A stretch of 64,000 bases of DNA from Natrinema hispanicum (GTDB taxonomy: Archaea > Halobacteriota > Halobacteria > Halobacteriales > Natrialbaceae): contig NZ_SHMP01000003.1 of the NCBI RefSeq assembly GCF_004217335.1, forward strand, positions 372,001 to 436,000, in the 5' to 3' direction. The position numbers and the translations under genes are program-made. Below, one piece after another: positions 1 to 64,000 of the stretch (positions are counted from its first letter, which is position 1; every line of letters starts with the position of its first letter). The notes below the pieces were generated by a model. That model was given only the letters and a program-made list of their open reading frames with translations, searched no databases and was not told the origin of the DNA.

Positions 1-14
1 TCGCAGTCGGGACG

Positions 15-1979
15 TCAGGATGATGGCGTGACCGACTCGTCGCCGACGGCGGTGCGGACGCCGGAGAACTCGAACCGCGCGCCGCCAGCCGCGCTTTCGG
101 TGACGTCGATATCCCACTCGTGAGCCTGTGCGATCTCACGGACGATATTCAGGCCAAGCCCGGTTCCGTCGGGGTTCGTGGTCCAGCCGGGCTCGAGGAC
201 GCGGTCGCGCTCGTCGGGTGGAATCCCCGGCCCGTCGTCGGCGATATAAAATCCGTCCTCGACGAGTCCGACGGTCACGGTGACGCCCTTGCCACCGTGC
301 TCAACGGCGTCCTGCCGAGCGTTCGAGGCGGGGCTCGTCGAGCCGTGCTCGACGGCGTCCTGCCGAGTGTTCGAGGCAGGGCTTGTGGAGCCGTGCTCCA
401 CAGCGTTTCGAAACAGGTTCTCGAACAGGTTCCGGATGCGGCTCGCATCGGCGAACAACTGGCCATCGGCTTCGATCTCGAGCGAGGCATCGGCAGTCGC
501 GACGGTGTCCCAACAGGACGTGACGACGTCACCGAACGCGAGCGCGTCGATCGACTCGAGGTCGTACCCACACCGAACCATCGTCAACACGTCGTCGATA
601 ATCCCCGCCATCCGGTCGAGGGCGTCGTCGAGTTCAGCTAAGTGGTCGAGGTCGGGTTCGGTTTGTGCGGTCGCAAGGAGGCCCTGAGCGACGTTCAAGG
701 GATTGCGCAGGTCGTGGGCGACGACGCTCGCGAACTCGTCTAAGCGTTCGTTCTGGCGCTCGAGGTCCCGTTCGTACGCGAGTCGGTTGAGCGCGATTTC
801 GGCGTTCAGCGATAACACGAACGCGAGGTCCTCGTCCGATTGGTCGAACGCGCCGGTCTCGGGATCGACGATACTGATCACACCGTGCTCACCGAGCGGG
901 AGATACATCGCGGCGTGTGCCTCGCCGCGATCGTGGTCGTCCTCGAGCGATCGAACGTCATCGTACCGGATCGGCTCACCGCTTCGGTAGGCACGGCTGA
1001 CCGGAGAGTCACCGTCGACCGGATACGCCGGTCGCTCACCTAGCTCCGTTTCCGCTTGCTCGGTTACAGCGACCGCCCGCAGAGACGTTTCGTCGACGAG
1101 TCGAACGACGTTGTGCTCGTAGCCGAGGATCGCACTCGCAGCGTCGGCGACGAGCTGTGCGATCGCTTCGTTGTCGTCGGCCTCCATCAGCCAGCGCGTC
1201 GCCGTGTGAAGCGCCTGCAGCTGTCGCTCGTATTCCTTTCGGGCCGTCACATCCCGGAAGACCCCTGCAATCAGCTGTCGGTTCTGGAGTTCGAAGACGT
1301 GAGCGTTGATCTCGACCGGCACTCGGCCGCCGGCTTTGGTTTCGACGTAGACATCGGAGCCGTCCGGAAACTGCGTGAAGATCGACTGGCCGGACCCAAC
1401 GTGGTTTTCGAAGAGCTCACGGTAGGCCGCTTCTTCGCCCGATGGGTGGACGACCGTCTGGGGCTCACCGACGAGGTCGTCCGGCTCATATCCCGTGAGT
1501 TCGACCACCTGCTGGTTCGCTTCGATGATCTCGCCCGTTTCCGCGTCCGCAACGAGGACCGCATCCGGCACTGCCTCGAGGATCGTCAGGTACTTCGTCC
1601 GAAGCGCCTCCTGCTCGCTGATGTCTCGGACGGCAGCCATAAACTCGCGGTTCCCGTCGGTCTCGATCGGACTCAGGCTGACGTCGACCGGGAATTTCGA
1701 GCCGTCCTTTCGTTGGCCCGAGAGCTCGAGATTGACACCCATCGGCCGGGCCTCCGGAGTGGCGATATACGCATCTCGTTGGGCGATGTGCTCGTCCCGG
1801 ACGGACTCCGGAACGAGGATTTCGATCGGCTCACCGAGGAGGTCGGCTGGCTCGTACCCGAACAGATCGGTCACGCGCGCGTTCGCGTAGGTGATCCGAC
1901 CATCGTGATCGACGAGAAGGATGGCATCTGGAGAGGCTTCACAGATCGCTTCGTATCGCTGTCTCGATTGGCGTGGCAT
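15..1979 (-). CDS. PAS-PAS-GAF sensor histidine kinase
   Basis: A 654-residue cytoplasmic-type sensor kinase with no obvious membrane segment. Order: PAS at about 10-125, a second PAS at about 130-250, GAF at about 265-405, a HisKA phospho-acceptor motif (VVAHDLRNPLN, His near 422), then an HATPase domain with N-box (NLFRNAVEHG), G1 (DDGPGIP) and G2 (GTGLGLNIV). The ATG at 1979 is chosen because the first PAS begins about ten residues later; an upstream GTG at 2027 would add a basic tail with no family likeness. The N-box carries two inserted 16-residue repeats (see repeat at 294-404). No response regulator gene is adjacent, so the output partner is unknown. The signal sensed cannot be read from the sequence. 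Confidence 0.9.
   Translation of the reverse strand: MPRQSRQRYEAICEASPDAILLVDHDGRITYANARVTDLFGYEPADLLGEPIEILVPESVRDEHIAQRDAYIATPEARPMGVNLELSGQRKDGSKFPVDVSLSPIETDGNREFMAAVRDISEQEALRTKYLTILEAVPDAVLVADAETGEIIEANQQVVELTGYEPDDLVGEPQTVVHPSGEEAAYRELFENHVGSGQSIFTQFPDGSDVYVETKAGGRVPVEINAHVFELQNRQLIAGVFRDVTARKEYERQLQALHTATRWLMEADDNEAIAQLVADAASAILGYEHNVVRLVDETSLRAVAVTEQAETELGERPAYPVDGDSPVSRAYRSGEPIRYDDVRSLEDDHDRGEAHAAMYLPLGEHGVISIVDPETGAFDQSDEDLAFVLSLNAEIALNRLAYERDLERQNERLDEFASVVAHDLRNPLNVAQGLLATAQTEPDLDHLAELDDALDRMAGIIDDVLTMVRCGYDLESIDALAFGDVVTSCWDTVATADASLEIEADGQLFADASRIRNLFENLFRNAVEHGSTSPASNTRQDAVEHGSTSPASNARQDAVEHGGKGVTVTVGLVEDGFYIADDGPGIPPDERDRVLEPGWTTNPDGTGLGLNIVREIAQAHEWDIDVTESAAGGARFEFSGVRTAVGDESVTPSS
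294..404 (-). repeat. 48-bp tandem repeat inside the kinase N-box
   Basis: Two full 48-bp units (404-357 and 356-309) and a 15-bp partial third (308-294) encode AVEHG followed by an 11-residue linker (STSPASN, T or A, RQD), then the next AVEHG. The unit is a multiple of three, so the reading frame is kept. The units differ at several bases, so this is not a simple sequencing duplication. Confidence 0.9.
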
Positions 1980-2211
1980 GACGTGCGCTCTCGGGCTCGA
2001 AGCCGATACTCGTACCCGGAGCGCCATCTATTTCAAAGTTTTAGTAAGTGACATCCTCCTCGCCGTAAACGGGCGAGGCGTCCCGGACCACAGGTACAGT
2101 CAATTCCGCATACCGAAATCAAATCCATTCAACCGGATGTCGACAGCGCCACCGTGAGCGGTCGGAGCCACTGTCGTCGCGTTTTTACGCTGCAGGCGCG
2201 ATATACCGCCA

Positions 2212-2463
2212 ATGGCCGGCATCATCGACACGATCAAACTCGCAGGCACGCTCGTCCTCGCGCTTCCGGCTGCGATCGCCGGGCTCGAGCTCGTGTTGAT
2301 TCGCGGACAGACGACGATCGGCGTCGCCCTCGTCGGACTCGCGATCGGACTCGTCGTCATCCAACACTGGCTGACGCTTCCGACGGACATCCCCGAACTG
2401 TTCGCAAAACGGCTCGTGGGAGTCGTCACAAAGGAGCCAGAGGCCGACGCCGAAGACGAGTGA
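2212..2463 (+). CDS. Small two-span membrane protein, conserved haloarchaeal type
   Basis: An 83-residue protein with two hydrophobic segments (about 8-28 and 35-55), a short amphipathic stretch (LPTDIPELFAKRLVG) and an acidic tail (EPEADAEDE). Small proteins of this shape are common in haloarchaea and have no assigned function. It is divergent from the kinase gene and convergent with the M24 gene. Start is the first ATG and leaves the first hydrophobic segment intact. I do not recognise a specific family and infer only membrane location. Confidence 0.7.
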   Translation: MAGIIDTIKLAGTLVLALPAAIAGLELVLIRGQTTIGVALVGLAIGLVVIQHWLTLPTDIPELFAKRLVGVVTKEPEADAEDE

Positions 2464-2499
2464 TAACGCGGCAGTACGAACCGAACTGAGACCGAACTG

Positions 2500-3672
2500 C
2501 TATTGCTCGAGCAGCGCCGCTGGCGACAGCGAGTGTGCGGGTGCAGCGAGTCGCTCGGGTCGCTCGCCCTCGTCGGTGACGACCAGCACGTCGGCGATCC
2601 GAAGTTGACTCGTTTCGTCGACGCGGGCGGCCACATCGAGTCGGACGACGGCTCCAGGTTCGATCTCGTCGCTGCCGTCACTCGGCCCTTCGCAGGGCTC
2701 GAGGCCGACGCCGGAGACGGTGGCCTCGATGTCGTCGCTGTCGTCGAAGCCGAACGAGCGAACTTCTGCCTCGAGATCGGCCGCGACGGTCCGCACAGAC
2801 GCCGAGCCGGCCGTCAGCAGCGATCGCGCGGAGCGAAACGACTGGGTGACGGCGACGTGGACGCGCCGTTCCTGGCCGCCGTCGCTGTCGACGACGAGCG
2901 TCCGGACGAGCCCCCCGTAGTAGCCGGCCGGCCCGCGGGGTGTGGCTGCGAGTACGATCGGCTCGTCGGGCCGGAGCGCTGTACCATCGGCGTCGGTATC
3001 GACGTGTGAGACAGTCCCTGGATTGACGGCGGTGTTACCGGCCGGGAACGCACCCGCGCCGACGATCGCCTCGTCGATGGCGATTCGCAGGCGGGCGGGC
3101 GTCAACGGGACGGTGTCGCCATCTTCATCCGCGACCGCGAGCCGACCGTCGACGACCGTCGCGTCGGCCAGAACCGACGCGGCCCGTCGAATCCCGGCGC
3201 TCGCCGCACGTTGTGCGGCCGCGATTCGGTCGCGCTCGCCGGCGGTCTTCGTCGCCCGTGCCCGTGCGATGGCGTCCGTCGAGGCCACCTCGAAGCCCGC
3301 GTTCTCGAGATAGAGCGCCGCATCGTGTGGAACGTGTGGCGGGGTCAGGATCGTCCCCTCGCAACCGCGACCTGTAAGCGTCGTCGCGAGGTCGGCAGCG
3401 GGATGGCCGTCGCTCACGTCGGTCGAGCGGACGAGCCACTCGTCGGCAGTGCCGTCGTACGCGACAGCAGTACGCCCGTGTGGAAGTGACTCGCAGCTGT
3501 AACGGATCGCCGGATCGCGTTCCAGGCCGGCGTGGACGAACGCGGTTGCATCTCGCTTCTCGAGTGTCGCAGCCAGCACGCTGGCCGCGTGGTCACGCCG
3601 CTCACGGGCGAGCGCCGACGGAACGCTGGCCCGCTGACCGTACTCGAGAGTGGGTTCGTCTGCGCCGGTCAC
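2500..3672 (-). CDS. M24 (Xaa-Pro peptidase) family protein lacking metal ligands
   Basis: A 390-residue pita-bread-fold protein like haloarchaeal M24 peptidases: an N-terminal creatinase-like domain (about 1-150) and a C-terminal M24 domain. All five usual metal-binding positions look changed: the first Asp falls in PIVLAATPRG, the second in YYGGLVRTLVV (family NSDITRT), the His in VSGVGLEPCE (family GHGVGLE), and the two Glu in VVRLDVAARV and QLRIADVLVV. It is therefore probably not an active metallopeptidase. Its start overlaps the stop of the upstream helicase gene by 4 bases, so the two are very likely co-translated. A binding or scaffold role is possible but unproven. Confidence 0.8.
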   Translation of the reverse strand: MTGADEPTLEYGQRASVPSALARERRDHAASVLAATLEKRDATAFVHAGLERDPAIRYSCESLPHGRTAVAYDGTADEWLVRSTDVSDGHPAADLATTLTGRGCEGTILTPPHVPHDAALYLENAGFEVASTDAIARARATKTAGERDRIAAAQRAASAGIRRAASVLADATVVDGRLAVADEDGDTVPLTPARLRIAIDEAIVGAGAFPAGNTAVNPGTVSHVDTDADGTALRPDEPIVLAATPRGPAGYYGGLVRTLVVDSDGGQERRVHVAVTQSFRSARSLLTAGSASVRTVAADLEAEVRSFGFDDSDDIEATVSGVGLEPCEGPSDGSDEIEPGAVVRLDVAARVDETSQLRIADVLVVTDEGERPERLAAPAHSLSPAALLEQ

Positions 3673-5540
3673 GGCGCTTCGGCTTCGATCTCGTCGGCGT
3701 CCCCGTCGTCGACCGGCTGCTGGGCCTCCTCGACGAGTTCCTCGAGGGTCAGCTCCGTCAGTTCGTTTTTCAACAGGACGTCGACGGGCAGCGTGGGTGC
3801 GCCGTCGACTAAGTTCTCGAGGAGGACGAGCCGCTCGCGGGCGCGAGACATGCCGACGTAGAAGACGCGCCGTTCGTTGTCCGTCAAGACGGGCACTGGC
3901 GAGGTCGTCTTGGTGAACTCCTCACAGTGGGGGACGTCAGTCGGATCGTCGACGGTGGCGACCATCTGCTCGACGACTTTTTCCGTGAGGTCGGTGCCGA
4001 CGAAGACGTGGTCGGCCTCGCGACCCTTCGCGGAGTGGATCGTCCCGAGGCGGACGCGGTCGGTGTCCATTCCCTGGTACTCGCCGATCGCGAAGTAGGC
4101 CCGAACGCTCTTTTTCTGGAAGTTCGTCACTTTTCGGAGCATATCCGAGGCGGAGGCAGGACCGGGCATGAACGGCACGTGGTCGCTGATGACCTCGGCC
4201 GGAATCATGAGGTCTGCGAGATCGTCGATGCCGGCGTCTTCCTGGCGTTCGTCGATCTCGTCGAAGAGGTCGTCACGGTCGTTGGTACCGAACGCCGAGT
4301 CCTGGAGCATATCGGCGAGTCGGCGGGCCTGCAGGCCGGTGACGTCCTCACCGGCATCGATCGCTTCGACCGCGCGGACGTACTGCGTGAGCCGGTCGGT
4401 CCACATCCGCTGGTCGGTCAGCGAGGTAAAGGGCACGCCTTCGGTGATGAACTCATCGATGAACTGGAACATCTGGTAGCGGGCCCGGAACAACACCATG
4501 ATGGTGCCGTCGCCCTCGACGAGCGTCCGCCGCACCATCCGGACCACGTCGAGCATCGACGCGTTCGTGCGTGCCTCGACAGCCCCGCCTTCTTTGCGGG
4601 GCTTGAGGTCTTTGTCCTGTCGCTGGTCGATGTGGCGGATCTCCTTGTTGACCGCGTTGAGGACGTTCGATGGCAGCCGGTAGGAGTTCGGGAGAATGAT
4701 GTCCTCGTCGACCTCCTCCTCGAGCAAGAGCGCGGGATCGGCCCCCTGCCAGGAGTAAACGACCTGGTCGTCGTCGCCAGCGATCAGGACCTGTTCCATG
4801 TGCGGTTTCCACTCCTCGTAGACATCGTACTGCAGCGTCGTAATGTCCTGGAACTCGTCGATCACGAGGTAATCGACGTTGGGAAGCAGCGAGCGCTGCT
4901 CGACACGCTCGAGCATATCGGCGAAGCCGATCTTGCCCTGCTCGCCCTTGTAGGAGCGCCAGGCGCGGATCGCTTCGGGGACGTCGATTCGGTCGTCATC
5001 GCTTGGCCAGGTCGGGGTGTATTTGTTCCCTTCCTGGGCGTTGGGGTCGATCTCGGGTGGCAGTCGGACCTCCTCTTCGTCCCACTGGAACGGGACGTCG
5101 TACCAGTCGGAGACGTCGCGGCTGGTTCGCTGGAGCCACTGACTGGTCGCGATGACTTTGTTGCCGATCGTCGTCGACCGGGCGGTTCGGCGGCCAGCAC
5201 CCGAGTACTCGTCTTCGTACTCGATGCCGTACTCGTCGCAGAAGTCCTCTTTGTCGGATTCGCCGATGACGTCGCTTCGAGAGAGATCAAGGAGCTCGTA
5301 GGCCTTCGCGTGCATCGTACAGACGTTGCCCTGCAGCGCACGCGGGCTCTCGCCGAGCCGTTCGGCGAGTCGTTCTCGAACCTCTTGCGCTGCCGCTCGC
5401 GTGTACGAGACAACGAGAATGTCTCGGAAGGTGACGCCGTCCTGCTCGAGAATGTCCTCGACGTGGTCGAGAAGCGCTGTCGTCTTCCCGCTTCCCGGAC
5501 CACCGAACAGGCGGGTAACCGTCGTGTCCGTCGTAGCCAT
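3669..5540 (-). CDS. UvrD/REP-type superfamily 1 DNA helicase
   Basis: A 623-residue SF1A helicase. Visible motifs: Walker A GGPGSGKTT near the N-terminus, motif II VIDEFQDI, motif III GDDDQVVYSWQG, motif V TIHSAKGREADHVFVG and motif VI VFYVGMSRARERL. These give ATP-dependent 3'-5' DNA unwinding in repair or replication restart. ATG at 5540 is preferred over 5564 because the P-loop follows within about 20 residues, as in the family. The downstream M24-like gene overlaps it by 4 bases. Shorter than bacterial UvrD (about 720), as is usual for haloarchaeal members. Confidence 0.92.
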   Translation of the reverse strand: MATTDTTVTRLFGGPGSGKTTALLDHVEDILEQDGVTFRDILVVSYTRAAAQEVRERLAERLGESPRALQGNVCTMHAKAYELLDLSRSDVIGESDKEDFCDEYGIEYEDEYSGAGRRTARSTTIGNKVIATSQWLQRTSRDVSDWYDVPFQWDEEEVRLPPEIDPNAQEGNKYTPTWPSDDDRIDVPEAIRAWRSYKGEQGKIGFADMLERVEQRSLLPNVDYLVIDEFQDITTLQYDVYEEWKPHMEQVLIAGDDDQVVYSWQGADPALLLEEEVDEDIILPNSYRLPSNVLNAVNKEIRHIDQRQDKDLKPRKEGGAVEARTNASMLDVVRMVRRTLVEGDGTIMVLFRARYQMFQFIDEFITEGVPFTSLTDQRMWTDRLTQYVRAVEAIDAGEDVTGLQARRLADMLQDSAFGTNDRDDLFDEIDERQEDAGIDDLADLMIPAEVISDHVPFMPGPASASDMLRKVTNFQKKSVRAYFAIGEYQGMDTDRVRLGTIHSAKGREADHVFVGTDLTEKVVEQMVATVDDPTDVPHCEEFTKTTSPVPVLTDNERRVFYVGMSRARERLVLLENLVDGAPTLPVDVLLKNELTELTLEELVEEAQQPVDDGDADEIEAEAP

Positions 5541-5603
5541 TGTAGCTGTACAAGAGCGCGACACGCATAAGTGACGTGGGTTTTCGTCGACAGAAACGAG
5601 AGC

Positions 5604-5762
5604 TCACGGATCGCGCGCAGAGCGCGCCTCGCGGACATCAGCACCGTCGCGGATTTTATCCTGACAGTCTGGGCATACGCGTGGCTCGTCGACGCCGCGT
5701 GGGGTGAACACTCGTGCGTATCGTTTGGTAACGAACGCGCCACAGTTCTGGCATTCCGGCAT
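5604..5762 (-). CDS. 52-residue zinc-ribbon protein (DUF7563-like)
   Basis: Translation of the minus strand from ATG 5762 gives a 52-residue protein starting MPECQNCGAFVTKRYARVF with a second Cys pair CPDCQ, so CxxC-x22-CxxC, then a basic/acidic tail and TGA at 5604. This matches a small haloarchaeal zinc-ribbon family (N-terminal CxxCGA, a phenylalanine-rich middle and a CPxC knuckle). A promoter-like AT-rich stretch lies just upstream (about 5790-5820). Function unknown; nucleic-acid or protein binding is likely from the fold. It sits close to another tiny zinc-finger gene at 5914. Confidence 0.8.
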   Translation of the reverse strand: MPECQNCGAFVTKRYARVFTPRGVDEPRVCPDCQDKIRDGADVREARSARDP

Positions 5763-5913
5763 AGTAAGTTCAATTGACAGTAACGAGTAGTGACCTATAA
5801 TTATATTGTATATAACATGATAAACGACGGCGAGCGCGCTAGTTCCACTGAGTGCGACGGCCGGGACGGATCACGACAGCAGCGTGTGCCGTGTCCCCGG
5901 CGAAAAAGACGTC

Positions 5914-6099
5914 TTACGACGCTGGTTCCCAGCCACAGACGGTACAGGCGCTGGCGGACGGATCGTGAAGACCGCCACACTCCGGACACTGCTTTTTGTT
6001 ATACTCTTGTTCCCACCCTACTGGTTCGACCGAGTGACCGCGATCGGCGAGGAATTGATCGATGACGTCGTCACCGGCATCATTGGGTGAGGTTGCCAT
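5914..6099 (-). CDS. Small zinc-finger protein, HVO_0416-like
   Basis: A 61-residue protein from ATG 6099. The N-terminal half is acidic (DDVIDQFLADRGH), followed by VGWEQEYNKKQCPECGGLH and a second knuckle CTVCGWEP, so CxxC-x12-CxxC. It resembles the haloarchaeal HVO_0416 family of very small zinc-finger proteins; this assignment is from memory of the family pattern. The longer reading frame to 6201 is not supported because the family begins at the acidic segment. Function unknown. It is transcribed away from ubaA. Confidence 0.82.
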   Translation of the reverse strand: MATSPNDAGDDVIDQFLADRGHSVEPVGWEQEYNKKQCPECGGLHDPSASACTVCGWEPAS

Positions 6100-6259
6100 A
6101 GGTGTGTGAACGTACACCACAGTAATAAATCGTTGGGTCGGTGAAGATACTGCCTCCTCCACAAGCCCATGCTGGCGAAGTGACAACAACCAATCTACCA
6201 CGTACTGGGCGAGTCAAACGACCCGCGTCCTTTTCTCGCTCTCGTCCGAATACTACGGC

Positions 6260-7096
6260 ATGAGCGACCTCCGCCTCGATGCCACCCAACTCGATCGCTA
6301 CTCGAGACACGTCATCATGGACGAAATCGGTCCTGACGGTCAACAGCGGCTGCTCGAGGGATCAGTCCTGATCGTCGGCGCTGGCGGGCTCGGCTCGCCG
6401 GCAATTCAGTATCTGGCAGCAGCCGGCGTCGGTCGGCTGGGGATCGTCGACGACGACGACGTCGAACGCTCGAACTTGCAGCGCCAGATCGTCCACGGCG
6501 ACGACGATGTCGGCCGACCGAAAGTCGAAAGCGCAGCCGATTACGTCGCGACGCTAAATCCCGACATCAACGTCGAGACCCACCAAACCCGCGTCACCGC
6601 GTCGAACGTCGACGAACTGGTCGCCGACTACGACGTCGTCCTCGATGCCAGCGACAACTTCGCCACCCGATACCTGCTCAACGACCACTGTGTGCTCACC
6701 GAGACGCCGCTGTTCCACGGCGCGATCTACCGGTTCGAGGGCCAGGTCACGTCGTTTACCAACGATCGCGGTGGGGACGACGACCCACCGTGTTACCGGT
6801 GTATCTTCCCCGAAGCCCCCGAACCCGGGACCGTCCCCGACTGTGCGGCCACGGGCGTCCTCGGCGTCCTCCCAGGCACCGTCGGCTGCATTCAGGCAAC
6901 CGAGGTCGTCAAGTACCTCATCGGGAAGGGCGATCTGCTCGAGGGCCGCCTCCTGATGTACGACGCGATGGGCATGACCTTCGAGGAAGTGCCGGTACAG
7001 TCGAACCCGGCGTGTCCGGTCTGTGGAGACGACCCCGAGATCGAGTCCGTCGAGGACGTCGCCTACGAGGGAACCTGCGAGATTTCGGCGGACTGA
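6260..7096 (+). CDS. ubaA: SAMP-activating E1-like enzyme UbaA
   Basis: A 278-residue MoeB/ThiF/HesA-family adenylyltransferase. In archaea UbaA adenylates the C-terminal glycine of ubiquitin-like SAMP proteins for protein conjugation (sampylation) and for sulfur transfer to tRNA thiolation and molybdopterin. Seen: the ATP-binding glycine motif GAGGLGSPAIQYLAAAGVG, the following acidic Asp pair and Arg/Gln segment (NLQRQIVHG), the catalytic cysteine region PDCAATGVLG, and zinc-binding CYRC and CPVC pairs. Length matches the family. No samp gene is next to it. ATG at 6260 follows a divergent promoter region shared with the zinc-finger gene at 6099. Confidence 0.93.
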   Translation: MSDLRLDATQLDRYSRHVIMDEIGPDGQQRLLEGSVLIVGAGGLGSPAIQYLAAAGVGRLGIVDDDDVERSNLQRQIVHGDDDVGRPKVESAADYVATLNPDINVETHQTRVTASNVDELVADYDVVLDASDNFATRYLLNDHCVLTETPLFHGAIYRFEGQVTSFTNDRGGDDDPPCYRCIFPEAPEPGTVPDCAATGVLGVLPGTVGCIQATEVVKYLIGKGDLLEGRLLMYDAMGMTFEEVPVQSNPACPVCGDDPEIESVEDVAYEGTCEISAD

Positions 7097-7111
7097 CCGG
7101 CGAGCCGACCG

Positions 7112-8083
7112 CTATCGACCGAGCGGCGACCGACCGACGCGCGAGCGCACGAGGGTCGGCAGCTCGAGTCCGCCAGCAACCGCAAGACAGGAGACGAACG
7201 CGGTCGTCCCGAGTTTGCCGCCCGCACCGGCGAGGGCGGGCGCGACTACGACGTAGACGAGCCCACAGACGAGGCCGGCACCCGCGATCTGGCCGCGGGT
7301 CTCGAGTCGGTCGGCACTCGACATCCCGACGAACGAGGCACAGAAAGCCACGGCAGCCAGCGTCGGCCCCACTGTGGGGAGGAAGACGGGAAACGCGAGA
7401 CCAGCAGCCAACCCGACCGTTGCGGACGCGATGACCGCGCTCGCGCCGGCGTGCGTGCGCAACACGACAGTTGCGACCGCTGCGACGACGGCGACTGCGA
7501 CGATCGCAGGTACAACGCCCCAGACGAGTGTGCTGCCAGCGGCGTAGTCGGCACCGAGCAGGGCACCGCTCGTGAGACAGCCAAAGAGTGCGAGCGTGCC
7601 GTATTTGCCACCGAAACCGCCGAAGACGTCCGCCGTCGCGACGAACGCGAGCCCGGCGACCGTTCCCGCGAGTGCGACTCCCTCGAGCGACGGCAGGACG
7701 GCCGGAGAGACCATCCCGACGAACGACCCGCAGTAGGCCGCGCCGTCGACTCGCGGGAGTCCGAGGGCGACGGCCAGTCCGACGAGCGCAGAGGCACGAA
7801 CCGGCCCGAGCCCGGCGTGAACGTTCAGCCCGTACGTCAGGACTGCCGCCGTGGCAACCGCGAGCGCGTCGACGGTATCCGTTCGATCGAGACTGATCGC
7901 GTCGACGCTCGAGAGACGCTGGCGTTCCGTCTCGGCGACGACAGTGCCTGCGAGCGCGACCCCGAACGGAACGCTCAGGACCCCAATCGAGAGGTCAGGC
8001 GGCGCGCGAACGGCACCAAGGAGTAACGCGGCGGGCGTAACGAGCAACACGACGTAGCCGACGAATCGAACCGGACCGTACAC
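7112..8083 (-). CDS. Polytopic membrane protein with two-fold internal repeat
   Basis: A 323-residue, very hydrophobic protein with about nine to ten predicted spans. It has two homologous halves: YCGSFVGM (117-124) pairs with FCASFVGM (247-254), and GGKYGT (158-163) pairs with GGKLGT (288-293), with exactly 36 residues between the motifs in each half and a 130-residue period. An HAG motif precedes each half (about 89 and 211). Such an architecture is typical of transporters or channels that arose by duplication. I do not recognise the family. It is convergent with ubaA (15-base gap). The conserved Cys, Ser-Phe-Val-Gly-Met and Gly-Gly-Lys elements suggest functional sites. Confidence 0.8.
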   Translation of the reverse strand: MYGPVRFVGYVVLLVTPAALLLGAVRAPPDLSIGVLSVPFGVALAGTVVAETERQRLSSVDAISLDRTDTVDALAVATAAVLTYGLNVHAGLGPVRASALVGLAVALGLPRVDGAAYCGSFVGMVSPAVLPSLEGVALAGTVAGLAFVATADVFGGFGGKYGTLALFGCLTSGALLGADYAAGSTLVWGVVPAIVAVAVVAAVATVVLRTHAGASAVIASATVGLAAGLAFPVFLPTVGPTLAAVAFCASFVGMSSADRLETRGQIAGAGLVCGLVYVVVAPALAGAGGKLGTTAFVSCLAVAGGLELPTLVRSRVGRSPLGR

Positions 8084-8171
8084 ACACCGATCTTCGCTCG
8101 AGGGAACGGGAGTGGGTTACGGTTCGACACGCGAGTCCTAGGGGTCGGCGTGGCGAACGGACCTCGGTGAT

Positions 8172-8957
8172 CTAGCTCCGAAGCAGGCCGCCGTCGATCG
8201 GAATCTCGGCTCCGGTGACGAAACTCGCGCGTGGACTCGAGAGGAAGGCGACGACGTCGCCGAGCTCGCGGGGCTCGCCGATGCGATTCATCGGGATGTC
8301 GCCGGCCATCGCCGTCAGTCCCTCCTCGTAGTCGTCGTAGGTTCCCCGTTCGACCCTGGCATCGATGAGTTCCTCGATCCGAGCCGTTTCGATCGTCCCC
8401 GGCAACACCGCGTTCGCGCGGATTTCGGGTGCGAACTCCCGGGAAATCGTCTTGACGAGGCCGATCACGCCGCGGCGAACCGAGTTCGACAGCAGCAGGC
8501 CGTCGACGACTTCCCGGACGGTTCTGGAGGTGATACAGGTGATCGTCCCGTGGTCGGACTCGAGCAGGTGCTCGTAGCTCTCCTCGATCGTCCAGACGAC
8601 GCTCATCACCAGCAGGTCGTAGGCCTGGTACCAGTCCTGCTCGTCGGTCTCGAGAAAGGTCGTACTCGGCGGCCCGCCCGAGGACGTGACGAGGTGGTCG
8701 AGGCCGCCGAAGGCGTCGACGGTCTCGCGGACGAGGTGGGAGACATCGTCTGGGTCAGTCAGGTCGGCCTGCACCGCGAGCACGTCGCCTGAAGCCGTCG
8801 CGACGAGGTCATCGCGTGCGTCCGCGAGTCGCGCCGCGTCGCGGCCACAGATTGCGACGTTCGCGCCTTCTTCGGCGAGTGCCTGTGCGCTCGCAAAACC
8901 CAGACCGCTCGAGGACGCTGTCACCAACGCCGAAGTGTCGTCGAGTTCGAGGTCCAT
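8172..8957 (-). CDS. Short-chain dehydrogenase-like protein with altered active site
   Basis: A 261-residue Rossmann protein of the classical SDR length. The cofactor motif ALVTASSSGLG and the NAG-equivalent region (VTSSGGPPST) are present, and the C-terminus ends in the usual FVTGAEIPIDGG. The catalytic YxxxK is not evident: the matching segment reads LLSNSVRRGVIGLVK, aligning Ser and Arg with the usual Tyr and Lys. A subfamily annotated as 3-oxoacyl-ACP reductase-like shares this pattern. ATG 8957 is chosen over 9038 because the fold starts right after it. Substrate unknown. Confidence 0.85.
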   Translation of the reverse strand: MDLELDDTSALVTASSSGLGFASAQALAEEGANVAICGRDAARLADARDDLVATASGDVLAVQADLTDPDDVSHLVRETVDAFGGLDHLVTSSGGPPSTTFLETDEQDWYQAYDLLVMSVVWTIEESYEHLLESDHGTITCITSRTVREVVDGLLLSNSVRRGVIGLVKTISREFAPEIRANAVLPGTIETARIEELIDARVERGTYDDYEEGLTAMAGDIPMNRIGEPRELGDVVAFLSSPRASFVTGAEIPIDGGLLRS

Positions 8958-9076
8958 GCCTGACTCGACGACAGGCGCGTACAAATCTCTCGGGGAGCCG
9001 GCAGGTGGTCTCGCCGTGGCCGTCGAGAATCGCGACACTATCGGTCGACGAAAACGGACTGGATACCACCGATGTC

Positions 9077-9394
9077 ATGACCGCTGCTGTTCGTTGCGGG
9101 ACTGTTCGAAACCGCACGGGCGATCGGTCTCGACGACTCCGATAGCCTCTCGAAACCGATGCCGACAGCTGGAACAGCGATCGCCTCGTTCTGAGTATGG
9201 TGTTGCTCGCGCACGCGGCTCAGAACTTGCCGATCGGCACCGCGTACGCTGTCTGGACGGGGATCGGTGCGGTCGAGACGGCAACGCTCGGCATCGTGCT
9301 GTCCGACGAATCAGCAACAGTCGCTCGGGTCGCGTTTGTTTGCTGTATCGTCGTCGGGGTCGTGGGCCTCAACGTCATCTCGAGCGGGCACTGA
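9077..9394 (+). pseudogene. Broken small multidrug resistance (SMR/SugE-type) transporter
   Basis: The last 65 codons (from 9197) read as an SMR protein end: LPIGTAYAVWTGIGAVETA, then GIVLSDESATVARVAF and a final span. The missing N-terminal half lies upstream in another frame (from about 9084): LLFVAGLFETARAIGL then SDSLSKPMPTAGTAIASF and a TGA at about 9190. An ATG at 9077 is in frame with the C-terminal part but not with the middle, so at least two frame-changing indels are needed. The normally conserved Trp after the membrane Glu is also replaced. Together this is a decayed SMR gene; translation of the 65-codon remnant alone would lack the essential first helix. Confidence 0.72.
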
Positions 9395-9410
9395 CTGACA
9401 GAGGTCCGTC

Positions 9411-9869
9411 TCAGTCCTGGTGGCGGACCCGAACCATTCCCTCCGACGTGACGCCGACGATCAACGGCGTCGATACCTGTCGGCCCATAACCGCGTTGCC
9501 GGCGGCATCGCTGACGACCTTCATCAGATCCGGTGCGGTGTAATCGACCTTGACACCGGCCTCATCGCAGGCGTCGTAGACCAGTTCGGGCACGTCATAG
9601 AGGTCGGTTCCGGCAGGAACGCGAACCCGAACCGGCGCACGAAGCGCCTCCGCGAACGCGACCGTCTCACGGGCTTTCGCGACGTTCTCGCGGGCGCTTG
9701 ACTCGATCGATGAAACGTTCGCTCGAGAGGTGCCCAGCGCCTCGGCGATGTCGGCCTGCGAGACGTCGCGTTCGCGTAACGCGAGCACCTGTGCCTGCCG
9801 GTAGGTCAACACACTGGTCTCGGGATCGAACCCGATCTCCTCGAGGAGGTCCGCAACCTCGTCGATCAC
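9411..9869 (-). CDS. Tfx family DNA-binding protein
   Basis: Helix-turn-helix protein of about 152 residues from a GTG at 9869. The N-terminal half carries the Tfx-type HTH (SVLTYRQAQVLALRERDVS, then DIAEALGTSRANVSSIE), and the C-terminal half is the small ligand-like domain of the family. Tfx of methanogens binds the promoter of a molybdenum formylmethanofuran dehydrogenase operon; in haloarchaea the target is unknown. An in-frame ATG at 9947 would add 26 residues rich in Arg that the family lacks, so the GTG is preferred. It is convergent with the broken SMR gene. Confidence 0.82.
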   Translation of the reverse strand: MIDEVADLLEEIGFDPETSVLTYRQAQVLALRERDVSQADIAEALGTSRANVSSIESSARENVAKARETVAFAEALRAPVRVRVPAGTDLYDVPELVYDACDEAGVKVDYTAPDLMKVVSDAAGNAVMGRQVSTPLIVGVTSEGMVRVRHQD

Positions 9870-10022
9870 GGCGACCCGCCTCCGCCGACGTTGCAGGCTC
9901 GCGTAGCCATAGTAGCCTCTAGCCGTCGGCGGGATCAAAGCTTCCACGGTCCCGGCACTGGACGACTACGATGGTGGGACGAACGTCGGGCGACGGTGTA
10001 TGGAGAACGAACCCAGTCACAG

Positions 10023-10175
10023 TTAGTCGGCGGAGCGACCGGAGACGGGCTGGTCGTGTTCGGTTGACAGCACGCTCGAGCCAAGCGGTACGTTCGCCGT
10101 CGTATCACGCACTGTCAGGGCGAGAACGGCAATCGACAGACCGCTCCCAGTCAGGAAAACGAGATCTTGCCATAT
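10023..10175 (-). pseudogene. Truncated small membrane protein remnant
   Basis: The minus strand has a 50-codon open stretch reading IWQDLVFLTGSGLSIAVL, then ALTVRDTTANVPLGSSV, a short hydrophilic tail and TAA. It resembles the N-terminal half of a small haloarchaeal two-span protein (family pattern from memory: a WQDLVFL start and a TLRD...ANVPLGTS linker), but the second span is missing and no usual start codon lies in frame close upstream. Codon use is coding-like. Best read as a truncated copy; a leader-initiated small gene cannot be ruled out. Confidence 0.42.
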
Positions 10176-10300
10176 CAGCCTTATTACTAACTCGACATGG
10201 AGTTAATGATTCCAGGCATCAAACAGAGTCGATACACCGATCGATAACTGCGGGCACCCAAAGACGCGACGCAGGGGTCGTTCGGACCACTGACACCGGC

Positions 10301-11293
10301 TCAGTACTCGAGCGGCCAGCGCTCCTCCTCGAGGTCGGCAAGCGTATCGGCGACGCCATCAGCGAGGCGATACTCGGTTCCCTCTCTGACGACGGTCCCC
10401 TCGCGCGCTAGGTGCTCGAGGTGCGCGTAAGCCTCGCCGGGTCCGTGGAGGATGTGAATGTCCTCGAGGTCTCCGAATAGGTCGGCGCTGACGGTCCACG
10501 TATCACAGGGGCCGCGTCGGTCCAGCGCGTCGAGGACCCGCCAGGAGCGCTCCTCGTGGTGTTCGATGATGTACTGAGCACGACCAGCCGGGTCATCGAT
10601 CGGCGTCCGATGTCCCGGCCACGCGCGGTCGTAGTCGGCGTCGACGATTCCCTGTAGCGCACGGAGATACTTCTCGAGCGGTCGGTCGACGCGGACGTCT
10701 GCACCGCCGACGTTGGGCGTATAGACTGGCAACAGTGCATCGCCGGCAAAGACCTGGCGCTCGCCGTCGATGGCTGCCTCGAACATACAGAGCCCGGCGG
10801 CATGGCCGGAGGTGTGAACGACCTCGAGGTCGATGTCGGTGACCGAGAACGTCTCGCCATCCTCGAACGTGGTGACCGTCGGCGTCTCGACGGTCGTCTC
10901 GCCGTCGGTCAACCGCTCGCGAAGGGCTGCCTGTTTGTCTTCGGGCATTCCCCACTCTTCGAAGTACTGCCGGTAACGGTCGTCCATCGCGTTCCAGGCC
11001 GCTTCGTCGCCCTCGACGAGCGCCGCGTCGGCGGCGTGGACGTACACGTCAGCGCCGCTTTCAGCCTGAATCTCGCCGGCCAGCCCGCAGTGGTCGTGGT
11101 GCCAGTGAGTCAGCAGAATCCGGTCGATATCCGCTAGCCCGAGGCCGTGCTGGGAAAGTGCTGTCTCGAGTTGTTCGCGAGTCGTCGCCATCCAATCGCC
11201 GGTATCGATCAGCGTCACCGTCGAGCCATCCGCGAACAGATATGCGTTGTTATCACCTTCGAACGCAGCGTTCGACAGCGAGAGCCGTTCCAT
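10301..11293 (-). CDS. MBL-fold metallo-hydrolase with C-terminal winged helix
   Basis: A 330-residue protein with the metallo-beta-lactamase signature THWHHDHCG (HxHxDH), further ligands in HTSGHAAG and GDALLP, and a late His in WPGHRTPI. The C-terminal 80 residues (LEHLAREGTVVREGTEYRL) form a winged-helix-like dimer segment, as in LACTB2/RNase-like or glyoxalase II-like members. ATG 11293 is preferred to the GTG two codons earlier. The likely activity is hydrolysis of a thioester or ester with two zinc ions; the substrate is unknown. Confidence 0.88.
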   Translation of the reverse strand: MERLSLSNAAFEGDNNAYLFADGSTVTLIDTGDWMATTREQLETALSQHGLGLADIDRILLTHWHHDHCGLAGEIQAESGADVYVHAADAALVEGDEAAWNAMDDRYRQYFEEWGMPEDKQAALRERLTDGETTVETPTVTTFEDGETFSVTDIDLEVVHTSGHAAGLCMFEAAIDGERQVFAGDALLPVYTPNVGGADVRVDRPLEKYLRALQGIVDADYDRAWPGHRTPIDDPAGRAQYIIEHHEERSWRVLDALDRRGPCDTWTVSADLFGDLEDIHILHGPGEAYAHLEHLAREGTVVREGTEYRLADGVADTLADLEEERWPLEY

Positions 11294-11562
11294 GAACACG
11301 TATCACACGCTCGTCGAGAAAACGTTACCTGAAGCGGTCCAGGAGAGCCGAGACCGTGTTCGCGACCACGACCAGTCGGATTCTCTCGCGCAAAGAATAT
11401 TACAGCGACAAGCACGGTGGTCGCGACGAGAACGGCCGCCACCGTGCGGTCGGTCGGGTCGGCGACGACTTCAATCGAGATGTCGATGCCGTCAGCCGTG
11501 TCAGCGGCTGTCTCGTCCTGTCCGGACTCGCCACGACCCGCGTCGACTGTCCACTCGAGACG
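11294..11562. other. Gap with a degraded reading frame containing one membrane span
   Basis: Between the MBL start and the TRAM stop the minus strand stays open directly after the TRAM stop codon, in the same frame. It encodes an acidic segment (GQDETAADTADGIDISIEVV) and one hydrophobic span (VAAVLVATTVLVAVIFFA) before running into the MBL gene. There is no ATG; a GTG at 11442 exists. It may be a decayed gene or a former extension. No other element was seen. Confidence 0.4.
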
Positions 11563-12030
11563 CTAGGAGCCCCAGAAGTTTTCGCGGCTACCGAGTCGCT
11601 CACGGTCGGGCGAGCGATCGCCATCGGCTTCGGCTTCGGCTTCGTCATCGATGTCGTCTGCCGTTGCGGACTCGTCGTCCTCGTCTTCGTCGGGTTCCAT
11701 CGGCAAGAGCTCGAGTTCCTCTGCTCGGGCGTGATTGCTGTGGACCCGCGTAATTTCGACGCGAGCGCGCGCTTCCGGCAGGACGCCGTCGACCATCACG
11801 ATGAACCCGTCCTCGGTTCGGCCGACGCCGGCACCGCTTTCGTGCATGTCGACGACGTCGATGACGACCTCCTCGCCTGCCTTGACCGGCTGGGTTTTGA
11901 GATCCTCGATCGGCTGGTTGTAGTGGTTACACCACTCCTTGCCACCCCGGTCGCCGTAGTGTTGGCATCCCATACCCGAGATCCGTTCGGAGAACTCCGG
12001 GCAGTCGTCGGCGAGTGGACAGTCTGCCAT
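11563..12030 (-). CDS. TRAM-domain protein with N-terminal Cys motif
   Basis: A 155-residue protein. The first 45 residues are Cys-rich (CPLADDCPEFSERISGMGC, then a WCNHYNQP segment), suggesting a metal site. A TRAM domain follows (about 55-115: VKAGEEVVIDVVDMHESGAG, GFIVMVDGVLPEARARVEI), a beta-barrel that binds RNA in tRNA methyltransferases and in archaeal cold-shock-like TRAM proteins. The C-terminal 40 residues are highly acidic and probably disordered. ATG 12030 is chosen because the upstream frame to 12114 is not family-like. Likely an RNA-binding or RNA-chaperone protein. Confidence 0.85.
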   Translation of the reverse strand: MADCPLADDCPEFSERISGMGCQHYGDRGGKEWCNHYNQPIEDLKTQPVKAGEEVVIDVVDMHESGAGVGRTEDGFIVMVDGVLPEARARVEITRVHSNHARAEELELLPMEPDEDEDDESATADDIDDEAEAEADGDRSPDRERLGSRENFWGS

Positions 12031-12236
12031 GCACAGTACTACTGGCGGCGGTGTTAAACCGTTTCCGTCTTCGAGACGGTGACGGGAGACGAACAAAACG
12101 CTGGTAGCAAACAATAGGGACAGTGAAAGCAGATCTAACTCAGCGCGAATAATTATTAAAATATGGTAGCTAAACAGGGGGTGAATAGCTTCCGATTTCG
12201 AAAAGGTTTACGGGGTGGGCGTTGCACTATCCCATG

Positions 12237-13028
12237 ATGAAAATTCTCGTTACGGTCAAAGAGGTGGCGACCGTCGAAGACGAGTTCGAAATCGAAGGAA
12301 CCGAAATCGCGGGCAAGTACCTCGGTGCCGACTTGAACGAGTGGGACGACTACGCGATCGAAGAGGCCGTCCAGCTCCAAGAAGACGGAATCGCCGACGA
12401 AGTCGTCGCGGTCACCATCGGCCCGGAAGACTGTGAACAGACCATCCGGCAGGCACTCGCGAAGGGCGCAGACCGTGCCGTCCGCGTCTGGGACGACGCC
12501 TTAGCGGACGTCGACTTACTCGACGTCAACGCCAAGACCGAAATCCTGAGCGCCGTCATCGAGGCCGAAGAGCCTGACCTCGTACTGTCCGGCGTCCAGG
12601 CTGGCGACGACAGCTTCGGCGCGACCGGCGTTTCGGTCGCCGAACAGCTCGGCTTCCAGTGGGGTGCCGTCGTCAATCACTTAGAACACGATTTCGAGGA
12701 CGGCGTCGCCTCCGTGCGACGCGAACTCGAGGGCGGCGTCGAAGAGCTGACCGACATCGAGCTTCCGGCAGTGCTGACGATCCAGACGGGGATCAACGAG
12801 CCCCGGTATGCGAGCCTGCGGGGCATTCGGCAGGCCCAGCGCAAGGAACTCGACGTCCAGACGCTCGCCGACATCGGCGTCGACGAGAGCGCGATCGAAA
12901 CCGAACTCGAGCTGACCGACATGTACGAGCCCGAAAGCGAAAGCGACGTGACGACCTGGGAGGGCGGTGCTGAAGAGACGGCCGGGGAGCTCGGTGAACT
13001 GCTCCGCGAGAAGGGGGTGGCACAATGA
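12237..13028 (+). CDS. etfB: Electron transfer flavoprotein subunit beta
   Basis: A 263-residue EtfB/FixA protein: MKILVTVKEV start, AMP/FAD-binding region (LVLSGVQAGDDSFGATG) and the C-terminal docking segment (PRYASLRGIRQAQRKEL). With EtfA it passes electrons from acyl-CoA dehydrogenases or related flavoproteins to the membrane quinone pool. The ATG at 12234 is one codon upstream and equally possible. The stop overlaps the etfA start (ATGA), a sign of translational coupling. An AT-rich stretch at about 12150-12215 contains the likely promoter. Confidence 0.95.
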   Translation: MKILVTVKEVATVEDEFEIEGTEIAGKYLGADLNEWDDYAIEEAVQLQEDGIADEVVAVTIGPEDCEQTIRQALAKGADRAVRVWDDALADVDLLDVNAKTEILSAVIEAEEPDLVLSGVQAGDDSFGATGVSVAEQLGFQWGAVVNHLEHDFEDGVASVRRELEGGVEELTDIELPAVLTIQTGINEPRYASLRGIRQAQRKELDVQTLADIGVDESAIETELELTDMYEPESESDVTTWEGGAEETAGELGELLREKGVAQ

Positions 13029-13978
13029 GCGACGTCCTCGCAGTCGCGGACCACCGCCGCGGAGACCTCCGCGATGTCAGCTACGAGCTCATCACCGCCG
13101 GCCGTGAACTCGCCGACGAAACCGGCGGCGACCTCCATCTGGCGGTCATCAGCGGCACCGTCGACGACTTCGCGGACAAACTCAACCGCGACGGCGTCAA
13201 CGCGATCCACACCGTCGACCACGGCGAGGAGTTCAACCACGACGTCTACGCACAAGCGGTCACGCAGCTCTACGACGAACTCGCCCCACAGTACGTCGTG
13301 ACGCCCAACAGCGTCAACGGACTCGATTACGCGCCCGCCGTCGCGAACGAGCTCGACCTGCCGGTCGTCACCGACACCGTCGATCTCGAGGCCGACGGCG
13401 AGACCCTCGTTGCCACCCGCGAGATGTACGGCGGCAAGGTCGAGACGACCACCGAACTCGAGGGCGACGCCGTCGTGACGATCCGCGGTGCCGAGTGGCC
13501 CGCCGCCGAGGGCACCGGCGACGCCGCGATCGAGGCCTTCGATGTCGACATCGACGAGGAGACAGTCGGCTCGACCGTCACCGGCTTCGAGGAAGTCGGC
13601 GGCGGCGACGTCGATATCAGCGAGGCCGACCTGCTGGTGTCGGTCGGCCGCGGGATCGAAGAAGAGGAGAACCTCGAGATGATCCGTGAACTGGCTGACG
13701 CACTCGACGCGACGCTGTCGTCCTCGCGCCCGATCGTCGACAACGGCTGGCTGCCGAAGAACCGTCAGGTCGGCCAGTCGGGGAAGGTCGTCACGCCCGA
13801 CGTCTACATCGCGATCGGTATCTCGGGTGCCGTCCAGCACGTCGCTGGCATGAAAGGCTCCGATACGATCGTCGCGATCAACACCGACCCCAACGCGCCG
13901 ATCATGGACATTGCCGACTACGCGATCGTCGACGACCTCTTCGATGTCGTCCCCGAACTCATCGACGAATTCCAGTAA
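13025..13978 (+). CDS. etfA: Electron transfer flavoprotein subunit alpha
   Basis: A 317-residue EtfA/FixB protein. The C-terminal FAD-binding domain is canonical: [20 protein letters not shown], then [16 protein letters not shown] and [12 protein letters not shown]. It forms the heterodimer with EtfB and holds the FAD. Its stop codon (TAA at 13976-13978) is followed by a repeated copy of its last codons 137 bp downstream (see repeat 13946-14141). Confidence 0.95.
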
Positions 13979-14141
13979 CTGTATCGCGAACGAGCATCGC
14001 GAGTGTGCGGCTTTTTGATCCAGATTTTTCGCGAGTGGTCGCGAATCCGTGAGCGACCCGAGCGAAAAAAAGGTGGTCGCACGTCGTCCCCGAACTCATC
14101 GACGAATTCCAGTAGCCAAACCGCGAACGAGCAGCGCGAGT
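13946..14141 (+). repeat. etfA tail duplication enclosing the ~55-bp element (copy A)
   Basis: The last 32 bases before and into the etfA stop (13946-13977) recur without change at 14083-14114, and similarity continues past the stop (13985-14004 against 14122-14141), all at a constant 137-bp offset. The second copy ends in TAG instead of TAA. Between the copies lies a short element (core 14021-14075) beginning CAGATTTTTCGCGAG and ending CGAGCGAAAAAAAGGTG. The 13979-14296 gap holds no gene; it also has a palindromic run (TGAACGGAGTGAACGA) near 14157-14172. Confidence 0.88.
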
Positions 14142-14296
14142 AAGCTATTGTCCTCGTGAACGGAGTGAACGAGGGCTTGGCAGAGCTGCGCTTTTCCGGT
14201 GTTTTTGATCGGTATCTTTCGTAGAGGCCACTAATCGTGCAAAAATTTCGTTTCGGATCCGTCAGCTACTTTTCTACCCACTCCTAAGCGCGGTTG

Positions 14297-15139
14297 ATGG
14301 AACTGCTGGAGCGCCGACGGGCACTGATCGAAAAGCGCCTCGTCGAGGTGGTCGAAGGGGTCGAGCCCGAGACGCTCTCCAACGAAGTTCGCCATATCGC
14401 GCTCTCCGGGGGGAAACGCGTCCGGCCGATGGTGACGCTGTTGGCCTGCGAAACGGTGGGTGGACGGGCAGAGGACGCCGTCGAGTTCGGCGTCGGTATC
14501 GAACTCGTCCATACGGCGTCGCTTGTCATCGACGACATCATCGATCGCTCCGAACTGCGACGCGGGACGACTAGCACCTGGGCAGAGTTCGGTCACGGCC
14601 CGGCGATTATCACCAGCGACGGCTTACTGGGGGAGGCGTTCGCGCTCTTTTCGCCCGATCCGGACGCGACGCGCGTCGTCGCCGAGGCGATGGTCGAACT
14701 TGGCGTCGGCGAGGCGACCGAACTGGCAGCCAAGCCAGCCAACGAAGACGAGTACATGACGCTCGCGCGTCGGAAGACCGGCGCACTGTTCCGAGCCGCA
14801 GCGGAGCTCGGGGCGATCGCTGCCGACTCCGACCCCGTCACCGTCGATGCACTGGGTGAATACGCAGAACGGGTCGGCGTTGCCTTCCAGATCAGAGACG
14901 ACGTGTTAGACGCCGTCGCCGATCCCGAGGCCCTCGGCAAACCGACCGGCCACGACGCTGCTCTCGAGCGGCCGTCGGTCGTGCAGGTGACTGATCTCAC
15001 GCCGGACGAGGCCAACGCCGCCGCCCGGCGGGAAGCCGACCGCGCGATCGACGCCTTAGATCGCGTCGAGGTCGCTGATTCCGACGCCCGACAGTATCTC
15101 CTCGAACTCGCGGAGTTCGTCGTTCAACGTGAACGGTAA
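14297..15139 (+). CDS. Polyprenyl (isoprenoid) diphosphate synthase
   Basis: A 280-residue trans-prenyltransferase with both Asp-rich motifs: LVIDDIIDRSELRRG (first, DDxxD) and FQIRDDVLDAV (second). KRVRPM near the N-terminus supplies the diphosphate-binding Lys/Arg. It condenses isopentenyl diphosphate with an allylic diphosphate, for membrane lipid, quinone or carotenoid precursors. It is shorter than the roughly 350-residue GGPP synthase of the group, and chain length cannot be told from sequence. ATG 14297 preferred over a TTG one codon earlier. Confidence 0.92.
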   Translation: MELLERRRALIEKRLVEVVEGVEPETLSNEVRHIALSGGKRVRPMVTLLACETVGGRAEDAVEFGVGIELVHTASLVIDDIIDRSELRRGTTSTWAEFGHGPAIITSDGLLGEAFALFSPDPDATRVVAEAMVELGVGEATELAAKPANEDEYMTLARRKTGALFRAAAELGAIAADSDPVTVDALGEYAERVGVAFQIRDDVLDAVADPEALGKPTGHDAALERPSVVQVTDLTPDEANAAARREADRAIDALDRVEVADSDARQYLLELAEFVVQRER

Positions 15140-15148
15140 CACAACTCG

Positions 15149-16264
15149 TCAGACTCGCTCAGCCTGTTTCGTTCCCTCCTCGTGCTCCGTGTCGGATAGT
15201 CGTGATTCTGCGACAGCAAACGTGAGTGTGCTTATAATTCCTAGCACCGTCCCTGCGGTCAGCGCCACCGCGAGATACGTCATCTCGACAGTCCCGAGGA
15301 AGAACGCGCTCACCGCATGAAGGACGACCGCGATCGAAAGCACGTAGAAGGGTGCGTTGAGATACCGCCACTCGAGCGAGCCAGCAATGTACTCGTCAGT
15401 GATCTGACCGAGACTGGTCGTCAGTCCCGCCGCGGCAAACCAGTGGATCGAGCCATAGACGAGCGCGGCGAGGATGACCGGAGCCTCGAGGTCGCCACCG
15501 GACGACGCCCGGATGGCTGCGAGACTGTCGCGTCCACTGACGCCACCAAGGACGAACAGAGCGGCGGCGACGACGTACGCAAACAGGGTCGTCCGGCCGG
15601 CGTATAGCGATCGGCGCGCGCGTTCGACGGCTGTATCGAGCCGGTCACCAAGGCCAAGTCCACGTGAGATGAGATATAGCCCAAGCAGTGTCGACGTCGT
15701 TCCCAACACCATTCCTGGGAGGTTCAGGACGGCTCCGACCAGCGCGAGCGGGTAGATCAATAGGAGAATGCCAAGCGGGATGAGGACCGTCCCGCGCGTC
15801 TCGGGGTCGTCGAGCACTTGCTTGATCGTGTAGTACATCGACTCTAAGTTCTGGGCCTGCCGGACGACGACCCGCCGGACGCCGTCGATGGGGACCCGCG
15901 AGCGGATGATCGGGATAACGGATTCGTCCTGTGCACCGTCGGTGATCACGAGCGCAGTGACGTCTTCGCCAGTCGAGAGACTCGCGAGGACGGTATCGAC
16001 CTCGTCACCGACCTCGCGGTTGGCACTAACGTCGCCCTGATCGTTGCCGGTGACGACGGCGACCTCGACGCTCTCGTCGCGTTCGGCGAGATCGTCGTAG
16101 ATATGCAATCCCTGGAAGATGACGTTGACGTCCGAGTCCTCCGGGTCCGCGGTCGCGAGGGCGACGGCCGCCTCCTCGACTGGGTCGCGACCGATGACCG
16201 GCGTCGAAAAGCCGGTCTTGCGGCCGAGATCGTCGTCGAGGTCGACACAGAGGACCAGCAGCAT
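15149..16264 (-). CDS. DUF373 family membrane protein
   Basis: A 371-residue protein. The N-terminal 150 residues form a soluble alpha/beta domain (MLLVLCVDLDDDLGRKTG start, VALATADPEDSDVNVIF, VAVVTGNDQGD), followed by six or seven membrane spans from about residue 175 (TVLIPLGILLLIYPLALVG onward). This is the archaeal DUF373 architecture; the function is unknown. ATG 16264 starts the conserved VCVDLDDD core; the frame extending to 16747 overlaps the divergent radical SAM gene and is rejected. Shares a 183-base intergenic region with that gene. Confidence 0.88.
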   Translation of the reverse strand: MLLVLCVDLDDDLGRKTGFSTPVIGRDPVEEAAVALATADPEDSDVNVIFQGLHIYDDLAERDESVEVAVVTGNDQGDVSANREVGDEVDTVLASLSTGEDVTALVITDGAQDESVIPIIRSRVPIDGVRRVVVRQAQNLESMYYTIKQVLDDPETRGTVLIPLGILLLIYPLALVGAVLNLPGMVLGTTSTLLGLYLISRGLGLGDRLDTAVERARRSLYAGRTTLFAYVVAAALFVLGGVSGRDSLAAIRASSGGDLEAPVILAALVYGSIHWFAAAGLTTSLGQITDEYIAGSLEWRYLNAPFYVLSIAVVLHAVSAFFLGTVEMTYLAVALTAGTVLGIISTLTFAVAESRLSDTEHEEGTKQAERV

Positions 16265-16447
16265 CGGCTCATAGTTGCACACCGCGCTATTTCCGTCTTC
16301 TGGGACGGACCATCCCAGTCCGTGTCCGATGGGCGTCGGATCGCATCGAGACACTCGAACGGGTCGACCCACGAGACGGATCAACGGGGCACAGCGACGA
16401 CGTGGATTCGTACCCCTTTTGAGGCTCGGACGGGTACGTTTGTCCGA

Positions 16448-17443
16448 ATGATCTCGAAGGGCTGTGAGCAGTGCGCGAAAGGGGGGAAGATGGTGCTGTT
16501 CGTCTACGGCTACTGCGACCAGCGCGACTGCTTTTACTGCCCGCTTGGCGAGAATCGTAAAAACGTCACCGACGTCTACGCCAACGAACGGCTCGTCGAA
16601 AGCGACGAGGACGTCCTCACCGAAGCCCACCGAATGGACGCACTCGGCACATCGATCACTGGCGGCGAACCCCAGGAGGCGCTGGGGCGGACCTGTCACT
16701 ACCTCGAGCTCCTCAAAGACGAGTTCGGCGAGGACCACCACACCCACCTCTACACCGGGATCACCGGGGGTCGCGAGAACATGCGCCGGCTTTCCGAAGC
16801 GGGCTTAGACGAGATTCGCTTCCACCCGCCCTACGAACAGTGGGGTGACCTCCATGGCACCGAATGGGAAGAGATCCTCTATATCGCTCGCGAAGAAGGG
16901 CTCACGCCCGCCTTCGAGATCCCCGGCATCCGCGCCGAGGAGGAGTTCCTCGAATTCCTCGATGAAGGCGCAGCGGAGTTCTGTAACGTCAACGAGTTCG
17001 AGATGAGCGACGGGAACTACCGTCGGATGCAGGAACAGGGGTACGAACTCAAGGAGGACCACATGAGCGCCGTCGACGGCGACCGCGAGGACATCCTCGA
17101 GGTCATGGGCGACCACGAGCGAGTCTACTTCTGTACCTCCGTGTTCAAGGACGCAGCCCAGCACCGCCGCCGCCTGAAACGCATGGCCCGCAACGTCCGC
17201 CGCGAGTTCGACGACATCACCGACGACGGCACGCTCGTCTACGGGAAGACCTATGCCGATCCTGAACGCTTCGAGGCGCTTGGTGTCCCCGAGGAGTTCT
17301 ACACAGTCAAGACGAACCACGTCGAGGTCGCCTGGTGGCTCTTAGAGGAGATGATCGAAGAAGGCGATCTCGAGGACGGTGAGATCGTCGAGCAGTATCC
17401 GACCTATGACGGACAAGTCGTCGAGCGGACGCCGTTAGCGTAG
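16448..17443 (+). CDS. Radical SAM protein (COG2108-like) with CX4CX2C cluster motif
   Basis: A 331-residue protein related to pyruvate-formate-lyase activating enzymes. An N-terminal CEQC (residues 6-9) precedes the cluster motif GYCDQRDCFYCPLG (Cys 23, 28, 31). A Gly-rich SAM motif follows (ITGGEPQEAL), then barrel strands (HLYTGITGG, GLDEIRFHPP, TPAFEIPG, CNVNEFEMSD). The spacing is CX4CX2C rather than the canonical CX3CX2C. Substrate unknown. ATG 16448 is chosen because CEQC and the cluster follow directly; upstream sequence is the DUF373 gene's promoter side. Its C-terminal codons are repeated 108 bp downstream. Confidence 0.85.
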   Translation: MISKGCEQCAKGGKMVLFVYGYCDQRDCFYCPLGENRKNVTDVYANERLVESDEDVLTEAHRMDALGTSITGGEPQEALGRTCHYLELLKDEFGEDHHTHLYTGITGGRENMRRLSEAGLDEIRFHPPYEQWGDLHGTEWEEILYIAREEGLTPAFEIPGIRAEEEFLEFLDEGAAEFCNVNEFEMSDGNYRRMQEQGYELKEDHMSAVDGDREDILEVMGDHERVYFCTSVFKDAAQHRRRLKRMARNVRREFDDITDDGTLVYGKTYADPERFEALGVPEEFYTVKTNHVEVAWWLLEEMIEEGDLEDGEIVEQYPTYDGQVVERTPLA

Positions 17444-17551
17444 GGACCACAAGCGGTTTTTGGTGCAGATTTTTGCGCGAGAGTGCGTCGAACGAACTCG
17501 AGCGGAAAACGGTGTACGTGGTAGGTCGTCGAGCGGACGCCGCCGGCCTGA
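17417..17551 (+). repeat. Radical SAM gene tail duplication around the element (copy B)
   Basis: Eighteen bases near the gene end (17417-17434, coding VVERTP) recur at 17525-17542. The gene ends VVERTPLA-TAG; the downstream copy reads VVERTPPA-TGA in the same register, so similarity at protein level extends beyond the identical bases. Between them is an element (core 17466-17514) starting CAGATTTTTGCGCGAG and ending CGAGCGGAAAACGGTG, clearly related to those after etfA and the PIN-KH ATPase gene. Confidence 0.8.
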
Positions 17552-17725
17552 TCGGGAACGAACAGGGTAAGCGCGCGGTCTTTTGCACCGTATAACGACC
17601 GTCCCGCAGCGTACAACACCCGAAAACGGTCGTTCCAGTCCGTTTCCGATCCGTTCGCCGTCGATCGAGTGGCAGCCGCTTATCGAGGCTGTAGTAATGG
17701 CGCTGTCCCAGAAGACGTGACTACG

Positions 17726-18436
17726 ATGCAATTCCGAAACGCCGCAGTTGTCGCCGTTGCACTGCTTGTGGCCCTCTCCGGGTGTAGTGCCCTCGGGGGT
17801 ACCCCAGCCGGTGAACCGGCAAACGAGACCGATACGAAGTCAGTGACCGAACCAGCCACAGACGGATCCGCCGATGCGAACACCACTTCGACTGCCGAAC
17901 CGAACGGAACCGAGGACGACACGAGCACGGATCGTAGCGATGACACCACCGATGCAGCGTGGTATCCGCCCGAAGAGCCGAATCGGCCGCTGGAAGACAA
18001 ACGCGAGGACCGAATCGAGTCCGTCACGTTCGTCGACAAAGTGCCCGCAGAAAGCGGTGACGGATACTCGAACTTCAACCTCGAGGTCGTCGCCAACACC
18101 AGCATGGAAGACGTTGATCCGGCTGAACACGGCGACTTAGAGGGCGAGCCGTACTTCTTCGTCAAGATCAACGAAGGCGAGGACAACCGGAAGATTATCG
18201 AACGAACGGACGAGGTTAGGATGGACGAAAACGGGACGTTCCACATCGACGTTCGACCGGCAGGGATCGAAGAATTCGGCGCGGGCCCGCTGACCGTCGA
18301 AGTCTTCCTGATGGACGAAGACAAAGACTGGGACGACATCTACGCCTCGGTTGGCACAGAGATTCAGTACACTCCGGATACGAGCGCCGACGGTTCGAAT
18401 TCGACCGCCACCGATTCGGAGTCAACCGAGAGCTAA
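17726..18436 (+). CDS. Secreted lipoprotein, haloarchaeal, function unknown
   Basis: A 236-residue protein with a signal peptide and lipobox (LLVALSGCSAL; Cys about residue 20) for lipid anchoring outside the membrane. A long acidic Thr/Asp-rich linker follows (about 25-85), then a globular domain of about 120 residues (ESVTFVDKVPAESGDGYSN, TFHIDVRPAGIEEFGAGPL, VEVFLMDEDKDWDDIY) and an acidic tail. ATG 17726 places the hydrophobic core correctly. A 9-bp inverted repeat lies upstream (17594-17602 with 17626-17634). It is convergent with the wHTH regulator. No specific family is recognised. Confidence 0.82.
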   Translation: MQFRNAAVVAVALLVALSGCSALGGTPAGEPANETDTKSVTEPATDGSADANTTSTAEPNGTEDDTSTDRSDDTTDAAWYPPEEPNRPLEDKREDRIESVTFVDKVPAESGDGYSNFNLEVVANTSMEDVDPAEHGDLEGEPYFFVKINEGEDNRKIIERTDEVRMDENGTFHIDVRPAGIEEFGAGPLTVEVFLMDEDKDWDDIYASVGTEIQYTPDTSADGSNSTATDSESTES

Positions 18437-18468
18437 GTATCGGCCCCGGATGGTAACGATCCGGTCGA

Positions 18469-19839
18469 TCAGTCGAAATTAGTCAGATCGACGCCAGGCA
18501 ACGTGATGAGATTCTCCCGTCCGATGCGGAGTTTCTCGATTTCGTCATCGTCGTCCATCTTCGACAGCAACTGCGAGACCTTGGCGTTCGACCAGCCGGT
18601 CTCCGAAACGATCGACGCCTGTTTCATCCGGCCGCCGTTTTGTTTGAGGAGACGGAGGACACGCTCCTCGTCGCTTAACAGCTCGGGGTCGACATCCTGA
18701 TGGGTGGCATCCTCGAACTCGAGACTGGTTCCGCGACCACGGTCAGCATCGTTTTCTCCTGCGACGGCCCCGTCAGCTGACTCCGAGCCGGCCAGAGAGT
18801 CCCCAGATCCGGATACGGACTCGGACCTGCTGGCGGTCTCCGTCGCTGGAGCAGCGTGCTCGTCGGTATCGCGGTCGCTGAACCCGAGCCGTTCGGGCAA
18901 CGGCAGTCGATCGATCGGGATCGGAAGCTCGGTCCTGCCGTCACGTTTCGCCAACAGGTAGCCACCGGTTCCGATGGTAGCGATGAGCACGAGGATACCC
19001 CCGATCAGCCAGCCAGACATCGACGACGGAAGGGTTCCGGTCCGAACGAACACGATCTCGAGTTCGTCGGCGGTAAACTCATAGGGACCATCCCAGGTGA
19101 GCGATGTCGGCGTCTCGAGGGCGTATTGAGGTGGTGTTTCGACGACGAGACGCTGTCCTGCGGTCAGTCCCATCCACGTTCCATCATCCGTCTGAAACGC
19201 ATCACCGAAGTGGATTCGATCACCGTCGACGGTCGCAAAGTTGGTCCAGGTAAACGAATAGGAGATCACCCCGATCCGGGCGTTCTCGGTGGTGGACTTT
19301 GATTCATCGCTGCCGTCACCGTCGGCCGGTGGCTCAATGATGCGCGGTTCGTCCCACTGGGTGTCTTTGATCGACATCTCGCGACCGGTTTCCCGTTGAG
19401 CGATCTGACGGAAGCGTTCGAACTGCTCGGGTGAGAGCCCAACAGTTCGCTCGCCGGCCGTGACCTGGTCGGCATACGCTCGAAACGAATCAGCTTCGCT
19501 CTCGTTCGTCAGGAGAAACCGACTTTCGATTGTCCATCGAACGTCCCCATTATCGCGAACGGTGAGCCGAATGACCTGCTTTGGCGTCGCTTCCGGAGTC
19601 GAACCAGTCGACTGTACTGCAGTGGGAACCGATACTGACTGATCGACTGACAACGCGTGAGAATCACTCGAAAGGGGAGACGCGACGTGGTCCAATGATA
19701 CACGGGACCGATCGGAACCTGCAGCCGTCTGTTCAAGCGCGGGGGAAGCGGCTGCACCCGGTATAGCGACCACCGTCCCGAGGAAAGACGCCACCAGGAG
19801 GGCTGAGAGGGCAACTGTGATGGCGGTGGATACCCGCAT
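18469..19839 (-). CDS. Membrane-spanning winged-helix regulator (DUF7345/DUF7343-like)
   Basis: A 456-residue protein from ATG 19839. Layout: signal peptide (ALSALLVASFLGTVVA), an extracellular beta-rich domain (about 75-265: IRLTVRDNGDVRWTIESRF, YSFTWTNFATVDGDRIHFG), one membrane span (WLIGGILVLIATIGTGGYLL), an acidic Ser-rich linker, and a C-terminal winged helix (SDEERVLRLLKQNGGRMKQA, ETGWSNAKVSQLLSKMDDD). The topology puts a sensing domain outside and DNA binding inside, a one-protein transmembrane regulator common in haloarchaea. Target genes are unknown; the convergent lipoprotein gene is the nearest candidate. Confidence 0.85.
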   Translation of the reverse strand: MRVSTAITVALSALLVASFLGTVVAIPGAAASPALEQTAAGSDRSRVSLDHVASPLSSDSHALSVDQSVSVPTAVQSTGSTPEATPKQVIRLTVRDNGDVRWTIESRFLLTNESEADSFRAYADQVTAGERTVGLSPEQFERFRQIAQRETGREMSIKDTQWDEPRIIEPPADGDGSDESKSTTENARIGVISYSFTWTNFATVDGDRIHFGDAFQTDDGTWMGLTAGQRLVVETPPQYALETPTSLTWDGPYEFTADELEIVFVRTGTLPSSMSGWLIGGILVLIATIGTGGYLLAKRDGRTELPIPIDRLPLPERLGFSDRDTDEHAAPATETASRSESVSGSGDSLAGSESADGAVAGENDADRGRGTSLEFEDATHQDVDPELLSDEERVLRLLKQNGGRMKQASIVSETGWSNAKVSQLLSKMDDDDEIEKLRIGRENLITLPGVDLTNFD

Positions 19840-20040
19840 GCGTATCAACGGGTGGTTTCCCGGGGGAAAAAACACTTTCCATCGAAAAATAAAGCGTTAC
19901 CAGCGGAAGCGAAGCGGCTCGAGGACGGAGAGCGCTTCTAATTCAGTGTCAATACATGATTAGGGCACGTTCATTTCTCAGCCTCGTGGGTCAATAGCAG
20001 TGCGACCAGTTTTTGTATCAGGAGAGGTTACGATTCGACG

Positions 20041-21270
20041 ATGAACCGCTCGATTCCGCCCCTCCTCGCATTACTTCTCGTCTCATCCCTGGCTGTCGTC
20101 CCAGGGATGGTGACATCCGGATCTTCAGCAGGTGCACCCGCAACGATGTCGGTTCAGCATGAGGTAGCGGCTATCGACCCGGCCGACTCCGGGCTCCAGC
20201 CAGTGTCGAATACGACGAACCGGCTCTCGCTCGAGGGAGCAGCCAGAAGCGAGTACGCCGAGTACGGCCCTGACCTTGGTGTCGCGCTCGCGAGCACGGA
20301 CGATGAGCTTCGGATCGATCACACCCAGTACGTCACGCTCGATCGACAGTTCAACAATGCAACCACCGAAGAACGGCGTGCATTGCTCCAAACCACATAC
20401 GACCGGCTGAAAGACCGCTCGAATACACTCAGGGAACGCGAAAAGCAGGCGGTGAGAGCACACGCTGCTGGGGACCTCTCGAGTAGACAATTGCTGAAAA
20501 CGTTGCTCCGAAATTATCAGGAAGCAGCAGCCCTCTCCGAAGCGTTCGATACACTCGAAGAGCGGTCGGATCGTGTTTCTGGGAGTTCACTATCGGTTGC
20601 AGACCAGCAAGACAAACTCAAGATGCATCGCACCCAAATCCGCGGCCAGCTTTGGTCGAGCGCGTATGGAAACGGAGCAATCGAGTATATCTCCGTCGAG
20701 ACATCCGAGAGCGGATACGTTCTCGAGACCCTCGACGAGGACTACCTCCGCGAAGCGACCCGATTCGACAACCGGGATACATCGATGTCGACCCAGTTCG
20801 CCAATCTCCCGGAGGCATACGGGCACAGCGATGACCTCTATCCCTGGGCGTACGATACGGGGCAGTCACCATCGGTGAGCGAATACACGACGGCACAGCT
20901 GTACCAGATCGACATCTCCCACGAGCAAGGCCAGCTCAAAGCGTACCTTGATGGCGGAACAGGAGACATTCATCGTGAGCTACAGACACTGATCCCAGAG
21001 ATCTTGCCACCGGTTCGGCAACAAGAGTGGCAGAAAGACGGGCTCGAAATCGTCGTCGACAAGACGGCCGCAAACGGCCCGCGGAAAGTGACTGTAACCA
21101 ACCGAGAGACCGGCGAGCCAGTTACAGCACCGATCACGATCAGCGACTTCGACGTCGGCGAAACGAACGCGGATGGCAGCCTCTGGTATGTCCCACCCAG
21201 TGGCGGATACGAACTCACGGTAGAGCGGCCGACGGGATCCAACGTCACCGTCCCCGTTTCGAATAGCTAG
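20041..21270 (+). CDS. Secreted/surface protein with helical core, DUF7096-like
   Basis: A 409-residue exported protein. Signal peptide at the N-terminus (LLALLLVSSLAVVPGMVTSG), then a region starting NTTNRLSLEGAARSEY, a long helical segment (about 95-185: RRALLQTTYDRLKDRSNTL, QLLKTLLRNYQEAAALSEAF), and a C-terminal Ig-like/carboxypeptidase-regulatory-like beta domain (RKVTVTNRETGEPVTAPITI to YELTVERPTG). No membrane anchor is clear at the C-terminus. The family call is tentative. It is divergent from the wHTH regulator, with a 200-base AT-richer gap between them that holds no gene. Confidence 0.75.
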   Translation: MNRSIPPLLALLLVSSLAVVPGMVTSGSSAGAPATMSVQHEVAAIDPADSGLQPVSNTTNRLSLEGAARSEYAEYGPDLGVALASTDDELRIDHTQYVTLDRQFNNATTEERRALLQTTYDRLKDRSNTLREREKQAVRAHAAGDLSSRQLLKTLLRNYQEAAALSEAFDTLEERSDRVSGSSLSVADQQDKLKMHRTQIRGQLWSSAYGNGAIEYISVETSESGYVLETLDEDYLREATRFDNRDTSMSTQFANLPEAYGHSDDLYPWAYDTGQSPSVSEYTTAQLYQIDISHEQGQLKAYLDGGTGDIHRELQTLIPEILPPVRQQEWQKDGLEIVVDKTAANGPRKVTVTNRETGEPVTAPITISDFDVGETNADGSLWYVPPSGGYELTVERPTGSNVTVPVSNS

Positions 21271-21309
21271 TGGTGCCGACCAGCGCCCGGTCGACGGGCA
21301 AGCGGACCT

Positions 21310-21318
21310 TTATACGGT
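21310..21318 (+). promoter_or_regulatory. TATA box for the pilin-like gene
   Basis: TTTATACGG lies about 27 bases before the ATG at 21341, the spacing expected for a leaderless haloarchaeal transcript. It supports ATG 21341 over the GTG at 21338 only weakly, as they differ by one codon. Confidence 0.6.
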
Positions 21319-21340
21319 AATACGCGGCCAGACGGTCGTG

Positions 21341-21838
21341 ATGGCGAACAAAGAGCCCAGCACGATCGCCAAGAGCAGGTCGCGCGGTATCAGCCAGGGT
21401 CTTGGTATCATCCTGCTGCTAGCGCTGACCGTCTGTCTGGCATCGATCGTCGCCGTTGGTGCTGGTGCGTGGGCGCTCGAGCCAGCCGGCCCAACCGCGA
21501 CGTTCGAACTCTCGGCTGACGGCGACAGCGCCGCGATCGTGATCGAACACCGCGCAGGAGATGACATCGACGTCGAGACGCTGTCGGTGACGATCGCAAT
21601 CAACGGCACGGAGCTGACCGCACAACCGCCGGTTCCGTTCGTCGGCGCGCGCGGGTTCGATGGTGCGCCCGACGGCCCGTTCAATGCGAAAAGCGATTCG
21701 ACGTGGACAGCAGGGGAGCGCGCCGGCGTTTCGATCGCGGGGACGAACAGGCCGACGCTTACAACAGGCGATTCGGTCACCGTCACGCTCGTCGTCGACG
21801 ATCGACAGGTAGCGACACTCGAGACGACAGCGAGCTAA
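21341..21838 (+). CDS. Type IV pilin-like (DUF1628-type) protein
   Basis: A 165-residue protein with a class III-type signal: basic N-terminus ending SRSRGISQGLG and a hydrophobic helix (IILLLALTVCLASIVAVGAG). The likely PibD cleavage is between RG and ISQG. The rest is a beta-sandwich (TFELSADGDSAAIVIEHRAG, VTVTLVVDDRQVATLE), as in archaeal pilin/archaellin N-terminal domain proteins. It may be a pilus subunit or a surface protein anchored by the helix. It is convergent with the methyltransferase gene. Confidence 0.82.
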   Translation: MANKEPSTIAKSRSRGISQGLGIILLLALTVCLASIVAVGAGAWALEPAGPTATFELSADGDSAAIVIEHRAGDDIDVETLSVTIAINGTELTAQPPVPFVGARGFDGAPDGPFNAKSDSTWTAGERAGVSIAGTNRPTLTTGDSVTVTLVVDDRQVATLETTAS

Positions 21839-21844
21839 GCGCCG

Positions 21845-22468
21845 CTATTCCGGCGCGCGGCCGATCGTCGTGATCGCGACGTCGGGATCGTACGATGGGC
21901 CCATAAAGGCGTGTTTGACGTCCTCGAAGCCAGCGGTCTTGAACATCTGATCGGCCTCGTACTCGTCATAGAAGAGCATGATCGAGTCAGCGAGCAGTTG
22001 ACTGACGACGTTATCGGGATAGTTCGGGCCGACGACGAGCACCTGCCCACCGGGTTTGAGGACGCGGCGGAATTCCCGGAGCGCAAGGATCGGGTTCGGC
22101 CAGTACTCGATCGAACCCGACGACCAGACGACATCGAACGTGTCGGTCGCAAACGGGAGTCGTTCGGCGTCGCCACGGTGGAAGTTCACCGGCGGCGCGC
22201 GTTTGCCGAACTTCTCGTAGGCCTGTGCGAGCTGGTGTTCGCTCTGGTCGAGCGCGTAGACCTCGTCGACGTGCTCGAGCAGCCCCTCGGTCGCGAAGCC
22301 GGTCCCACAGCCGACGTCGAGGACGGTCATCTCCTCCTCGATATCGAGCAGGGAGAGGGCATCGTCGCGCATCTCCTCGGTCCAGATGAAGGGGTTCACC
22401 TGATCGTAGACCCGCGAGAGGTACTTATAAAACAGTCGGGCACGGGCCTTGTTCTCGAGAAGTCCCAT
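21845..22468 (-). CDS. SAM methyltransferase, quinone-methyltransferase-like
   Basis: A 207-residue class I methyltransferase with motif I VLDVGCGTGFATEGLL, motif II region (DTFDVVWSSGSIEYW) and motif III (RVLKPGGQVLVVGP). The N-terminus RVYDQVNPFIWTEEMRDDAL resembles plant-type 2-methyl-6-phytylbenzoquinol methyltransferase (VTE3/MPBQ type), suggesting methylation of a prenylated quinol. Haloarchaea make methylmenaquinone, so this is a candidate, but the substrate is inferred only. Confidence 0.82.
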   Translation of the reverse strand: MGLLENKARARLFYKYLSRVYDQVNPFIWTEEMRDDALSLLDIEEEMTVLDVGCGTGFATEGLLEHVDEVYALDQSEHQLAQAYEKFGKRAPPVNFHRGDAERLPFATDTFDVVWSSGSIEYWPNPILALREFRRVLKPGGQVLVVGPNYPDNVVSQLLADSIMLFYDEYEADQMFKTAGFEDVKHAFMGPSYDPDVAITTIGRAPE

Positions 22469-22585
22469 TAGTAATCGATTTCGATCCGATCGACATATGT
22501 CTGCTGTTCTCGGCGCTATGAGATGCGACTAATAGGGGATTACCAGATATTCGAGAACGACAGCCACTGAGTCACTTTCGCAACT

Positions 22586-22598
22586 ACCATATACACGC
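22586..22598 (+). promoter_or_regulatory. Probable promoter of the A-ATPase operon
   Basis: An AT-rich box (CTACCATATACAC) lies about 30-35 bases before the ATG of atpH (22626), upstream of the first gene of the operon and inside the gap after the divergent methyltransferase. Spacing fits a very short leader. Confidence 0.45.
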
Positions 22599-22625
22599 TC
22601 TGGCAAACGTCTGATTGCTTAGAGT

Positions 22626-22958
22626 ATGCCGAGGCCAGAGGTTCTCGAACGAATTCAGTCGGCCGAAGACGAGGCCGACGAGATCGTCGCACTGGCAGAA
22701 AACGACCGCGACGAGCGAATAGCCGAGGCCCGGAAACGTGCCGAGGAAATTCGCACAGAAGCGGAACAGGAGGCGCAGGAGCTCAAGGAGCGCCGCCTGG
22801 AGGAGGCTCGCGAAGAGATCGATGCGGAATGCGAGCAGGTCCTCGAAGAAGGCGAACAGGAGCGCGCGGCACTCGCCGAGCGCGCCCGAAACCGGGTCGA
22901 CGAAGTGACCGACCACGTCGTCGAACTGTTCCAGGAGGACGTCCATGCTCAGACCTGA
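22626..22958 (+). CDS. atpH: A-type ATP synthase subunit H
   Basis: A 110-residue, almost fully charged coiled coil (IQSAEDEADEIVALAENDRD, AEEIRTEAEQEAQELKE). Subunit H pairs with E to form the peripheral stalks of archaeal A-ATPases. It is the first gene of the operon and overlaps atpI by 14 bases. Length and position match haloarchaeal AhaH. Confidence 0.9.
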   Translation: MPRPEVLERIQSAEDEADEIVALAENDRDERIAEARKRAEEIRTEAEQEAQELKERRLEEAREEIDAECEQVLEEGEQERAALAERARNRVDEVTDHVVELFQEDVHAQT

Positions 22959-25173
22959 ACGGATGAGCAAGGTCTCGGTGACCGGTTCCCGGGGCGTTAT
23001 GCCCACGGTCATCGAGACGATCCACGGACTGAACCTGGTACATCTCTCGGACTATGACGGCTCATGGGAGGGGTTCGACAACGGTAACCCCATCGCCGGT
23101 GCCGATCAGGCATCCGAGAAGCTGGTGACCGTCCGCGCCCTCGAGAGCACCCTGGACGTGTCGGCCGACGACGCCGAACCAGGGAGCATCGACGAGGGCT
23201 GGGAAGAGCGACTCGAGGAGATCCGCACGCGGGTCAACGAACTCGACGATCGCCGCGGCGAGCTCACCAACGAACTGCGGCAGGTCGACGAGAAGATCGA
23301 CCGCGTCGCGCCCTTTGCCGAACTGGGCATCGACCTCGACTTGCTGTCGGGGTACGAATCGGTCGACGTCGCCGTCGTTGAAGGCAACGTCGACGCAATC
23401 GACGAAGCCGTCAGCGCGTCCGACGAGATTCGGACCTTCGAGACGTTCACCGGTGGTGACGTCGTGGCGGTCGTCGCCGCACCCACCGAAGACGCCGGTG
23501 AGGCTCCGATCGACGACGCGCTCGTCGGCGTCGACGTCACCCGCCACGGGGTGCCCGAGACCGAACAGAGCCCCGAGGCGTACGTCGCCGATCTCGAGGA
23601 TGAAAAGCAGTCCCTCGAGACCCGACGTGACGAACTCGACACGGAGCTCGAGGAGATCAAGCAGGCGGAAGCCGACTTCCTCCTTCGCGTCGAAGAACAC
23701 CTCACGATGGAGGTTCAGCAGGCGGAAGCGCCGCTGCAGTTCGCGACGACCGATCGCGCGTTCGTCGCGGAAGGCTGGATCCCGACCGGCGACTACGACC
23801 GACTCGTCGCTGCGTTGAGCGACGCGGTCGGCGACAGCGTCGAGATCGAAGAACTCGAGCGGGCCGATTACGACCGCCACGGCGCACACGCCCACACTGA
23901 AACGGATCTGGAGGGCACGCAGTCGGCGGCCGACGAAGACGAATCGCCCGCCGACGCGGACGAGCAGCAGCAGAAGGCAGTTACTGACGGCGGATCGACG
24001 GTCACGATGGGCGACGAGCCGCCGACGGTACAGGACAATCCGGGTCCGGCAAAGCCGTTCGAAGTGCTGGTGCAGGCAGTCAGCATGCCGAAATACAGCG
24101 AGTTCGATCCGACGATCTTCCTGTTCCTGACGTTCCCGTTGTTCTTCGGGTTCATGATCGGTGACGCCGGCTACGGCATCATCTACATGGCCATCGGGGG
24201 CTACATGGTAACGCAGGTCGACAACGACGCGATCTCCAGTCTCGGCGGTGTCGCCGTCTGGGCTGGTCTGTTCACGACCATCTTCGGGTTCGTGTACGGC
24301 GAAATCTTCGGCCTGCACGTCCTGGGCGCAGTCGTCTGGAGCAACGTCGAACTGCTGCCGCTGAACAAGGGACTCGAGCCGGCAGCCGCCGACTTCGCGC
24401 TTGGCTGGATGGTCATTAGCGTGCTGGCCGGGATTCTCCACCTCAACATTGGATACATCCTGGACTTCTTCGAGAACCTTAGCCACGGCTTCAAGGATGC
24501 CCTGTTCCACAGCGGATCGTGGATCCTGATGCTCAACGGCATCTGGATCTGGATCTTCTCGACCCAGGGCGAGGCCGCGAAGCCGGACTTCCTGTACGAG
24601 ACGTTCGCAAGCGGCGGACCGTTCCCGATTGGCTTCACTGGGTTCTCCGGACTGGGACTGTTCACCGTCCCAGGACTCGGGTTCGAGCTGACAGCACCGC
24701 TGCTCATGTTCCTGATCGGCCTCGTGATGCTGATCGTCAGCGAACCCGTCGAGGCCGTCGAAGCGCTCGACGTCGTCGTGAACGTCTTCTCGTACACCCG
24801 GATGGGCGCAGTGTTGCTCGCGAAGGCCGGTATGGCGTTCGTGGTCAACCTGCTGTTCTTCGGCGCGTACGAGGACCCCAACGGCGAGTTCCACTTCCTT
24901 CGAACGCACGAGCCGAGCTACGTCGCCGAACACTACGGCGAGGGTGCTGAGGTCGTCTTCAACGGCCTCATGCACTCGGGCACTGCTGCCCTACTCGGCG
25001 GACTTGTGATTCTCGTACTCGGACACGTGGTCGTGCTAGCACTTGGCGTGACAAGCGCCGGCTTACAGGCCGTTCGTCTCGAGTACGTCGAATTCTTTAA
25101 CAAGTTTTATGAAGGCGGTGGGGAGAACTACGAACCGTTCGGAACCGATCGAAACCACACTGAGGACTACTAA
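22945..25173 (+). CDS. atpI: A-type ATP synthase subunit I (membrane subunit a)
   Basis: A 742-residue subunit a homologue. The N-terminal half (to about 370) is a soluble coiled-coil arm that meets the peripheral stalk; it ends with an acidic low-complexity insert rich in Glu, Asp and Gln (about 315-350). The C-terminal half has about eight spans that form the proton half-channels beside ring subunit K (FDPTIFLFLTFPLFFGFMIG; VVVNVFSYTRMGAVLLAKAG holds the likely essential Arg). It starts inside the end of atpH. Confidence 0.94.
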   Translation: MLRPERMSKVSVTGSRGVMPTVIETIHGLNLVHLSDYDGSWEGFDNGNPIAGADQASEKLVTVRALESTLDVSADDAEPGSIDEGWEERLEEIRTRVNELDDRRGELTNELRQVDEKIDRVAPFAELGIDLDLLSGYESVDVAVVEGNVDAIDEAVSASDEIRTFETFTGGDVVAVVAAPTEDAGEAPIDDALVGVDVTRHGVPETEQSPEAYVADLEDEKQSLETRRDELDTELEEIKQAEADFLLRVEEHLTMEVQQAEAPLQFATTDRAFVAEGWIPTGDYDRLVAALSDAVGDSVEIEELERADYDRHGAHAHTETDLEGTQSAADEDESPADADEQQQKAVTDGGSTVTMGDEPPTVQDNPGPAKPFEVLVQAVSMPKYSEFDPTIFLFLTFPLFFGFMIGDAGYGIIYMAIGGYMVTQVDNDAISSLGGVAVWAGLFTTIFGFVYGEIFGLHVLGAVVWSNVELLPLNKGLEPAAADFALGWMVISVLAGILHLNIGYILDFFENLSHGFKDALFHSGSWILMLNGIWIWIFSTQGEAAKPDFLYETFASGGPFPIGFTGFSGLGLFTVPGLGFELTAPLLMFLIGLVMLIVSEPVEAVEALDVVVNVFSYTRMGAVLLAKAGMAFVVNLLFFGAYEDPNGEFHFLRTHEPSYVAEHYGEGAEVVFNGLMHSGTAALLGGLVILVLGHVVVLALGVTSAGLQAVRLEYVEFFNKFYEGGGENYEPFGTDRNHTEDY

Positions 25174-25175
25174 CA

Positions 25176-25421
25176 ATGAGTGAACTTGACATCGCACTGC
25201 AGGCGGCACAGGCGGCCGGACCAACCCTCGAAAACTCTGGCGCAGCGGCAATCGCTGTCGGCCTCGCGGCGCTCGCGGCGGGCTACGCCGAGCGTGGTAT
25301 CGGCGCGGCAGCAGTCGGCGCAATCGCTGAAGACGACGACATGTTCGTTCCAGGTCTGATCATGACCGTCCTCCCAGAGACGCTCGTGATCCTGGCCCTG
25401 GTCGTCGTCTTCATCGTCTAA
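25176..25421 (+). CDS. atpK: A-type ATP synthase proteolipid subunit K
   Basis: An 81-residue proteolipid with two spans (AAAIAVGLAALAAGYAERGI and PGLIMTVLPETLVILALVVV). The Glu in LPETLVIL is the ion-binding carboxylate. The first 20 residues may be a removable leader. Two spans give a standard 8-kDa c-type ring subunit. It begins 2 bases after atpI ends. Confidence 0.94.
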   Translation: MSELDIALQAAQAAGPTLENSGAAAIAVGLAALAAGYAERGIGAAAVGAIAEDDDMFVPGLIMTVLPETLVILALVVVFIV

Positions 25422-25443
25422 AAGCAACCCCCCTTCTTCACCA

Positions 25444-26025
25444 ATGAGTTTGGACACAGTCGTCAAAGACATTCGAGAAGAGGCCAACGCGCGTGCGGAG
25501 GACATCCGCGCTGAGGGCGAAACGCGCGCCGAGGAGATCGAATCGGCCGCTGAGACAGACGCCGAGGAAATCCTCGCCGACGCGGAAGCGGAAGTTGAGC
25601 GCGAGATCGATCAACTCCGCGAACAGCGTCTCTCCAGTGCGAAGCTGGAGGCGAAACAGAAGCGCCTGGAGGCGCGCCGTGACGTCCTCGGAGAGGTCAA
25701 CGAGGCAGTCGAGGACGAACTCGCCGCCCTCGAAGGCGACACTCGCGAGGAACTGACCCGCGAACTGCTCGAGGCCGCAAGCGACGAGTTCGACGCGGAC
25801 GACGACGTCAGCGTCTACGGTCGTAGCGACGACCAGGCGCTGCTCGAGTCGATCGTCGACGAGTACGACGGCTACGAGTACGCCGGTGACGTCGACTGTC
25901 TCGGCGGCGTCGTCGTCGAGAGCGAGCAGTCCCGTGTCCGAGTCAACAACACGTTCGACTCGGTTCTCGAGGACGTGTGGGAAGACAACCTTCAGGAGAT
26001 CAGCAACCGACTCTTCGAGCAATGA
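25444..26025 (+). CDS. atpE: A-type ATP synthase subunit E
   Basis: A 193-residue peripheral-stalk protein: an N-terminal coiled coil of about 105 residues (VVKDIREEANARAEDIRAEG) and a C-terminal globular domain (VSVYGRSDDQALLESIVDEY, YAGDVDCLGGVVVESEQSR). It pairs with subunit H. The stop overlaps the atpC start (ATGA). Confidence 0.93.
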   Translation: MSLDTVVKDIREEANARAEDIRAEGETRAEEIESAAETDAEEILADAEAEVEREIDQLREQRLSSAKLEAKQKRLEARRDVLGEVNEAVEDELAALEGDTREELTRELLEAASDEFDADDDVSVYGRSDDQALLESIVDEYDGYEYAGDVDCLGGVVVESEQSRVRVNNTFDSVLEDVWEDNLQEISNRLFEQ

Positions 26026-27089
26026 GCGCAGGTGCCTCAAATCCGGAATACGTGAACGCTCGCGTCCGGTCACGCCGAGCCTCGCTGTTCTCGGACGAAG
26101 ACTACCGCAAGCTGATCCGGATGGGGCCGAGCGAGATCGCGCGGTTCATGGAGGAGACCGAGTACGAACGCGAGATCAACGAGCTCGGAACGCGCTTTTC
26201 GGGCGTCGACCTGATCGAGTACGCGCTCAACCGCAATCTCGCAAAGCACTTCGAGGATATGATCGACTGGTCGCAGGGGAAACTCTACGACCTCATCGCT
26301 CGGTACCTCCGGAAGTTCGACGTCTGGAACCTGAAGACGATCTTCCGCGGGATCTACACCGACAGCGATCCCGAAGAGATCCGCACGGACCTCATCCGCG
26401 CCGGCGAACTCGACGACCGGACGATCGATCGCCTCCTCGAGACCGACACGATCGAGGACGCGATCGAAGTGCTCTACGGCACGATGTACTACGAGGCACT
26501 GACCGAGGCCTTCGAGGAATACGAGGAGACGGGCGCGCTCGTCCCCCTCGAGAACGCCTTAGACCGGGAGTTCTACGAGAACTTGCTCGAAGACCTCTCC
26601 CGCGGAGCGGGCGACGAGCCACAGGAAGGCCCAGTCGCGAACTATATCGAGTTCCTGCAAGCCGAGATCGACTTCCGGAACGCCCGGAACGCGTTTCGGC
26701 TTGCCCGCAGTGGTGCCGACCTCGACCCTGCGGCGTACTACATCGACGGTGGCGTCCTGTTCGACGAGTCCGATCTCAACCGGCTCGTCGGCGACTACGA
26801 CGCGCTCGTCGATCACATCTCCGAGGACCGCCGCTACGGCGACCGCCTCTCGGAGGCGCTCGATCAGTTGCGCGATGCTGACAGCCTTATCCAGTTCGAG
26901 CACGCACTAGACGCTGCGTTACTCGAGTACTCGGATACGCTCTCGAGCATCTACCCGACCTCGGTTTCGGCCGTGTTGTCGTACATCCTCGCGAAAGAAC
27001 GCGAGGTCGAGAACATCCGTGCCATCGCACGGGGCCGAGAGGTCGGACTCGACGAAAACGAGATCGAAGAGGAACTGGTGGTGCTATGA
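26022..27089 (+). CDS. atpC: A-type ATP synthase subunit C (central stalk base)
   Basis: A 355-residue V-ATPase d-type subunit, made of three similar helical units, that couples the central stalk to the K ring. Seen: NPEYVNARVRSRRASLFSDE at the start, IEYALNRNLAKHFEDM, and the end SYILAKEREVENIRAIARG, a family signature. ATG 26022 overlaps the atpE stop; the longer frame to 25977 lies inside atpE. It overlaps atpF by 4 bases. Confidence 0.93.
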   Translation: MSAGASNPEYVNARVRSRRASLFSDEDYRKLIRMGPSEIARFMEETEYEREINELGTRFSGVDLIEYALNRNLAKHFEDMIDWSQGKLYDLIARYLRKFDVWNLKTIFRGIYTDSDPEEIRTDLIRAGELDDRTIDRLLETDTIEDAIEVLYGTMYYEALTEAFEEYEETGALVPLENALDREFYENLLEDLSRGAGDEPQEGPVANYIEFLQAEIDFRNARNAFRLARSGADLDPAAYYIDGGVLFDESDLNRLVGDYDALVDHISEDRRYGDRLSEALDQLRDADSLIQFEHALDAALLEYSDTLSSIYPTSVSAVLSYILAKEREVENIRAIARGREVGLDENEIEEELVVL

Positions 27090-27418
27090 GCCAGGAAATC
27101 GCAGTCGTCGGCAGTCCGGAGTTTACGACCGGCTTCCGCCTCGCGGGGGTCAGTCGCTTCGAGAACGTGCCGGACGACGAGAAAGACGAACAGCTAGACG
27201 ACGCCGCGACAGCGGCCCTCGAAGACGAGGGCGTCGGGATCGTCGTCATGCACGACGGCGACCTCGAGCACCTGTCGCGTAACGTTCGCCAGGAGGTCGA
27301 AACGAGCGTCGAGCCAGTCGTCGTCACGATCGGGAGCGGCACCGGTGGCGGCGGCCTGCGCGAGCAGATCAAACGCGCAATCGGTATCGACCTGATGGAA
27401 GAGGACGAAGACAGCTAA
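27086..27418 (+). CDS. atpF: A-type ATP synthase subunit F
   Basis: A 110-residue central-stalk subunit with a Rossmann-like fold: IAVVGSPEFTTGFRLAGVSR, GIGIVVMHDGDLEHL region and a C-terminal helix (LREQIKRAIGIDLMEEDEDS). It binds subunit D in the rotor. It starts within the atpC stop and ends 3 bases before atpA. Confidence 0.92.
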   Translation: MSQEIAVVGSPEFTTGFRLAGVSRFENVPDDEKDEQLDDAATAALEDEGVGIVVMHDGDLEHLSRNVRQEVETSVEPVVVTIGSGTGGGGLREQIKRAIGIDLMEEDEDS

Positions 27419-27421
27419 ACT

Positions 27422-29185
27422 ATGAGCCAGGCAGAAGACATCGAATCCGTCGACGAAGACGGTGTAATCGAAAGCGTGAGTGGTCCTGTCGTGACCGCTA
27501 CGGACCTCGACGCCCGGATGAACGACGTCGTCTACGTCGGCGACGAAGGACTGATGGGCGAGGTCATCGAGATCGAAGGAAACCTGACCACGATTCAGGT
27601 CTACGAGGAAACCTCCGGCGTCGGCCCGGGCGAACCCGTCCAGAACACGGGCGAGCCCCTTTCCGTCGACCTCGGACCCGGCATGCTGGACTCCATCTAT
27701 GACGGTGTCCAGCGCCCGCTTGACGTCTTAGAGGAGAAGATGGGGACGGCATTCCTCGACCGCGGGGTCGACGCCCCCGGGATCGACCTCGAGAAGAAGT
27801 GGGAGTTCAATCCTGAAGTCACGGAAGGTGACACGGTCGAACCCGGCGACGTCGTCGGGGTTGTCGAAGAGACCATCACCATCGACCACAAGGTCATGGT
27901 GCCGCCGGACTACGAGGGTGGCGAAGTCACGAACGTCGAGAGTGGCGAGTACACGGTCGAGGAGACCATCGTCGAACTCGACAACGGCGAAGAGATCCAG
28001 ATGCACCAGGAGTGGCCGGTTCGTGAAGCCCGGCCCGCCGGTGAGAAGGAGACGCCGACCGAGCCCCTCGTGACCGGCCAGCGCATTCAGGACGGGCTGT
28101 TCCCACTCGCGAAGGGTGGGACGGCGGCGATTCCCGGTCCGTTCGGTTCCGGGAAGACCGTCACCCAGCAGCAACTCGCCAAGTGGTCCGACGCGGACAT
28201 CGTCGTCTACATCGGCTGTGGCGAGCGTGGCAACGAGATGACCGAGGTCATCGAGGACTTCCCGGAACTGCCTGACCCGCAGACCGGAAACCCGCTGATG
28301 GCACGGACCTGCCTCATCGCCAACACGTCGAACATGCCCGTCGCAGCCCGTGAGTCCTGTATCTACACCGGGATCACGATCGCGGAGTACTACCGCGACA
28401 TGGGCTACGACGTCGCACTGATGGCCGACTCCACCTCGCGGTGGGCAGAGGCCATGCGGGAGATATCGAGCCGACTCGAGGAGATGCCCGGCGAAGAGGG
28501 CTACCCCGCATATCTTGCGGCTGCACTCTCCGAGTTCTACGAGCGCGCCGGCAAGTTCCAGCTGATGAACGGCGGCGAAGGCTCGATTTCGGTCGTCGGT
28601 GCGGTCTCGCCGCCCGGCGGCGACTTCTCCGAGCCAGTCACGCAGAACACCCTGCGTATCGTCAAGACGTTCTGGGCGCTGGACGCCGACCTCGCAGAGC
28701 GTCGGCACTTCCCGGCAATTAACTGGAACGAGTCCTACTCGCTGTACAAAGACCAGCTCGACCCGTGGTGGGAATCGAACGTCGAAAGCGACTGGCCCGA
28801 GGTTCGCCAGTGGGCCGTCGACGTGTTAGACGAGGAGGACGAACTCCAAGAGATCGTCCAGCTCGTCGGCAAGGACGCGCTGCCGGAAGACCAGCAGCTG
28901 ACCCTCGAGGTCGCACGCTACCTGCGTGAGGCATGGCTCCAGCAGAACGCGCTCCACGACGTTGACACCTACTGCGAACCCGAGAAGACCTACCGGATGC
29001 TCCAGGCGATCAACACGTTCAGCGACGAGGCCTTCGAGGCACTCGAGGCTGGCGTCCCAGTCGAGGAGATCCAGGATGTCGACGCTGCGCCGCGGCTCAA
29101 CCGGATGGGCACGGCCGAAGAGTGGAACGAGTTCATCGACGAGATCGAGAACGACCTCCAAGAACAACTCCGCGCACTGTACTAA
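27422..29185 (+). CDS. atpA: A-type ATP synthase catalytic subunit A
   Basis: A 587-residue catalytic subunit. Walker [12 protein letters not shown] lies near residue 238, preceded by the subunit-A-specific non-homologous region (about 115-190: VVPPDYEGG-like [14 protein letters not shown]). Further conserved blocks: [53 protein letters not shown]. Three copies alternate with B in the A1 head and make ATP. No intein is present; some archaeal atpA genes carry one at the P-loop. Confidence 0.97.
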
Positions 29186-29187
29186 CA

Positions 29188-30600
29188 ATGAAAGAGTACC
29201 AGACAATCACGGAAATCAGCGGTCCGCTGGTGTTCGCCGAGGTCGACGAGCCGGTCGGGTACGACGAAATCGTCGAAATCGAGACCCCACAGGGCGACAC
29301 CCTTCGCGGACAGGTACTGGAATCGAGCGAGGGTATCGTCTCGATCCAGGTGTTCGAAGGCACGGGCGGGATCGACCGCAACGCCTCCGTTCGCTTCCTG
29401 GGCGAGACAATGAAGATGCCCGTCACCGAGGATCTGCTCGGGCGGGTGCTCGACGGCTCCGGGAACCCGATCGACGGCGGCCCGGAGATCGTCCCCGACA
29501 AGCGACAGGACATCGTCGGCGAAGCGATCAACCCCTTCTCTCGGGAGTACCCAGAGGAGTTCATCCAGACCGGTGTGTCGGCCATCGACGGCATGAACAC
29601 GCTGGTTCGGGGTCAGAAGCTGCCGATCTTCTCCGCATCGGGGCTGCCCCACAACGAACTCGCACTGCAGATCGCTCGTCAGGCGACGGTGCCTGAAGAA
29701 GAAGAAGGCGACGGCGAAGGCTCCGAGTTCGCTGTCGTCTTCGGTGCGATGGGGATCACCGCCGAAGAGGCAAACGAGTTCATGGACGACTTCGAGCGCA
29801 CGGGCGCACTCGAGCGCTCCGTCGTCTTCATGAACCTCGCGGACGACCCTGCAGTCGAGCGACAGGTCACGCCGCGACTCGCGCTCACCACGGCCGAGTA
29901 CCTGGCCTTCGAGGAGGACTACCACGTGCTGGTCATCCTGACGGACATGACCAACTACTGTGAGGCACTGCGTGAGATCGGTGCCGCACGTGAGGAGGTT
30001 CCGGGTCGACGTGGCTACCCCGGGTACATGTACACCGACCTGGCACAGCTCTACGAGCGTGCCGGTCGAATCGAGGGCAAGGAAGGCTCGGTTACGCAGA
30101 TCCCGATCCTGACGATGCCCGGCGACGACGACACCCACCCGATCCCGGACCTGACTGGCTACATTACCGAAGGCCAGATCATGATGGACCGAGACCTGAA
30201 CAGCCAGGGTATCGAGCCGCCGGTCAACGTCCTGCCAAGCCTCTCGCGGCTGATGGACGACGGGATCGGTGAGGGCCTCACGCGTGAGGACCACGGCGAC
30301 GTCTCCGACCAGATGTACGCCGCCTACGCAGAGGGTGAGGACCTGCGCGACCTCGTGAACATTGTTGGTCGCGAAGCCCTCTCCGAGCGGGACAACAAGT
30401 TCCTCGACTTCGCCGACCGTTTCGAGGAAGAGTTCGTCCAGCAGGGGTACGACACCAACCGCTCGATCGCCGAAACGCTCGAGCTCGGCTGGGATCTGCT
30501 CTCGGACCTGCCGAAGACGGAACTCAACCGGATCGACGAGGAACTCATCGAAGAGCACTACCGCGAAGACGAGACGGCCGAAGCCGTACAGGCCGACTGA
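29188..30600 (+). CDS. atpB: A-type ATP synthase regulatory subunit B
   Basis: A 470-residue non-catalytic head subunit. It lacks a Walker A lysine loop (the equivalent is [19 protein letters not shown]) but keeps the nucleotide-contact region ([20 protein letters not shown]) and the Ser-Arg segment ([16 protein letters not shown]). ATG 29188 is 2 bases after the atpA stop; the longer frame to 29122 lies in atpA. It is the last gene of the main operon. Confidence 0.96.
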
Positions 30601-30753
30601 GCCGTCGCTCGCTTCGTTCATCGCTTCGATCCTTTCTTTCAGGTGTCGTCACCGCGGCGCGTCGTGGCTCGCGAGATCACCAGTAGTGACCGACGTCTCA
30701 CCGAGCGGCAGTCGCGGCGATTGGTATCAGATGTCTGTCTAATCGAAACTATC

Positions 30754-30760
30754 GTATATA
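30754..30760 (+). promoter_or_regulatory. TATA box for the acyl-CoA ligase gene
   Basis: GTATATA lies about 26 bases before the ATG at 30783, consistent with a leaderless transcript and with choosing ATG 30783 over the GTG at 30774. Confidence 0.6.
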
Positions 30761-30782
30761 CTGCCGCCAATCTGTGGTATGT

Positions 30783-32396
30783 ATGCACAAACCATTGCTC
30801 GTGCCGGAGTTCTTAGACCGAGCGCGAACGCACTACGGCGACGACGAGGCAGTCGTCGCCACCACGGGGGAACGGTTTACGTACAACGAACTCGGCGAGC
30901 GCGCCGATCGATTCTCCGCAGCGCTCCAAGACCGAGGCATCGAGAAAGGCGACCGCGTCGCGGTGTTGGACCCGAACACCCACTATCACCTCGAGGCGGC
31001 CTACGGAATCATGCAACTCGGTGCGATCCATACACCGCTGAACTATCGGTTGACGCCGGACGACTTCGCGTACATCCTATCTGACGCGGGTGTCGACGCG
31101 ATCTACGCCGACTACGACTACGCCGAGAAGATCGAGGCGATCCGTGACGACGTGCCGACGGAGACGTTCATCACGAACGATACCGACGCAGTCGACGGTG
31201 ACTGGGAAGCGTTTGATACGGTACTCGAGGAGGCGGGCACCGACTACGACCGCCCCGAGATGGCCGAAGACGAGATCATCACGATCAACTACACCTCGGG
31301 GACGACGGGCGATCCGAAAGGCGTCTGTCGCACGCATCGCTGTGAGACGATTCACGCCTATCTGACGGTCGGCCACCAAAACCTGAGCGACGACGACGTC
31401 TATCTGTGGACGCTGCCGATGTTCCACGCGAACGGCTGGGGGCACATCTTCGCGGTGACGGGCATCGGCGCGAAACACGTCTGTACGCGCGGGATCGACG
31501 CCGGGGAGATCTTCGAGACCGTCCGCTCGGAAAATATCTCCTACATGTGTGGCGCGCCGACGGTGCTGAATATGCTCATCGACTACTACGAGGAAAACGA
31601 GCCCGAGACGACCGGCGACGCCGATGTCCGACTCGCGACTGCCGGCAGCGCGCCGCCGGAGGCGACCATCCGAACGGTCGAAGACGAGTTCGGCTGGTAC
31701 CTGAAACACGTCTACGGCGCGACCGAGACCGGCCCGCTGATCACCTCCTCCGACGCTCGCCGGCACTTCTCCGACGACAGTGACGACCGGTTCCGGATCA
31801 AGAAACGGCAAGGCCTGGCCTATCTCGGCACCGAGATCCGAGTCGTCGACGAAGACGGCAACGACGTCCCACGCGACGACGAGACACTCGGCGAGGTCGT
31901 CGTCCGCGGCAACCAGATCATGGAAAAATACTGGGGCAAGCCCGAGGCGACCGAGGAGGCCTTCAGCGACCGGATCGAGGGATACTACCACATGGGCGAT
32001 CTCGCCACCATCGACGAGAACGGGATGATCTCGATTCAGGACCGCAAGAAAGACATCATCATCTCGGGTGGCGAGAACATCTCGAGTATCGAACTCGAGG
32101 ATACGCTGTTCGACCACCCCGAGGTGGCTGACGTGGCGGTGATCCCGGCACCCAGCGATGAGTGGGGCGAGACGCCGAAGGCGTTCGTCGTGCCCGCAAG
32201 CGGCGATCCGACCGAGCCGGGCGTGACCGAGGCGGAACTCGAGGAGTTCACCCGCGAGAACCTCGCGGGCTACAAGACCGTCCACCGGGTCGAGTTCGTC
32301 AAGCAACTGCCGACGACGGCGACGGGCAAGGTCCAGAAGTACGAACTCCGGCAGGAAGAGTGGGAAGACGAAGACCGAATGGTTGGACAGGGATAA
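30783..32396 (+). CDS. AMP-forming acyl-CoA synthetase
   Basis: A 537-residue ANL-superfamily ligase. Motifs: P-loop-like YTSGTTGDPKGVCRTH, YGATETGPLI (A4/A5), YYHMGDLATIDENG with the hinge RKKDIIISGGENISS, and the catalytic C-terminal Lys in TATGKVQKYELR. It activates a carboxylic acid, probably a medium- or long-chain fatty acid, to its CoA thioester through an acyl-AMP. Substrate cannot be fixed from sequence. It separates the main ATPase operon from atpD and has its own promoter. Confidence 0.92.
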   Translation: MHKPLLVPEFLDRARTHYGDDEAVVATTGERFTYNELGERADRFSAALQDRGIEKGDRVAVLDPNTHYHLEAAYGIMQLGAIHTPLNYRLTPDDFAYILSDAGVDAIYADYDYAEKIEAIRDDVPTETFITNDTDAVDGDWEAFDTVLEEAGTDYDRPEMAEDEIITINYTSGTTGDPKGVCRTHRCETIHAYLTVGHQNLSDDDVYLWTLPMFHANGWGHIFAVTGIGAKHVCTRGIDAGEIFETVRSENISYMCGAPTVLNMLIDYYEENEPETTGDADVRLATAGSAPPEATIRTVEDEFGWYLKHVYGATETGPLITSSDARRHFSDDSDDRFRIKKRQGLAYLGTEIRVVDEDGNDVPRDDETLGEVVVRGNQIMEKYWGKPEATEEAFSDRIEGYYHMGDLATIDENGMISIQDRKKDIIISGGENISSIELEDTLFDHPEVADVAVIPAPSDEWGETPKAFVVPASGDPTEPGVTEAELEEFTRENLAGYKTVHRVEFVKQLPTTATGKVQKYELRQEEWEDEDRMVGQG

Positions 32397-32442
32397 TGCG
32401 GCTGTCGTGGCTTAGTCTCGTCTCCTCAGAGTGACCGTCAGC

Positions 32443-32649
32443 TCAAAACGACCGATACTCGTCTCGTTCATCGTCATCGTCGGCTGTCCTGTCGGTCGAC
32501 GACTGCTGGCCGCCGCGGTCCTTCGCGATCCGTTCTGCCTCCGTGCGATCGACGACAGTCGGGTTCGATGTCTCCTGGTCGATCAGTACCCAGAGAAGGA
32601 ACGGAACGACGAGCGCCATCACGACGACGAGGACAAGAGCGACTGACAT
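32443..32649 (-). CDS. Small single-span membrane protein
   Basis: A 68-residue protein with one N-terminal span (VALVLVVVMALVVPFLLWVL) and a polar tail with an Arg/Glu segment (VVDRTEAERIAKDRGG) and an Asp-rich end (DDDDERDEYRSF). Coding-like codon use and a clear ATG at 32649 support it. It is divergent from the zinc-ribbon gene at 32713. No function assigned. Confidence 0.65.
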   Translation of the reverse strand: MSVALVLVVVMALVVPFLLWVLIDQETSNPTVVDRTEAERIAKDRGGQQSSTDRTADDDDERDEYRSF

Positions 32650-32712
32650 AGCTTGGGAGTGCTCATCGGTCCGAGCACAAAGACTTTATGTTATTGACAG
32701 AAATCCGAATCT

Positions 32713-32916
32713 ATGAGAGACGACGAGCGCGGCTGTCCGAAATGTGGCCACACGGAGACGGAAATCGACGAGATCTCGACGACCGGGAGCGGGTTATCGA
32801 AGCTGCTCGACGTCCAGAATCGGCGGTTTCACGTCGTGAGTTGTACGAGCTGTGGCTACTCGGAGCTTTACAAGGGACAGTCATCGGGCGACATGGTCGA
32901 TCTGTTTCTCGGGTAG
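32713..32916 (+). CDS. Zinc-ribbon protein, 67 residues
   Basis: A small protein with CPKCGHTETEIDEIST and CTSCGYSELYKGQ, so two CxxCG knuckles about 34 residues apart, and a hydrophobic end (MVDLFLG). The pattern fits widespread nucleic-acid-binding-like zinc ribbon domains that end SELYK. A TATA-like box (CTTTATGTTA, 32682-32691) is about 26 bases before the ATG. It lies just before atpD. Confidence 0.8.
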   Translation: MRDDERGCPKCGHTETEIDEISTTGSGLSKLLDVQNRRFHVVSCTSCGYSELYKGQSSGDMVDLFLG

Positions 32917-33024
32917 CTACCCCCAATCGGGCCACTTCGACCCCATCGATTTCCCGTACACGGGCGCGAGCACGCGCGGAAACTGTAAACAGTTATCCGA
33001 CTGGGACTGCTATCCCCCCACAAG

Positions 33025-33777
33025 ATGGCCAACGATGTCAAGCCCACCCGCAAGAACTTGATGGCGATCGAGGATCGCATCGAGCTCTCCGAGCGGGGAC
33101 ACGGCACGCTCGAGAAGAAACGCGACGGGCTCATCATGGAGTTCATGGACATTCTGGACAAAGCCCAGGACGTCCGCGGCGACCTCGCCGACGACTACGA
33201 GGAGGCCCAGCAGAAGATCAACATGGCTCGCGCGATGGAGGGTGACGTCGCGGTCCGCGGTGCCGCGGCGGCGCTGCAGGAAAACCCCGAGATCACGACC
33301 GAGTCCAAGAACATCATGGGCGTCGTGGTCCCGCAGATCGAGTCCTCGCGCGTCTCGAAGAGCCTAGACCAGCGTGGCTACGGGATCATGGGCACGTCCG
33401 CCCGCATCGACGAGGCCGCAGAAGCCTACGAGGACCTCTTAGAGAGCATCATCCTCGCCGCCGAGGTCGAGACGGCGATGAAGAAGATGCTCCGTGAGAT
33501 CGAGACGACCAAGCGGCGCGTCAACGCCCTCGAGTTCAAGCTCCTTCCGGAGCTCTACGAGAACCAGGAGTACATCGAGCAGAAACTCGAAGAGCAAGAA
33601 CGCGAGGAAACGTTCCGCCTGAAGAAGATCAAGGAGAAAAAGGAGCAAGAAGAGAAGGAGGCCCGCGAGGAAGAAGCCGAAGAAGAAGAAGCCGAGGAAG
33701 TCGACGAGGAGACGGAAGAAGATCTCGAGGACATCCAGCCGGATACCGCGGCACAATCCCCGACAGCCAACCAGTAA
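33025..33777 (+). CDS. atpD: A-type ATP synthase subunit D (rotor shaft)
   Basis: A 250-residue long antiparallel coiled coil of the V-ATPase D family: [20 protein letters not shown] at the start and [19 protein letters not shown] near the end are family signatures. It forms the rotating central shaft with F and C. The last 50 residues are an unusually long Glu-rich tail beyond the normal length. It is encoded about 2.4 kb downstream of the main operon, with its own upstream region. Confidence 0.94.
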
Positions 33778-33820
33778 AGCACGCTGAGTGTCACGATCGG
33801 CACCCACAAATTCGATTCCG

Positions 33821-34225
33821 ATGGCCTGTTCCAACTGCGGTACGGCCACGATTTCGGTTACCGTTCCGGACGACTATCGACAGAACGCGCCGTCGGAGGC
33901 CAGCGTCGTTACGTTTTGTCCACACTGTCTGACCCTCGAGCCAGCGTCGGCTGAAGCGTCAACAGCGAAAAGCGATCCCGAGTTCGCACGCGTCAGCGAT
34001 GCGTTTCCGACACAACCCGAGCGTGCGATTCCGCTTGTACTCGCACTCGGGCTGTGTTCGTCACTCGCGACGAACCGCACCGCAATCGAACTCTTACTCA
34101 GAGAAGTCGAACGAGCCGGCACGGATCCGTTGCTGGTACTTGACCGACTGATCGCCGATCCATCGGTCGAGCCAGCGATCGATCTCGAGCGCCGACGCCA
34201 CCAGCTCGAGCAACTGCTCTACTAG
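33821..34225 (+). CDS. DUF6276-like protein with N-terminal zinc motif
   Basis: A 134-residue protein: an N-terminal zinc-binding-like domain (MACSNCGTATISVTVPDDY, then CPHCLTLEP; CxxC pairs at about 3-6 and 34-37) and a helical C-terminal domain (AIPLVLALGLCSSLATNRTA, EVERAGTDPLLVLDRLIAD). ATG 33821 begins the Cys motif directly, so the longer frame to 33788 is rejected. The family name is from memory. No function known. Its end is 1 base from the convergent DUF5811-like gene. Confidence 0.78.
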   Translation: MACSNCGTATISVTVPDDYRQNAPSEASVVTFCPHCLTLEPASAEASTAKSDPEFARVSDAFPTQPERAIPLVLALGLCSSLATNRTAIELLLREVERAGTDPLLVLDRLIADPSVEPAIDLERRRHQLEQLLY

Positions 34226-34226
34226 G

Positions 34227-34625
34227 TTACTTTCCGGTCGGGCGGACGCTATCGTTGACGGCCTGTTTCACCTGCAGAGCGGCACTAGCTGCCAGCCCGC
34301 GGGCGACTTCGTCGCGTTCGTCGGCGGTGATAACCTCCTCGGCAGCAACGGCGTCCTCGAGGTCGGGCGTGAAGCCGGCGCTGACGGCGTGACCGACCGG
34401 CGGCCGAACGGCGACAGTGACCTGTGGGCCGGTCATCCCGCTCGAGACGTCGGCATCGACGACGTATTCGTTCGGCAGGAACTCGCGCGTGCGCGAAGCG
34501 ATCCGCGAGACGTCGCGGTGAAGCAGTCGTTTCTGCGCACTCGAGAGGTCCGGAACGTCCGCCGCGGCACGCTGCCCAGCCCCAGTTTCGCCCGGTAGCC
34601 CTGCATACGGCGTATTTCCGTTCAT
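34227..34625 (-). CDS. DUF5811-like conserved haloarchaeal protein
   Basis: A 132-residue protein starting MNGNTPYAGLPGETG. The core (LSSAQKRLLHRDVSRIASR, FLPNEYVVDADVSSGMTGPQ, VTVAVRPPVGHAVSAGF) is followed by a helical end. The fold is not recognised; the family is restricted to haloarchaea as far as I recall. It is downstream of pdaD on the same strand (59-base gap), so the two may be co-transcribed. The longer frame to 35219 is an artefact crossing pdaD. Confidence 0.8.
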   Translation of the reverse strand: MNGNTPYAGLPGETGAGQRAAADVPDLSSAQKRLLHRDVSRIASRTREFLPNEYVVDADVSSGMTGPQVTVAVRPPVGHAVSAGFTPDLEDAVAAEEVITADERDEVARGLAASAALQVKQAVNDSVRPTGK

Positions 34626-34684
34626 GAGAAGTGTGTACCCGTAGCAACGAACTGCCGGCTGAAAAGGGTTCGCCTTCGAGCAGT

Positions 34685-35164
34685 CTACAGGATCGGGTCG
34701 CTTTCGCCGTACACTGCGAGGACGACAGCGGTCGTATATCGGCCCGAATCGGCCTGGTGGCTCTCGACGGCGACGCGTGGCTCGGTAAACTCCCAGTCGC
34801 GAAGCTTTTGTCCCGCAGCGAGCCCTTCGCGGACCCGGCGTTCGACGTCCTCGCGGTCCATCTCGCCGGACGTCTCGTAGAACAGGCCGGGGCCGTCGTC
34901 GACGGACTGTGACCACGCGAGCGCGGCGCTTGCGCGACCGGGGCCGGCGGTTGTCGCCCGCGCCTCGACGACGGTCAGGCGCTCGCCGGCTGGGCCGAGG
35001 TCGGGGGCGGTACCGACGGCCTCGACGTACGTCTCGGCGGGGATCACCGACGAGACCGAGACGAGGTTGTAGTTCTCGACGCCGGCATCGGCGAGTGCGG
35101 CGTCGTAGGACGACATCGCCGTGGGGCCCGACGCGGTCCCCCAGACGACTCGAATCGTGCTCAT
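34685..35164 (-). CDS. pdaD: Pyruvoyl-dependent arginine decarboxylase
   Basis: A 159-residue PdaD proenzyme. Self-cleavage within the VSVSSVIPAE segment (between the two serines of SSV) gives beta and alpha chains and the pyruvoyl group. It converts arginine to agmatine, needed in archaea for polyamine synthesis and for agmatidine in tRNA-Ile. The start MSTIRVVWGTASGPTAMSSY is typical. ATG 35164 begins the domain; the longer frame to 35275 is not supported. Length matches the family (about 155-165). Confidence 0.92.
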   Translation of the reverse strand: MSTIRVVWGTASGPTAMSSYDAALADAGVENYNLVSVSSVIPAETYVEAVGTAPDLGPAGERLTVVEARATTAGPGRASAALAWSQSVDDGPGLFYETSGEMDREDVERRVREGLAAGQKLRDWEFTEPRVAVESHQADSGRYTTAVVLAVYGESDPIL

Positions 35165-35300
35165 ATCCGAACTGGGGGCCGAGCGGCGTAAGGCGTTGCG
35201 ATCCGAGCGGCGCTGCCATGTGGCGGTGAGCCAGGCTGGTGTCTGGTGCGGTCGCGTGCCTCCGAACACGGACACAAAAAAGCGGTGAGGTGTAACAGCG

Positions 35301-36533
35301 CTACTGGTAGAAATACCCCGCCGAGGAAACCACGTCGCTCGAGTCGTCTTTTTCGATCTTCTCTAAGGCGTCGACGAAGTCGTCGTGGGTGACCTCGTCG
35401 CGGTCGTTACGGATGGCGAACATACCGGCTTCGGTCGCGAGACTTTCGATGTCGGCCCCGGAGTAACCGTCGGTGTCGGCGGCCAATTCGGCGAAGTCGA
35501 CGTCGTCGGCGACGTTCATGTCGCGGGTGTGGATCTCGAGGATCTGCTCGCGCCCGGATTCGTCGGGTTCGGGCACTTCGATGAGGCGGTCGAACCGGCC
35601 GGGGCGGAGGATGGCCCGATCGAGCATGTCGAAGCGGTTAGTGGCGGCGATGATTCTGATTTCGCCGCGGGCCTCGAAGCCGTCCATCTCACTGAGGAGT
35701 TGCATCATCGTCCGCTGGACCTCGGCGTCGCCAGAGGTCTTGGACTCGGTGCGTCGTGTCGCGATCGCGTCGATCTCGTCGATGAAGATGATGGCGGGTT
35801 CGCGTTCGCGAGCCATCTCGAAGAGGTCGCGAACGAGTCGCGAACCCTCGCCGATGAACTTGCGGACGAGTTCCGAGCCGGCCATCTTGATGAAGGTGGC
35901 GTCGGTCTCGTGTGCGACGGCTTTCGCGAGCATCGTCTTCCCGGTGCCCGGCGGGCCATACAGGAGGACGCCACTTGGCGGATCGATGCCGACCTCGTCG
36001 AACAGTTCGGGTTCGGACAGCGGCTGCTCGACTGCCTCGCGGACCTCGCGGACCTGCTCGTCGATGCCGCCGATGTCGTCGTAGGTGACATCGGGCTTTT
36101 CGGTGATCTCCATCGACTGAGCGCGCGCGTCGGTCTCGGCGTTCAGGATGGTCTGGATCGCAAAGGAGTCGTTGACTGCAACGCGGTCGCCGGCCTCGAC
36201 GCGGTCGACCATCCGCGAGGAAACGTCGGTGAGCACCTCCTGGTTGTTGCCGTGTTGTTTGACGATGACCTGCTCGTCGTCGAGGACGTCTTCGACGGTA
36301 GCGATGTACAGCGACGAGCTCTTGAGCATCTCGTTTTCGCGTTCGATCCGATCGACTTTCCCCTGCAAGCGCTCGCGGCGGTCCTCGGCGTCGTCGAGCT
36401 GCTCTGAAAGCTGCTCGTTGACATCAACGAGGTCCTCGTAGTGCCCGCGAAGCGCCTCGAGCCGCTCGTCGTCGGGAAGATCGGAGTCGATATCGCGGTG
36501 AGGTCGGTCGGGAATAGACGGGCTTCGAGACAT
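35301..36533 (-). CDS. pan: Proteasome-activating nucleotidase (PAN)
   Basis: A 410-residue AAA+ unfoldase. N-terminal coiled coil (about 25-75: EDLVDVNEQLSEQLDDAEDR), an OB domain, then Walker A YGPPGTGKTMLAKAV, Walker B IIFIDEIDAIATRR, sensor 1 IIAATNRFDMLD and the second region of homology (RAILRPGRFDRLIEVP). The C-terminus SAGYFYQ carries the HbYX motif that opens the 20S proteasome gate. It unfolds substrates, possibly sampylated ones, for the proteasome. Confidence 0.96.
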   Translation of the reverse strand: MSRSPSIPDRPHRDIDSDLPDDERLEALRGHYEDLVDVNEQLSEQLDDAEDRRERLQGKVDRIERENEMLKSSSLYIATVEDVLDDEQVIVKQHGNNQEVLTDVSSRMVDRVEAGDRVAVNDSFAIQTILNAETDARAQSMEITEKPDVTYDDIGGIDEQVREVREAVEQPLSEPELFDEVGIDPPSGVLLYGPPGTGKTMLAKAVAHETDATFIKMAGSELVRKFIGEGSRLVRDLFEMAREREPAIIFIDEIDAIATRRTESKTSGDAEVQRTMMQLLSEMDGFEARGEIRIIAATNRFDMLDRAILRPGRFDRLIEVPEPDESGREQILEIHTRDMNVADDVDFAELAADTDGYSGADIESLATEAGMFAIRNDRDEVTHDDFVDALEKIEKDDSSDVVSSAGYFYQ

Positions 36534-36656
36534 CCTGATACACGCCGATAAGATGTGGACGGTAAATGTGCCTTTGGGTCGCGGAGGGGGGTCACATACC
36601 TGTCGCCCCTATCGACCCGGCGAGTGCAAGCGCTCAGTTAGTTCAGACCGGCTGGC

Positions 36657-38450
36657 TCAGTCGAGCAGCGACTCGAATTCGTCGAGGCGCTCACCGTAGG
36701 TCTCGAGCGCGCGGTCGATGGGGTCCGAACTGCTCATGTCGACGCCAGCGATCCGCAGCAGCTCGAGGGGGTACTCACGAGAGCCCCGCCGGAGGAACTC
36801 GAGGTAGTCCTCGGCGGCGGGCTGGCCGCGTTCCAAGACGTCGTCGACGATCGCGAGCGCGGCGGAGATACCGGTCGCGTACTGGTAGACGTAGAAGGCC
36901 CGGTAGAAATGCGGGATACGCATCCACTCGCGGGCGATCCGGTCGTCGATGACGGCGGGCTCGTAGTAGTCGTCTTTGAGTCCGCGGTAGAGGTCGTCCA
37001 GCCGATCGGCAGTGAGCGGTTCGCCGTCTTCCTCGAGGCGGTGGGTTTCGTGTTCGAACTCCGCGAACAGCGTCTGGCGATACAGCGTCGAGCGCACGCG
37101 CTCGAGGAACTCGTTTAAGACGTGTTTGCGGAACTCGGGATCGTCGACGGTCTCGAGCAAGTGGTTGGTCAGCAGGGCCTCGTTGACCGTGCTGGCGACC
37201 TCGGCGACGAAGATCTCGTAGCTCGAGTAGACGTAGGGCTGTTCCTCTTTGGTGAGTTCGGAGTGCATCGAGTGGCCGAGTTCGTGGGCCAGCGTGTACA
37301 TCGAGGCGATGTCCTGCTGGTAGTTCAGCAGGATAAACGGCTGGGTGTCGTAGGTACCGCCAGAGTACGCGCCGGACTGTTTGCCCTCGTTCTCGTAGAC
37401 GTCGACCCACCGGGAGTCGAGCCCCTCGGCGACGCGGGACTGGTACTCCTCGCCAAGCGGCGCGAGCGCGTCGACGACGTACTCGCTGGCTTGGTCGTAC
37501 TCGAGGTCGGAGCCTTCGTCGCCGGTCAGCGGCATATAGAGGTCCCACATCCGTAGTTCGTCGACGTCGAGTGCCTGGCGTTTGAGTTCGGCGTGGTGGT
37601 GGAGCTTGTCGATGTTGTCGTGGACAGTGTCGACGAGCGTGTCGTAGACGTCGACGGGGACGTTCGGGCCGTCGAGGGCGGCTTCGCGTGCCGTGTCGTA
37701 GTTGCGCGCCTGTGCCGTCTTGACGTCTGCTTTGACGCTGTTTTTGTAGCTGGCTGCGACCGTGTTCCGGACCGACTCCCACTCGTCGAAGTAGTTCTCG
37801 TAGACGCGCTTGCGGAACTCGCGGTCGGGCCGCTTGAGCAGGTTCGTGAAGTTGCTCTGCGTGATTTCGACGCCCTCACCCTCGGGGTCCTCGACGGTCG
37901 GGAACGCCATATCGGCGTTCGAGAGCATGGTGTATACTTCGCCCGTCGCGCCGGTCACTTCGCTTAAATCGGCCAGCAGCGCCTCGACTTCGGCCGAGCG
38001 CGTGTGGGGTTTCATCCGGAGCACGTCATCGATGTAGTGGTCGTAGGTCTCGAGGTCGGATTCGGCCTCGACCATCTCATCGAACTCCTCGCGAGTCAGC
38101 TCCTGAATTTCGGGGTCGATAAAGGAGGCTGCAGACTGGGCATCGGCCGCAAGCGACTGTGCGCGGGCGGTCAACGCCTGATAGTGCTGGTCAGTCGTGT
38201 CCTCGTCACGGCGCATGCGGGCGTAGGCCGCGACGGTCGATACCTCGCGCATGATCTCGTCGCGTAACCCGAGGACTTCGAGGAGGGTCTCGGCGTCGTC
38301 GGTCGTCTGTCCCTCGTAGGCGTCGAGATCCGCGACGCGCTCGGCGACAGCCTCGTAGGCGGCCTCCCAGTCGTCGTCGGTCGCGTAGATGCTCTCGAGG
38401 TCCCAGGTATAGTCCTCGTCGACCTCGGAGCGGTCGGGAACGGAACTCAT
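36657..38450 (-). CDS. pepF: Oligoendopeptidase F (M3 family)
   Basis: A 597-residue M3B zinc peptidase. The active site is TLAHELGHSMHSEL (HExxH) with the downstream Glu about 25 residues on (YEIFVAEVASTVNEALL). The C-terminal HxxxGxxxYxY-type region reads FYRAFYVYQYATG. It degrades short peptides in the cytoplasm, so it may act downstream of the PAN/proteasome. ATG 38450 is chosen; the 50 extra codons to 38600 are not family-like. Confidence 0.93.
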   Translation of the reverse strand: MSSVPDRSEVDEDYTWDLESIYATDDDWEAAYEAVAERVADLDAYEGQTTDDAETLLEVLGLRDEIMREVSTVAAYARMRRDEDTTDQHYQALTARAQSLAADAQSAASFIDPEIQELTREEFDEMVEAESDLETYDHYIDDVLRMKPHTRSAEVEALLADLSEVTGATGEVYTMLSNADMAFPTVEDPEGEGVEITQSNFTNLLKRPDREFRKRVYENYFDEWESVRNTVAASYKNSVKADVKTAQARNYDTAREAALDGPNVPVDVYDTLVDTVHDNIDKLHHHAELKRQALDVDELRMWDLYMPLTGDEGSDLEYDQASEYVVDALAPLGEEYQSRVAEGLDSRWVDVYENEGKQSGAYSGGTYDTQPFILLNYQQDIASMYTLAHELGHSMHSELTKEEQPYVYSSYEIFVAEVASTVNEALLTNHLLETVDDPEFRKHVLNEFLERVRSTLYRQTLFAEFEHETHRLEEDGEPLTADRLDDLYRGLKDDYYEPAVIDDRIAREWMRIPHFYRAFYVYQYATGISAALAIVDDVLERGQPAAEDYLEFLRRGSREYPLELLRIAGVDMSSSDPIDRALETYGERLDEFESLLD

Positions 38451-38611
38451 AGCCTCGATTTCGGAGCCCCGGCGGTAAAGCGTGTCGGACCCTTTCACGG
38501 TGTGTCTCAGTGATGGGTCCGTGAGGAGAGCACAGAAGTCGTGACTGCGCTCGAGCGAGGGAGCGAAAGACGACGATGGGTCGGCGTCTGACGCGGTCAA
38601 TCTGCCCGACG

Positions 38612-39451
38612 CTACCGCATCCCGTCGGCGATCTGGCCGGCGACTCGCGCACCCGTTCGTCGCTCGATGCGACGCCGATCGAACACGGCGCGGGCGCTCT
38701 CGGCAGCATCCTCGTCGATCTCGAACGTGAGGTCGGGATAGACCACGTCGGTCAGGACGAGCGGCTCCGGCGGTGCCGGCGCGATTCCCTCGGGACCAGG
38801 CAGCGGTTCAGGCTCGAGGACGCGCTCGAGTTTCGCAAGCGGAGACTCGCCGGTCCCGATCTCACAGGCCAGTGAGACGAGTCGCCTGACGAGTTCTCGA
38901 GCGAACCCGCCTGCGCTGGCAGTGATGACGAGATAGTCGCCGTCCCGGGCTGCCTCGAGCGTCAGGGTGCGTTCGGTGTTGTGGTCGTCCGGCGTCAGAT
39001 TCGCCACGTCGTGCGTACCGGATAGCACCTCACAGGCGGTCAGAAAGCGCTCGTCGTCGATCGGAGCTGGCTGAGAATCGACCAGGGTGTCAGATGGCGC
39101 GTACAGCTGGTAGGTATATTTCCGGCGGCGCGCGTGATGGGTCGCGTGAAAGTCAGCCGGCGCATCGGCGCTTGCCCATGCGCGTACGTCGGCCGGTAGT
39201 TCGGCGTTCAACGCCCGCGGCGTCAGCCAGTCGGGGGCCTCGAGCGCGATTGTCTGGGCGAGCGCGGAGACACCCGCATCTGTGCGGCCGGCGGCAGCAT
39301 AGCCGTCGGGTTTGGTAGCGTCGGGCTCGAGGACCCCCAGTGCCCGGAGCGCGTCGAAAATCGTGTCCTCGACGGTCGGAACGTCGGGCTGGCGCTGGTA
39401 GCCGTAGTAGTCCGTCCCGTCGTAGGCGATCCGAAACGCGCGACGTCCCAT
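38612..39451 (-). CDS. truA: tRNA pseudouridine synthase A
   Basis: A 279-residue TruA. The catalytic Asp is in AGRTDAGVSALAQ; the N-terminal FRIAYDGTDYYGYQRQP is the family start. It makes pseudouridine at tRNA positions 38-40. Other expected elements: FHATHHARRRKYTYQL and GGFARELVRRLVS. The HisS-like neighbours seen in some haloarchaea are not adjacent here. Confidence 0.95.
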   Translation of the reverse strand: MGRRAFRIAYDGTDYYGYQRQPDVPTVEDTIFDALRALGVLEPDATKPDGYAAAGRTDAGVSALAQTIALEAPDWLTPRALNAELPADVRAWASADAPADFHATHHARRRKYTYQLYAPSDTLVDSQPAPIDDERFLTACEVLSGTHDVANLTPDDHNTERTLTLEAARDGDYLVITASAGGFARELVRRLVSLACEIGTGESPLAKLERVLEPEPLPGPEGIAPAPPEPLVLTDVVYPDLTFEIDEDAAESARAVFDRRRIERRTGARVAGQIADGMR

Positions 39452-39585
39452 TGCTCGAGTCGATCCAGCGGGGCCAACGGGTTATATTGTTCGCTGTGGC
39501 GGCGGGTAGACCAAGCAATGCGGAGAGCGCGTGAACATTAGCGCGCCGATCTCGAGACCGATCTGGGGATAGCCTCGGTCAACCG

Positions 39586-40083
39586 TTACAGTTCGTCGTC
39601 GATGTCGTCTCCATCAGGGTCTGCATCGTCGATCTCGATCTCGGTCTCGCCGACATCGAATTCGTCGGTCTCGAGTGGCGAGCCGTCGGCAGTGATAGCC
39701 CCGTCTTGAATCTCGATGGTGACGCCGTCGTCGTCGGACGACATCCCCAGCAGTTGGCTGGTCGCCGACTCGACTTCCTGATTGACCGACCAGGCGAACC
39801 GCAGCACCGACTCGAGTTCGGTGCCGACACCACGGACGCCGCGCTGGTCTGTGAGCGTTCCCACGCTCTGTGCGCCCTCCGGGTGGAGGTACTGAATTGG
39901 ATGCTCTGTCGGGACCTCACGCAGGTCGATGTCGAACGACCAGAGGTATGGCAGGAACTGGAGGGCGTAGCCCTGCGGTTTCGGTGCTCGACGGCCAGCG
40001 GCGGTCAGCGCAACGGTTTTCGCCGTCGATTTCCCGTCAGTGTCGACGTATATGCCTGGGATGCCTGGAATGGAAAATCGCAT
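39586..40083 (-). CDS. Conserved haloarchaeal protein of unknown function
   Basis: A 165-residue soluble protein. The start MRFSIPGIPGIYVDTDGKST and the middle (YALQFLPYLWSFDIDLREVP, ESVLRFAWSVNQEVESATSQ) look folded; the last 25 residues are acidic (EIDDADPDGDDIDDEL). No motif I recognise. It is downstream of the SDR gene's convergent side and 134 bases from truA. Codon use is normal for the window, which supports a real gene. Confidence 0.65.
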   Translation of the reverse strand: MRFSIPGIPGIYVDTDGKSTAKTVALTAAGRRAPKPQGYALQFLPYLWSFDIDLREVPTEHPIQYLHPEGAQSVGTLTDQRGVRGVGTELESVLRFAWSVNQEVESATSQLLGMSSDDDGVTIEIQDGAITADGSPLETDEFDVGETEIEIDDADPDGDDIDDEL

Positions 40084-40140
40084 ACTCGAGGGAGAGAGCC
40101 ACGGACGGGTGAGTCCACACCCGGCACACCCACCCTCGTT

Positions 40141-40884
40141 TTATTCGAAGGTGTCGGCGAACTTGTCCCGCCGGTAGAGGTCGAGTTCGGTCACGCTCGA
40201 GCCCGCTCGACTCGCGGCAAAGCGGATCGCCTCGGCGATTTCCTCGGGTTCGGTCACCTCGCCCTCGTCGAAGCGCTCAGCGAATGGGTCGCCGTCGGCT
40301 GCCCCGAACTCCGAGCGGACTTCGGAGGGATTGACGATCGTGACGCCGACGCCGTCGTCACCGACCTGGGCCGCGACGCTCTTGGCGAAGCCGCGGACCC
40401 ACCACTTCGACGCGGCGTAAACAGGGTTGAACGGCCGTGGGTACTGGCCGGCGAAACTGCCGACGAAGATGAGATGTCCACTACCCTCGCGGACGTGGGG
40501 AATCGCCGCCCGCGTCGCGTAGAAGACGCCGTCGACGTTGGTCTCCTGCATCGTCTCGTACTCCTCGGTGGTCAGCGACTCGACGTCGCTCCCGCGGGCC
40601 AGTCCCGCGTTATTGACCAGCACGTCTAGCCCGCCAAAGCGGTCGACGGTCGCCTCAATGAGCGCGTCGACATCGTCCTCCTCGCGGACGTCCGTCGGGA
40701 CGACTAGCGTCTCGACGCCGTGTTCGGCCTCGAGGTCGTCGGCAACTGCTTCCAGCCGCTCCTCGCTTCGTGCCGCGAGGACGACGTTGGCACCTGCTGC
40801 AGCGAGTTCTCGACAGGTCGCCGCGCCGATCCCGGAACTCGCACCTGTGACAATCACCGTGTCCTGCTCGAGTGGCTCGGACAT
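40141..40884 (-). CDS. Short-chain dehydrogenase/reductase
   Basis: A 247-residue classical SDR with TGASSGIGAATCREL (cofactor), NNAGLARGSD, the Ser in IFVGSFAGQYPR and the catalytic YAASKWWVRG (YxxxK). Arg residues after the second strand (AARSEERLEAV) suggest NADP preference. Substrate unknown. Unlike the SDR at 8172 its active site is complete. Confidence 0.92.
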   Translation of the reverse strand: MSEPLEQDTVIVTGASSGIGAATCRELAAAGANVVLAARSEERLEAVADDLEAEHGVETLVVPTDVREEDDVDALIEATVDRFGGLDVLVNNAGLARGSDVESLTTEEYETMQETNVDGVFYATRAAIPHVREGSGHLIFVGSFAGQYPRPFNPVYAASKWWVRGFAKSVAAQVGDDGVGVTIVNPSEVRSEFGAADGDPFAERFDEGEVTEPEEIAEAIRFAASRAGSSVTELDLYRRDKFADTFE

Positions 40885-40966
40885 GGTGTCATGAATCGGC
40901 CGACACCGACCTAAAGACGGGGGTCTCGGAAGCCCGACTCCAACGGAGCACCCGGCTCGTCGGCGC

Positions 40967-42499
40967 TTAATAGTCCTCGAGCTCGTACAGGTCGCCGTAC
41001 TTCGACTCGACGTACTCGAGGAAGTAATCGGCGGTCAACTCCTCGCCGGTGGCCCGTTCGATCAGCTCGGGTGTGATGAAGTGTTTGCCGTGCTGGTGGA
41101 TGTGCTCGCGGAGCCAGCCGTTGAGATCGTCGAACTCGCCCTCGCGAATTTCCTCGTCGAACGGCCCGCGGTCGTCCTCGGCGGCGGCGTACAGCTGTGC
41201 CGCGAGGACAGAGCCTAGCGAGTACGTCGGGAAGTAGCCGAAGTCGCCGTGAGACCAGTGGATGTCCTGCAGACAGCCCTCCGTGTCCGTCTCGGGACGG
41301 ACGCCCAGATACTCCTCGTACTTGTCGTTCCAGACCTGCGGGACCTCCGAAACCTCGAGGTCGCCCCGGATCAGGTCACGCTCGATCTCGAAGCGGATCA
41401 CGATGTGGAGGTGGTAGGTGAGTTCGTCCGCCTCGACGCGAATGAGGTTGTCGTCGTACACCTGATTGGCGGCCTCGTAGGCCTCCTCGGGCGTGACGTC
41501 CTCGAGGCTCGGGAACCGCTCGCGGGCGACCGGCAGGAAGTGTTCCCAGAAGGGCCGAGAGCGGCCGACGTGGTTCTCCCAGAGGCGGGATTGGGATTCG
41601 TGGACCGACAGGTCTCGAGCTTCGCCAAGCGGTGTGCCATACCCTTCGTCAGGAAGCCCGAGCGTGTAGTTTGCGTGGCCGAACTCGTGGATCGTCGAGG
41701 TGATCGACCCTAGCAGATCTTCCTCGTCAAAGCGGGTCGTCACGCGGGCGTCAAACTGCGTCCCCGAGGAGAACGGATGTGGCGCGGTATCGAGCCGTCC
41801 TCGGTCCCAGTCGTAGCCAAGCGAACCCAGCACGTCGCGGGCGAGCGCTTCCTGATCGTCGTCGTCGAACTCGCCCGCGAAGGCGTCCGTGGCGAGGTCG
41901 GCATCGCTGTCCTGGATCGCGTCGATCAGCGACACGAGTTCCTCGCGCAGGCGCTCTAAGACCCGTTCGGCAGTCTCGAGGTCGATATATGGCTCGTAGT
42001 CCGCAAAGAGCACGGCGTAGGGATCGGCGTCGGGGTCGATGTGGGCGGCGTACTCGCGTTTGAGCTCGACCAGCTTCTCGAGCGTCGGTGCGAACTCCTC
42101 GAAATCGTCCGCTTCGCGAGCCTGCTTCCACGTGGGATGAGCGTTCGACGCCGTCGCGGAAATCTCTTCGACGAGTTCTTGGGGAACGCTCGTCTCGCGG
42201 TCGTACTGGCGTCGGATCTCGCGGACAACCGCGGCCTGTTCGTCTCCGAGGGCGGTGTCCTCGAGGGCATCGAGTAACTGCCCCGTCTCGTCGGCGGTCA
42301 GGAGTTCGTGACTGAGCGAGGACAGCGTCGAGAGTTGTTGGGCGCGCGCTGGCGTTCCCTCGTCGGGCATCACGACCTCCTGATCCCACCGCAGGATGCC
42401 GGCGGCGTTGCCAACGTTCGAGATCCGCCGGACTCGGTTTTCGAACTGCTCGTACGCGTCACCTTCGCTCGCGTCGCTTCCGGCCTGATCGGTCGCCAT
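40967..42499 (-). CDS. M32 family metallocarboxypeptidase
   Basis: A 510-residue carboxypeptidase Taq-type protein. The active site is TIHEFGHANYTLG (HExxH) with the downstream Glu in LSVHESQSRLWEN. Other conserved blocks: DTAPHPFSSG, and LHIVIRFEIERDLIRGDLE. It removes C-terminal residues from peptides with a divalent metal. Length matches the family (about 500). It is divergent from the membrane protein gene at 42665. Confidence 0.94.
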   Translation of the reverse strand: MATDQAGSDASEGDAYEQFENRVRRISNVGNAAGILRWDQEVVMPDEGTPARAQQLSTLSSLSHELLTADETGQLLDALEDTALGDEQAAVVREIRRQYDRETSVPQELVEEISATASNAHPTWKQAREADDFEEFAPTLEKLVELKREYAAHIDPDADPYAVLFADYEPYIDLETAERVLERLREELVSLIDAIQDSDADLATDAFAGEFDDDDQEALARDVLGSLGYDWDRGRLDTAPHPFSSGTQFDARVTTRFDEEDLLGSITSTIHEFGHANYTLGLPDEGYGTPLGEARDLSVHESQSRLWENHVGRSRPFWEHFLPVARERFPSLEDVTPEEAYEAANQVYDDNLIRVEADELTYHLHIVIRFEIERDLIRGDLEVSEVPQVWNDKYEEYLGVRPETDTEGCLQDIHWSHGDFGYFPTYSLGSVLAAQLYAAAEDDRGPFDEEIREGEFDDLNGWLREHIHQHGKHFITPELIERATGEELTADYFLEYVESKYGDLYELEDY

Positions 42500-42664
42500 A
42501 GCCGTCCCATTCGGTCGGATACAGTATCAACGTCGTGGTTCCGGGTGTCGCTCGAGGGACTCACGGACAGTCGCAGCCGAGAGGTCGTCTCTCGGTGGGA
42601 GTCCGTGAGAGCGGGCAGAACGTGCAAGCAACGGTCTGTTCCGCCGAGATACGTAGCTACCAGT

Positions 42665-43033
42665 ATGGCAATCGCATCACCAGTCGCATCAGTCATCGTC
42701 TTCCTCGTGAGTCTGCTGATCGGTGCACTCGGTATCTACGCTGGCGCACGCGTCATCGTCGGACGGACAAGCTACGATCACGCCATCGTCACTGCGCTGA
42801 TCGGCGCGATCGTCTGGGCGATCGTCGGCTTTCTGGTCGGCTGGATTCCGCTCGTCGGCCCGCTGATCGTCTTACTCGCCTACGTCGCGGTCATCAACTG
42901 GCGGTATCCCGGTGACTGGACCGCCGCGGCGATGATCGGCCTCGTCGCCTGGGTGACCGTCCTGATCGTCCTCTACGTGCTCGCGGTCGTCGGCATCACG
43001 AGTTTCGGTGCGGTCGGCGTTCCGGGGCTCTGA
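42665..43033 (+). CDS. Four-span small membrane protein
   Basis: A 122-residue, almost fully hydrophobic protein with about four spans (VIVFLVSLLIGALGIYAGAR; AIVTALIGAIVWAIVGFLVG; LVGPLIVLLAYVAVINW; VLIVLYVLAVVGIT). ATG 42665 puts the first span at the N-terminus; the frame extending to 42308 crosses the M32 gene. A function is not assigned. It is convergent with the M20 gene. Confidence 0.78.
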   Translation: MAIASPVASVIVFLVSLLIGALGIYAGARVIVGRTSYDHAIVTALIGAIVWAIVGFLVGWIPLVGPLIVLLAYVAVINWRYPGDWTAAAMIGLVAWVTVLIVLYVLAVVGITSFGAVGVPGL

Positions 43034-43061
43034 CCGACCGAGAGCAGTGCCGTCGCCTGTG

Positions 43062-44147
43062 TTATCGCGATGGCGGCCACGTCTCCGCGGCCCGCCGGTA
43101 GGTCTCGCGACACCGCTCGAGAACAGCGATCGAGACGCTTTCGTCGTCGGTGTGGGCCTCGCCGGGCTCGGACGGGCCGTAGATCACACACTCCGTGCCG
43201 GCGTCTGAGAGCCAGCCCGCGTCGGTCGCGTGGGGCTTCGTCACGTGTTCGGGGTCGGCCGTCTGTGACGCCGTTGCGGCCTCGAGCACCGCGTCAGCAA
43301 AGGCCGCGTCCTCACACTGCATCGGCGGCCAGTCCTGATCGACGGTCCACTCGATGCCCTCGCGGTCCGCGACGCGCTCGAGAGGGGCGCGCTCGCCGGG
43401 TACCGTCCGCTCGTCGACGGTAAACGCACACTGTGCAGGGACGACGTTCCACGCGGACCCGCCTTCGATTTCGGTGACAGTGAGACTGCCCACAAGCGTC
43501 TCGCCCGCGACGTCGACCGACGGGGGCTCGAGGTTGCGAACGTGGTCGATCGCGTCCGTCGCGCGGTAGATGGCGTTCTCGCCGGCGTCGGCCTCGCTGG
43601 CGTGGGCCGCGGTTCCGTGTGCGGTGAGCGTACTTCCGCGTCGTCCCTTGTGTGCGATGGCAACATCGGTGACGTCCGGCCCCGAGTAGTTCGTCGAGCC
43701 CTCGCCGACGATGGCGTACTCCGGCGCGAACCCCTGCTCGATCGAATGCCGTGCGCCGACGCCGCCGACTTCCTCGCCGACGAAACTCGCGAACACGAGT
43801 TCACCGGCAGGGGAAGCATCACGGAACGCAAGCAAGGCGGCCGCGAGCGAACCTTTCATATCCGCGGTTCCACGACCGTAGAGGCGGCCGTCGCGTTCCT
43901 CGACGGTGTACTCGTCGCCAGTCTCGGCGACCTGCGAATCGGCCGGCTCGACGACGTCGTGGTGGCCAACGAGTGCGAGCGTCTCGTCGCCACTGCCTTT
44001 CCGCGCGATCACGTTCCCGGCTTCGTCTCGTCGCACGTCGGCGTCGGTCTCCTGGCGTAGCCATGACTCGAGGAACTCACCGGCAGCAGTCTCGTCGCCG
44101 TGGCTTGGAATCGAAACGAGTTCGCGCGTCAACTCGACGAGAGTCAT
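43062..44147 (-). CDS. M20 family metallopeptidase/deacylase
   Basis: A 361-residue DapE/ArgE/CPG2-like amidohydrolase. Metal-site motifs: LVGHHDVVEPAD (His, Asp), YGRGTADMKGSLAA (bridging Asp) and SFVGEEVGGVGARH (Glu-Glu base). A dimerisation domain sits between about 160 and 270 (VAIAHKGRRGSTLTAHGTAA). The substrate could be an N-acylated amino acid or dipeptide; no biosynthetic neighbours help to decide. Confidence 0.9.
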   Translation of the reverse strand: MTLVELTRELVSIPSHGDETAAGEFLESWLRQETDADVRRDEAGNVIARKGSGDETLALVGHHDVVEPADSQVAETGDEYTVEERDGRLYGRGTADMKGSLAAALLAFRDASPAGELVFASFVGEEVGGVGARHSIEQGFAPEYAIVGEGSTNYSGPDVTDVAIAHKGRRGSTLTAHGTAAHASEADAGENAIYRATDAIDHVRNLEPPSVDVAGETLVGSLTVTEIEGGSAWNVVPAQCAFTVDERTVPGERAPLERVADREGIEWTVDQDWPPMQCEDAAFADAVLEAATASQTADPEHVTKPHATDAGWLSDAGTECVIYGPSEPGEAHTDDESVSIAVLERCRETYRRAAETWPPSR

Positions 44148-44237
44148 GCGGAGACCATCGCTGGCTGTCGTGTTCAGTACACCGGAACCGAGTGGCGGCT
44201 GCTGTCTCGCGGGTGAAAACGGTGAACCCGTTCGTTG

Positions 44238-45881
44238 TCAGTCCACTTGGTCGTAGACTGGCGGTTCCTGGTCTTGTTCCTCGTCGGTGAGCCGCGCGAC
44301 CGAGTCGCGTACCTCGCGGAGACTGGCCGTCTGTTCTTGGCTCGCCGCAGCGACCGATTCCGCCGCACTCGCGACCTTGTCGGCCGACTGTGACAGGTCT
44401 GCAAGCGTCTCGGCCGTTGCTTCGACGCCACGGGCCTGCTGGTCGGCGGCCGCTGTCACGTCTTCCATTCCCGTTGCCGTCTGCTGTGCCGACTCGTGAA
44501 TCGCTTCGAGCGAGGTGACGGTCTCCCTAACCCGATCGGTGCCGGCGTCGACGCGAGCAACCGTCTCCTCGGTCGTCGCGACCGTCGCGCTGGCGTCCTC
44601 GCGGACGGCTTCGACGGCACTTTCGATCTCCGCGAGGTCCGATTTCGTCTGCTCGGCGAACGAGCGCACTTCGTTGGCGATCACACCCATCGTGTCGCCG
44701 TCACCACCACCCCCACGGGAGGACTCGATCTTCGCGTTCGCTGCCAGCACCGTCGTTCGCTCGGCGAGATCGTCGAGCCGGTCGACGACTTCGTCGATCT
44801 CTTGGGTCCGCTCTGCAAGCGAGTCGACGGCGTCTGCGACGCGGTCGGTCGCGTTCTCGATCGCCTCGAGTTCGTCCAAGGCGTCGTCGGCCGCTTCGAC
44901 ACCTTCGGCAGCGAGTTGCTCGGTTCGGGCGCTTTCGTCGCTGACTTCGTCGGCGACGCTCGCGACTTCTTCGACCGCGGCACTCACTTCGTCGAGTTCG
45001 CGTGCCGCTCGCGTGACGCCGGTAGCCTGCGACTCGGTGTGTTGACTGATCGCCTCGGCGCGCTTCGAGACCACCTCACTCGACTCGTGGAGTTCGGATA
45101 GCGGGGCCTGCACGTCGGTTTCGACCTCGTTGGCGAGGCGCTTCCGACGGTCGATCGACTCCTCGAGTCGCTTGGCGTAGGAGTCGACGTAGGTTTCGGT
45201 CGCGATCTGCATATCGAGGTTGATGATCCGGAGCAGCGAGAGGATGTCCATCATGCCGTCGTCGATAGCATCCCTGACAGCCGCCTCGAACGACTCCTCG
45301 AGGCTGTCGTCGACCTCCTCGTCGCCGCCGAATCCCAGTGCGCCGACGACTCTGCCGAGACCCCCCTCGCCGCTGTCGGCGTCGCGTTCAGCGGCCCACG
45401 TTTCGATCGCATCGACGACCTGATCTTGGACCCGCTCGTTCATCCGCGAGAGCAGCAGATTGTAGTAGACGCCGTACTGCCCCACGTAGTGTTTCAGGGG
45501 CATATCGAGCAGTTCGTGGAGTTTGCCGATCCGGGTCCGGTTCTCGAAATACGACAGGTCGTAGTCTCCCGTCGCCAGCGAGACCAGATACGCCTGCTGG
45601 GTCTGTTTGAGCCCCTCGACACCCTTCGGCGACCGGTTGATGACCTTCCGCGTGCCCTCGTACTGCAGGATGTTCTCGTAGAAGTCGTCGGAAATCTCCT
45701 GGCGATTGTCCCGTAACAGCGGCTCGAGGTCCGAGAGCCGCTGTTCATCGATTTCATCGAATCCGATGAAGTGCTTTCGCCATTCGACTTCGTCTTCGTC
45801 AAGCCCGATCCGATCGACGAGTTCGTCGACGTCAAGAAAACCGTTGAGACCCCCCTTACCAAACGTCTGCTCCGGTTGCAT
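44238..45881 (-). CDS. hemAT: HemAT globin-coupled aerotaxis transducer
   Basis: A 547-residue soluble transducer. An N-terminal globin-sensor domain (about 20-190) contains RIGKLHELLDMPLKHYVG, with the likely heme-binding His. A linker follows, then a methyl-accepting signalling domain (about 260-530) whose tip reads LDDLAERTTVLAANAKIESS and VIANEVRSFAEQTKSDL. No membrane spans. It senses oxygen and signals to CheA/CheW. The C-terminus PPVYDQVD is a short free tail. No other che gene is in the window. Confidence 0.92.
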   Translation of the reverse strand: MQPEQTFGKGGLNGFLDVDELVDRIGLDEDEVEWRKHFIGFDEIDEQRLSDLEPLLRDNRQEISDDFYENILQYEGTRKVINRSPKGVEGLKQTQQAYLVSLATGDYDLSYFENRTRIGKLHELLDMPLKHYVGQYGVYYNLLLSRMNERVQDQVVDAIETWAAERDADSGEGGLGRVVGALGFGGDEEVDDSLEESFEAAVRDAIDDGMMDILSLLRIINLDMQIATETYVDSYAKRLEESIDRRKRLANEVETDVQAPLSELHESSEVVSKRAEAISQHTESQATGVTRAARELDEVSAAVEEVASVADEVSDESARTEQLAAEGVEAADDALDELEAIENATDRVADAVDSLAERTQEIDEVVDRLDDLAERTTVLAANAKIESSRGGGGDGDTMGVIANEVRSFAEQTKSDLAEIESAVEAVREDASATVATTEETVARVDAGTDRVRETVTSLEAIHESAQQTATGMEDVTAAADQQARGVEATAETLADLSQSADKVASAAESVAAASQEQTASLREVRDSVARLTDEEQDQEPPVYDQVD

Positions 45882-46012
45882 ACGAAACTGCTAGTGAGTG
45901 GGTCAGTTAAGGTTCCATTGATGTTCCCGCTGAATAAGAAGACATACCATGACAATTGAAACGATGTTCATACCGATCGAATGGTCTGGGGATCGGGTGT
46001 GCAGTGTGTTTC

Positions 46013-46122
46013 ATACGACCGGATAAAACGGTCCATCCCTCGATCGCACCCACGACGCTGTCGCCGACGGCGACAGCCGTCGAGACGCGATCGAGTATTC
46101 ACTGACTGTTGTCCGGTCGTAT
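46013..46122. repeat. Nested inverted-repeat element of about 110 bp
   Basis: Outer arms ATACGACCGGA (46013-46023) and TCCGGTCGTAT (46112-46122) match perfectly. Inside are CTCGATCGC (46039-46047) with GCGATCGAG (46087-46095), and GCTGTCGCC with GGCGACAGC around 46057-46077. Three nested pairs share roughly one centre near 46067. The gap 45882-46217 holds no gene. It could be a small non-autonomous mobile element or a folded RNA; no clear target duplication was seen. Confidence 0.75.
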
Positions 46123-46217
46123 CAGTATCTCAATAGCCCCCACGTTACGGCCGGCTCATCGCATCCGCCTCGTACCGCCTGTGAAACCCTTATAGGCGTA
46201 CGTGAACCAGTTTACGT

Positions 46218-48092
46218 ATGAACGTCGTGCCGGATACGAGCGTGGTCATCGATGGCCGCGTTTCGGCGACAATCGAAGACGGGCAGTTCGAGGGAGCGAC
46301 GATCTGTGTCCCCGAAGCAGTCGTCGCGGAACTCGAGGCGCAGGCCAACGACGGACTCGACAGCGGCTGGGACGGCTTAGAGGAGCTCCAGCGGCTGGCA
46401 GAGTTGGCCGACGAGGGCGTCGTCGACCTCGAGTACGTCGGCGAGCGGCCAAGCGCGATCGAACGAGGCCACGCCTCCGAAGGCGAAATCGACGCCCTGA
46501 TCCGCGATCTCGCGGAGGAACTCGATGCGACGTTCGTCACCAGCGACGTCGTCCAGGCGGAGGTCGCACAGGCGAAAGGACTCGATGTCGAACACGTCTC
46601 CCCCGAGGTTCGGCGGGTCGGCACGCTGGCCGTCGAGGAATACTTCGACGACGAGACGATGAGCGTCCATCTGAAAACGGACGCCATCCCGCGGGCCAAA
46701 CGAGGCGAACTCGGCGCGATGCACTACGAGGAGATCGCCGACGAGCCACTCGACGAGGCGACGATGGACGAGTACGCCCGCGAAGTCATCGACGGTGCCA
46801 AAGAGGCCCACGACGGCTTCATCGAGCTGTCAGAGCCGGGCATGAAGATCGTCCAGTTCCGGGATTACCGGATCGCGATCGGCCGCCCGCCGTTTTCCGA
46901 CGGCATCGAGATCACCGCCGTCCGGCCGATCGCCCAGACGGACATCGACGACTACGAGCACGCCGACGAACTCAAAGAACGGCTGCTCGAGCGCCAGCGC
47001 GGCGTCCTGATCTCGGGTGCGCCCGGGGCCGGGAAGTCGACGTTCGCGCAGGCGGTCGCCCGCTACATTTCCGATCACGACTACTCGGTCAAGACGATGG
47101 AGAAACCACGGGACCTGCAGGTCGGCCCAGACATCACCCAATACACCGAACTGGGCGGGGAAATGGCCAAAACGGCCGACGCCCTGCTGATGGTCCGGCC
47201 GGACTACACCATCTACGACGAGGTCCGCAAGACCGACGACTTCGAGGTCTTCGCCGACATGCGGCTTGCGGGCGTGGGCATGATCGGTGTCGTCCACGCG
47301 ACCCGCCCGATCGACTCGCTGCAGCGGCTCGTCGGCCGCGTCGAACTCGGGATGATTCCCCAGGTCGCCGACACGGTCGTCTACATCGAAGCCGGGAAAG
47401 TCGAGACGGTCTACGACGTCAGGACGACGGTCAAAGTGCCCGCCGGACTCACCGAGGAGGACCTCGCCCGGCCGGTCATCCAGGTCACGAACTTCCAGAC
47501 CGGCGAGCCCGAATACGAGATCTACACCTTCAACCGCCAGGTCGTCACCGTCCCGCTGAAAGACGAGGAAGGCGGCCCCGGCAGCGAGTCCGGCGTTGAC
47601 CGCATCGCCAAACAGGAGATCGAACGCGAGATCCGCTCGATCGCCCGCGGCTACGTCGACGTCCACCTCAAAAGCCAGGACAGAGCCGTCGTCTACGTCG
47701 AAGAAGACGATATCTCGAGTGTCATTGGCAAAGGCGGCGGCCGGATCACCGACATCGAAAACCGGCTGGGGATCGACATCGACGTTCGCACCCACGACGA
47801 GAATCCCCACTACGGTGCCGGCGGTGGTGGTGGTGGCGCGAGTGCAAACAACGCCGGTGGCGGGTCACAGGCCGGCCAGATGGTCCAACCCGAGATCACC
47901 TCCCGGCACATCGTTATCCCCGTCGACGGCAACCACGGCGAAACCGTCGAAGTCCAGGCCGCCGGCGACTACCTCTTTACGGCGACGGTGAGCCGCGGGG
48001 GCGAAATTCAGGTGTCGCGCGGAAGTGCGATCGCCGAGGAACTCGAGCGGGCGATCGACCGGAAAGACCCGGTCACGGTCGTCCCCTCGTAA
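46218..48092 (+). CDS. PIN-domain/KH-domain ATPase (PINA-like)
   Basis: A 624-residue protein of the COG1855 type. PIN nuclease-like domain first (about 1-130: VVPDTSVVIDGRVSA, FVTSDVVQAEVAQAKG, with Asp residues of the active site), then a PilT/VirB11-like hexameric ATPase (Walker A SGAPGAGKST at 266-275, Walker B-like LMVRPDYTIYDEVR), then a KH domain (about 485-545: VVYVEEDDISSVIGKGGGRI) with a Gly-rich insert. The Sulfolobus PINA protein binds a Holliday-junction resolvase and a helicase and drives branch migration, so a repair role is likely. Its tail is duplicated downstream. Confidence 0.92.
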   Translation: MNVVPDTSVVIDGRVSATIEDGQFEGATICVPEAVVAELEAQANDGLDSGWDGLEELQRLAELADEGVVDLEYVGERPSAIERGHASEGEIDALIRDLAEELDATFVTSDVVQAEVAQAKGLDVEHVSPEVRRVGTLAVEEYFDDETMSVHLKTDAIPRAKRGELGAMHYEEIADEPLDEATMDEYAREVIDGAKEAHDGFIELSEPGMKIVQFRDYRIAIGRPPFSDGIEITAVRPIAQTDIDDYEHADELKERLLERQRGVLISGAPGAGKSTFAQAVARYISDHDYSVKTMEKPRDLQVGPDITQYTELGGEMAKTADALLMVRPDYTIYDEVRKTDDFEVFADMRLAGVGMIGVVHATRPIDSLQRLVGRVELGMIPQVADTVVYIEAGKVETVYDVRTTVKVPAGLTEEDLARPVIQVTNFQTGEPEYEIYTFNRQVVTVPLKDEEGGPGSESGVDRIAKQEIEREIRSIARGYVDVHLKSQDRAVVYVEEDDISSVIGKGGGRITDIENRLGIDIDVRTHDENPHYGAGGGGGGASANNAGGGSQAGQMVQPEITSRHIVIPVDGNHGETVEVQAAGDYLFTATVSRGGEIQVSRGSAIAEELERAIDRKDPVTVVPS

Positions 48093-48328
48093 GCGGTCGA
48101 ACCGCGAGGGAGCGACGCGAACGAGCGGCTCTTTTGATGTCGTCGCGAGTGTATCGAGCGACGGGCCAGCGAGAGCTTTGCTCTCGCAGGGCAGATTTTT
48201 GCGCGAGCGGTAAGCGAACGAAGTGAGCGCACCCGAGCGGAAAAAGGTGCGCGCGTGGGAGTGCGATCGCGGAGGAACTCGAGCGGGCGATCGACCGGAA
48301 AGCGCCGATCACGGTCGTTCCGTCGTAG
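48018..48328 (+). repeat. PIN-KH ATPase tail duplication around the element (copy C)
   Basis: The last 25 codons including stop (48018-48092) recur at 48254-48328 with a constant 236-bp offset and no indel. The downstream copy stays in frame and ends TAG instead of TAA. Nine base differences: six are silent (in CGC/CGT, GGA/GGG, GCC/GCG, GTC/GTT, CCC/CCG and the stop) and three change two residues (Asp to Ala, Val to Ile). Between them lies the element core 48192-48249, beginning CAGATTTTTGCGCGAG and ending CCGAGCGGAAAAAGGTG. No gene lies in 48093-48384. Confidence 0.9.
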
Positions 48329-48384
48329 AGGGAGTCAGCGAGCAAACGGCTTTTTGTTTTCTTCGTGAGTGTGCCCAGACCGTC

Positions 48385-49449
48385 CTACGGCGACCAGAGC
48401 CGCTGTTCTCGATCGAGCAACGTGACGATGACCACGTGTGGGAGCGTCAGGACGGCGATCGTCACCAGATAGAGCGCGAGGACATCGGGGACGGTCGCAG
48501 GCGTGCGCGGGACTGAGAGCCCGATCCCGACGAGGACGAGCAGGCCGCCCGCGGTCAGTGGCGCTGCATCGCGGACGAAACGACGAGACGCGGCACCGAG
48601 TGCCCCGCGTTCGAGCGCTGCGCCGGCGGCGGGGTCGACGAGCATCGTTCTGAGGATATGCCGGAGAGAGTGCCAGAAACAGAAGTAGAGCCCGATCGCG
48701 AGAATCGGCGGGACGATCGCGAAGTAGGCGACGAGCCCGATCGTCTCCGCGGTGTCGATGATCCACGGGCCGCGATCGCCGCCACTCGTCCTGGCGAAGC
48801 CGAGACCCGTCGCGAGCACGATGAGGGAACCGAAGCCGATCGCGACGGCCGCCCGAACCGGCTGGGAGAACGCTGGCTCGAGCGCGGCCGCTGCGTCGGG
48901 GTCGAACAGTCCGACGAGCGTCTCGGCGACGAAGGCGTACTGGGTCGGGAACGCGACCAACGGGACGAGCATCGGAAGCCCGCCCCGGACGACGAGGGCG
49001 AGAAGGCGACTGGCCCGCGTCTCGAGATGGTCGGCGCGGACGAGCGCGAGCAGGGAGTAGACATCGCCCTGCCCCCAGTGGACGAGCGTGATGAGAATAA
49101 AGAGGACGAACGCGACGACGGGGGCGAGAAACCAGACGGCGGCGTACGCGGAGCCGACCAGCAGGTAGAGGCCGCCGACGAACGCGAGCGACCGCGAGGT
49201 GACGGGATCCCCTCGAGCCCGCGGTAACACGAGGTGGTCGACGGCTCCGTGAGGAAGCCCGAGGACGACGACGCTGAGCGCCAGCGGAACGTACTGGTAT
49301 GCAAGCGGCGGCGAGCCCACGAAAATCGTGATCGAGACGACAGCGACGATGAGCAGTAGCCCGACGCCGAGGCTCAGGCGGGCCGCCAGCCGACGGGCTG
49401 TGGCATCTGTGTGGGAAGTAATACCACTCTGGGTTGTGTCACCGCTCAT
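48385..49449 (-). CDS. brp: Brp/Blh beta-carotene 15,15'-dioxygenase
   Basis: A 354-residue integral membrane protein with about eight spans. Family motifs: VVVLGLPHGAVDHLVLPRAR, TLVHWGQGDVYSLL and FCFWHSLRHILRTM, which supply the iron-binding His residues. It cleaves beta-carotene into two retinals for the rhodopsins encoded next to it. Its start overlaps the crtY end by 11 bases, so crtY and brp form one operon. Confidence 0.93.
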   Translation of the reverse strand: MSGDTTQSGITSHTDATARRLAARLSLGVGLLLIVAVVSITIFVGSPPLAYQYVPLALSVVVLGLPHGAVDHLVLPRARGDPVTSRSLAFVGGLYLLVGSAYAAVWFLAPVVAFVLFILITLVHWGQGDVYSLLALVRADHLETRASRLLALVVRGGLPMLVPLVAFPTQYAFVAETLVGLFDPDAAAALEPAFSQPVRAAVAIGFGSLIVLATGLGFARTSGGDRGPWIIDTAETIGLVAYFAIVPPILAIGLYFCFWHSLRHILRTMLVDPAAGAALERGALGAASRRFVRDAAPLTAGGLLVLVGIGLSVPRTPATVPDVLALYLVTIAVLTLPHVVIVTLLDREQRLWSP

Positions 49450-50221
49450 CGGAGCGTGCGGCGAGTCGGGTCGCCACCCTGGTGAGAGACGGGAGTTCGT
49501 GGACGCGCTCGAGCAGCCACACGTACATGACGAGTCCCTGCACGAGGAAGAGATTGGTCACGAGAAAGAACAGTGCCTCCTCGACTGGGAGTCCTAGGGG
49601 TGCGAAGCCGATCGTGTGGGCGTCCGAGATGACCCAGATGCCGAGTTCGATCGCGACGCGATCGACGATCCAGAGATAGATCGTTGGGACAGCGATCGCG
49701 GCCACCAGCGGTCGACGGACGGCCCAGAGGTACGTGAGACCGAACCCCCACTGGATGGCGAGGATCGGCCCAGCCCAGAGCAACAGCCATCCGAGATAGT
49801 ACGTCGAGATGTTGGCGGTCAACAACAAGCCGACACCAGCGATCGACAGGCCGCCCCCGACGCCGATCAGCCGGTGTGTGAGGGGGATCGCTAGCGATCG
49901 ATCGGCGGTTGCCGGCAACTGGAACAACCAGAACGCGGTCAGCATCGGCTGAAGGATGAAGAAGGTATACTCCTCGATCGGCGTGTGCCAGATCGTTGCG
50001 ATAACCGCACCATCGCCGTACCACCAGACACCCTCGGGGATCAGGTGATTCGTCAACGGTGTCGTGTAGACGACGGCGAGGCCAATCATGATGGCGAGTC
50101 CGAAGAGCGGCCGCACGCCCCACCAGGCCCGATCGCGTCGGCGCGCGAGCCAGCCCAGAACCAAAAGCGGCGGGAGGATGAACGTCAGGTGAACGCCGAA
50201 GTACGTGAGTGGAACGGTCAT
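49439..50221 (-). CDS. crtY: Lycopene beta-cyclase
   Basis: A 260-residue membrane cyclase of the archaeal/fungal CarR-like type, made of two repeated lycopene-cyclase domains of about 100 residues. Repeat signatures: TIWHTPIEEYTFFILQP and FAPLGLPVEEALFFLVTN, each with the Pro-x-Glu-Glu motif. It closes both ends of lycopene to beta-carotene. It lies directly upstream of brp, so the two steps to retinal are expressed together. Confidence 0.94.
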   Translation of the reverse strand: MTVPLTYFGVHLTFILPPLLVLGWLARRRDRAWWGVRPLFGLAIMIGLAVVYTTPLTNHLIPEGVWWYGDGAVIATIWHTPIEEYTFFILQPMLTAFWLFQLPATADRSLAIPLTHRLIGVGGGLSIAGVGLLLTANISTYYLGWLLLWAGPILAIQWGFGLTYLWAVRRPLVAAIAVPTIYLWIVDRVAIELGIWVISDAHTIGFAPLGLPVEEALFFLVTNLFLVQGLVMYVWLLERVHELPSLTRVATRLAARSDER

Positions 50222-50387
50222 GAGCGTGGCAGCGTGTCTCGCCGATTCTTTGCAGAGAGCGGGCTCCGTGGTCGGGCTAGGGTCGGTGCCGACAAAGCCC
50301 TAAATCCGAACTGGTTAGGCCAGATCGGGGCTCGAGACGGCGCGCCGGTGCCGACATGGAACCCGAACCGACCGAAGACCGGGACAA

Positions 50388-51263
50388 TCAGTCGTCCGAC
50401 ACCCTGGACCCGGGGAGGGTAGCACCGTAGTCCGAGCCGCCGGTGATCGACTCCGGTTCGTCGACGATATAGGACAGAGCGAGGAACGTCACGACGTACT
50501 TCGTGATGATGTCGAGGATGCTGTAGCCCCACGAGGTGATCGCGACGTCCAAGATCGCGATCCCTTCGACGCCGAGTGCCCAGAGGATCGGATAGCCGAA
50601 CCAGCCGACGACGGTGAGGAGTTTGAGCGTCCGGAACAGGTCCGACGTCCCCGTCCGTTCGGCTTCGGCGGTCCAGTCGACGAGGATGACGTACACGATC
50701 ACGAGGAAGAAGGTCGACGATAGCACAAACCACCACCAGCGCAGCACCAGCGAGGACGTCGTTAGGGCGGCCGCCAGGCCGGTGACACACATCGCGATCG
50801 TAAACGCACAGGTCGTGAGGATCTTCGTCCAGTTCGACCCGGCGATCAGCCCAAGCGCGATCAGAATGAACGGTGTAGAAAAGGTCCACGTGAGGTACCG
50901 ACCCCACATCACCAGCACGCCGCTCTCGCCGGCCGTCGTCGCACCCGCAGCCGGGTGGCCCGCTGGCATCTCGATGACGCTCAGTGTCAGCCCCGACGTA
51001 AGGCCGGTATAACTCGAGATCGAGACGACCGAGATCAGTAACAGCGCGGTCGCGATTGTCTTCGAGCGCGGATCGGTAAGCGACCGTCCGAGATAGACGA
51101 TTCCGAGGATCGTGAGTCCGGCGAGGGCGATGTTGACGACGAACGACAGCGCGAGCAGGGTGTTGCCGCCACCGAAGACGTACTCGAACAGTTCCGCGTC
51201 TGTCGGGCCGGTTTGGAGCGCGCGTGCCCCTACGGCGGGCGCGGACGCGATAAGTGACTGCAT
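50388..51263 (-). CDS. hop: Halorhodopsin, light-driven chloride pump
   Basis: A 291-residue seven-span retinal protein. The third helix reads WGRYLTWTFSTPFIL, with Thr in place of the bacteriorhodopsin proton acceptor and the Thr-Ser-type anion motif. IAMCVTGLAAALTTSSLV and GVEGIAILDVAITSWGYS are halorhodopsin signatures. The retinal Lys is in DIITKYVVTF. It pumps chloride inward. ATG 51263 is preferred to the GTG two codons earlier and fits a TATA box about 30 bases upstream. Confidence 0.95.
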   Translation of the reverse strand: MQSLIASAPAVGARALQTGPTDAELFEYVFGGGNTLLALSFVVNIALAGLTILGIVYLGRSLTDPRSKTIATALLLISVVSISSYTGLTSGLTLSVIEMPAGHPAAGATTAGESGVLVMWGRYLTWTFSTPFILIALGLIAGSNWTKILTTCAFTIAMCVTGLAAALTTSSLVLRWWWFVLSSTFFLVIVYVILVDWTAEAERTGTSDLFRTLKLLTVVGWFGYPILWALGVEGIAILDVAITSWGYSILDIITKYVVTFLALSYIVDEPESITGGSDYGATLPGSRVSDD

Positions 51264-51290
51264 GCGCACACGTTACTGCACCATCATTAC

Positions 51291-51298
51291 CCATAAAC
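51291..51298 (-). promoter_or_regulatory. TATA-like box of hop
   Basis: The minus strand reads GTTTATGG here, about 30 bases before ATG 51263, fitting a leaderless or near-leaderless hop transcript. The rest of the 51264-51559 gap between hop and bop shows no gene. Confidence 0.45.
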
Positions 51299-51559
51299 AG
51301 GTGTCCGTCCCGATGCGGAACATCATCGGTGCTGAGCGGTCAGCGTGCGGTGGCGACCAGCGCTGCGGTCTCATCGAGAGCCAAGCAGTACGTAGCGTCG
51401 CACTCGGCTGTTTCGAGCGTTCGTTTCCGACTCGATCACGGGATGCCCATGCCCACTGAACCGGTCGCGCGGGACGACGATCGGTCGAAGCGGCGTTGGC
51501 TCCGTGGTCGGCCGTTCCCCAGCGGTCGTCGGGAAGCGGGGAAGCGTCCTGCTGAGTCG

Positions 51560-52285
51560 TCACGCGGCCGCGACAGACGGCGTGGCGGCCCGTTCGAGGA
51601 CGGAGCGGCTCCGGAGCAGGACCACGCCGAAGCCGACCTTCGCCGAGAGGTCGAGCACCATGAACGCGGCCGTCTCCCAGTACAGCGGAAGGATGCCGAG
51701 CGTCCCTTCGGTGCCGAGGATCCAGACCACTGGGTAAAGGAGCCACAGTGCGATGACCAGGTTGCGCAGGGTGCCAAACAGCGACGCGACCTCCGACGGC
51801 CGGTCGCGCGCGTTCCTCGAGAGTGTCCCGACGAGCACGTACAGGAGCGAGAGCAGGGCACCGGTGCTAATGGCCCACCACGCGATCCGGGTGCCGGGGG
51901 TCGCCGCGAACGCCGCGATCGCGCCGGTCCCGATCATGAAGATGTCGAGGCCGATCAGCGTCGCGATCGTGTTGCGGTTTGCCCCCGCCAGCAGTGAGAG
52001 GTCAAGCAACAGGAGCGGCGTCGTGAACAGCCAGTCGGCATAGCGTGCCCAGTAAATCGTGAGCATCTCGTCGCCGACCATCACTTCGGTGACACCGAAG
52101 CCTGTCGCCATGGCGAAGTACATCGCTGCGGCGATCGTCGTGATGAAGATCGTGATGATGTAGAACTCCTGCATCTTCGGGTCGCGAACACCGCGCCCCC
52201 GACCGATGAAGTACAGGGTTCCGAGGGTCATTCCGATCGTTCCGATCCACAGCCACAGGGATTCTGGACCGACTAGTGCGGTCAT
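51560..52285 (-). CDS. bop: Bacteriorhodopsin, light-driven proton pump
   Basis: A 241-residue seven-span retinal protein. Helix C reads WARYADWLFTTPLLLLDLSLL, with the proton acceptor (Asp84, bR Asp85) and donor (Asp95, bR Asp96). The retinal Lys is at 216 (VLDLSAKVGFG) and the release pair is Glu193/Glu204 (GTEGTLGIL, YWETAAF). All outward proton-pumping residues are therefore present. ATG 52285 is chosen over 52300 because the TATA box at 52306-52313 puts the transcript start at about 52285. Archaerhodopsin-like N-terminal extension is short. Confidence 0.95.
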   Translation of the reverse strand: MTALVGPESLWLWIGTIGMTLGTLYFIGRGRGVRDPKMQEFYIITIFITTIAAAMYFAMATGFGVTEVMVGDEMLTIYWARYADWLFTTPLLLLDLSLLAGANRNTIATLIGLDIFMIGTGAIAAFAATPGTRIAWWAISTGALLSLLYVLVGTLSRNARDRPSEVASLFGTLRNLVIALWLLYPVVWILGTEGTLGILPLYWETAAFMVLDLSAKVGFGVVLLRSRSVLERAATPSVAAA

Positions 52286-52305
52286 GACTAAGGGTACCAT
52301 CGCAC

Positions 52306-52313
52306 ATAATATA
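52306..52313 (-). promoter_or_regulatory. TATA box of bop
   Basis: The minus strand reads TATATTAT, centred about 25 bases before the ATG at 52285. That spacing predicts an almost leaderless bop mRNA, as in Halobacterium, and makes the ATG at 52300 too close to the box to be used. Sequence just upstream (minus strand TAGGCCCAATTGG) is where a bop-type activator site would lie, but I cannot confirm one. Confidence 0.6.
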
Positions 52314-52450
52314 CCAATTGGGCCTAACGAAGATAACCCTTAGACAGGAGTGTATGTCCAGAATTCTAACGCTGGACACGAAATCGGAGTGTATATTTTG
52401 ACGGCCTGTGTTCGGCCATCTGGCCCGACGGCCGATCACGCCCCAAACCG

Positions 52451-53059
52451 ATGACCTCGACTGATCCGAACGACCCGATCGCGGACGCACTCCTCGGCGA
52501 GTCGACGTACGAACGACTTCGAGTGGAGCGATACGCGCTGATCAAGCGGCGGATTCCACAGAAACTCGTCTACCAGAGCGGCCTGCTGCTCGCGCTCGCA
52601 CTCGTCGTGCCGATCACGGCCACCTACCCGACATCAGTTCAAGCAGCCTTCCCGGGCGGCGAGCCCCTGTGGGCATCGCCGCTCGTCCTCTGGCTCGGCG
52701 TGTACGCCGGCGGCATCGAGCTCGGAACCGCAGCGTGTCTCGTCGCGGTCGCGATCGTTCGCCGGAGCCGTGAACCGCAGCTCTCGGAGTCACAGGTGCA
52801 CGTGTTACTGAACGTCGAGGACGTCGCGTCGATGTTCGGGTTGGCGACCGGCGGATTCGCCATCCTGCTCACAGTCGGCTTCTTCTCGCTTGGCCACGCA
52901 GGCGGCGAGACGTTCCAGGCGGTCATCGACGCCGCTCCCCGAAACCCGTACGGACAGACCGGTGTCCCGATTCCCGTGATCGCAGTCGGCGCGGCAGCGG
53001 CGATCGGTGCCGGTGCCGTCTACGTTGTCAGCCAGTATCTCGCGTCGGCGTCGAAGTGA
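52451..53059 (+). CDS. Unknown four-span membrane protein divergent from bop
   Basis: A 202-residue protein: a polar N-terminus (DPIADALLGESTYERLRVER), then four hydrophobic spans (about 43-62, 78-100, 123-146, 172-196) separated by a polar loop (SREPQLSESQVHVLLNVED). Small Gly/Ala residues are common in the spans. I do not recognise the family. It sits between bop and nadE and shares a 165-base divergent control region with bop, so a role in purple-membrane biology or ion balance is possible but speculative. Confidence 0.75.
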   Translation: MTSTDPNDPIADALLGESTYERLRVERYALIKRRIPQKLVYQSGLLLALALVVPITATYPTSVQAAFPGGEPLWASPLVLWLGVYAGGIELGTAACLVAVAIVRRSREPQLSESQVHVLLNVEDVASMFGLATGGFAILLTVGFFSLGHAGGETFQAVIDAAPRNPYGQTGVPIPVIAVGAAAAIGAGAVYVVSQYLASASK

Positions 53060-53249
53060 AAACGCTGCCCAGAGCAGCCAGACCGTCTCGAGCATCCACC
53101 ACGTCGTGAGTCTGGACCAGCCGATCCGGAACGCCGGTGGTTTCCAAACGTCTCGCCAGAACGCATATATCCTATATCTGTTTAAGGAAAGCATACATAT
53201 ATGCGACAGATGTTTCATTAAAACAGCCTATGGTTGTGATCACGAAGCT

Positions 53250-54146
53250 ATGACGGGCGACGTAGTTGCGAACGATCGCCGATCCGCTATCGGCGAGGAA
53301 CAGACCTACGCCGGGCCTTTCATCACGAGTGCGGTCGAGCTGGAAGTCGTTCGACAGTCGATCCGAGCGGCAATCCGCACCGCCGTTGCCGACGCGAACG
53401 CCGAGGGCGTCGTCGTCGCGATGAGCGGCGGGCTCGACTCGACGCTGACGACAGCGCTGGCGGTCGAGGCTGTCGGCAGCGAGAACGTCCTCGGACTGGG
53501 ACTGCCCTGTCACATGACCGACGGCGTCCACGTCAGTGATGCCCGCACGATCGCCGACGGCATGGGGATCGATTTCGAGGAGTTCCAGTTGCGGCCGCTG
53601 CTCGAGTGTTTCGCAGAGACAGTCGGACGTGACCTCGAGCCGTCGACCGACGACGAGCGGCCCAACGAGCGCAACCACGAACTCGGGAACGCAACGGCGC
53701 GCCTGCGGATGCTGACGGCCTACTACGCGGCGAACCGCCAGTCACGGGTCGTCCTCGGGACGGCGAACCGCTCGGAGCGGCTACTCGGCTACTTCACTAA
53801 GTACGGCGACGGTGGGGCCGACATCCATCCGCTCGGCGACTGCTACAAGACGGAGGTCCGGGCGCTTGCCAAACAGATCGGTCTCCCTCGCCGAATCATC
53901 ACCAAAGAACCAACGGCAGGGTTCTGGGCGACCCAGACGGACGCCAGCGAACTCGGCGCACGCTACAATGTCATCGATCCCTTACTGTATCGGGTCGTCG
54001 AAGAGGGACGCCCGCTCGAGGAGGCCGTTGTCGGACTCAGAATCGACCGCGAGACGGCCGCGGAAATCACGTCGCGATACGCCGAGACGGAACACAAACG
54101 CACCGTGCCGCCAACGCCAGGGATCGCCGGTCGCGACAGGACGTGA
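53250..54146 (+). CDS. nadE: NAD+ synthase
   Basis: A 298-residue N-type ATP pyrophosphatase. The PP-loop reads VVVAMSGGLDSTLTTALAVE; the substrate region TANRSERLLGYFTKYGDGGAD and HPLGDCYKTEVRALAKQIG are family signatures. It amidates deamido-NAD with ammonia (no glutaminase domain), the last step to NAD+. ATG 53250 is chosen; the frame to 53007 overlaps the previous gene. The 190-base upstream gap has TATA-like boxes near 53165-53200. Confidence 0.93.
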   Translation: MTGDVVANDRRSAIGEEQTYAGPFITSAVELEVVRQSIRAAIRTAVADANAEGVVVAMSGGLDSTLTTALAVEAVGSENVLGLGLPCHMTDGVHVSDARTIADGMGIDFEEFQLRPLLECFAETVGRDLEPSTDDERPNERNHELGNATARLRMLTAYYAANRQSRVVLGTANRSERLLGYFTKYGDGGADIHPLGDCYKTEVRALAKQIGLPRRIITKEPTAGFWATQTDASELGARYNVIDPLLYRVVEEGRPLEEAVVGLRIDRETAAEITSRYAETEHKRTVPPTPGIAGRDRT

Positions 54147-54194
54147 GCCCAGTTGGACTGACCACCCGTCGAACGCTCACACGAGAGAACGGCG

Positions 54195-54608
54195 TTAGCG
54201 CTCGAGGTCGACGTCGTAGAGCGTCGGATTGCGCCACCAGAACAGCCCCCATGCCAGAAGGAAACCAGCAGTCATCGCGAGGATGTCCAGCACCGTGCTG
54301 GGGAACCCAATGCCGACCAGTGCCACGAGTGCGGTCGCCGACCCCAGTATCGCTCCCGTCACGACGAACAGGACATCGCCGACGATTTTCGCCCGCGACT
54401 GCGTCCAGTACGGTTGGCGCTCCTCGTCGTACCAGACGCCAACGTAGATCAAGACCGGTGCCATCGCGGCGATAACCGTAATCGATCGGTACGTCTCCGG
54501 AAGCACTGCCGGTACCAATACGAGCAGGTTAAGCAGATTCGAACCCAGCACCGCGAGAAACAGCCCGATCATCAGCCAGGCCCACCGCGGAAGCCGCGCT
54601 TTGTCCAT
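54195..54608 (-). CDS. Four-span membrane protein, unknown
   Basis: A 137-residue protein with four spans (WAWLMIGLFLAVLGSNLLNL; SITVIAAMAPVLIYVGVWYD; KIVGDVLFVVTGAILGSATA; STVLDILAMTAGFLLAWGLF) and a polar end (NPTLYDVDLER). ATG 54608 is preferred to the GTG at 54623. It lies 45 bases downstream of the winged-helix gene on the same strand and may be co-transcribed with it. No family recognised. Confidence 0.75.
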   Translation of the reverse strand: MDKARLPRWAWLMIGLFLAVLGSNLLNLLVLVPAVLPETYRSITVIAAMAPVLIYVGVWYDEERQPYWTQSRAKIVGDVLFVVTGAILGSATALVALVGIGFPSTVLDILAMTAGFLLAWGLFWWRNPTLYDVDLER

Positions 54609-54653
54609 ATCGGAGACGGTCACCGCTTGGGGATAATCCTGACGTTCCGGCCG

Positions 54654-54947
54654 TTATTCCGCACAGCAGGCGTCTTTTTTCGGGGATTCCTCGACACCGT
54701 TCCCGTCGGCTGCGACCGGTTCCTCGAGCCGATAGAGACTCTGCCGAGCGTCCGCAAAGTAGATATCCTCGTCGACGATCCCGATCCCTTCGAGACGCTC
54801 GAGCGCGTATCGTACCGTCCGGGCTGAGAGCATCGATTCCTCGACGATCTGTTTCTGTGTCAAGGGCCCGTCGTACTCGAGGACCTTGAAGACGAGTTTC
54901 GCACTTGGTGGCAAGTCTTCGATCTCCTCCCCGTCGGTCTCTGCCAT
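54654..54947 (-). CDS. Small winged-helix transcription regulator
   Basis: A 97-residue MarR/ArsR-size HTH protein: LPPSAKLVFKVLEYDGPLTQ, recognition region ESMLSARTVRYALERLEGIG, wing EDIYFADARQSLYRL. The C-terminal tail (SPKKDACCAE) carries a Cys pair that might bind metal or respond to redox state. Small HTH proteins with a Cys-Cys end are common in haloarchaea. A strong TATA box is about 30 bases upstream. Confidence 0.85.
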   Translation of the reverse strand: MAETDGEEIEDLPPSAKLVFKVLEYDGPLTQKQIVEESMLSARTVRYALERLEGIGIVDEDIYFADARQSLYRLEEPVAADGNGVEESPKKDACCAE

Positions 54948-54971
54948 ACTACGAATCGAACGTCCCCAGCA

Positions 54972-54982
54972 GTATAAAAGTT
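54972..54982 (-). promoter_or_regulatory. TATA box for the winged-helix gene
   Basis: The minus strand reads CTTTTATACT, about 30 bases before ATG 54947, a good match to the haloarchaeal TATA element for a leaderless mRNA. The rest of the gap to 55236 shows no gene, only a short GC stem (AGCGG with CCGCT) near 55134-55151. Confidence 0.65.
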
Positions 54983-55236
54983 GAGCCTTACCAAAAATAA
55001 GATCGTGATACTGCCCTGTATTTTTCTGTCCGTAAAGTATGTCGTCAGTTGCTCAGCAGGCAGTTTTCGCATCCTAACAGCGACGCAGGCAGTGAAAACG
55101 ATGGAGACCACCGTTCAGTAAGAAGTCATTTAAGCGGCTCGGAAACCGCTGCGGGCGCGTCACCCTCATCCGTGGCCTGGCCAGTATCGATTTCTGACTG
55201 TCATGCTCTGTGGCCGTGTGAGGACAAAACGGAGCG

Positions 55237-56421
55237 TTACAGCTGGTTCCAGATCTCCTCGTCGTCCTCGAAGCCATCCGGATCGTCAGCATCCGCGAAC
55301 TCGTCGATTCCCTCGAGTTCGGCGGCATCGCCGGGGGGCAACTCACCGTCAGCCTCCACGGTGGACGACTGACTCCGGAGATCCATCTCCGGCCAGGCAG
55401 TCTCCTCCCAGAGGCCGCGGTCGGTGTAGTAGTAGATGACGCCGTCACTGAGGACCGCAAACAGGTCCCGTTGCTCGTCGTGGACGACCCGCTCGTTCGT
55501 ATCGATCGCGACGTCGACGACGTCCTCGAGCGTCTCGAGCGCGACGTGATGATCGCCGATCCACATCGGAATCGACCCCTGTGAGATCCACTCGGCGTAG
55601 CGCTGTTCGTGGACCGCCCGACGGGCGGCGTCGATATCCGCGGGCGACCGGCGGGTAACGAATACGGCACCGGCGAGTGCGAGCGTCCCGAGCACCGACA
55701 GTCCACCGATCAGTGCCGGACTCCGAGACTCGGTCGTCCGCGTACTGCCGCTTTGATGGCTGTGGGTTGCGGACTCCGACAGCGACCCGCCGAGCCAGTA
55801 GGCTTCGTCCGTGATGGTCACCGGCGTCGTCGTCGTCATCGATCCCTGATGACGGCCAGTATCGTACTCGGTGTGAAATTCCATCGTTAACCTGATCGAG
55901 CCGACGCCGGTGACCTCGCGCTCGAGTTGCCGTTGTCGCTGGCGGAGAGCTTCGATATCGATCGTCGCGTTCGACGTCGCGACGCCGTTGTCGATCGACG
56001 GCGACTCGCGCAACACGGGCCGTGTCTCGTTCCAAAACGACTCGTCGTTTCGAACCGCTTCGAACCGAAGCACCAGCTCGTGACGGACAGTACCGTCCTC
56101 GATAGGCGTCCCCCCGCTTGCGTTTTGTATCCGCGTCTCGGGGTGGATCGTTAGCTCCGGCGACTCGTTGAGCATATAGACCGGGCTATCAGTGAGCCGG
56201 TCGCCTTCCGTCCAGAGCGTGGTGTTCTGGGTGACGACGGCACTCGTCCCGACGTCAGTCGTGACGCGTTCCTCATCGAACTGCGGTGTCGTCGTCGTCA
56301 CCGGATTCGCGACGGCCCAGCCGGTCGCAGCGATCGACAGGACGCCAACGACAGCCAGCACGATCGCGATCTCCCGTCCGGATCTGGCAAGCACCAACTC
56401 GAGTCGTGGACTGTCGATCAT
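55237..56421 (-). CDS. DUF5305-like membrane protein
   Basis: A 394-residue protein with an N-terminal span (EIAIVLAVVGVLSIAATGWA), an extracellular domain (about 45-225: YMLNESPELTIHPETRIQNA, VRHELVLRFEAVRNDESFWN) and a second span (ALIGGLSVLGTLALAGAVFV), then a cytoplasmic acidic domain (QRYAEWISQGSIPMWIGDH, VHDEQRDLFAVLSDGVIYYY). This is the DUF5305 layout, often found beside archaeal S26 signal peptidases. It is last in the minus-strand run with the signal peptidase (151-base gap). Confidence 0.85.
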   Translation of the reverse strand: MIDSPRLELVLARSGREIAIVLAVVGVLSIAATGWAVANPVTTTTPQFDEERVTTDVGTSAVVTQNTTLWTEGDRLTDSPVYMLNESPELTIHPETRIQNASGGTPIEDGTVRHELVLRFEAVRNDESFWNETRPVLRESPSIDNGVATSNATIDIEALRQRQRQLEREVTGVGSIRLTMEFHTEYDTGRHQGSMTTTTPVTITDEAYWLGGSLSESATHSHQSGSTRTTESRSPALIGGLSVLGTLALAGAVFVTRRSPADIDAARRAVHEQRYAEWISQGSIPMWIGDHHVALETLEDVVDVAIDTNERVVHDEQRDLFAVLSDGVIYYYTDRGLWEETAWPEMDLRSQSSTVEADGELPPGDAAELEGIDEFADADDPDGFEDDEEIWNQL

Positions 56422-56572
56422 CCGTCGTGTTCACCGTCCCTGTCTCGCCCGATTCGGCCTCGTCGGTCGAACCTGCCCGCTGGCCGACCCGTTCGGTTTC
56501 GAACTGGTCGGTCATCGGGACAATACATACGTACCCCGAAGCAATCGATCATCATAAGAATAGTGGCCCGAG

Positions 56573-57751
56573 CTACTCGCGGTTGCGAAGCCACGCTCGA
56601 AGCCGCCGCTCGAGCCGGGTCGAGAGCGACACGTGATCGGGGCCGGATCGCAGCCGGAGATCGCCGCTCCCAAAGAGCAAGACGATAATCGCGACGGTGA
56701 CGCCAACGACGACACCGTTGACCGCCGCGATCGCGGCAAACGGATGGACGCCGTGAAGCCAGACCAGCAGCGACGGGGGCAACACGGCGAGATAGCGATA
56801 CTCCCCCAGAGAGCGCGTATACTCGCCGGGTTCCTCGGGTGCGGACAGTCGCACTGTCGTTTCACCGCTGCCGCGGATGCCAACCGTCTGCCATCCGGGG
56901 TCGGCCCTGATCCCGTTGCTTTCAGCCTCGTGGACGACGACCACCGGCAGATAGCCGGCGTTATCGACTGATCGAGTGAGTTCCGTCGTCGCACCGGGTT
57001 CGATGATCTGTGGATCGTCGGTTGGCGACTCGGTACTAATGAGGCCGTACTCGTAGGTCCCCGACGGGACGACCATCGCCGCAGTCGCAAGCGTGACGAA
57101 CACGAGCAAGATGAGTCCGAGCGTACTCCAAAACGCCAGTACGTTTTCGCGCGAGCGCCGTCTGGTTGTCTCGCGTCGCGCGGGCCCGACTCGCTCGAGC
57201 AAGATTCCGAAGCCGAGCAGGGCGACGCCGATCGCGACCAGCATGGAGCCGAGGCCGTTCGACGACGTCGTGGCCATCCCGAAGACCGATGTGACGGCGT
57301 TGGCGGCCGCCATTGCCACACCCTGAATGCCCATGACGATGGTTCCGAGGTACGGGATCGTCACGACCTCGCCGTTTATCTGCAACGCTTCGGCGACGAT
57401 CTGCCCGTCGGTGACTGGCGGTTCACCACCATCCTGGTCGGTAAACGGGTTGGCGTCGCCTTTCGTGATATATCCACCCTCAGTCTCGCCGACCACGCGA
57501 TGGGTCGTCAGCCCGCCGTCGTGGAGTTCTCTCGCCTGGAAGACGACGACGTCGCCCTCCTGAACGTCACCGGTGACGGCACTCGGGATGGCGACGAACC
57601 CGTCGCCGGCGTCCATCGTCGGCTCCATGCTGCCGGTGGCGACGTAGCCGAGCAGGATCGGCTGACCGAGCAGCTGGCCGACGAGCAACAGGATGACGAA
57701 CAGCGCAGCGGCATACCCGAGCGCCTTCGAGACGATGGTGGACGCAGTCAT
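56573..57751 (-). CDS. S26 family signal peptidase, archaeal type
   Basis: A 392-residue membrane protease. The N-terminal 180 residues form the catalytic domain: nucleophile region YVATGSMEPTMDAGDG (Ser), GLTTHRVVGE (His replaces the bacterial Lys) and YITKGDANPF (Asp), the Sec11-like triad. A span precedes it and further spans follow (ILLVFVTLATAAMVV and a C-terminal one), so it is longer than a general signal peptidase (about 200). Its position between surface-protein genes suggests it processes their precursors, like SipW with TasA. Confidence 0.9.
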   Translation of the reverse strand: MTASTIVSKALGYAAALFVILLLVGQLLGQPILLGYVATGSMEPTMDAGDGFVAIPSAVTGDVQEGDVVVFQARELHDGGLTTHRVVGETEGGYITKGDANPFTDQDGGEPPVTDGQIVAEALQINGEVVTIPYLGTIVMGIQGVAMAAANAVTSVFGMATTSSNGLGSMLVAIGVALLGFGILLERVGPARRETTRRRSRENVLAFWSTLGLILLVFVTLATAAMVVPSGTYEYGLISTESPTDDPQIIEPGATTELTRSVDNAGYLPVVVVHEAESNGIRADPGWQTVGIRGSGETTVRLSAPEEPGEYTRSLGEYRYLAVLPPSLLVWLHGVHPFAAIAAVNGVVVGVTVAIIVLLFGSGDLRLRSGPDHVSLSTRLERRLRAWLRNRE

Positions 57752-57913
57752 CGATCGGTAGCGGTGACGATCATACGTGGCTGACTGTTCAGGATACCGA
57801 TTGTTCGTGTCCAGCAGTCTTAAAGCCCGCGCGAGTTACCAGACTCGAGGGGTGACACGTCGACGCCCCTCTGCGACGGTACGGACTGGCATCATCGACG
57901 TTCGACGCCGTCA

Positions 57914-59098
57914 CTACCCGAAGATCGACCACCGGCGGTTGGCGGCGACTGCCAGGAACAACAGCCCCGCCGTCGCCGGCGGTGCGAGCGCCGCCGTCGT
58001 CGCGGGCGAGAGGTCACGGTTCTGCAGTGAAAATCCCCCCGGCTCCTCGACTGTTACCTCGCCTGCGGGGACGCCGCTGACTGCGATCTCGTAGGTACCC
58101 GGTGTCTCGAGTTCCCGCTCGAAGGTCACCGTCCGCTCGCTATGTGCTGGAATCGAGACGGCTCGGCTGTCGACGACGATGCCGTCAACTGCCACCTCGA
58201 GCGTCCGATCGACCCCCCTGTCGGTCGGATTCGTAACGGTCGCTCGAACGGTGGTCGCGTCCCCTGTGGTGACCGTTGTGCGATCGACGCTGGCGGTGAC
58301 GACGTCGATCGGCGGCCCCCCGACGGTCACCGACTGGCTGCCTGCTCCCGAAACGCCGACTTCGTGTGTGCCAGGCCAGTCCATCGTGCGTTCGAACGTG
58401 ACCGTTCGTTCCTCGCCCGGCTCGAGGACGATCGTCCGCTGATCGACGACGATGCCGTCGACGGTTACCTGCGCCGTCGTCTGGCCTAGCGCATCGCCGA
58501 CGTTGCGGTAAGTCGCGGTCACCGTGACCGTGTCGCCGGCGCTAACCGTCGTTGGCGAGACAGTGACAGTGGAGTGTTCGATCGCTGGTGAGGGTGACGA
58601 GCTCGAGTCGCTTGCACCTCCCGAACCCCCCGTGGACTGGTCCGGCTCGGTTTCGTTGTCGGCGTACTGTGCCGTGACTGTGAACGTCTCCGTTCCCTCC
58701 TGTGCGACGTGAGTGTCGATGGCAACGCCGATGTGTTCGGTGTCGCCGGAAGAGACCTCAATCGGATTCGATTTGCTGATTGTGTTTGTGAGATCGTTCC
58801 CGTGGTAGAACGTGAGCCCAGTGACGTTATGCTCGATCCAGACCCGGTCGACGGATTCGTTGGTGACCGTGATCGTGAAGACGTTGTTCGCGCGTGTGAT
58901 TGCGCGGTCGTTGAGTTTCTCGAGGCTGAGCTCGAGTTGGCCGTCCTCGACCGCGGCGTAGTTGCCGTTCGGTGAGGATGCGGGCTCGAGAATAATCTCT
59001 CCGGTGCTATCACCCTCAAGGGTCACGGCAGCGGTCGATACCGTGAGTCCAGCAATGAGAAGGAAGACAACGGCGAGGGTTGGTTTGACCGGGATCAT
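57914..59098 (-). CDS. Secreted CARDB-repeat protein with camelysin-like N-terminus
   Basis: A 394-residue exported protein. Signal peptide (LAVVFLLIAGLTVSTAAVTL), a DUF1102/TasA-like beta domain (about 25-150: TRANNVFTITVTNESVDRVW), a Ser/Gly linker, two CARDB-type adhesion modules (about 180-270 and 270-350, each with VDGIVVDQRT or VDGIVVDSRA and GEERTVTFER or SERTVTFER) and a C-terminal span ending NRRWSIFG. ATG 59098 is chosen; the GTG at 59107 adds three residues. It follows the DUF1102-like gene by 74 bases. Confidence 0.85.
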   Translation of the reverse strand: MIPVKPTLAVVFLLIAGLTVSTAAVTLEGDSTGEIILEPASSPNGNYAAVEDGQLELSLEKLNDRAITRANNVFTITVTNESVDRVWIEHNVTGLTFYHGNDLTNTISKSNPIEVSSGDTEHIGVAIDTHVAQEGTETFTVTAQYADNETEPDQSTGGSGGASDSSSSPSPAIEHSTVTVSPTTVSAGDTVTVTATYRNVGDALGQTTAQVTVDGIVVDQRTIVLEPGEERTVTFERTMDWPGTHEVGVSGAGSQSVTVGGPPIDVVTASVDRTTVTTGDATTVRATVTNPTDRGVDRTLEVAVDGIVVDSRAVSIPAHSERTVTFERELETPGTYEIAVSGVPAGEVTVEEPGGFSLQNRDLSPATTAALAPPATAGLLFLAVAANRRWSIFG

Positions 59099-59172
59099 GA
59101 TACTCACCTAGTCTAGAAACTTGGAAGTGAAAAGATAGTTAAGGAGAAAGTCAGGCAATTGCGCTAATTTAC

Positions 59173-59718
59173 TTAAGTGCTATCTTCTGCGTGGATGGTG
59201 ACATCAGCAGACGTACTTCCCTCAAGGCTGGTAGATCCTGTATTAACGGTGACGTTAATTGTTGTCGTGTTCCCTGGCGCAAGTTCTTTTTGTCCCTCCG
59301 CCATTTGGAACGTGACCTCTGTATCTTCAATCGCAACGGTAGCAGAATCACTCATGCTACCATCTGGCTCGCTAACACCAACAGTAACGTTGTTCTCCCC
59401 TTGGTTCGTCAATTTGATCAGTCCATCTAGAGTAGTATTCGCTTCCTGGTTGAAACCGGTTCCACCACCCTGAGTCGTTCCGTTTTGACCAAGATTCAGC
59501 GTGAGATCTCCACTGCTGCTGTCGTTTTCGATGTATGCAGTTCCAGCATAATCGTCTCCTGGAGTGATCCCGAGATAGCCATCTGCATCACCAGTCGTTT
59601 GGACGTTCACACCACGGTCTGCTTCAACTGACGTGAATGCGCCCGACCCGAGGGCGGCCCCACTGATGGCGACGATCAATCCGAGTGAAATCAAGACGTT
59701 TTTGCGATTTGTTCTCAT
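59173..59718 (-). CDS. DUF1102-like surface protein, candidate filament subunit
   Basis: A 181-residue secreted protein from ATG 59718. Signal (NVLISLGLIVAISGAALGSG) ends before AFTSVEADRGVNVQTTGDAD and GYLGITPGDDYAG, the DUF1102 hallmark. The rest is beta-rich with many Asn, Thr and Gly and several N-x-T sequons (NGTTQ, NTTLD, NVTVG, NTTTIN). It is first in the minus-strand run and ahead of the CARDB and signal peptidase genes. Related archaeal proteins resemble camelysin/TasA fibre subunits; this is inference. Confidence 0.83.
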   Translation of the reverse strand: MRTNRKNVLISLGLIVAISGAALGSGAFTSVEADRGVNVQTTGDADGYLGITPGDDYAGTAYIENDSSSGDLTLNLGQNGTTQGGGTGFNQEANTTLDGLIKLTNQGENNVTVGVSEPDGSMSDSATVAIEDTEVTFQMAEGQKELAPGNTTTINVTVNTGSTSLEGSTSADVTIHAEDST

Positions 59719-59791
59719 GATTATGTGTTTCGTGTATTTGCCTTGCGCCGGCAACCGAAGGCCATCGATTACCGGGTGGCTTCTATCTCAA

Positions 59792-59893
59792 TCATAGCAC
59801 CCCACCCACTTTGTATTGAGTACCGAGATACTGTTCAAGGTTGATAATACCCGCTGCAGCGACACCGCGATCAGCTTCAAGCCCGGCCTGAAC
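59792..59893 (-). pseudogene. Remnant of a DUF1102-like gene
   Basis: The minus strand reads VQAGLEADRGVAAAGI, then INLEQYLGTQYKVGGVL and TGA. EADRGV followed by YLG at the right distance matches the mature N-terminus of the DUF1102-like proteins at 59173 and 60200. No signal peptide or start codon remains upstream and the protein stops after about 33 residues. It is probably a decayed third or fourth paralogue. The rest of 59755-60199 holds no gene. Confidence 0.6.
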
Positions 59894-60199
59894 GGCTAAA
59901 ATCGGGCGTCTCGAGAATTTGGGATGTAGACAAACCACACACCCTCGAGCGCCACGATACCTCGAGACACTCGCGATCGTCGACCACTGTCACTACCGGG
60001 GCAGTCGCTGGCACACAAGACAGGCGACTGTCTCCAATGTCACGGCACAACGAGTCGCAACCGACGTACGAGATTTCGTGACTGTGCAGCAATCTTATAT
60101 TCGTTCGCAACGTAGCTATTGTACGGGCACAGGTGCACAACACCGGCTGTAGAGCCGTCTCGTAACACCCGGGTTACCCATACTATACAGTATCTCAAC

Positions 60200-61084
60200 A
60201 TGACACGTCCAATCACGGGTATCGCGGTCGTGCTCATCCTCCTCGGAGTTGTGACGATGGCCGGGCCGACGTTCGGCTTCGCCACGATCGCCGCTGACCG
60301 TGGGGTGAACGTCGCGACGGCCGACGACTCGAGTGCCTATCTCGGGCTCGAAGACCAATCGGCGTCAGCGTCGATCGACTCGCCCGGAGAGCAGACGGTC
60401 GTCTATACGGTGACCGACAACGTCCGAGATGACTCGGCCACTGTCGATGCCTCGATCGTCGGGATCACTGACGATAGCAACGATCCGGTCACGTCGGCGG
60501 CACTGTCGGTCAATGTCCAGCCCGGCAGCGACGCCGAGACGTTCGACATCGTCCTCGCGTGTGAGGATGGGGCGTCGATCGATGGGTCCTATCGCGTGCT
60601 GCTACGGTTCGTCGCGTCGAGTGACGCCTCGAGCGTGGACGCGACTCGAGAAACGACCGCGCTCGTTCCCGTGGACTGTACTGCCGAGCCGGTCGTGGTC
60701 TCGGTCGACGAAGACGGCGACGTCACTTCCGGTGGCGATGTGACGGTCGACAACAACGTCAATGTCGGCGGTGACATCGAAAGCGGTGGTTCGGTGACGG
60801 TCGACAACAACGTCAATGTCGGCGGTGACATCGAAAGCGGTGGTTCGGTGACGATCGCCAACAACGCGAACGTCGGCGGAAACATCGTCGCACAGGGCGA
60901 TATTACAATCCGGAACAACGCCGTCAGCGGTGACCTCATCGCTGGTGGCAACGTCGACATTCGGAACAATGCCAAAATCGACGGCGACGTCATGGCTTGT
61001 GGGACAGTCACCGTCAGGAACAACGCGGTCGTCACCGGTACAATCTCCGAGAATCAGACCGACCTGCCCGGCGTCCAGTGTTGA
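60200..61084 (+). CDS. DUF1102-like domain fused to bactofilin-like beta-helix
   Basis: A 294-residue exported protein. Signal (GIAVVLILLGVVTMAGPTFG), then IAADRGVNVATADDSSAYLG (DUF1102 start), a beta domain (to about 170), and a C-terminal right-handed beta-helix of repeated units (about 178-285) such as GGDVTVDNNVNVGGDIESG and NIVAQGDITIRNNAVSG, as in polymer-forming bactofilin-type proteins. ATG 60200 is chosen. Two Cys flank the end (MACGTV, PGVQC). It is divergent from the 59173 gene. Confidence 0.82.
   Translation: MTRPITGIAVVLILLGVVTMAGPTFGFATIAADRGVNVATADDSSAYLGLEDQSASASIDSPGEQTVVYTVTDNVRDDSATVDASIVGITDDSNDPVTSAALSVNVQPGSDAETFDIVLACEDGASIDGSYRVLLRFVASSDASSVDATRETTALVPVDCTAEPVVVSVDEDGDVTSGGDVTVDNNVNVGGDIESGGSVTVDNNVNVGGDIESGGSVTIANNANVGGNIVAQGDITIRNNAVSGDLIAGGNVDIRNNAKIDGDVMACGTVTVRNNAVVTGTISENQTDLPGVQC
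60731..60890 (+). repeat. 54-bp tandem repeat in the beta-helix
   Basis: Units at 60731-60784 and 60785-60838 differ in only two codons; a third at 60839 onward has diverged further. Each codes for 18 residues, one beta-helix turn pair. Near identity of the first two points to a recent duplication. Confidence 0.9.
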
Positions 61085-61214
61085 TGTTGCTACCTGTGGG
61101 ACGACGATTCGCAGACGTGGACGCCATGCCGTGCTCGAGCGCGATTCCCACCGGTTCGTGATAGTACAGTGTACTTATTGGTCGTGAGTTCCGTAGTTCT
61201 ATACAGGAGCGCCA

Positions 61215-61757
61215 ATGGCGACACAAGCTGAAACACGGTCGAATTCAAGCCAGGGGGAAATTTTCGACCTGCTGAGCAATCAGCGCCGTCGCTACGCCAT
61301 TCACTACTGCAAGCGCGAGGACGACCCCGTCACGCTCGGTGATCTCGCCGAACACGTTGCCGCCTGGGAGCTCGACAAAGAAGTCGACGAAATCACCTCC
61401 GCCGAGCGAAAGCGCGTCTATACGTCGTTGCAACAGACGCACCTGCCGACGCTCGAGCGCGCAAACATCATCGAGTTCGACGACCGAACGATCGAGCTCA
61501 CCGACGAGGCTGCCGAACTCGAGGTCTACCTCGACATCGTGCCCGGCGATTCGATCCCGTGGGGCGTCTACTACCTGGGGCTGACCGTGATCGGTTCGGT
61601 TGTGATGGGGGGGCTGTGGCTCGAGGTCGTGCCAACGGAGACGGTCTCCGAACTTGGCTGGGCAACGCTGGTGTTCGCGCTGTTTGCCATCTCAGCGATC
61701 GTTCATGTGGTACAGAATCGGCGAATGCGGCTCGGAGAAATGGAACAACCTCCGTAA
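61215..61757 (+). CDS. DUF7344-like winged-helix membrane regulator
   Basis: A 180-residue protein. N-terminal winged helix (about 12-105: IFDLLSNQRRRYAIHYCKRE, LGDLAEHVAAWELDKEVDEI, KRVYTSLQQTHLPTLERANI), then two spans (GVYYLGLTVIGSVVMGGLWL and LGWATLVFALFAISAIVHVV) and a basic tail. It belongs to a haloarchaeal HTH family often found next to surface-protein genes. It may control the surrounding surface cluster. Confidence 0.85.
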   Translation: MATQAETRSNSSQGEIFDLLSNQRRRYAIHYCKREDDPVTLGDLAEHVAAWELDKEVDEITSAERKRVYTSLQQTHLPTLERANIIEFDDRTIELTDEAAELEVYLDIVPGDSIPWGVYYLGLTVIGSVVMGGLWLEVVPTETVSELGWATLVFALFAISAIVHVVQNRRMRLGEMEQPP

Positions 61758-61859
61758 GCACGGTGCCATGATAGCCAAATCGGGGATCGTCTAAATGACG
61801 GTTGATACGTCATATTGCATGAACTGTACTCGAAATACACAGCAAACGCCGATGCCGAT

Positions 61860-62396
61860 ATGAAGACCGTCACAAAACTCGGGCTTGGATTGCTCGTCGT
61901 CGGAGCTGCCATACTTGCTGCATCGAGCGGCGCGTTCGACTCGATGGCCGCCGATCGAGGAATTGGCGTCGAGACCGCACCCGACGCGGACGCGTACGTT
62001 GGGCTTGACTATCCCAACGCTGATCAGAATCGCGTGATTCGACTGCAAAGTAGTTCTTCTGACCGTTTAGATTTTAATTGGAATGAGTTTAGACTTTATT
62101 ATGTGTATGAAAATGTGGAAGTTACTATCATAACTGACCAGACTGCGTCGAATGAATTGTTCGTCAAAGATCTTCGCGTTGAACGAGACGGAGACGACAT
62201 CACGGACGACATTGAAAAGGATGCAGCCGGCGATAGTCTTCGAGTCGTAACTGGCGACTTCAGGTGCCCGGCTCTCTTTGGCAGTCAGATATCCAGTAGT
62301 ACGAACCTGATGGTATCACTCGAAGTCAGCAACGGGGCTGGAACCTTTTCTACCACACTTGATCGGAAGGTCACCGTTAAGTGCATATCCGACTAG
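61860..62396 (+). CDS. Second DUF1102-like surface protein
   Basis: A 178-residue exported protein. Signal (LGLGLLVVGAAILAASSGAF), then DSMAADRGIGVETAPDADAY and VGLDYPNAD, the same mature start as the two neighbours, followed by beta strands (LMVSLEVSNGAGTFSTTLDR) and a Cys pair (DFRCPALFG, VKCISD). ATG 61860 is chosen because the hydrophobic core follows at once. The middle (about 62040-62140) is strikingly AT-rich against its GC-rich ends, suggesting a mosaic origin. Confidence 0.8.
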   Translation: MKTVTKLGLGLLVVGAAILAASSGAFDSMAADRGIGVETAPDADAYVGLDYPNADQNRVIRLQSSSSDRLDFNWNEFRLYYVYENVEVTIITDQTASNELFVKDLRVERDGDDITDDIEKDAAGDSLRVVTGDFRCPALFGSQISSSTNLMVSLEVSNGAGTFSTTLDRKVTVKCISD

Positions 62397-62587
62397 GAGT
62401 TATGGAGTTGTCATCGCGTGATCACGGGTTTCTAGGAGGAGTCAACCTTCATCCATTCGCGTGGCCGCATTTAATCGAGACAATACAGTTGGTACCGTCT
62501 ACATGAAGAGGTATCGAGATAGCGCAGGCACGCACAACCAGTGAAACCCGCCTATTATTTTATCTTAGTCCATTAGAATTATATTGA

Positions 62588-62782
62588 TTCAATTTTCAAT
62601 CAACTGTATATTTTCGAAAGTCTACGGATAAATATAGAAAATGTATCACAATCGATTGGGGCAGCGATGTCGATGGTGAGATTATACTCACGTGGGGTGT
62701 AACAGTCACTGGTGATATCACTACAGTTGGCAATACGAATATCGACGACGGTGCAGTCGTTAATGGTGATGGAATCGAATAG
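62588..62782 (+). pseudogene. Beta-helix protein remnant in an AT-rich gap
   Basis: A 64-codon open stretch without a usual start ends TIDWGSDVDGEIILTWGV, then TVTGDITTVGNTNIDDGAVV and NGDGIE-TAG. The GVTVTGDI and GAVVNGD units match the beta-helix turns of the gene at 60200 (for example GSVTVDNN and AVVTGTI). The N-terminal part of the protein is missing. The remaining 62397-62954 is unusually AT-rich and holds no other gene; a promoter for 62955 probably lies at about 62915-62935. Confidence 0.55.
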
Positions 62783-62954
62783 CGATTCTGCTCCGAGCGG
62801 TTAGAAAGGCTATTACTATCAGATATATTTATTTCTCACTGCACTCGAAAGCGGTTTTTGCGCTCTCAAGCGCCCCTTGAGGAAGAACAGTACTTCCTTA
62901 CCGCCTATAATGGCAATAAGGTATATAAAATAGGGTTAACGACAGGGCTACAAG

Positions 62955-64000
62955 ATGAAATTAAGGGGAATATTGAAAGACAGGTCACCCGATAAACGAG
63001 GTGTATCCCCAGTCGTCGGCTTCGCGCTTCTGAGTATGATTGTAATGCTCGCTGTAGCGTTGCTACTTATCACTGGTGTCCCATTTTTCGATGCGATTGA
63101 GGACAAGACTAGCGAGGAGCGGGCAAAGATGTACATGACAGAGACGGATCACACGCTCTCAACGGTGGCAACAACAGATGATGTTCGATCAATTCCAGTG
63201 CCACCCGACGCCGATGCATCGATCGTGGACGATGGTGAGATGACAGTCTCTTGGTACAACGAATCGACGGACAAGCCATTCGAGAATGGCTGTGTGGCAC
63301 CGGTGAACACTTCGGGCGAACTGAACGCACTCAAATACGACCTCGAAGACGGTACCGAAATCGTCCACCAAGCAGGCGGTATCTGGAAACACACCGACAG
63401 TTCGTCCACAGTCATCTCCGAGCCCAACATCGCCTATACCAACGCGTCAGGTGAGAAAACAGGGTCATTACGGCTTCAGGTAATGCAATTCGAGAAGGGC
63501 GACATCGGTGACTCCAGATTAGCTGCGAAAGCGAATTGGGACAAGACGGCGGCGCTGACCGAAGAAATCGAAAAGAAGAGGAGCTGTAACGGCGAAAATA
63601 TCGCGTTTCGTATCGAAGACACTACCTACCAAGACGCGTGGTACGACTATCTCAAGGATGCGCTCGGAGCAAATGAATACGATGAGGTCGAAATAGCTAG
63701 GATTGGCTCCGACACTGTCCACGTGGAGATCGAAGGAATCCGACGGACGGACGGGCCTGTGTCGATTATTGTAAAGGAAGATAGAGGAATCCGAGCTCCG
63801 AACGGGGATCCGATAGAACCGCCGGTCATCGACGGTTCACAGCTCTTCCGCGTCGCCACTGTAATCGAGAATGTTGGAGACACAACAGAAGAACAGCAAA
63901 TTACAGCGACAATTCTAGATGATGGGACAGAAGTCACAAGCGACACAGAGTCGGTTAAGCTTAGCCCCGGTGGTACGGAGAACCTCGGACGAACCGCTGG
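62955..64000 (+). CDS. Pilin-like surface protein (DUF7289-like), partial
   Basis: An open frame from ATG 62955 to the window end (348 codons so far). The N-terminus has a class III-type signal: SPDKRGVSPVVGFALLSMI then a hydrophobic helix (VMLAVALLLITGVPFF) and an acidic/basic switch (DAIEDKTSEERAKMYMTETD). The rest is an extracellular beta-rich domain, and the last part looks like a CARDB-type module (VATVIENVGDTTEEQQITAT). RGVSP before the helix is the haloarchaeal archaellin/pilin N-terminal pattern. The 3' end is outside the window. Confidence 0.8.
   Translation, partial: MKLRGILKDRSPDKRGVSPVVGFALLSMIVMLAVALLLITGVPFFDAIEDKTSEERAKMYMTETDHTLSTVATTDDVRSIPVPPDADASIVDDGEMTVSWYNESTDKPFENGCVAPVNTSGELNALKYDLEDGTEIVHQAGGIWKHTDSSSTVISEPNIAYTNASGEKTGSLRLQVMQFEKGDIGDSRLAAKANWDKTAALTEEIEKKRSCNGENIAFRIEDTTYQDAWYDYLKDALGANEYDEVEIARIGSDTVHVEIEGIRRTDGPVSIIVKEDRGIRAPNGDPIEPPVIDGSQLFRVATVIENVGDTTEEQQITATILDDGTEVTSDTESVKLSPGGTENLGRTA

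Follow-up and report, generated by a model that had tools for sequence, protein, structure and literature searches.

A terminator-like hairpin often framed by direct repeats of host gene 3' ends in haloarchaea

Introduction

Two kinds of small mobile repeats, the PATEs and the SMRs, have been described in Haloquadratum walsbyi; both are palindromic and lack a transposase, and the terminal-only PATEs measure 52 bp (PMC3119063). The PATEs derive from IS605-type transposons, and the SMRs carry terminal inverted repeats that are unrelated to transposons (PMC3119063). REP elements occur in more than 100 copies per genome (PMC2817692) and fall into two super-families, tagged GTAG or CGTC (PMC3733652).

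In 64,000 nucleotides of Natrinema hispanicum DNA (the window), the 3' ends of an etfA gene, a radical SAM gene, and a PIN-KH ATPase gene are each repeated downstream, and one sequence of about 54-64 bp, here called E, is common to all three tail repeats. Like the PATEs and SMRs, E is haloarchaeal, very short and palindromic and has no transposase, but those repeats were reported without target duplication, without a tie to gene 3' ends and without copies of host-gene tails (PMC3119063). Direct repeats flanked about 45% of the E copies, and a non-exhaustive search found no relation to IS605 ends; inverted ends are present in E, yet the direct repeats that flank it come from the host gene. The REP, BIME and REPIN elements, which are associated with RAYT transposases, are also short intergenic imperfect hairpins, but they are of high copy number and no gene-tail duplication has been described for them, whereas E has no tag (its feet are CCAGA and GGTGG, not GTAG or CGTC) and is present in genomes without Y1_Tnp (G004, G006, G008, G020, and G021).

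Integrative elements that insert at gene 3' ends restore the gene end and displace the native tail to the far side, so that tandems of n inserts have n+1 repeats. Arrays of E likewise restore the gene end, displace the native tail and give n+1 repeats; in contrast to integrative elements, E carries neither an integrase nor any other gene, and it lies at dozens of genes with differing tails and no fixed att sequence. Diversity-generating retroelements have a direct repeat of a gene 3' end and a downstream hairpin, an arrangement also seen at E loci, but E is accompanied by neither a reverse transcriptase nor adenine-directed mutation. No known family fits E by its defining features, and PATE/SMR and REP are the nearest kind. 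A description of E-like elements was not found in the open literature searched, and as far as this literature shows, the gene-tail framing, the precise end and the concerted evolution of E are new.

Results

Tail repeats in the window

The longest open reading frame of the radical SAM gene spans 16103-17443 on the forward strand, although the true start likely lies further in and the gene is shorter. Its product matched Pfam Radical_SAM at 2.6e-6, slightly under the curated cut-off, and orthologues ending in VVERTPLA and a stop codon were present in all 25 genomes of the genus. A preliminary description of this DNA had claimed an exact 18-bp repeat at the end of this gene, with differing last codons, and both claims were borne out: positions 17417-17434 are identical to 17525-17542 (GTCGTCGAGCGGACGCCG) at an offset of 108 bp, with copy 1 ending in Pro-Leu-Ala-TAG (stop at 17441-17443) and copy 2 in Pro-Pro-Ala-TGA (17549-17551). 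The last 27 nt of the gene (17417-17443) constitute tail 1, which is followed on the same strand by a short 3'UTR (17444-17461) whose first T-tract, at 17457-17461, is the presumed terminator by the T-stretch motif of PMC7237163. E itself, 54 nt long, occupies 17462-17515 as GGTGCAGATTTTT-hairpin-AAAACGGTGT, and a linker (17516-17524), in which the junction of CACGTGGCAG with GTCGTCGAG is common to most orthologues with E and a tail, leads to tail 2 (17525-17551), the displaced gene end with its own TGA stop.

In three third-order Markov simulations of 64 kb, matches scoring about like the 18-bp repeat numbered 0, 0 and 1, and taken alone the match would be weak evidence. The repeat is not due to chance, since E separates the two copies in each of the three cases in the window, since the radical SAM orthologues have the same arrangement, each with its own tails, and since 45% of 131 high-GC E instances exceeded the 99th percentile of mismatched-pair controls.

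The other two cases claimed earlier were also recovered in a scan of the window, and both are stronger than that of the radical SAM gene. In etfA (13025-13978, forward strand, an open reading frame with Pfam ETF_alpha and ETF), the sequence at 13946-14004 recurs 137 bp further on, at 14083-14141; tail 1 is at 13946-13978, a 60-nt E of the CC/GG type is at 14017-14076, and the second copy comprises tail 2, with its TAG stop at 14113-14115, and the start of the native 3'UTR. In the PIN-ATPase-KH gene (46218-48092, forward strand, an open reading frame with Pfam PIN, T2SSE, and KH_1), the sequence at 48016-48091 recurs 236 bp further on, at 48252-48327, the copies being about 80-90% alike; here tail 1 is at 48016-48092, an E of the GC/GC type at 48188-48251, and tail 2 at 48252-48328, with its TAG stop at 48326-48328.

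Structure and distribution of E

E consists of a T-tract, GGTxyAGATTTTT, a variable hairpin, and AAAAAGGTy'x'. From GGTxy to GGTy'x', it measures 54 nt at the radical SAM gene, 60 nt at etfA and about 63 nt at the PIN-ATPase-KH gene, in agreement with the ranking of core lengths given before, in which the radical SAM copy was the shortest. All three cores in the window folded alike. The radical SAM core was the weakest fold of the three (RNA z = -1.0), so the support for it comes from the family. Of the two readings proposed for the differing lengths, a folded structure with a variable loop proved right, E being an imperfect hairpin with a conserved base and a distal stem whose sequence and length differ among copies, with changes that compensate each other. 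The alternative, a deletion series, was not supported: the loops range from about 17 to more than 100 nt across copies, and the stems differ by sequence turnover rather than by nested deletions.

The outer pairs xy and y'x' were reverse-complementary in 131 of 134 copies. Where xy was other than CC, complementarity was kept in 14 of 15 copies, against a mean of 6 and a maximum of 12 in shuffles, and at the PIN-KH locus the states GC/GC, GG/CC, and GT/AC were read by eye in different species. The stem pairs also covaried (80-86% Watson-Crick versus shuffle maxima of 59-69%), the segments GAG and CCCGA were conserved, and in all 40 comparisons with the antisense strand the sense strand gave the more stable fold under both RNA and DNA parameters. 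Together, the covariation, the conserved segments and the strand-specific stability indicate that the fold of E is a selected sense-strand structure. GAG and CCCGA may face each other as tandem G-A pairs; a K-turn was considered for these pairs and rejected, since its three-nucleotide bulge is absent and tandem G-A pairs fit instead. The Rfam 15 covariance models gave no match to positions 16000-18500 of the window up to an E-value of 1.

The motif TTTTTGGTCCAGATTTTTGCG with at most 3 mismatches had 8 matches in the genome of origin, and its reversed control had 0. Exact matches to the E motif among genome contigs were mostly haloarchaeal, and in a phylum-wide search TTTTTGGTNNAGATTTTT was found in 27 of 53 genomes of Halobacteriales, the order to which this genome belongs, versus 4 of 242 others; the four have A/T at xy and are presumably due to chance. 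By this search, E is restricted to the order. Plasmids yielded no match to E. Viral spread was rejected as well, the five exact matches in IMG/VR all being of low GC content (0.30-0.42) and chance-like.

Junctions and arrays

A direct repeat across E was present in 45% of the 131 high-GC instances at the threshold given above, as against 1% in controls. In 0.92 Mb of haloarchaeal loci, which were chosen for holding E and whose many other gene ends gave no tail duplication, 40 of 41 gene-tail duplications contained E (33 by pattern and 7 by eye), and the sole E-free one was a coding overlap. Chance and codon bias, the latter named in the preliminary description as what might explain such matches in random gene-end pairs, were ruled out by the mismatched pairs and by the gene ends without E.

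The right end of E is precise, with tail 2 beginning 4 nt (13 groups) or 5 nt (8 groups) past GGTGG in 21 of 29 independent gene groups, and the point within the gene at which the tail starts is variable. Microhomology between the end of E and the gene was not in excess (3.21 versus 3.21 in the control, 29 gene groups), which argues against an origin of the junctions by microhomology or slippage. A uniform target duplication ending at the T-tract was also considered; one locus (L303) has this appearance, but across loci the 3'UTR position at which the similarity stops varies.

Every inspected array (L193, L208, L300, L302-L305) contained n Es and n+1 tails, and its last tail had its own, distinct stop and 3'UTR, those of the native gene end. 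Mismatches between tails were concentrated at third codon positions (4.9, 5.2 and 13.6% at the three positions), and the aligned stop of tail 2 was still a stop in 47 of 48 cases, a pattern that repeated renewal of tail 2 from functional gene ends, or exchange with them, would produce.

Loss, amplification and concerted evolution of tails among relatives

Orthologues of the three genes were compared across the 25 genomes of the genus with a tree, and the states seen were E with a tail, E alone, arrays, remnants, and nothing. The etfA gene of G012 has no E and continues with the stop and 3'UTR that its relatives, the present genome included, have behind tail 2. This is a clean loss of E, since the native end is identical and G012 is nested in the tree among species with E and a tail; it is the sole case in which the direction of change was polarised by the tree. 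At the PIN-ATPase-KH gene, G017 has no E, and its gene end matches tail 2 and the downstream DNA over 148 bp. The match to tail 1 is much poorer, which places tail 2 at the native position. By contrast, the final ~26 bp of tail 1, like the 3'UTR after it, resemble those of G024. Horizontal gain of E is not always distinguishable from its excision, and the history of this locus is either one gain in the present genome (G000) or losses in G017 and G012.

Exchange between tails left traces as well. In the etfA gene of G008, tail 1 ends in EEFQ and tail 2 is of the EEFEG type of other species. G020 carries a recent doubling of the radical SAM unit (L208), in which the middle tail has the junction of the old tail fused to the body of tail 1; such a crossover chimera is what unequal exchange leaves behind. 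Two tails from one genome resembled each other more than orthologous tails from different genomes did in 10 of 11 gene groups (mean identity 0.88-0.98 within and 0.45-0.89 between), and the one group without clear concerted evolution, MAFTG, is probably an exception due to alignment. Tail junction sequences, on the other hand, were common to different genera. Taken with the cases of loss and doubling, these two observations say that the junctions are probably old and that the tails appear to be still homogenised by recombination.

A second etfA copy was seen in several genomes (L239 (G000:C7), L240, L241, L242), without E in three of the four. In G019, the two etfA copies differ in the state of E and tail though their 3'UTRs start identically.

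Putative role in transcription termination

In Haloferax volcanii, a T stretch is the chief terminator motif between genes (PMC7237163). E begins directly after the T-tract of the gene's terminator, and a same-strand gene end preceded the tail-flanked E in 52 of 56 cases, at a median of 35 nt from stop to T-tract. Of the tail-less Es with a convergent gene within range, about half had their right end 5-8 nt from the stop of that gene. We infer from this placement that E may be a transcription terminator or insulator, often for both strands. Known haloarchaeal intrinsic terminators likewise have T-tracts past gene ends, and hairpins near some 3' ends, but they are not described with the GGTxyAGATTTTT...AAAAAGGTy'x' layout, the covarying strand-specific stem or the gene-tail repeats of E (PMC7237163).

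Hairpins like GCGAACGAAGTGAGCG, rich in tandem G-A, precede the T-tracts in haloarchaeal 3'UTRs at many gene ends, also those without E (for example, at 13979-14016 of the window). E also adjoins convergent tRNA-Pro genes, a few nt separating its right end from the 3' end of the tRNA (L144 977-1050; L182 3721-3792; L111; L301), and what the array in L301 repeats seems to be part of the tRNA end, not a protein-gene tail.

Discussion

Our results suggest that E is probably a terminator-like hairpin between repeats of the host gene end, which is gained, amplified, homogenised and lost by recombination between the tails. E would be held between direct repeats of the gene's 3' end, in the order tail 1, stop, 3'UTR, E, tail 2, native stop and 3'UTR, and host homologous recombination between tails could let E enter alleles that lack it, extend arrays, keep the tails alike and remove E precisely. 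Such a process would resemble Campbell integration and excision, the gene tail serving as the attachment site, and it would always leave the coding sequence intact; n inserts with n+1 direct repeats and clean reversion, as in Campbell-type events, were both found. However, recombination that makes tails evolve in concert leaves the primary junctions unexplained, and tail repeats down to 18 bp are near or below the usual lengths for homologous recombination. It is possible, if rather doubtful, that the precise right end of E is the substrate of a dedicated haloarchaeal activity that joins E to the 3' end of the host gene, E then being a protein-less element with any host gene as its attachment site.

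Three other origins were weighed. A mobile miniature element (MITE, REP or PATE-like) served by a transposase acting in trans, with unusually long and variable target-site duplications, would account for the imperfect terminal inverted repeats (CCAGATTTTT/AAAAAGGTGG), the precise right end without microhomology, the flanking direct repeats and the fact that single genes (etfA, radical SAM, and argF) have several independent junctions. It is nonetheless unlikely: E lies at the same genes across genera (ileS, argF, gatB, etfA, and elp3-like) in few copies per genome, and its junctions are common to several genera, so E does not behave as actively mobile. Similarity between copies usually stops in the 3'UTR with no single fixed distal site, and no Y1 transposase was found in the five E-bearing genomes named above; its absence from G004 and G020 means that the present-day arrays do not require it.

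Replication slippage at the hairpin, giving simple tandem duplications whose extra copies decay neutrally and making E nothing special beyond a hairpin, agrees with the existence of tandem arrays, with the frequent decay of distal copies and with the codon-position mismatches, which fit one constrained and one drifting copy. Against this origin, which we regard as decidedly improbable, stand the right end fixed 4-5 nt past E without microhomology, the count of n Es to n+1 tails instead of n to n, the lack of tail duplication at the other terminators in the 0.92 Mb, and the compensatory changes with which E is conserved throughout the order. Copying from RNA, by retrohoming or in the manner of a diversity-generating retroelement, would have the E-bearing 3' end of the mRNA reverse transcribed into the gene tail, leaving the 3' end fixed and the 5' end variable. 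The fixed right end and the variable gene position do resemble target-primed reverse transcription, and gene-tail repeats with a downstream hairpin recall the VR/TR and cruciform of those retroelements, but RVT_1 was found in none of the 25 genomes of the genus, with positive controls, and the mismatches had no adenine bias (A 0.102/0.116 versus T 0.121/0.109). Such an origin is therefore largely refuted in this genus and very improbable.

Under recombination between gene tails, the reading that we favour, E illustrates how non-coding DNA can persist harmlessly beside essential genes (ileS, gatB, and etfA), framed by copies of the gene end, and E loci would serve as a natural test system for recombination over short distances in polyploid archaea. 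E also represents a 3'-end structure that is conserved and covaries. Haloarchaeal assemblies and annotations call for caution, since collapsed arrays and spurious gene tails should be expected in them.

Near-exact or exact tandem arrays of tail, UTR and E with a period of about 100-230 bp, which short-read assemblies may collapse, were seen at L105, L260, L264, L300, and L302. The gatB end with E and a tail copy occurs twice in contig C3 of the present genome (G000:C3:746 and G000:C3:93926; L024 and L025), in opposite orientation and once at the contig edge, and is either a repeat or an assembly artefact. In the same genome, the ileS tail is repeated twice (L009, G000:C1:773500-774800), with a decayed second E between tails 2 and 3.
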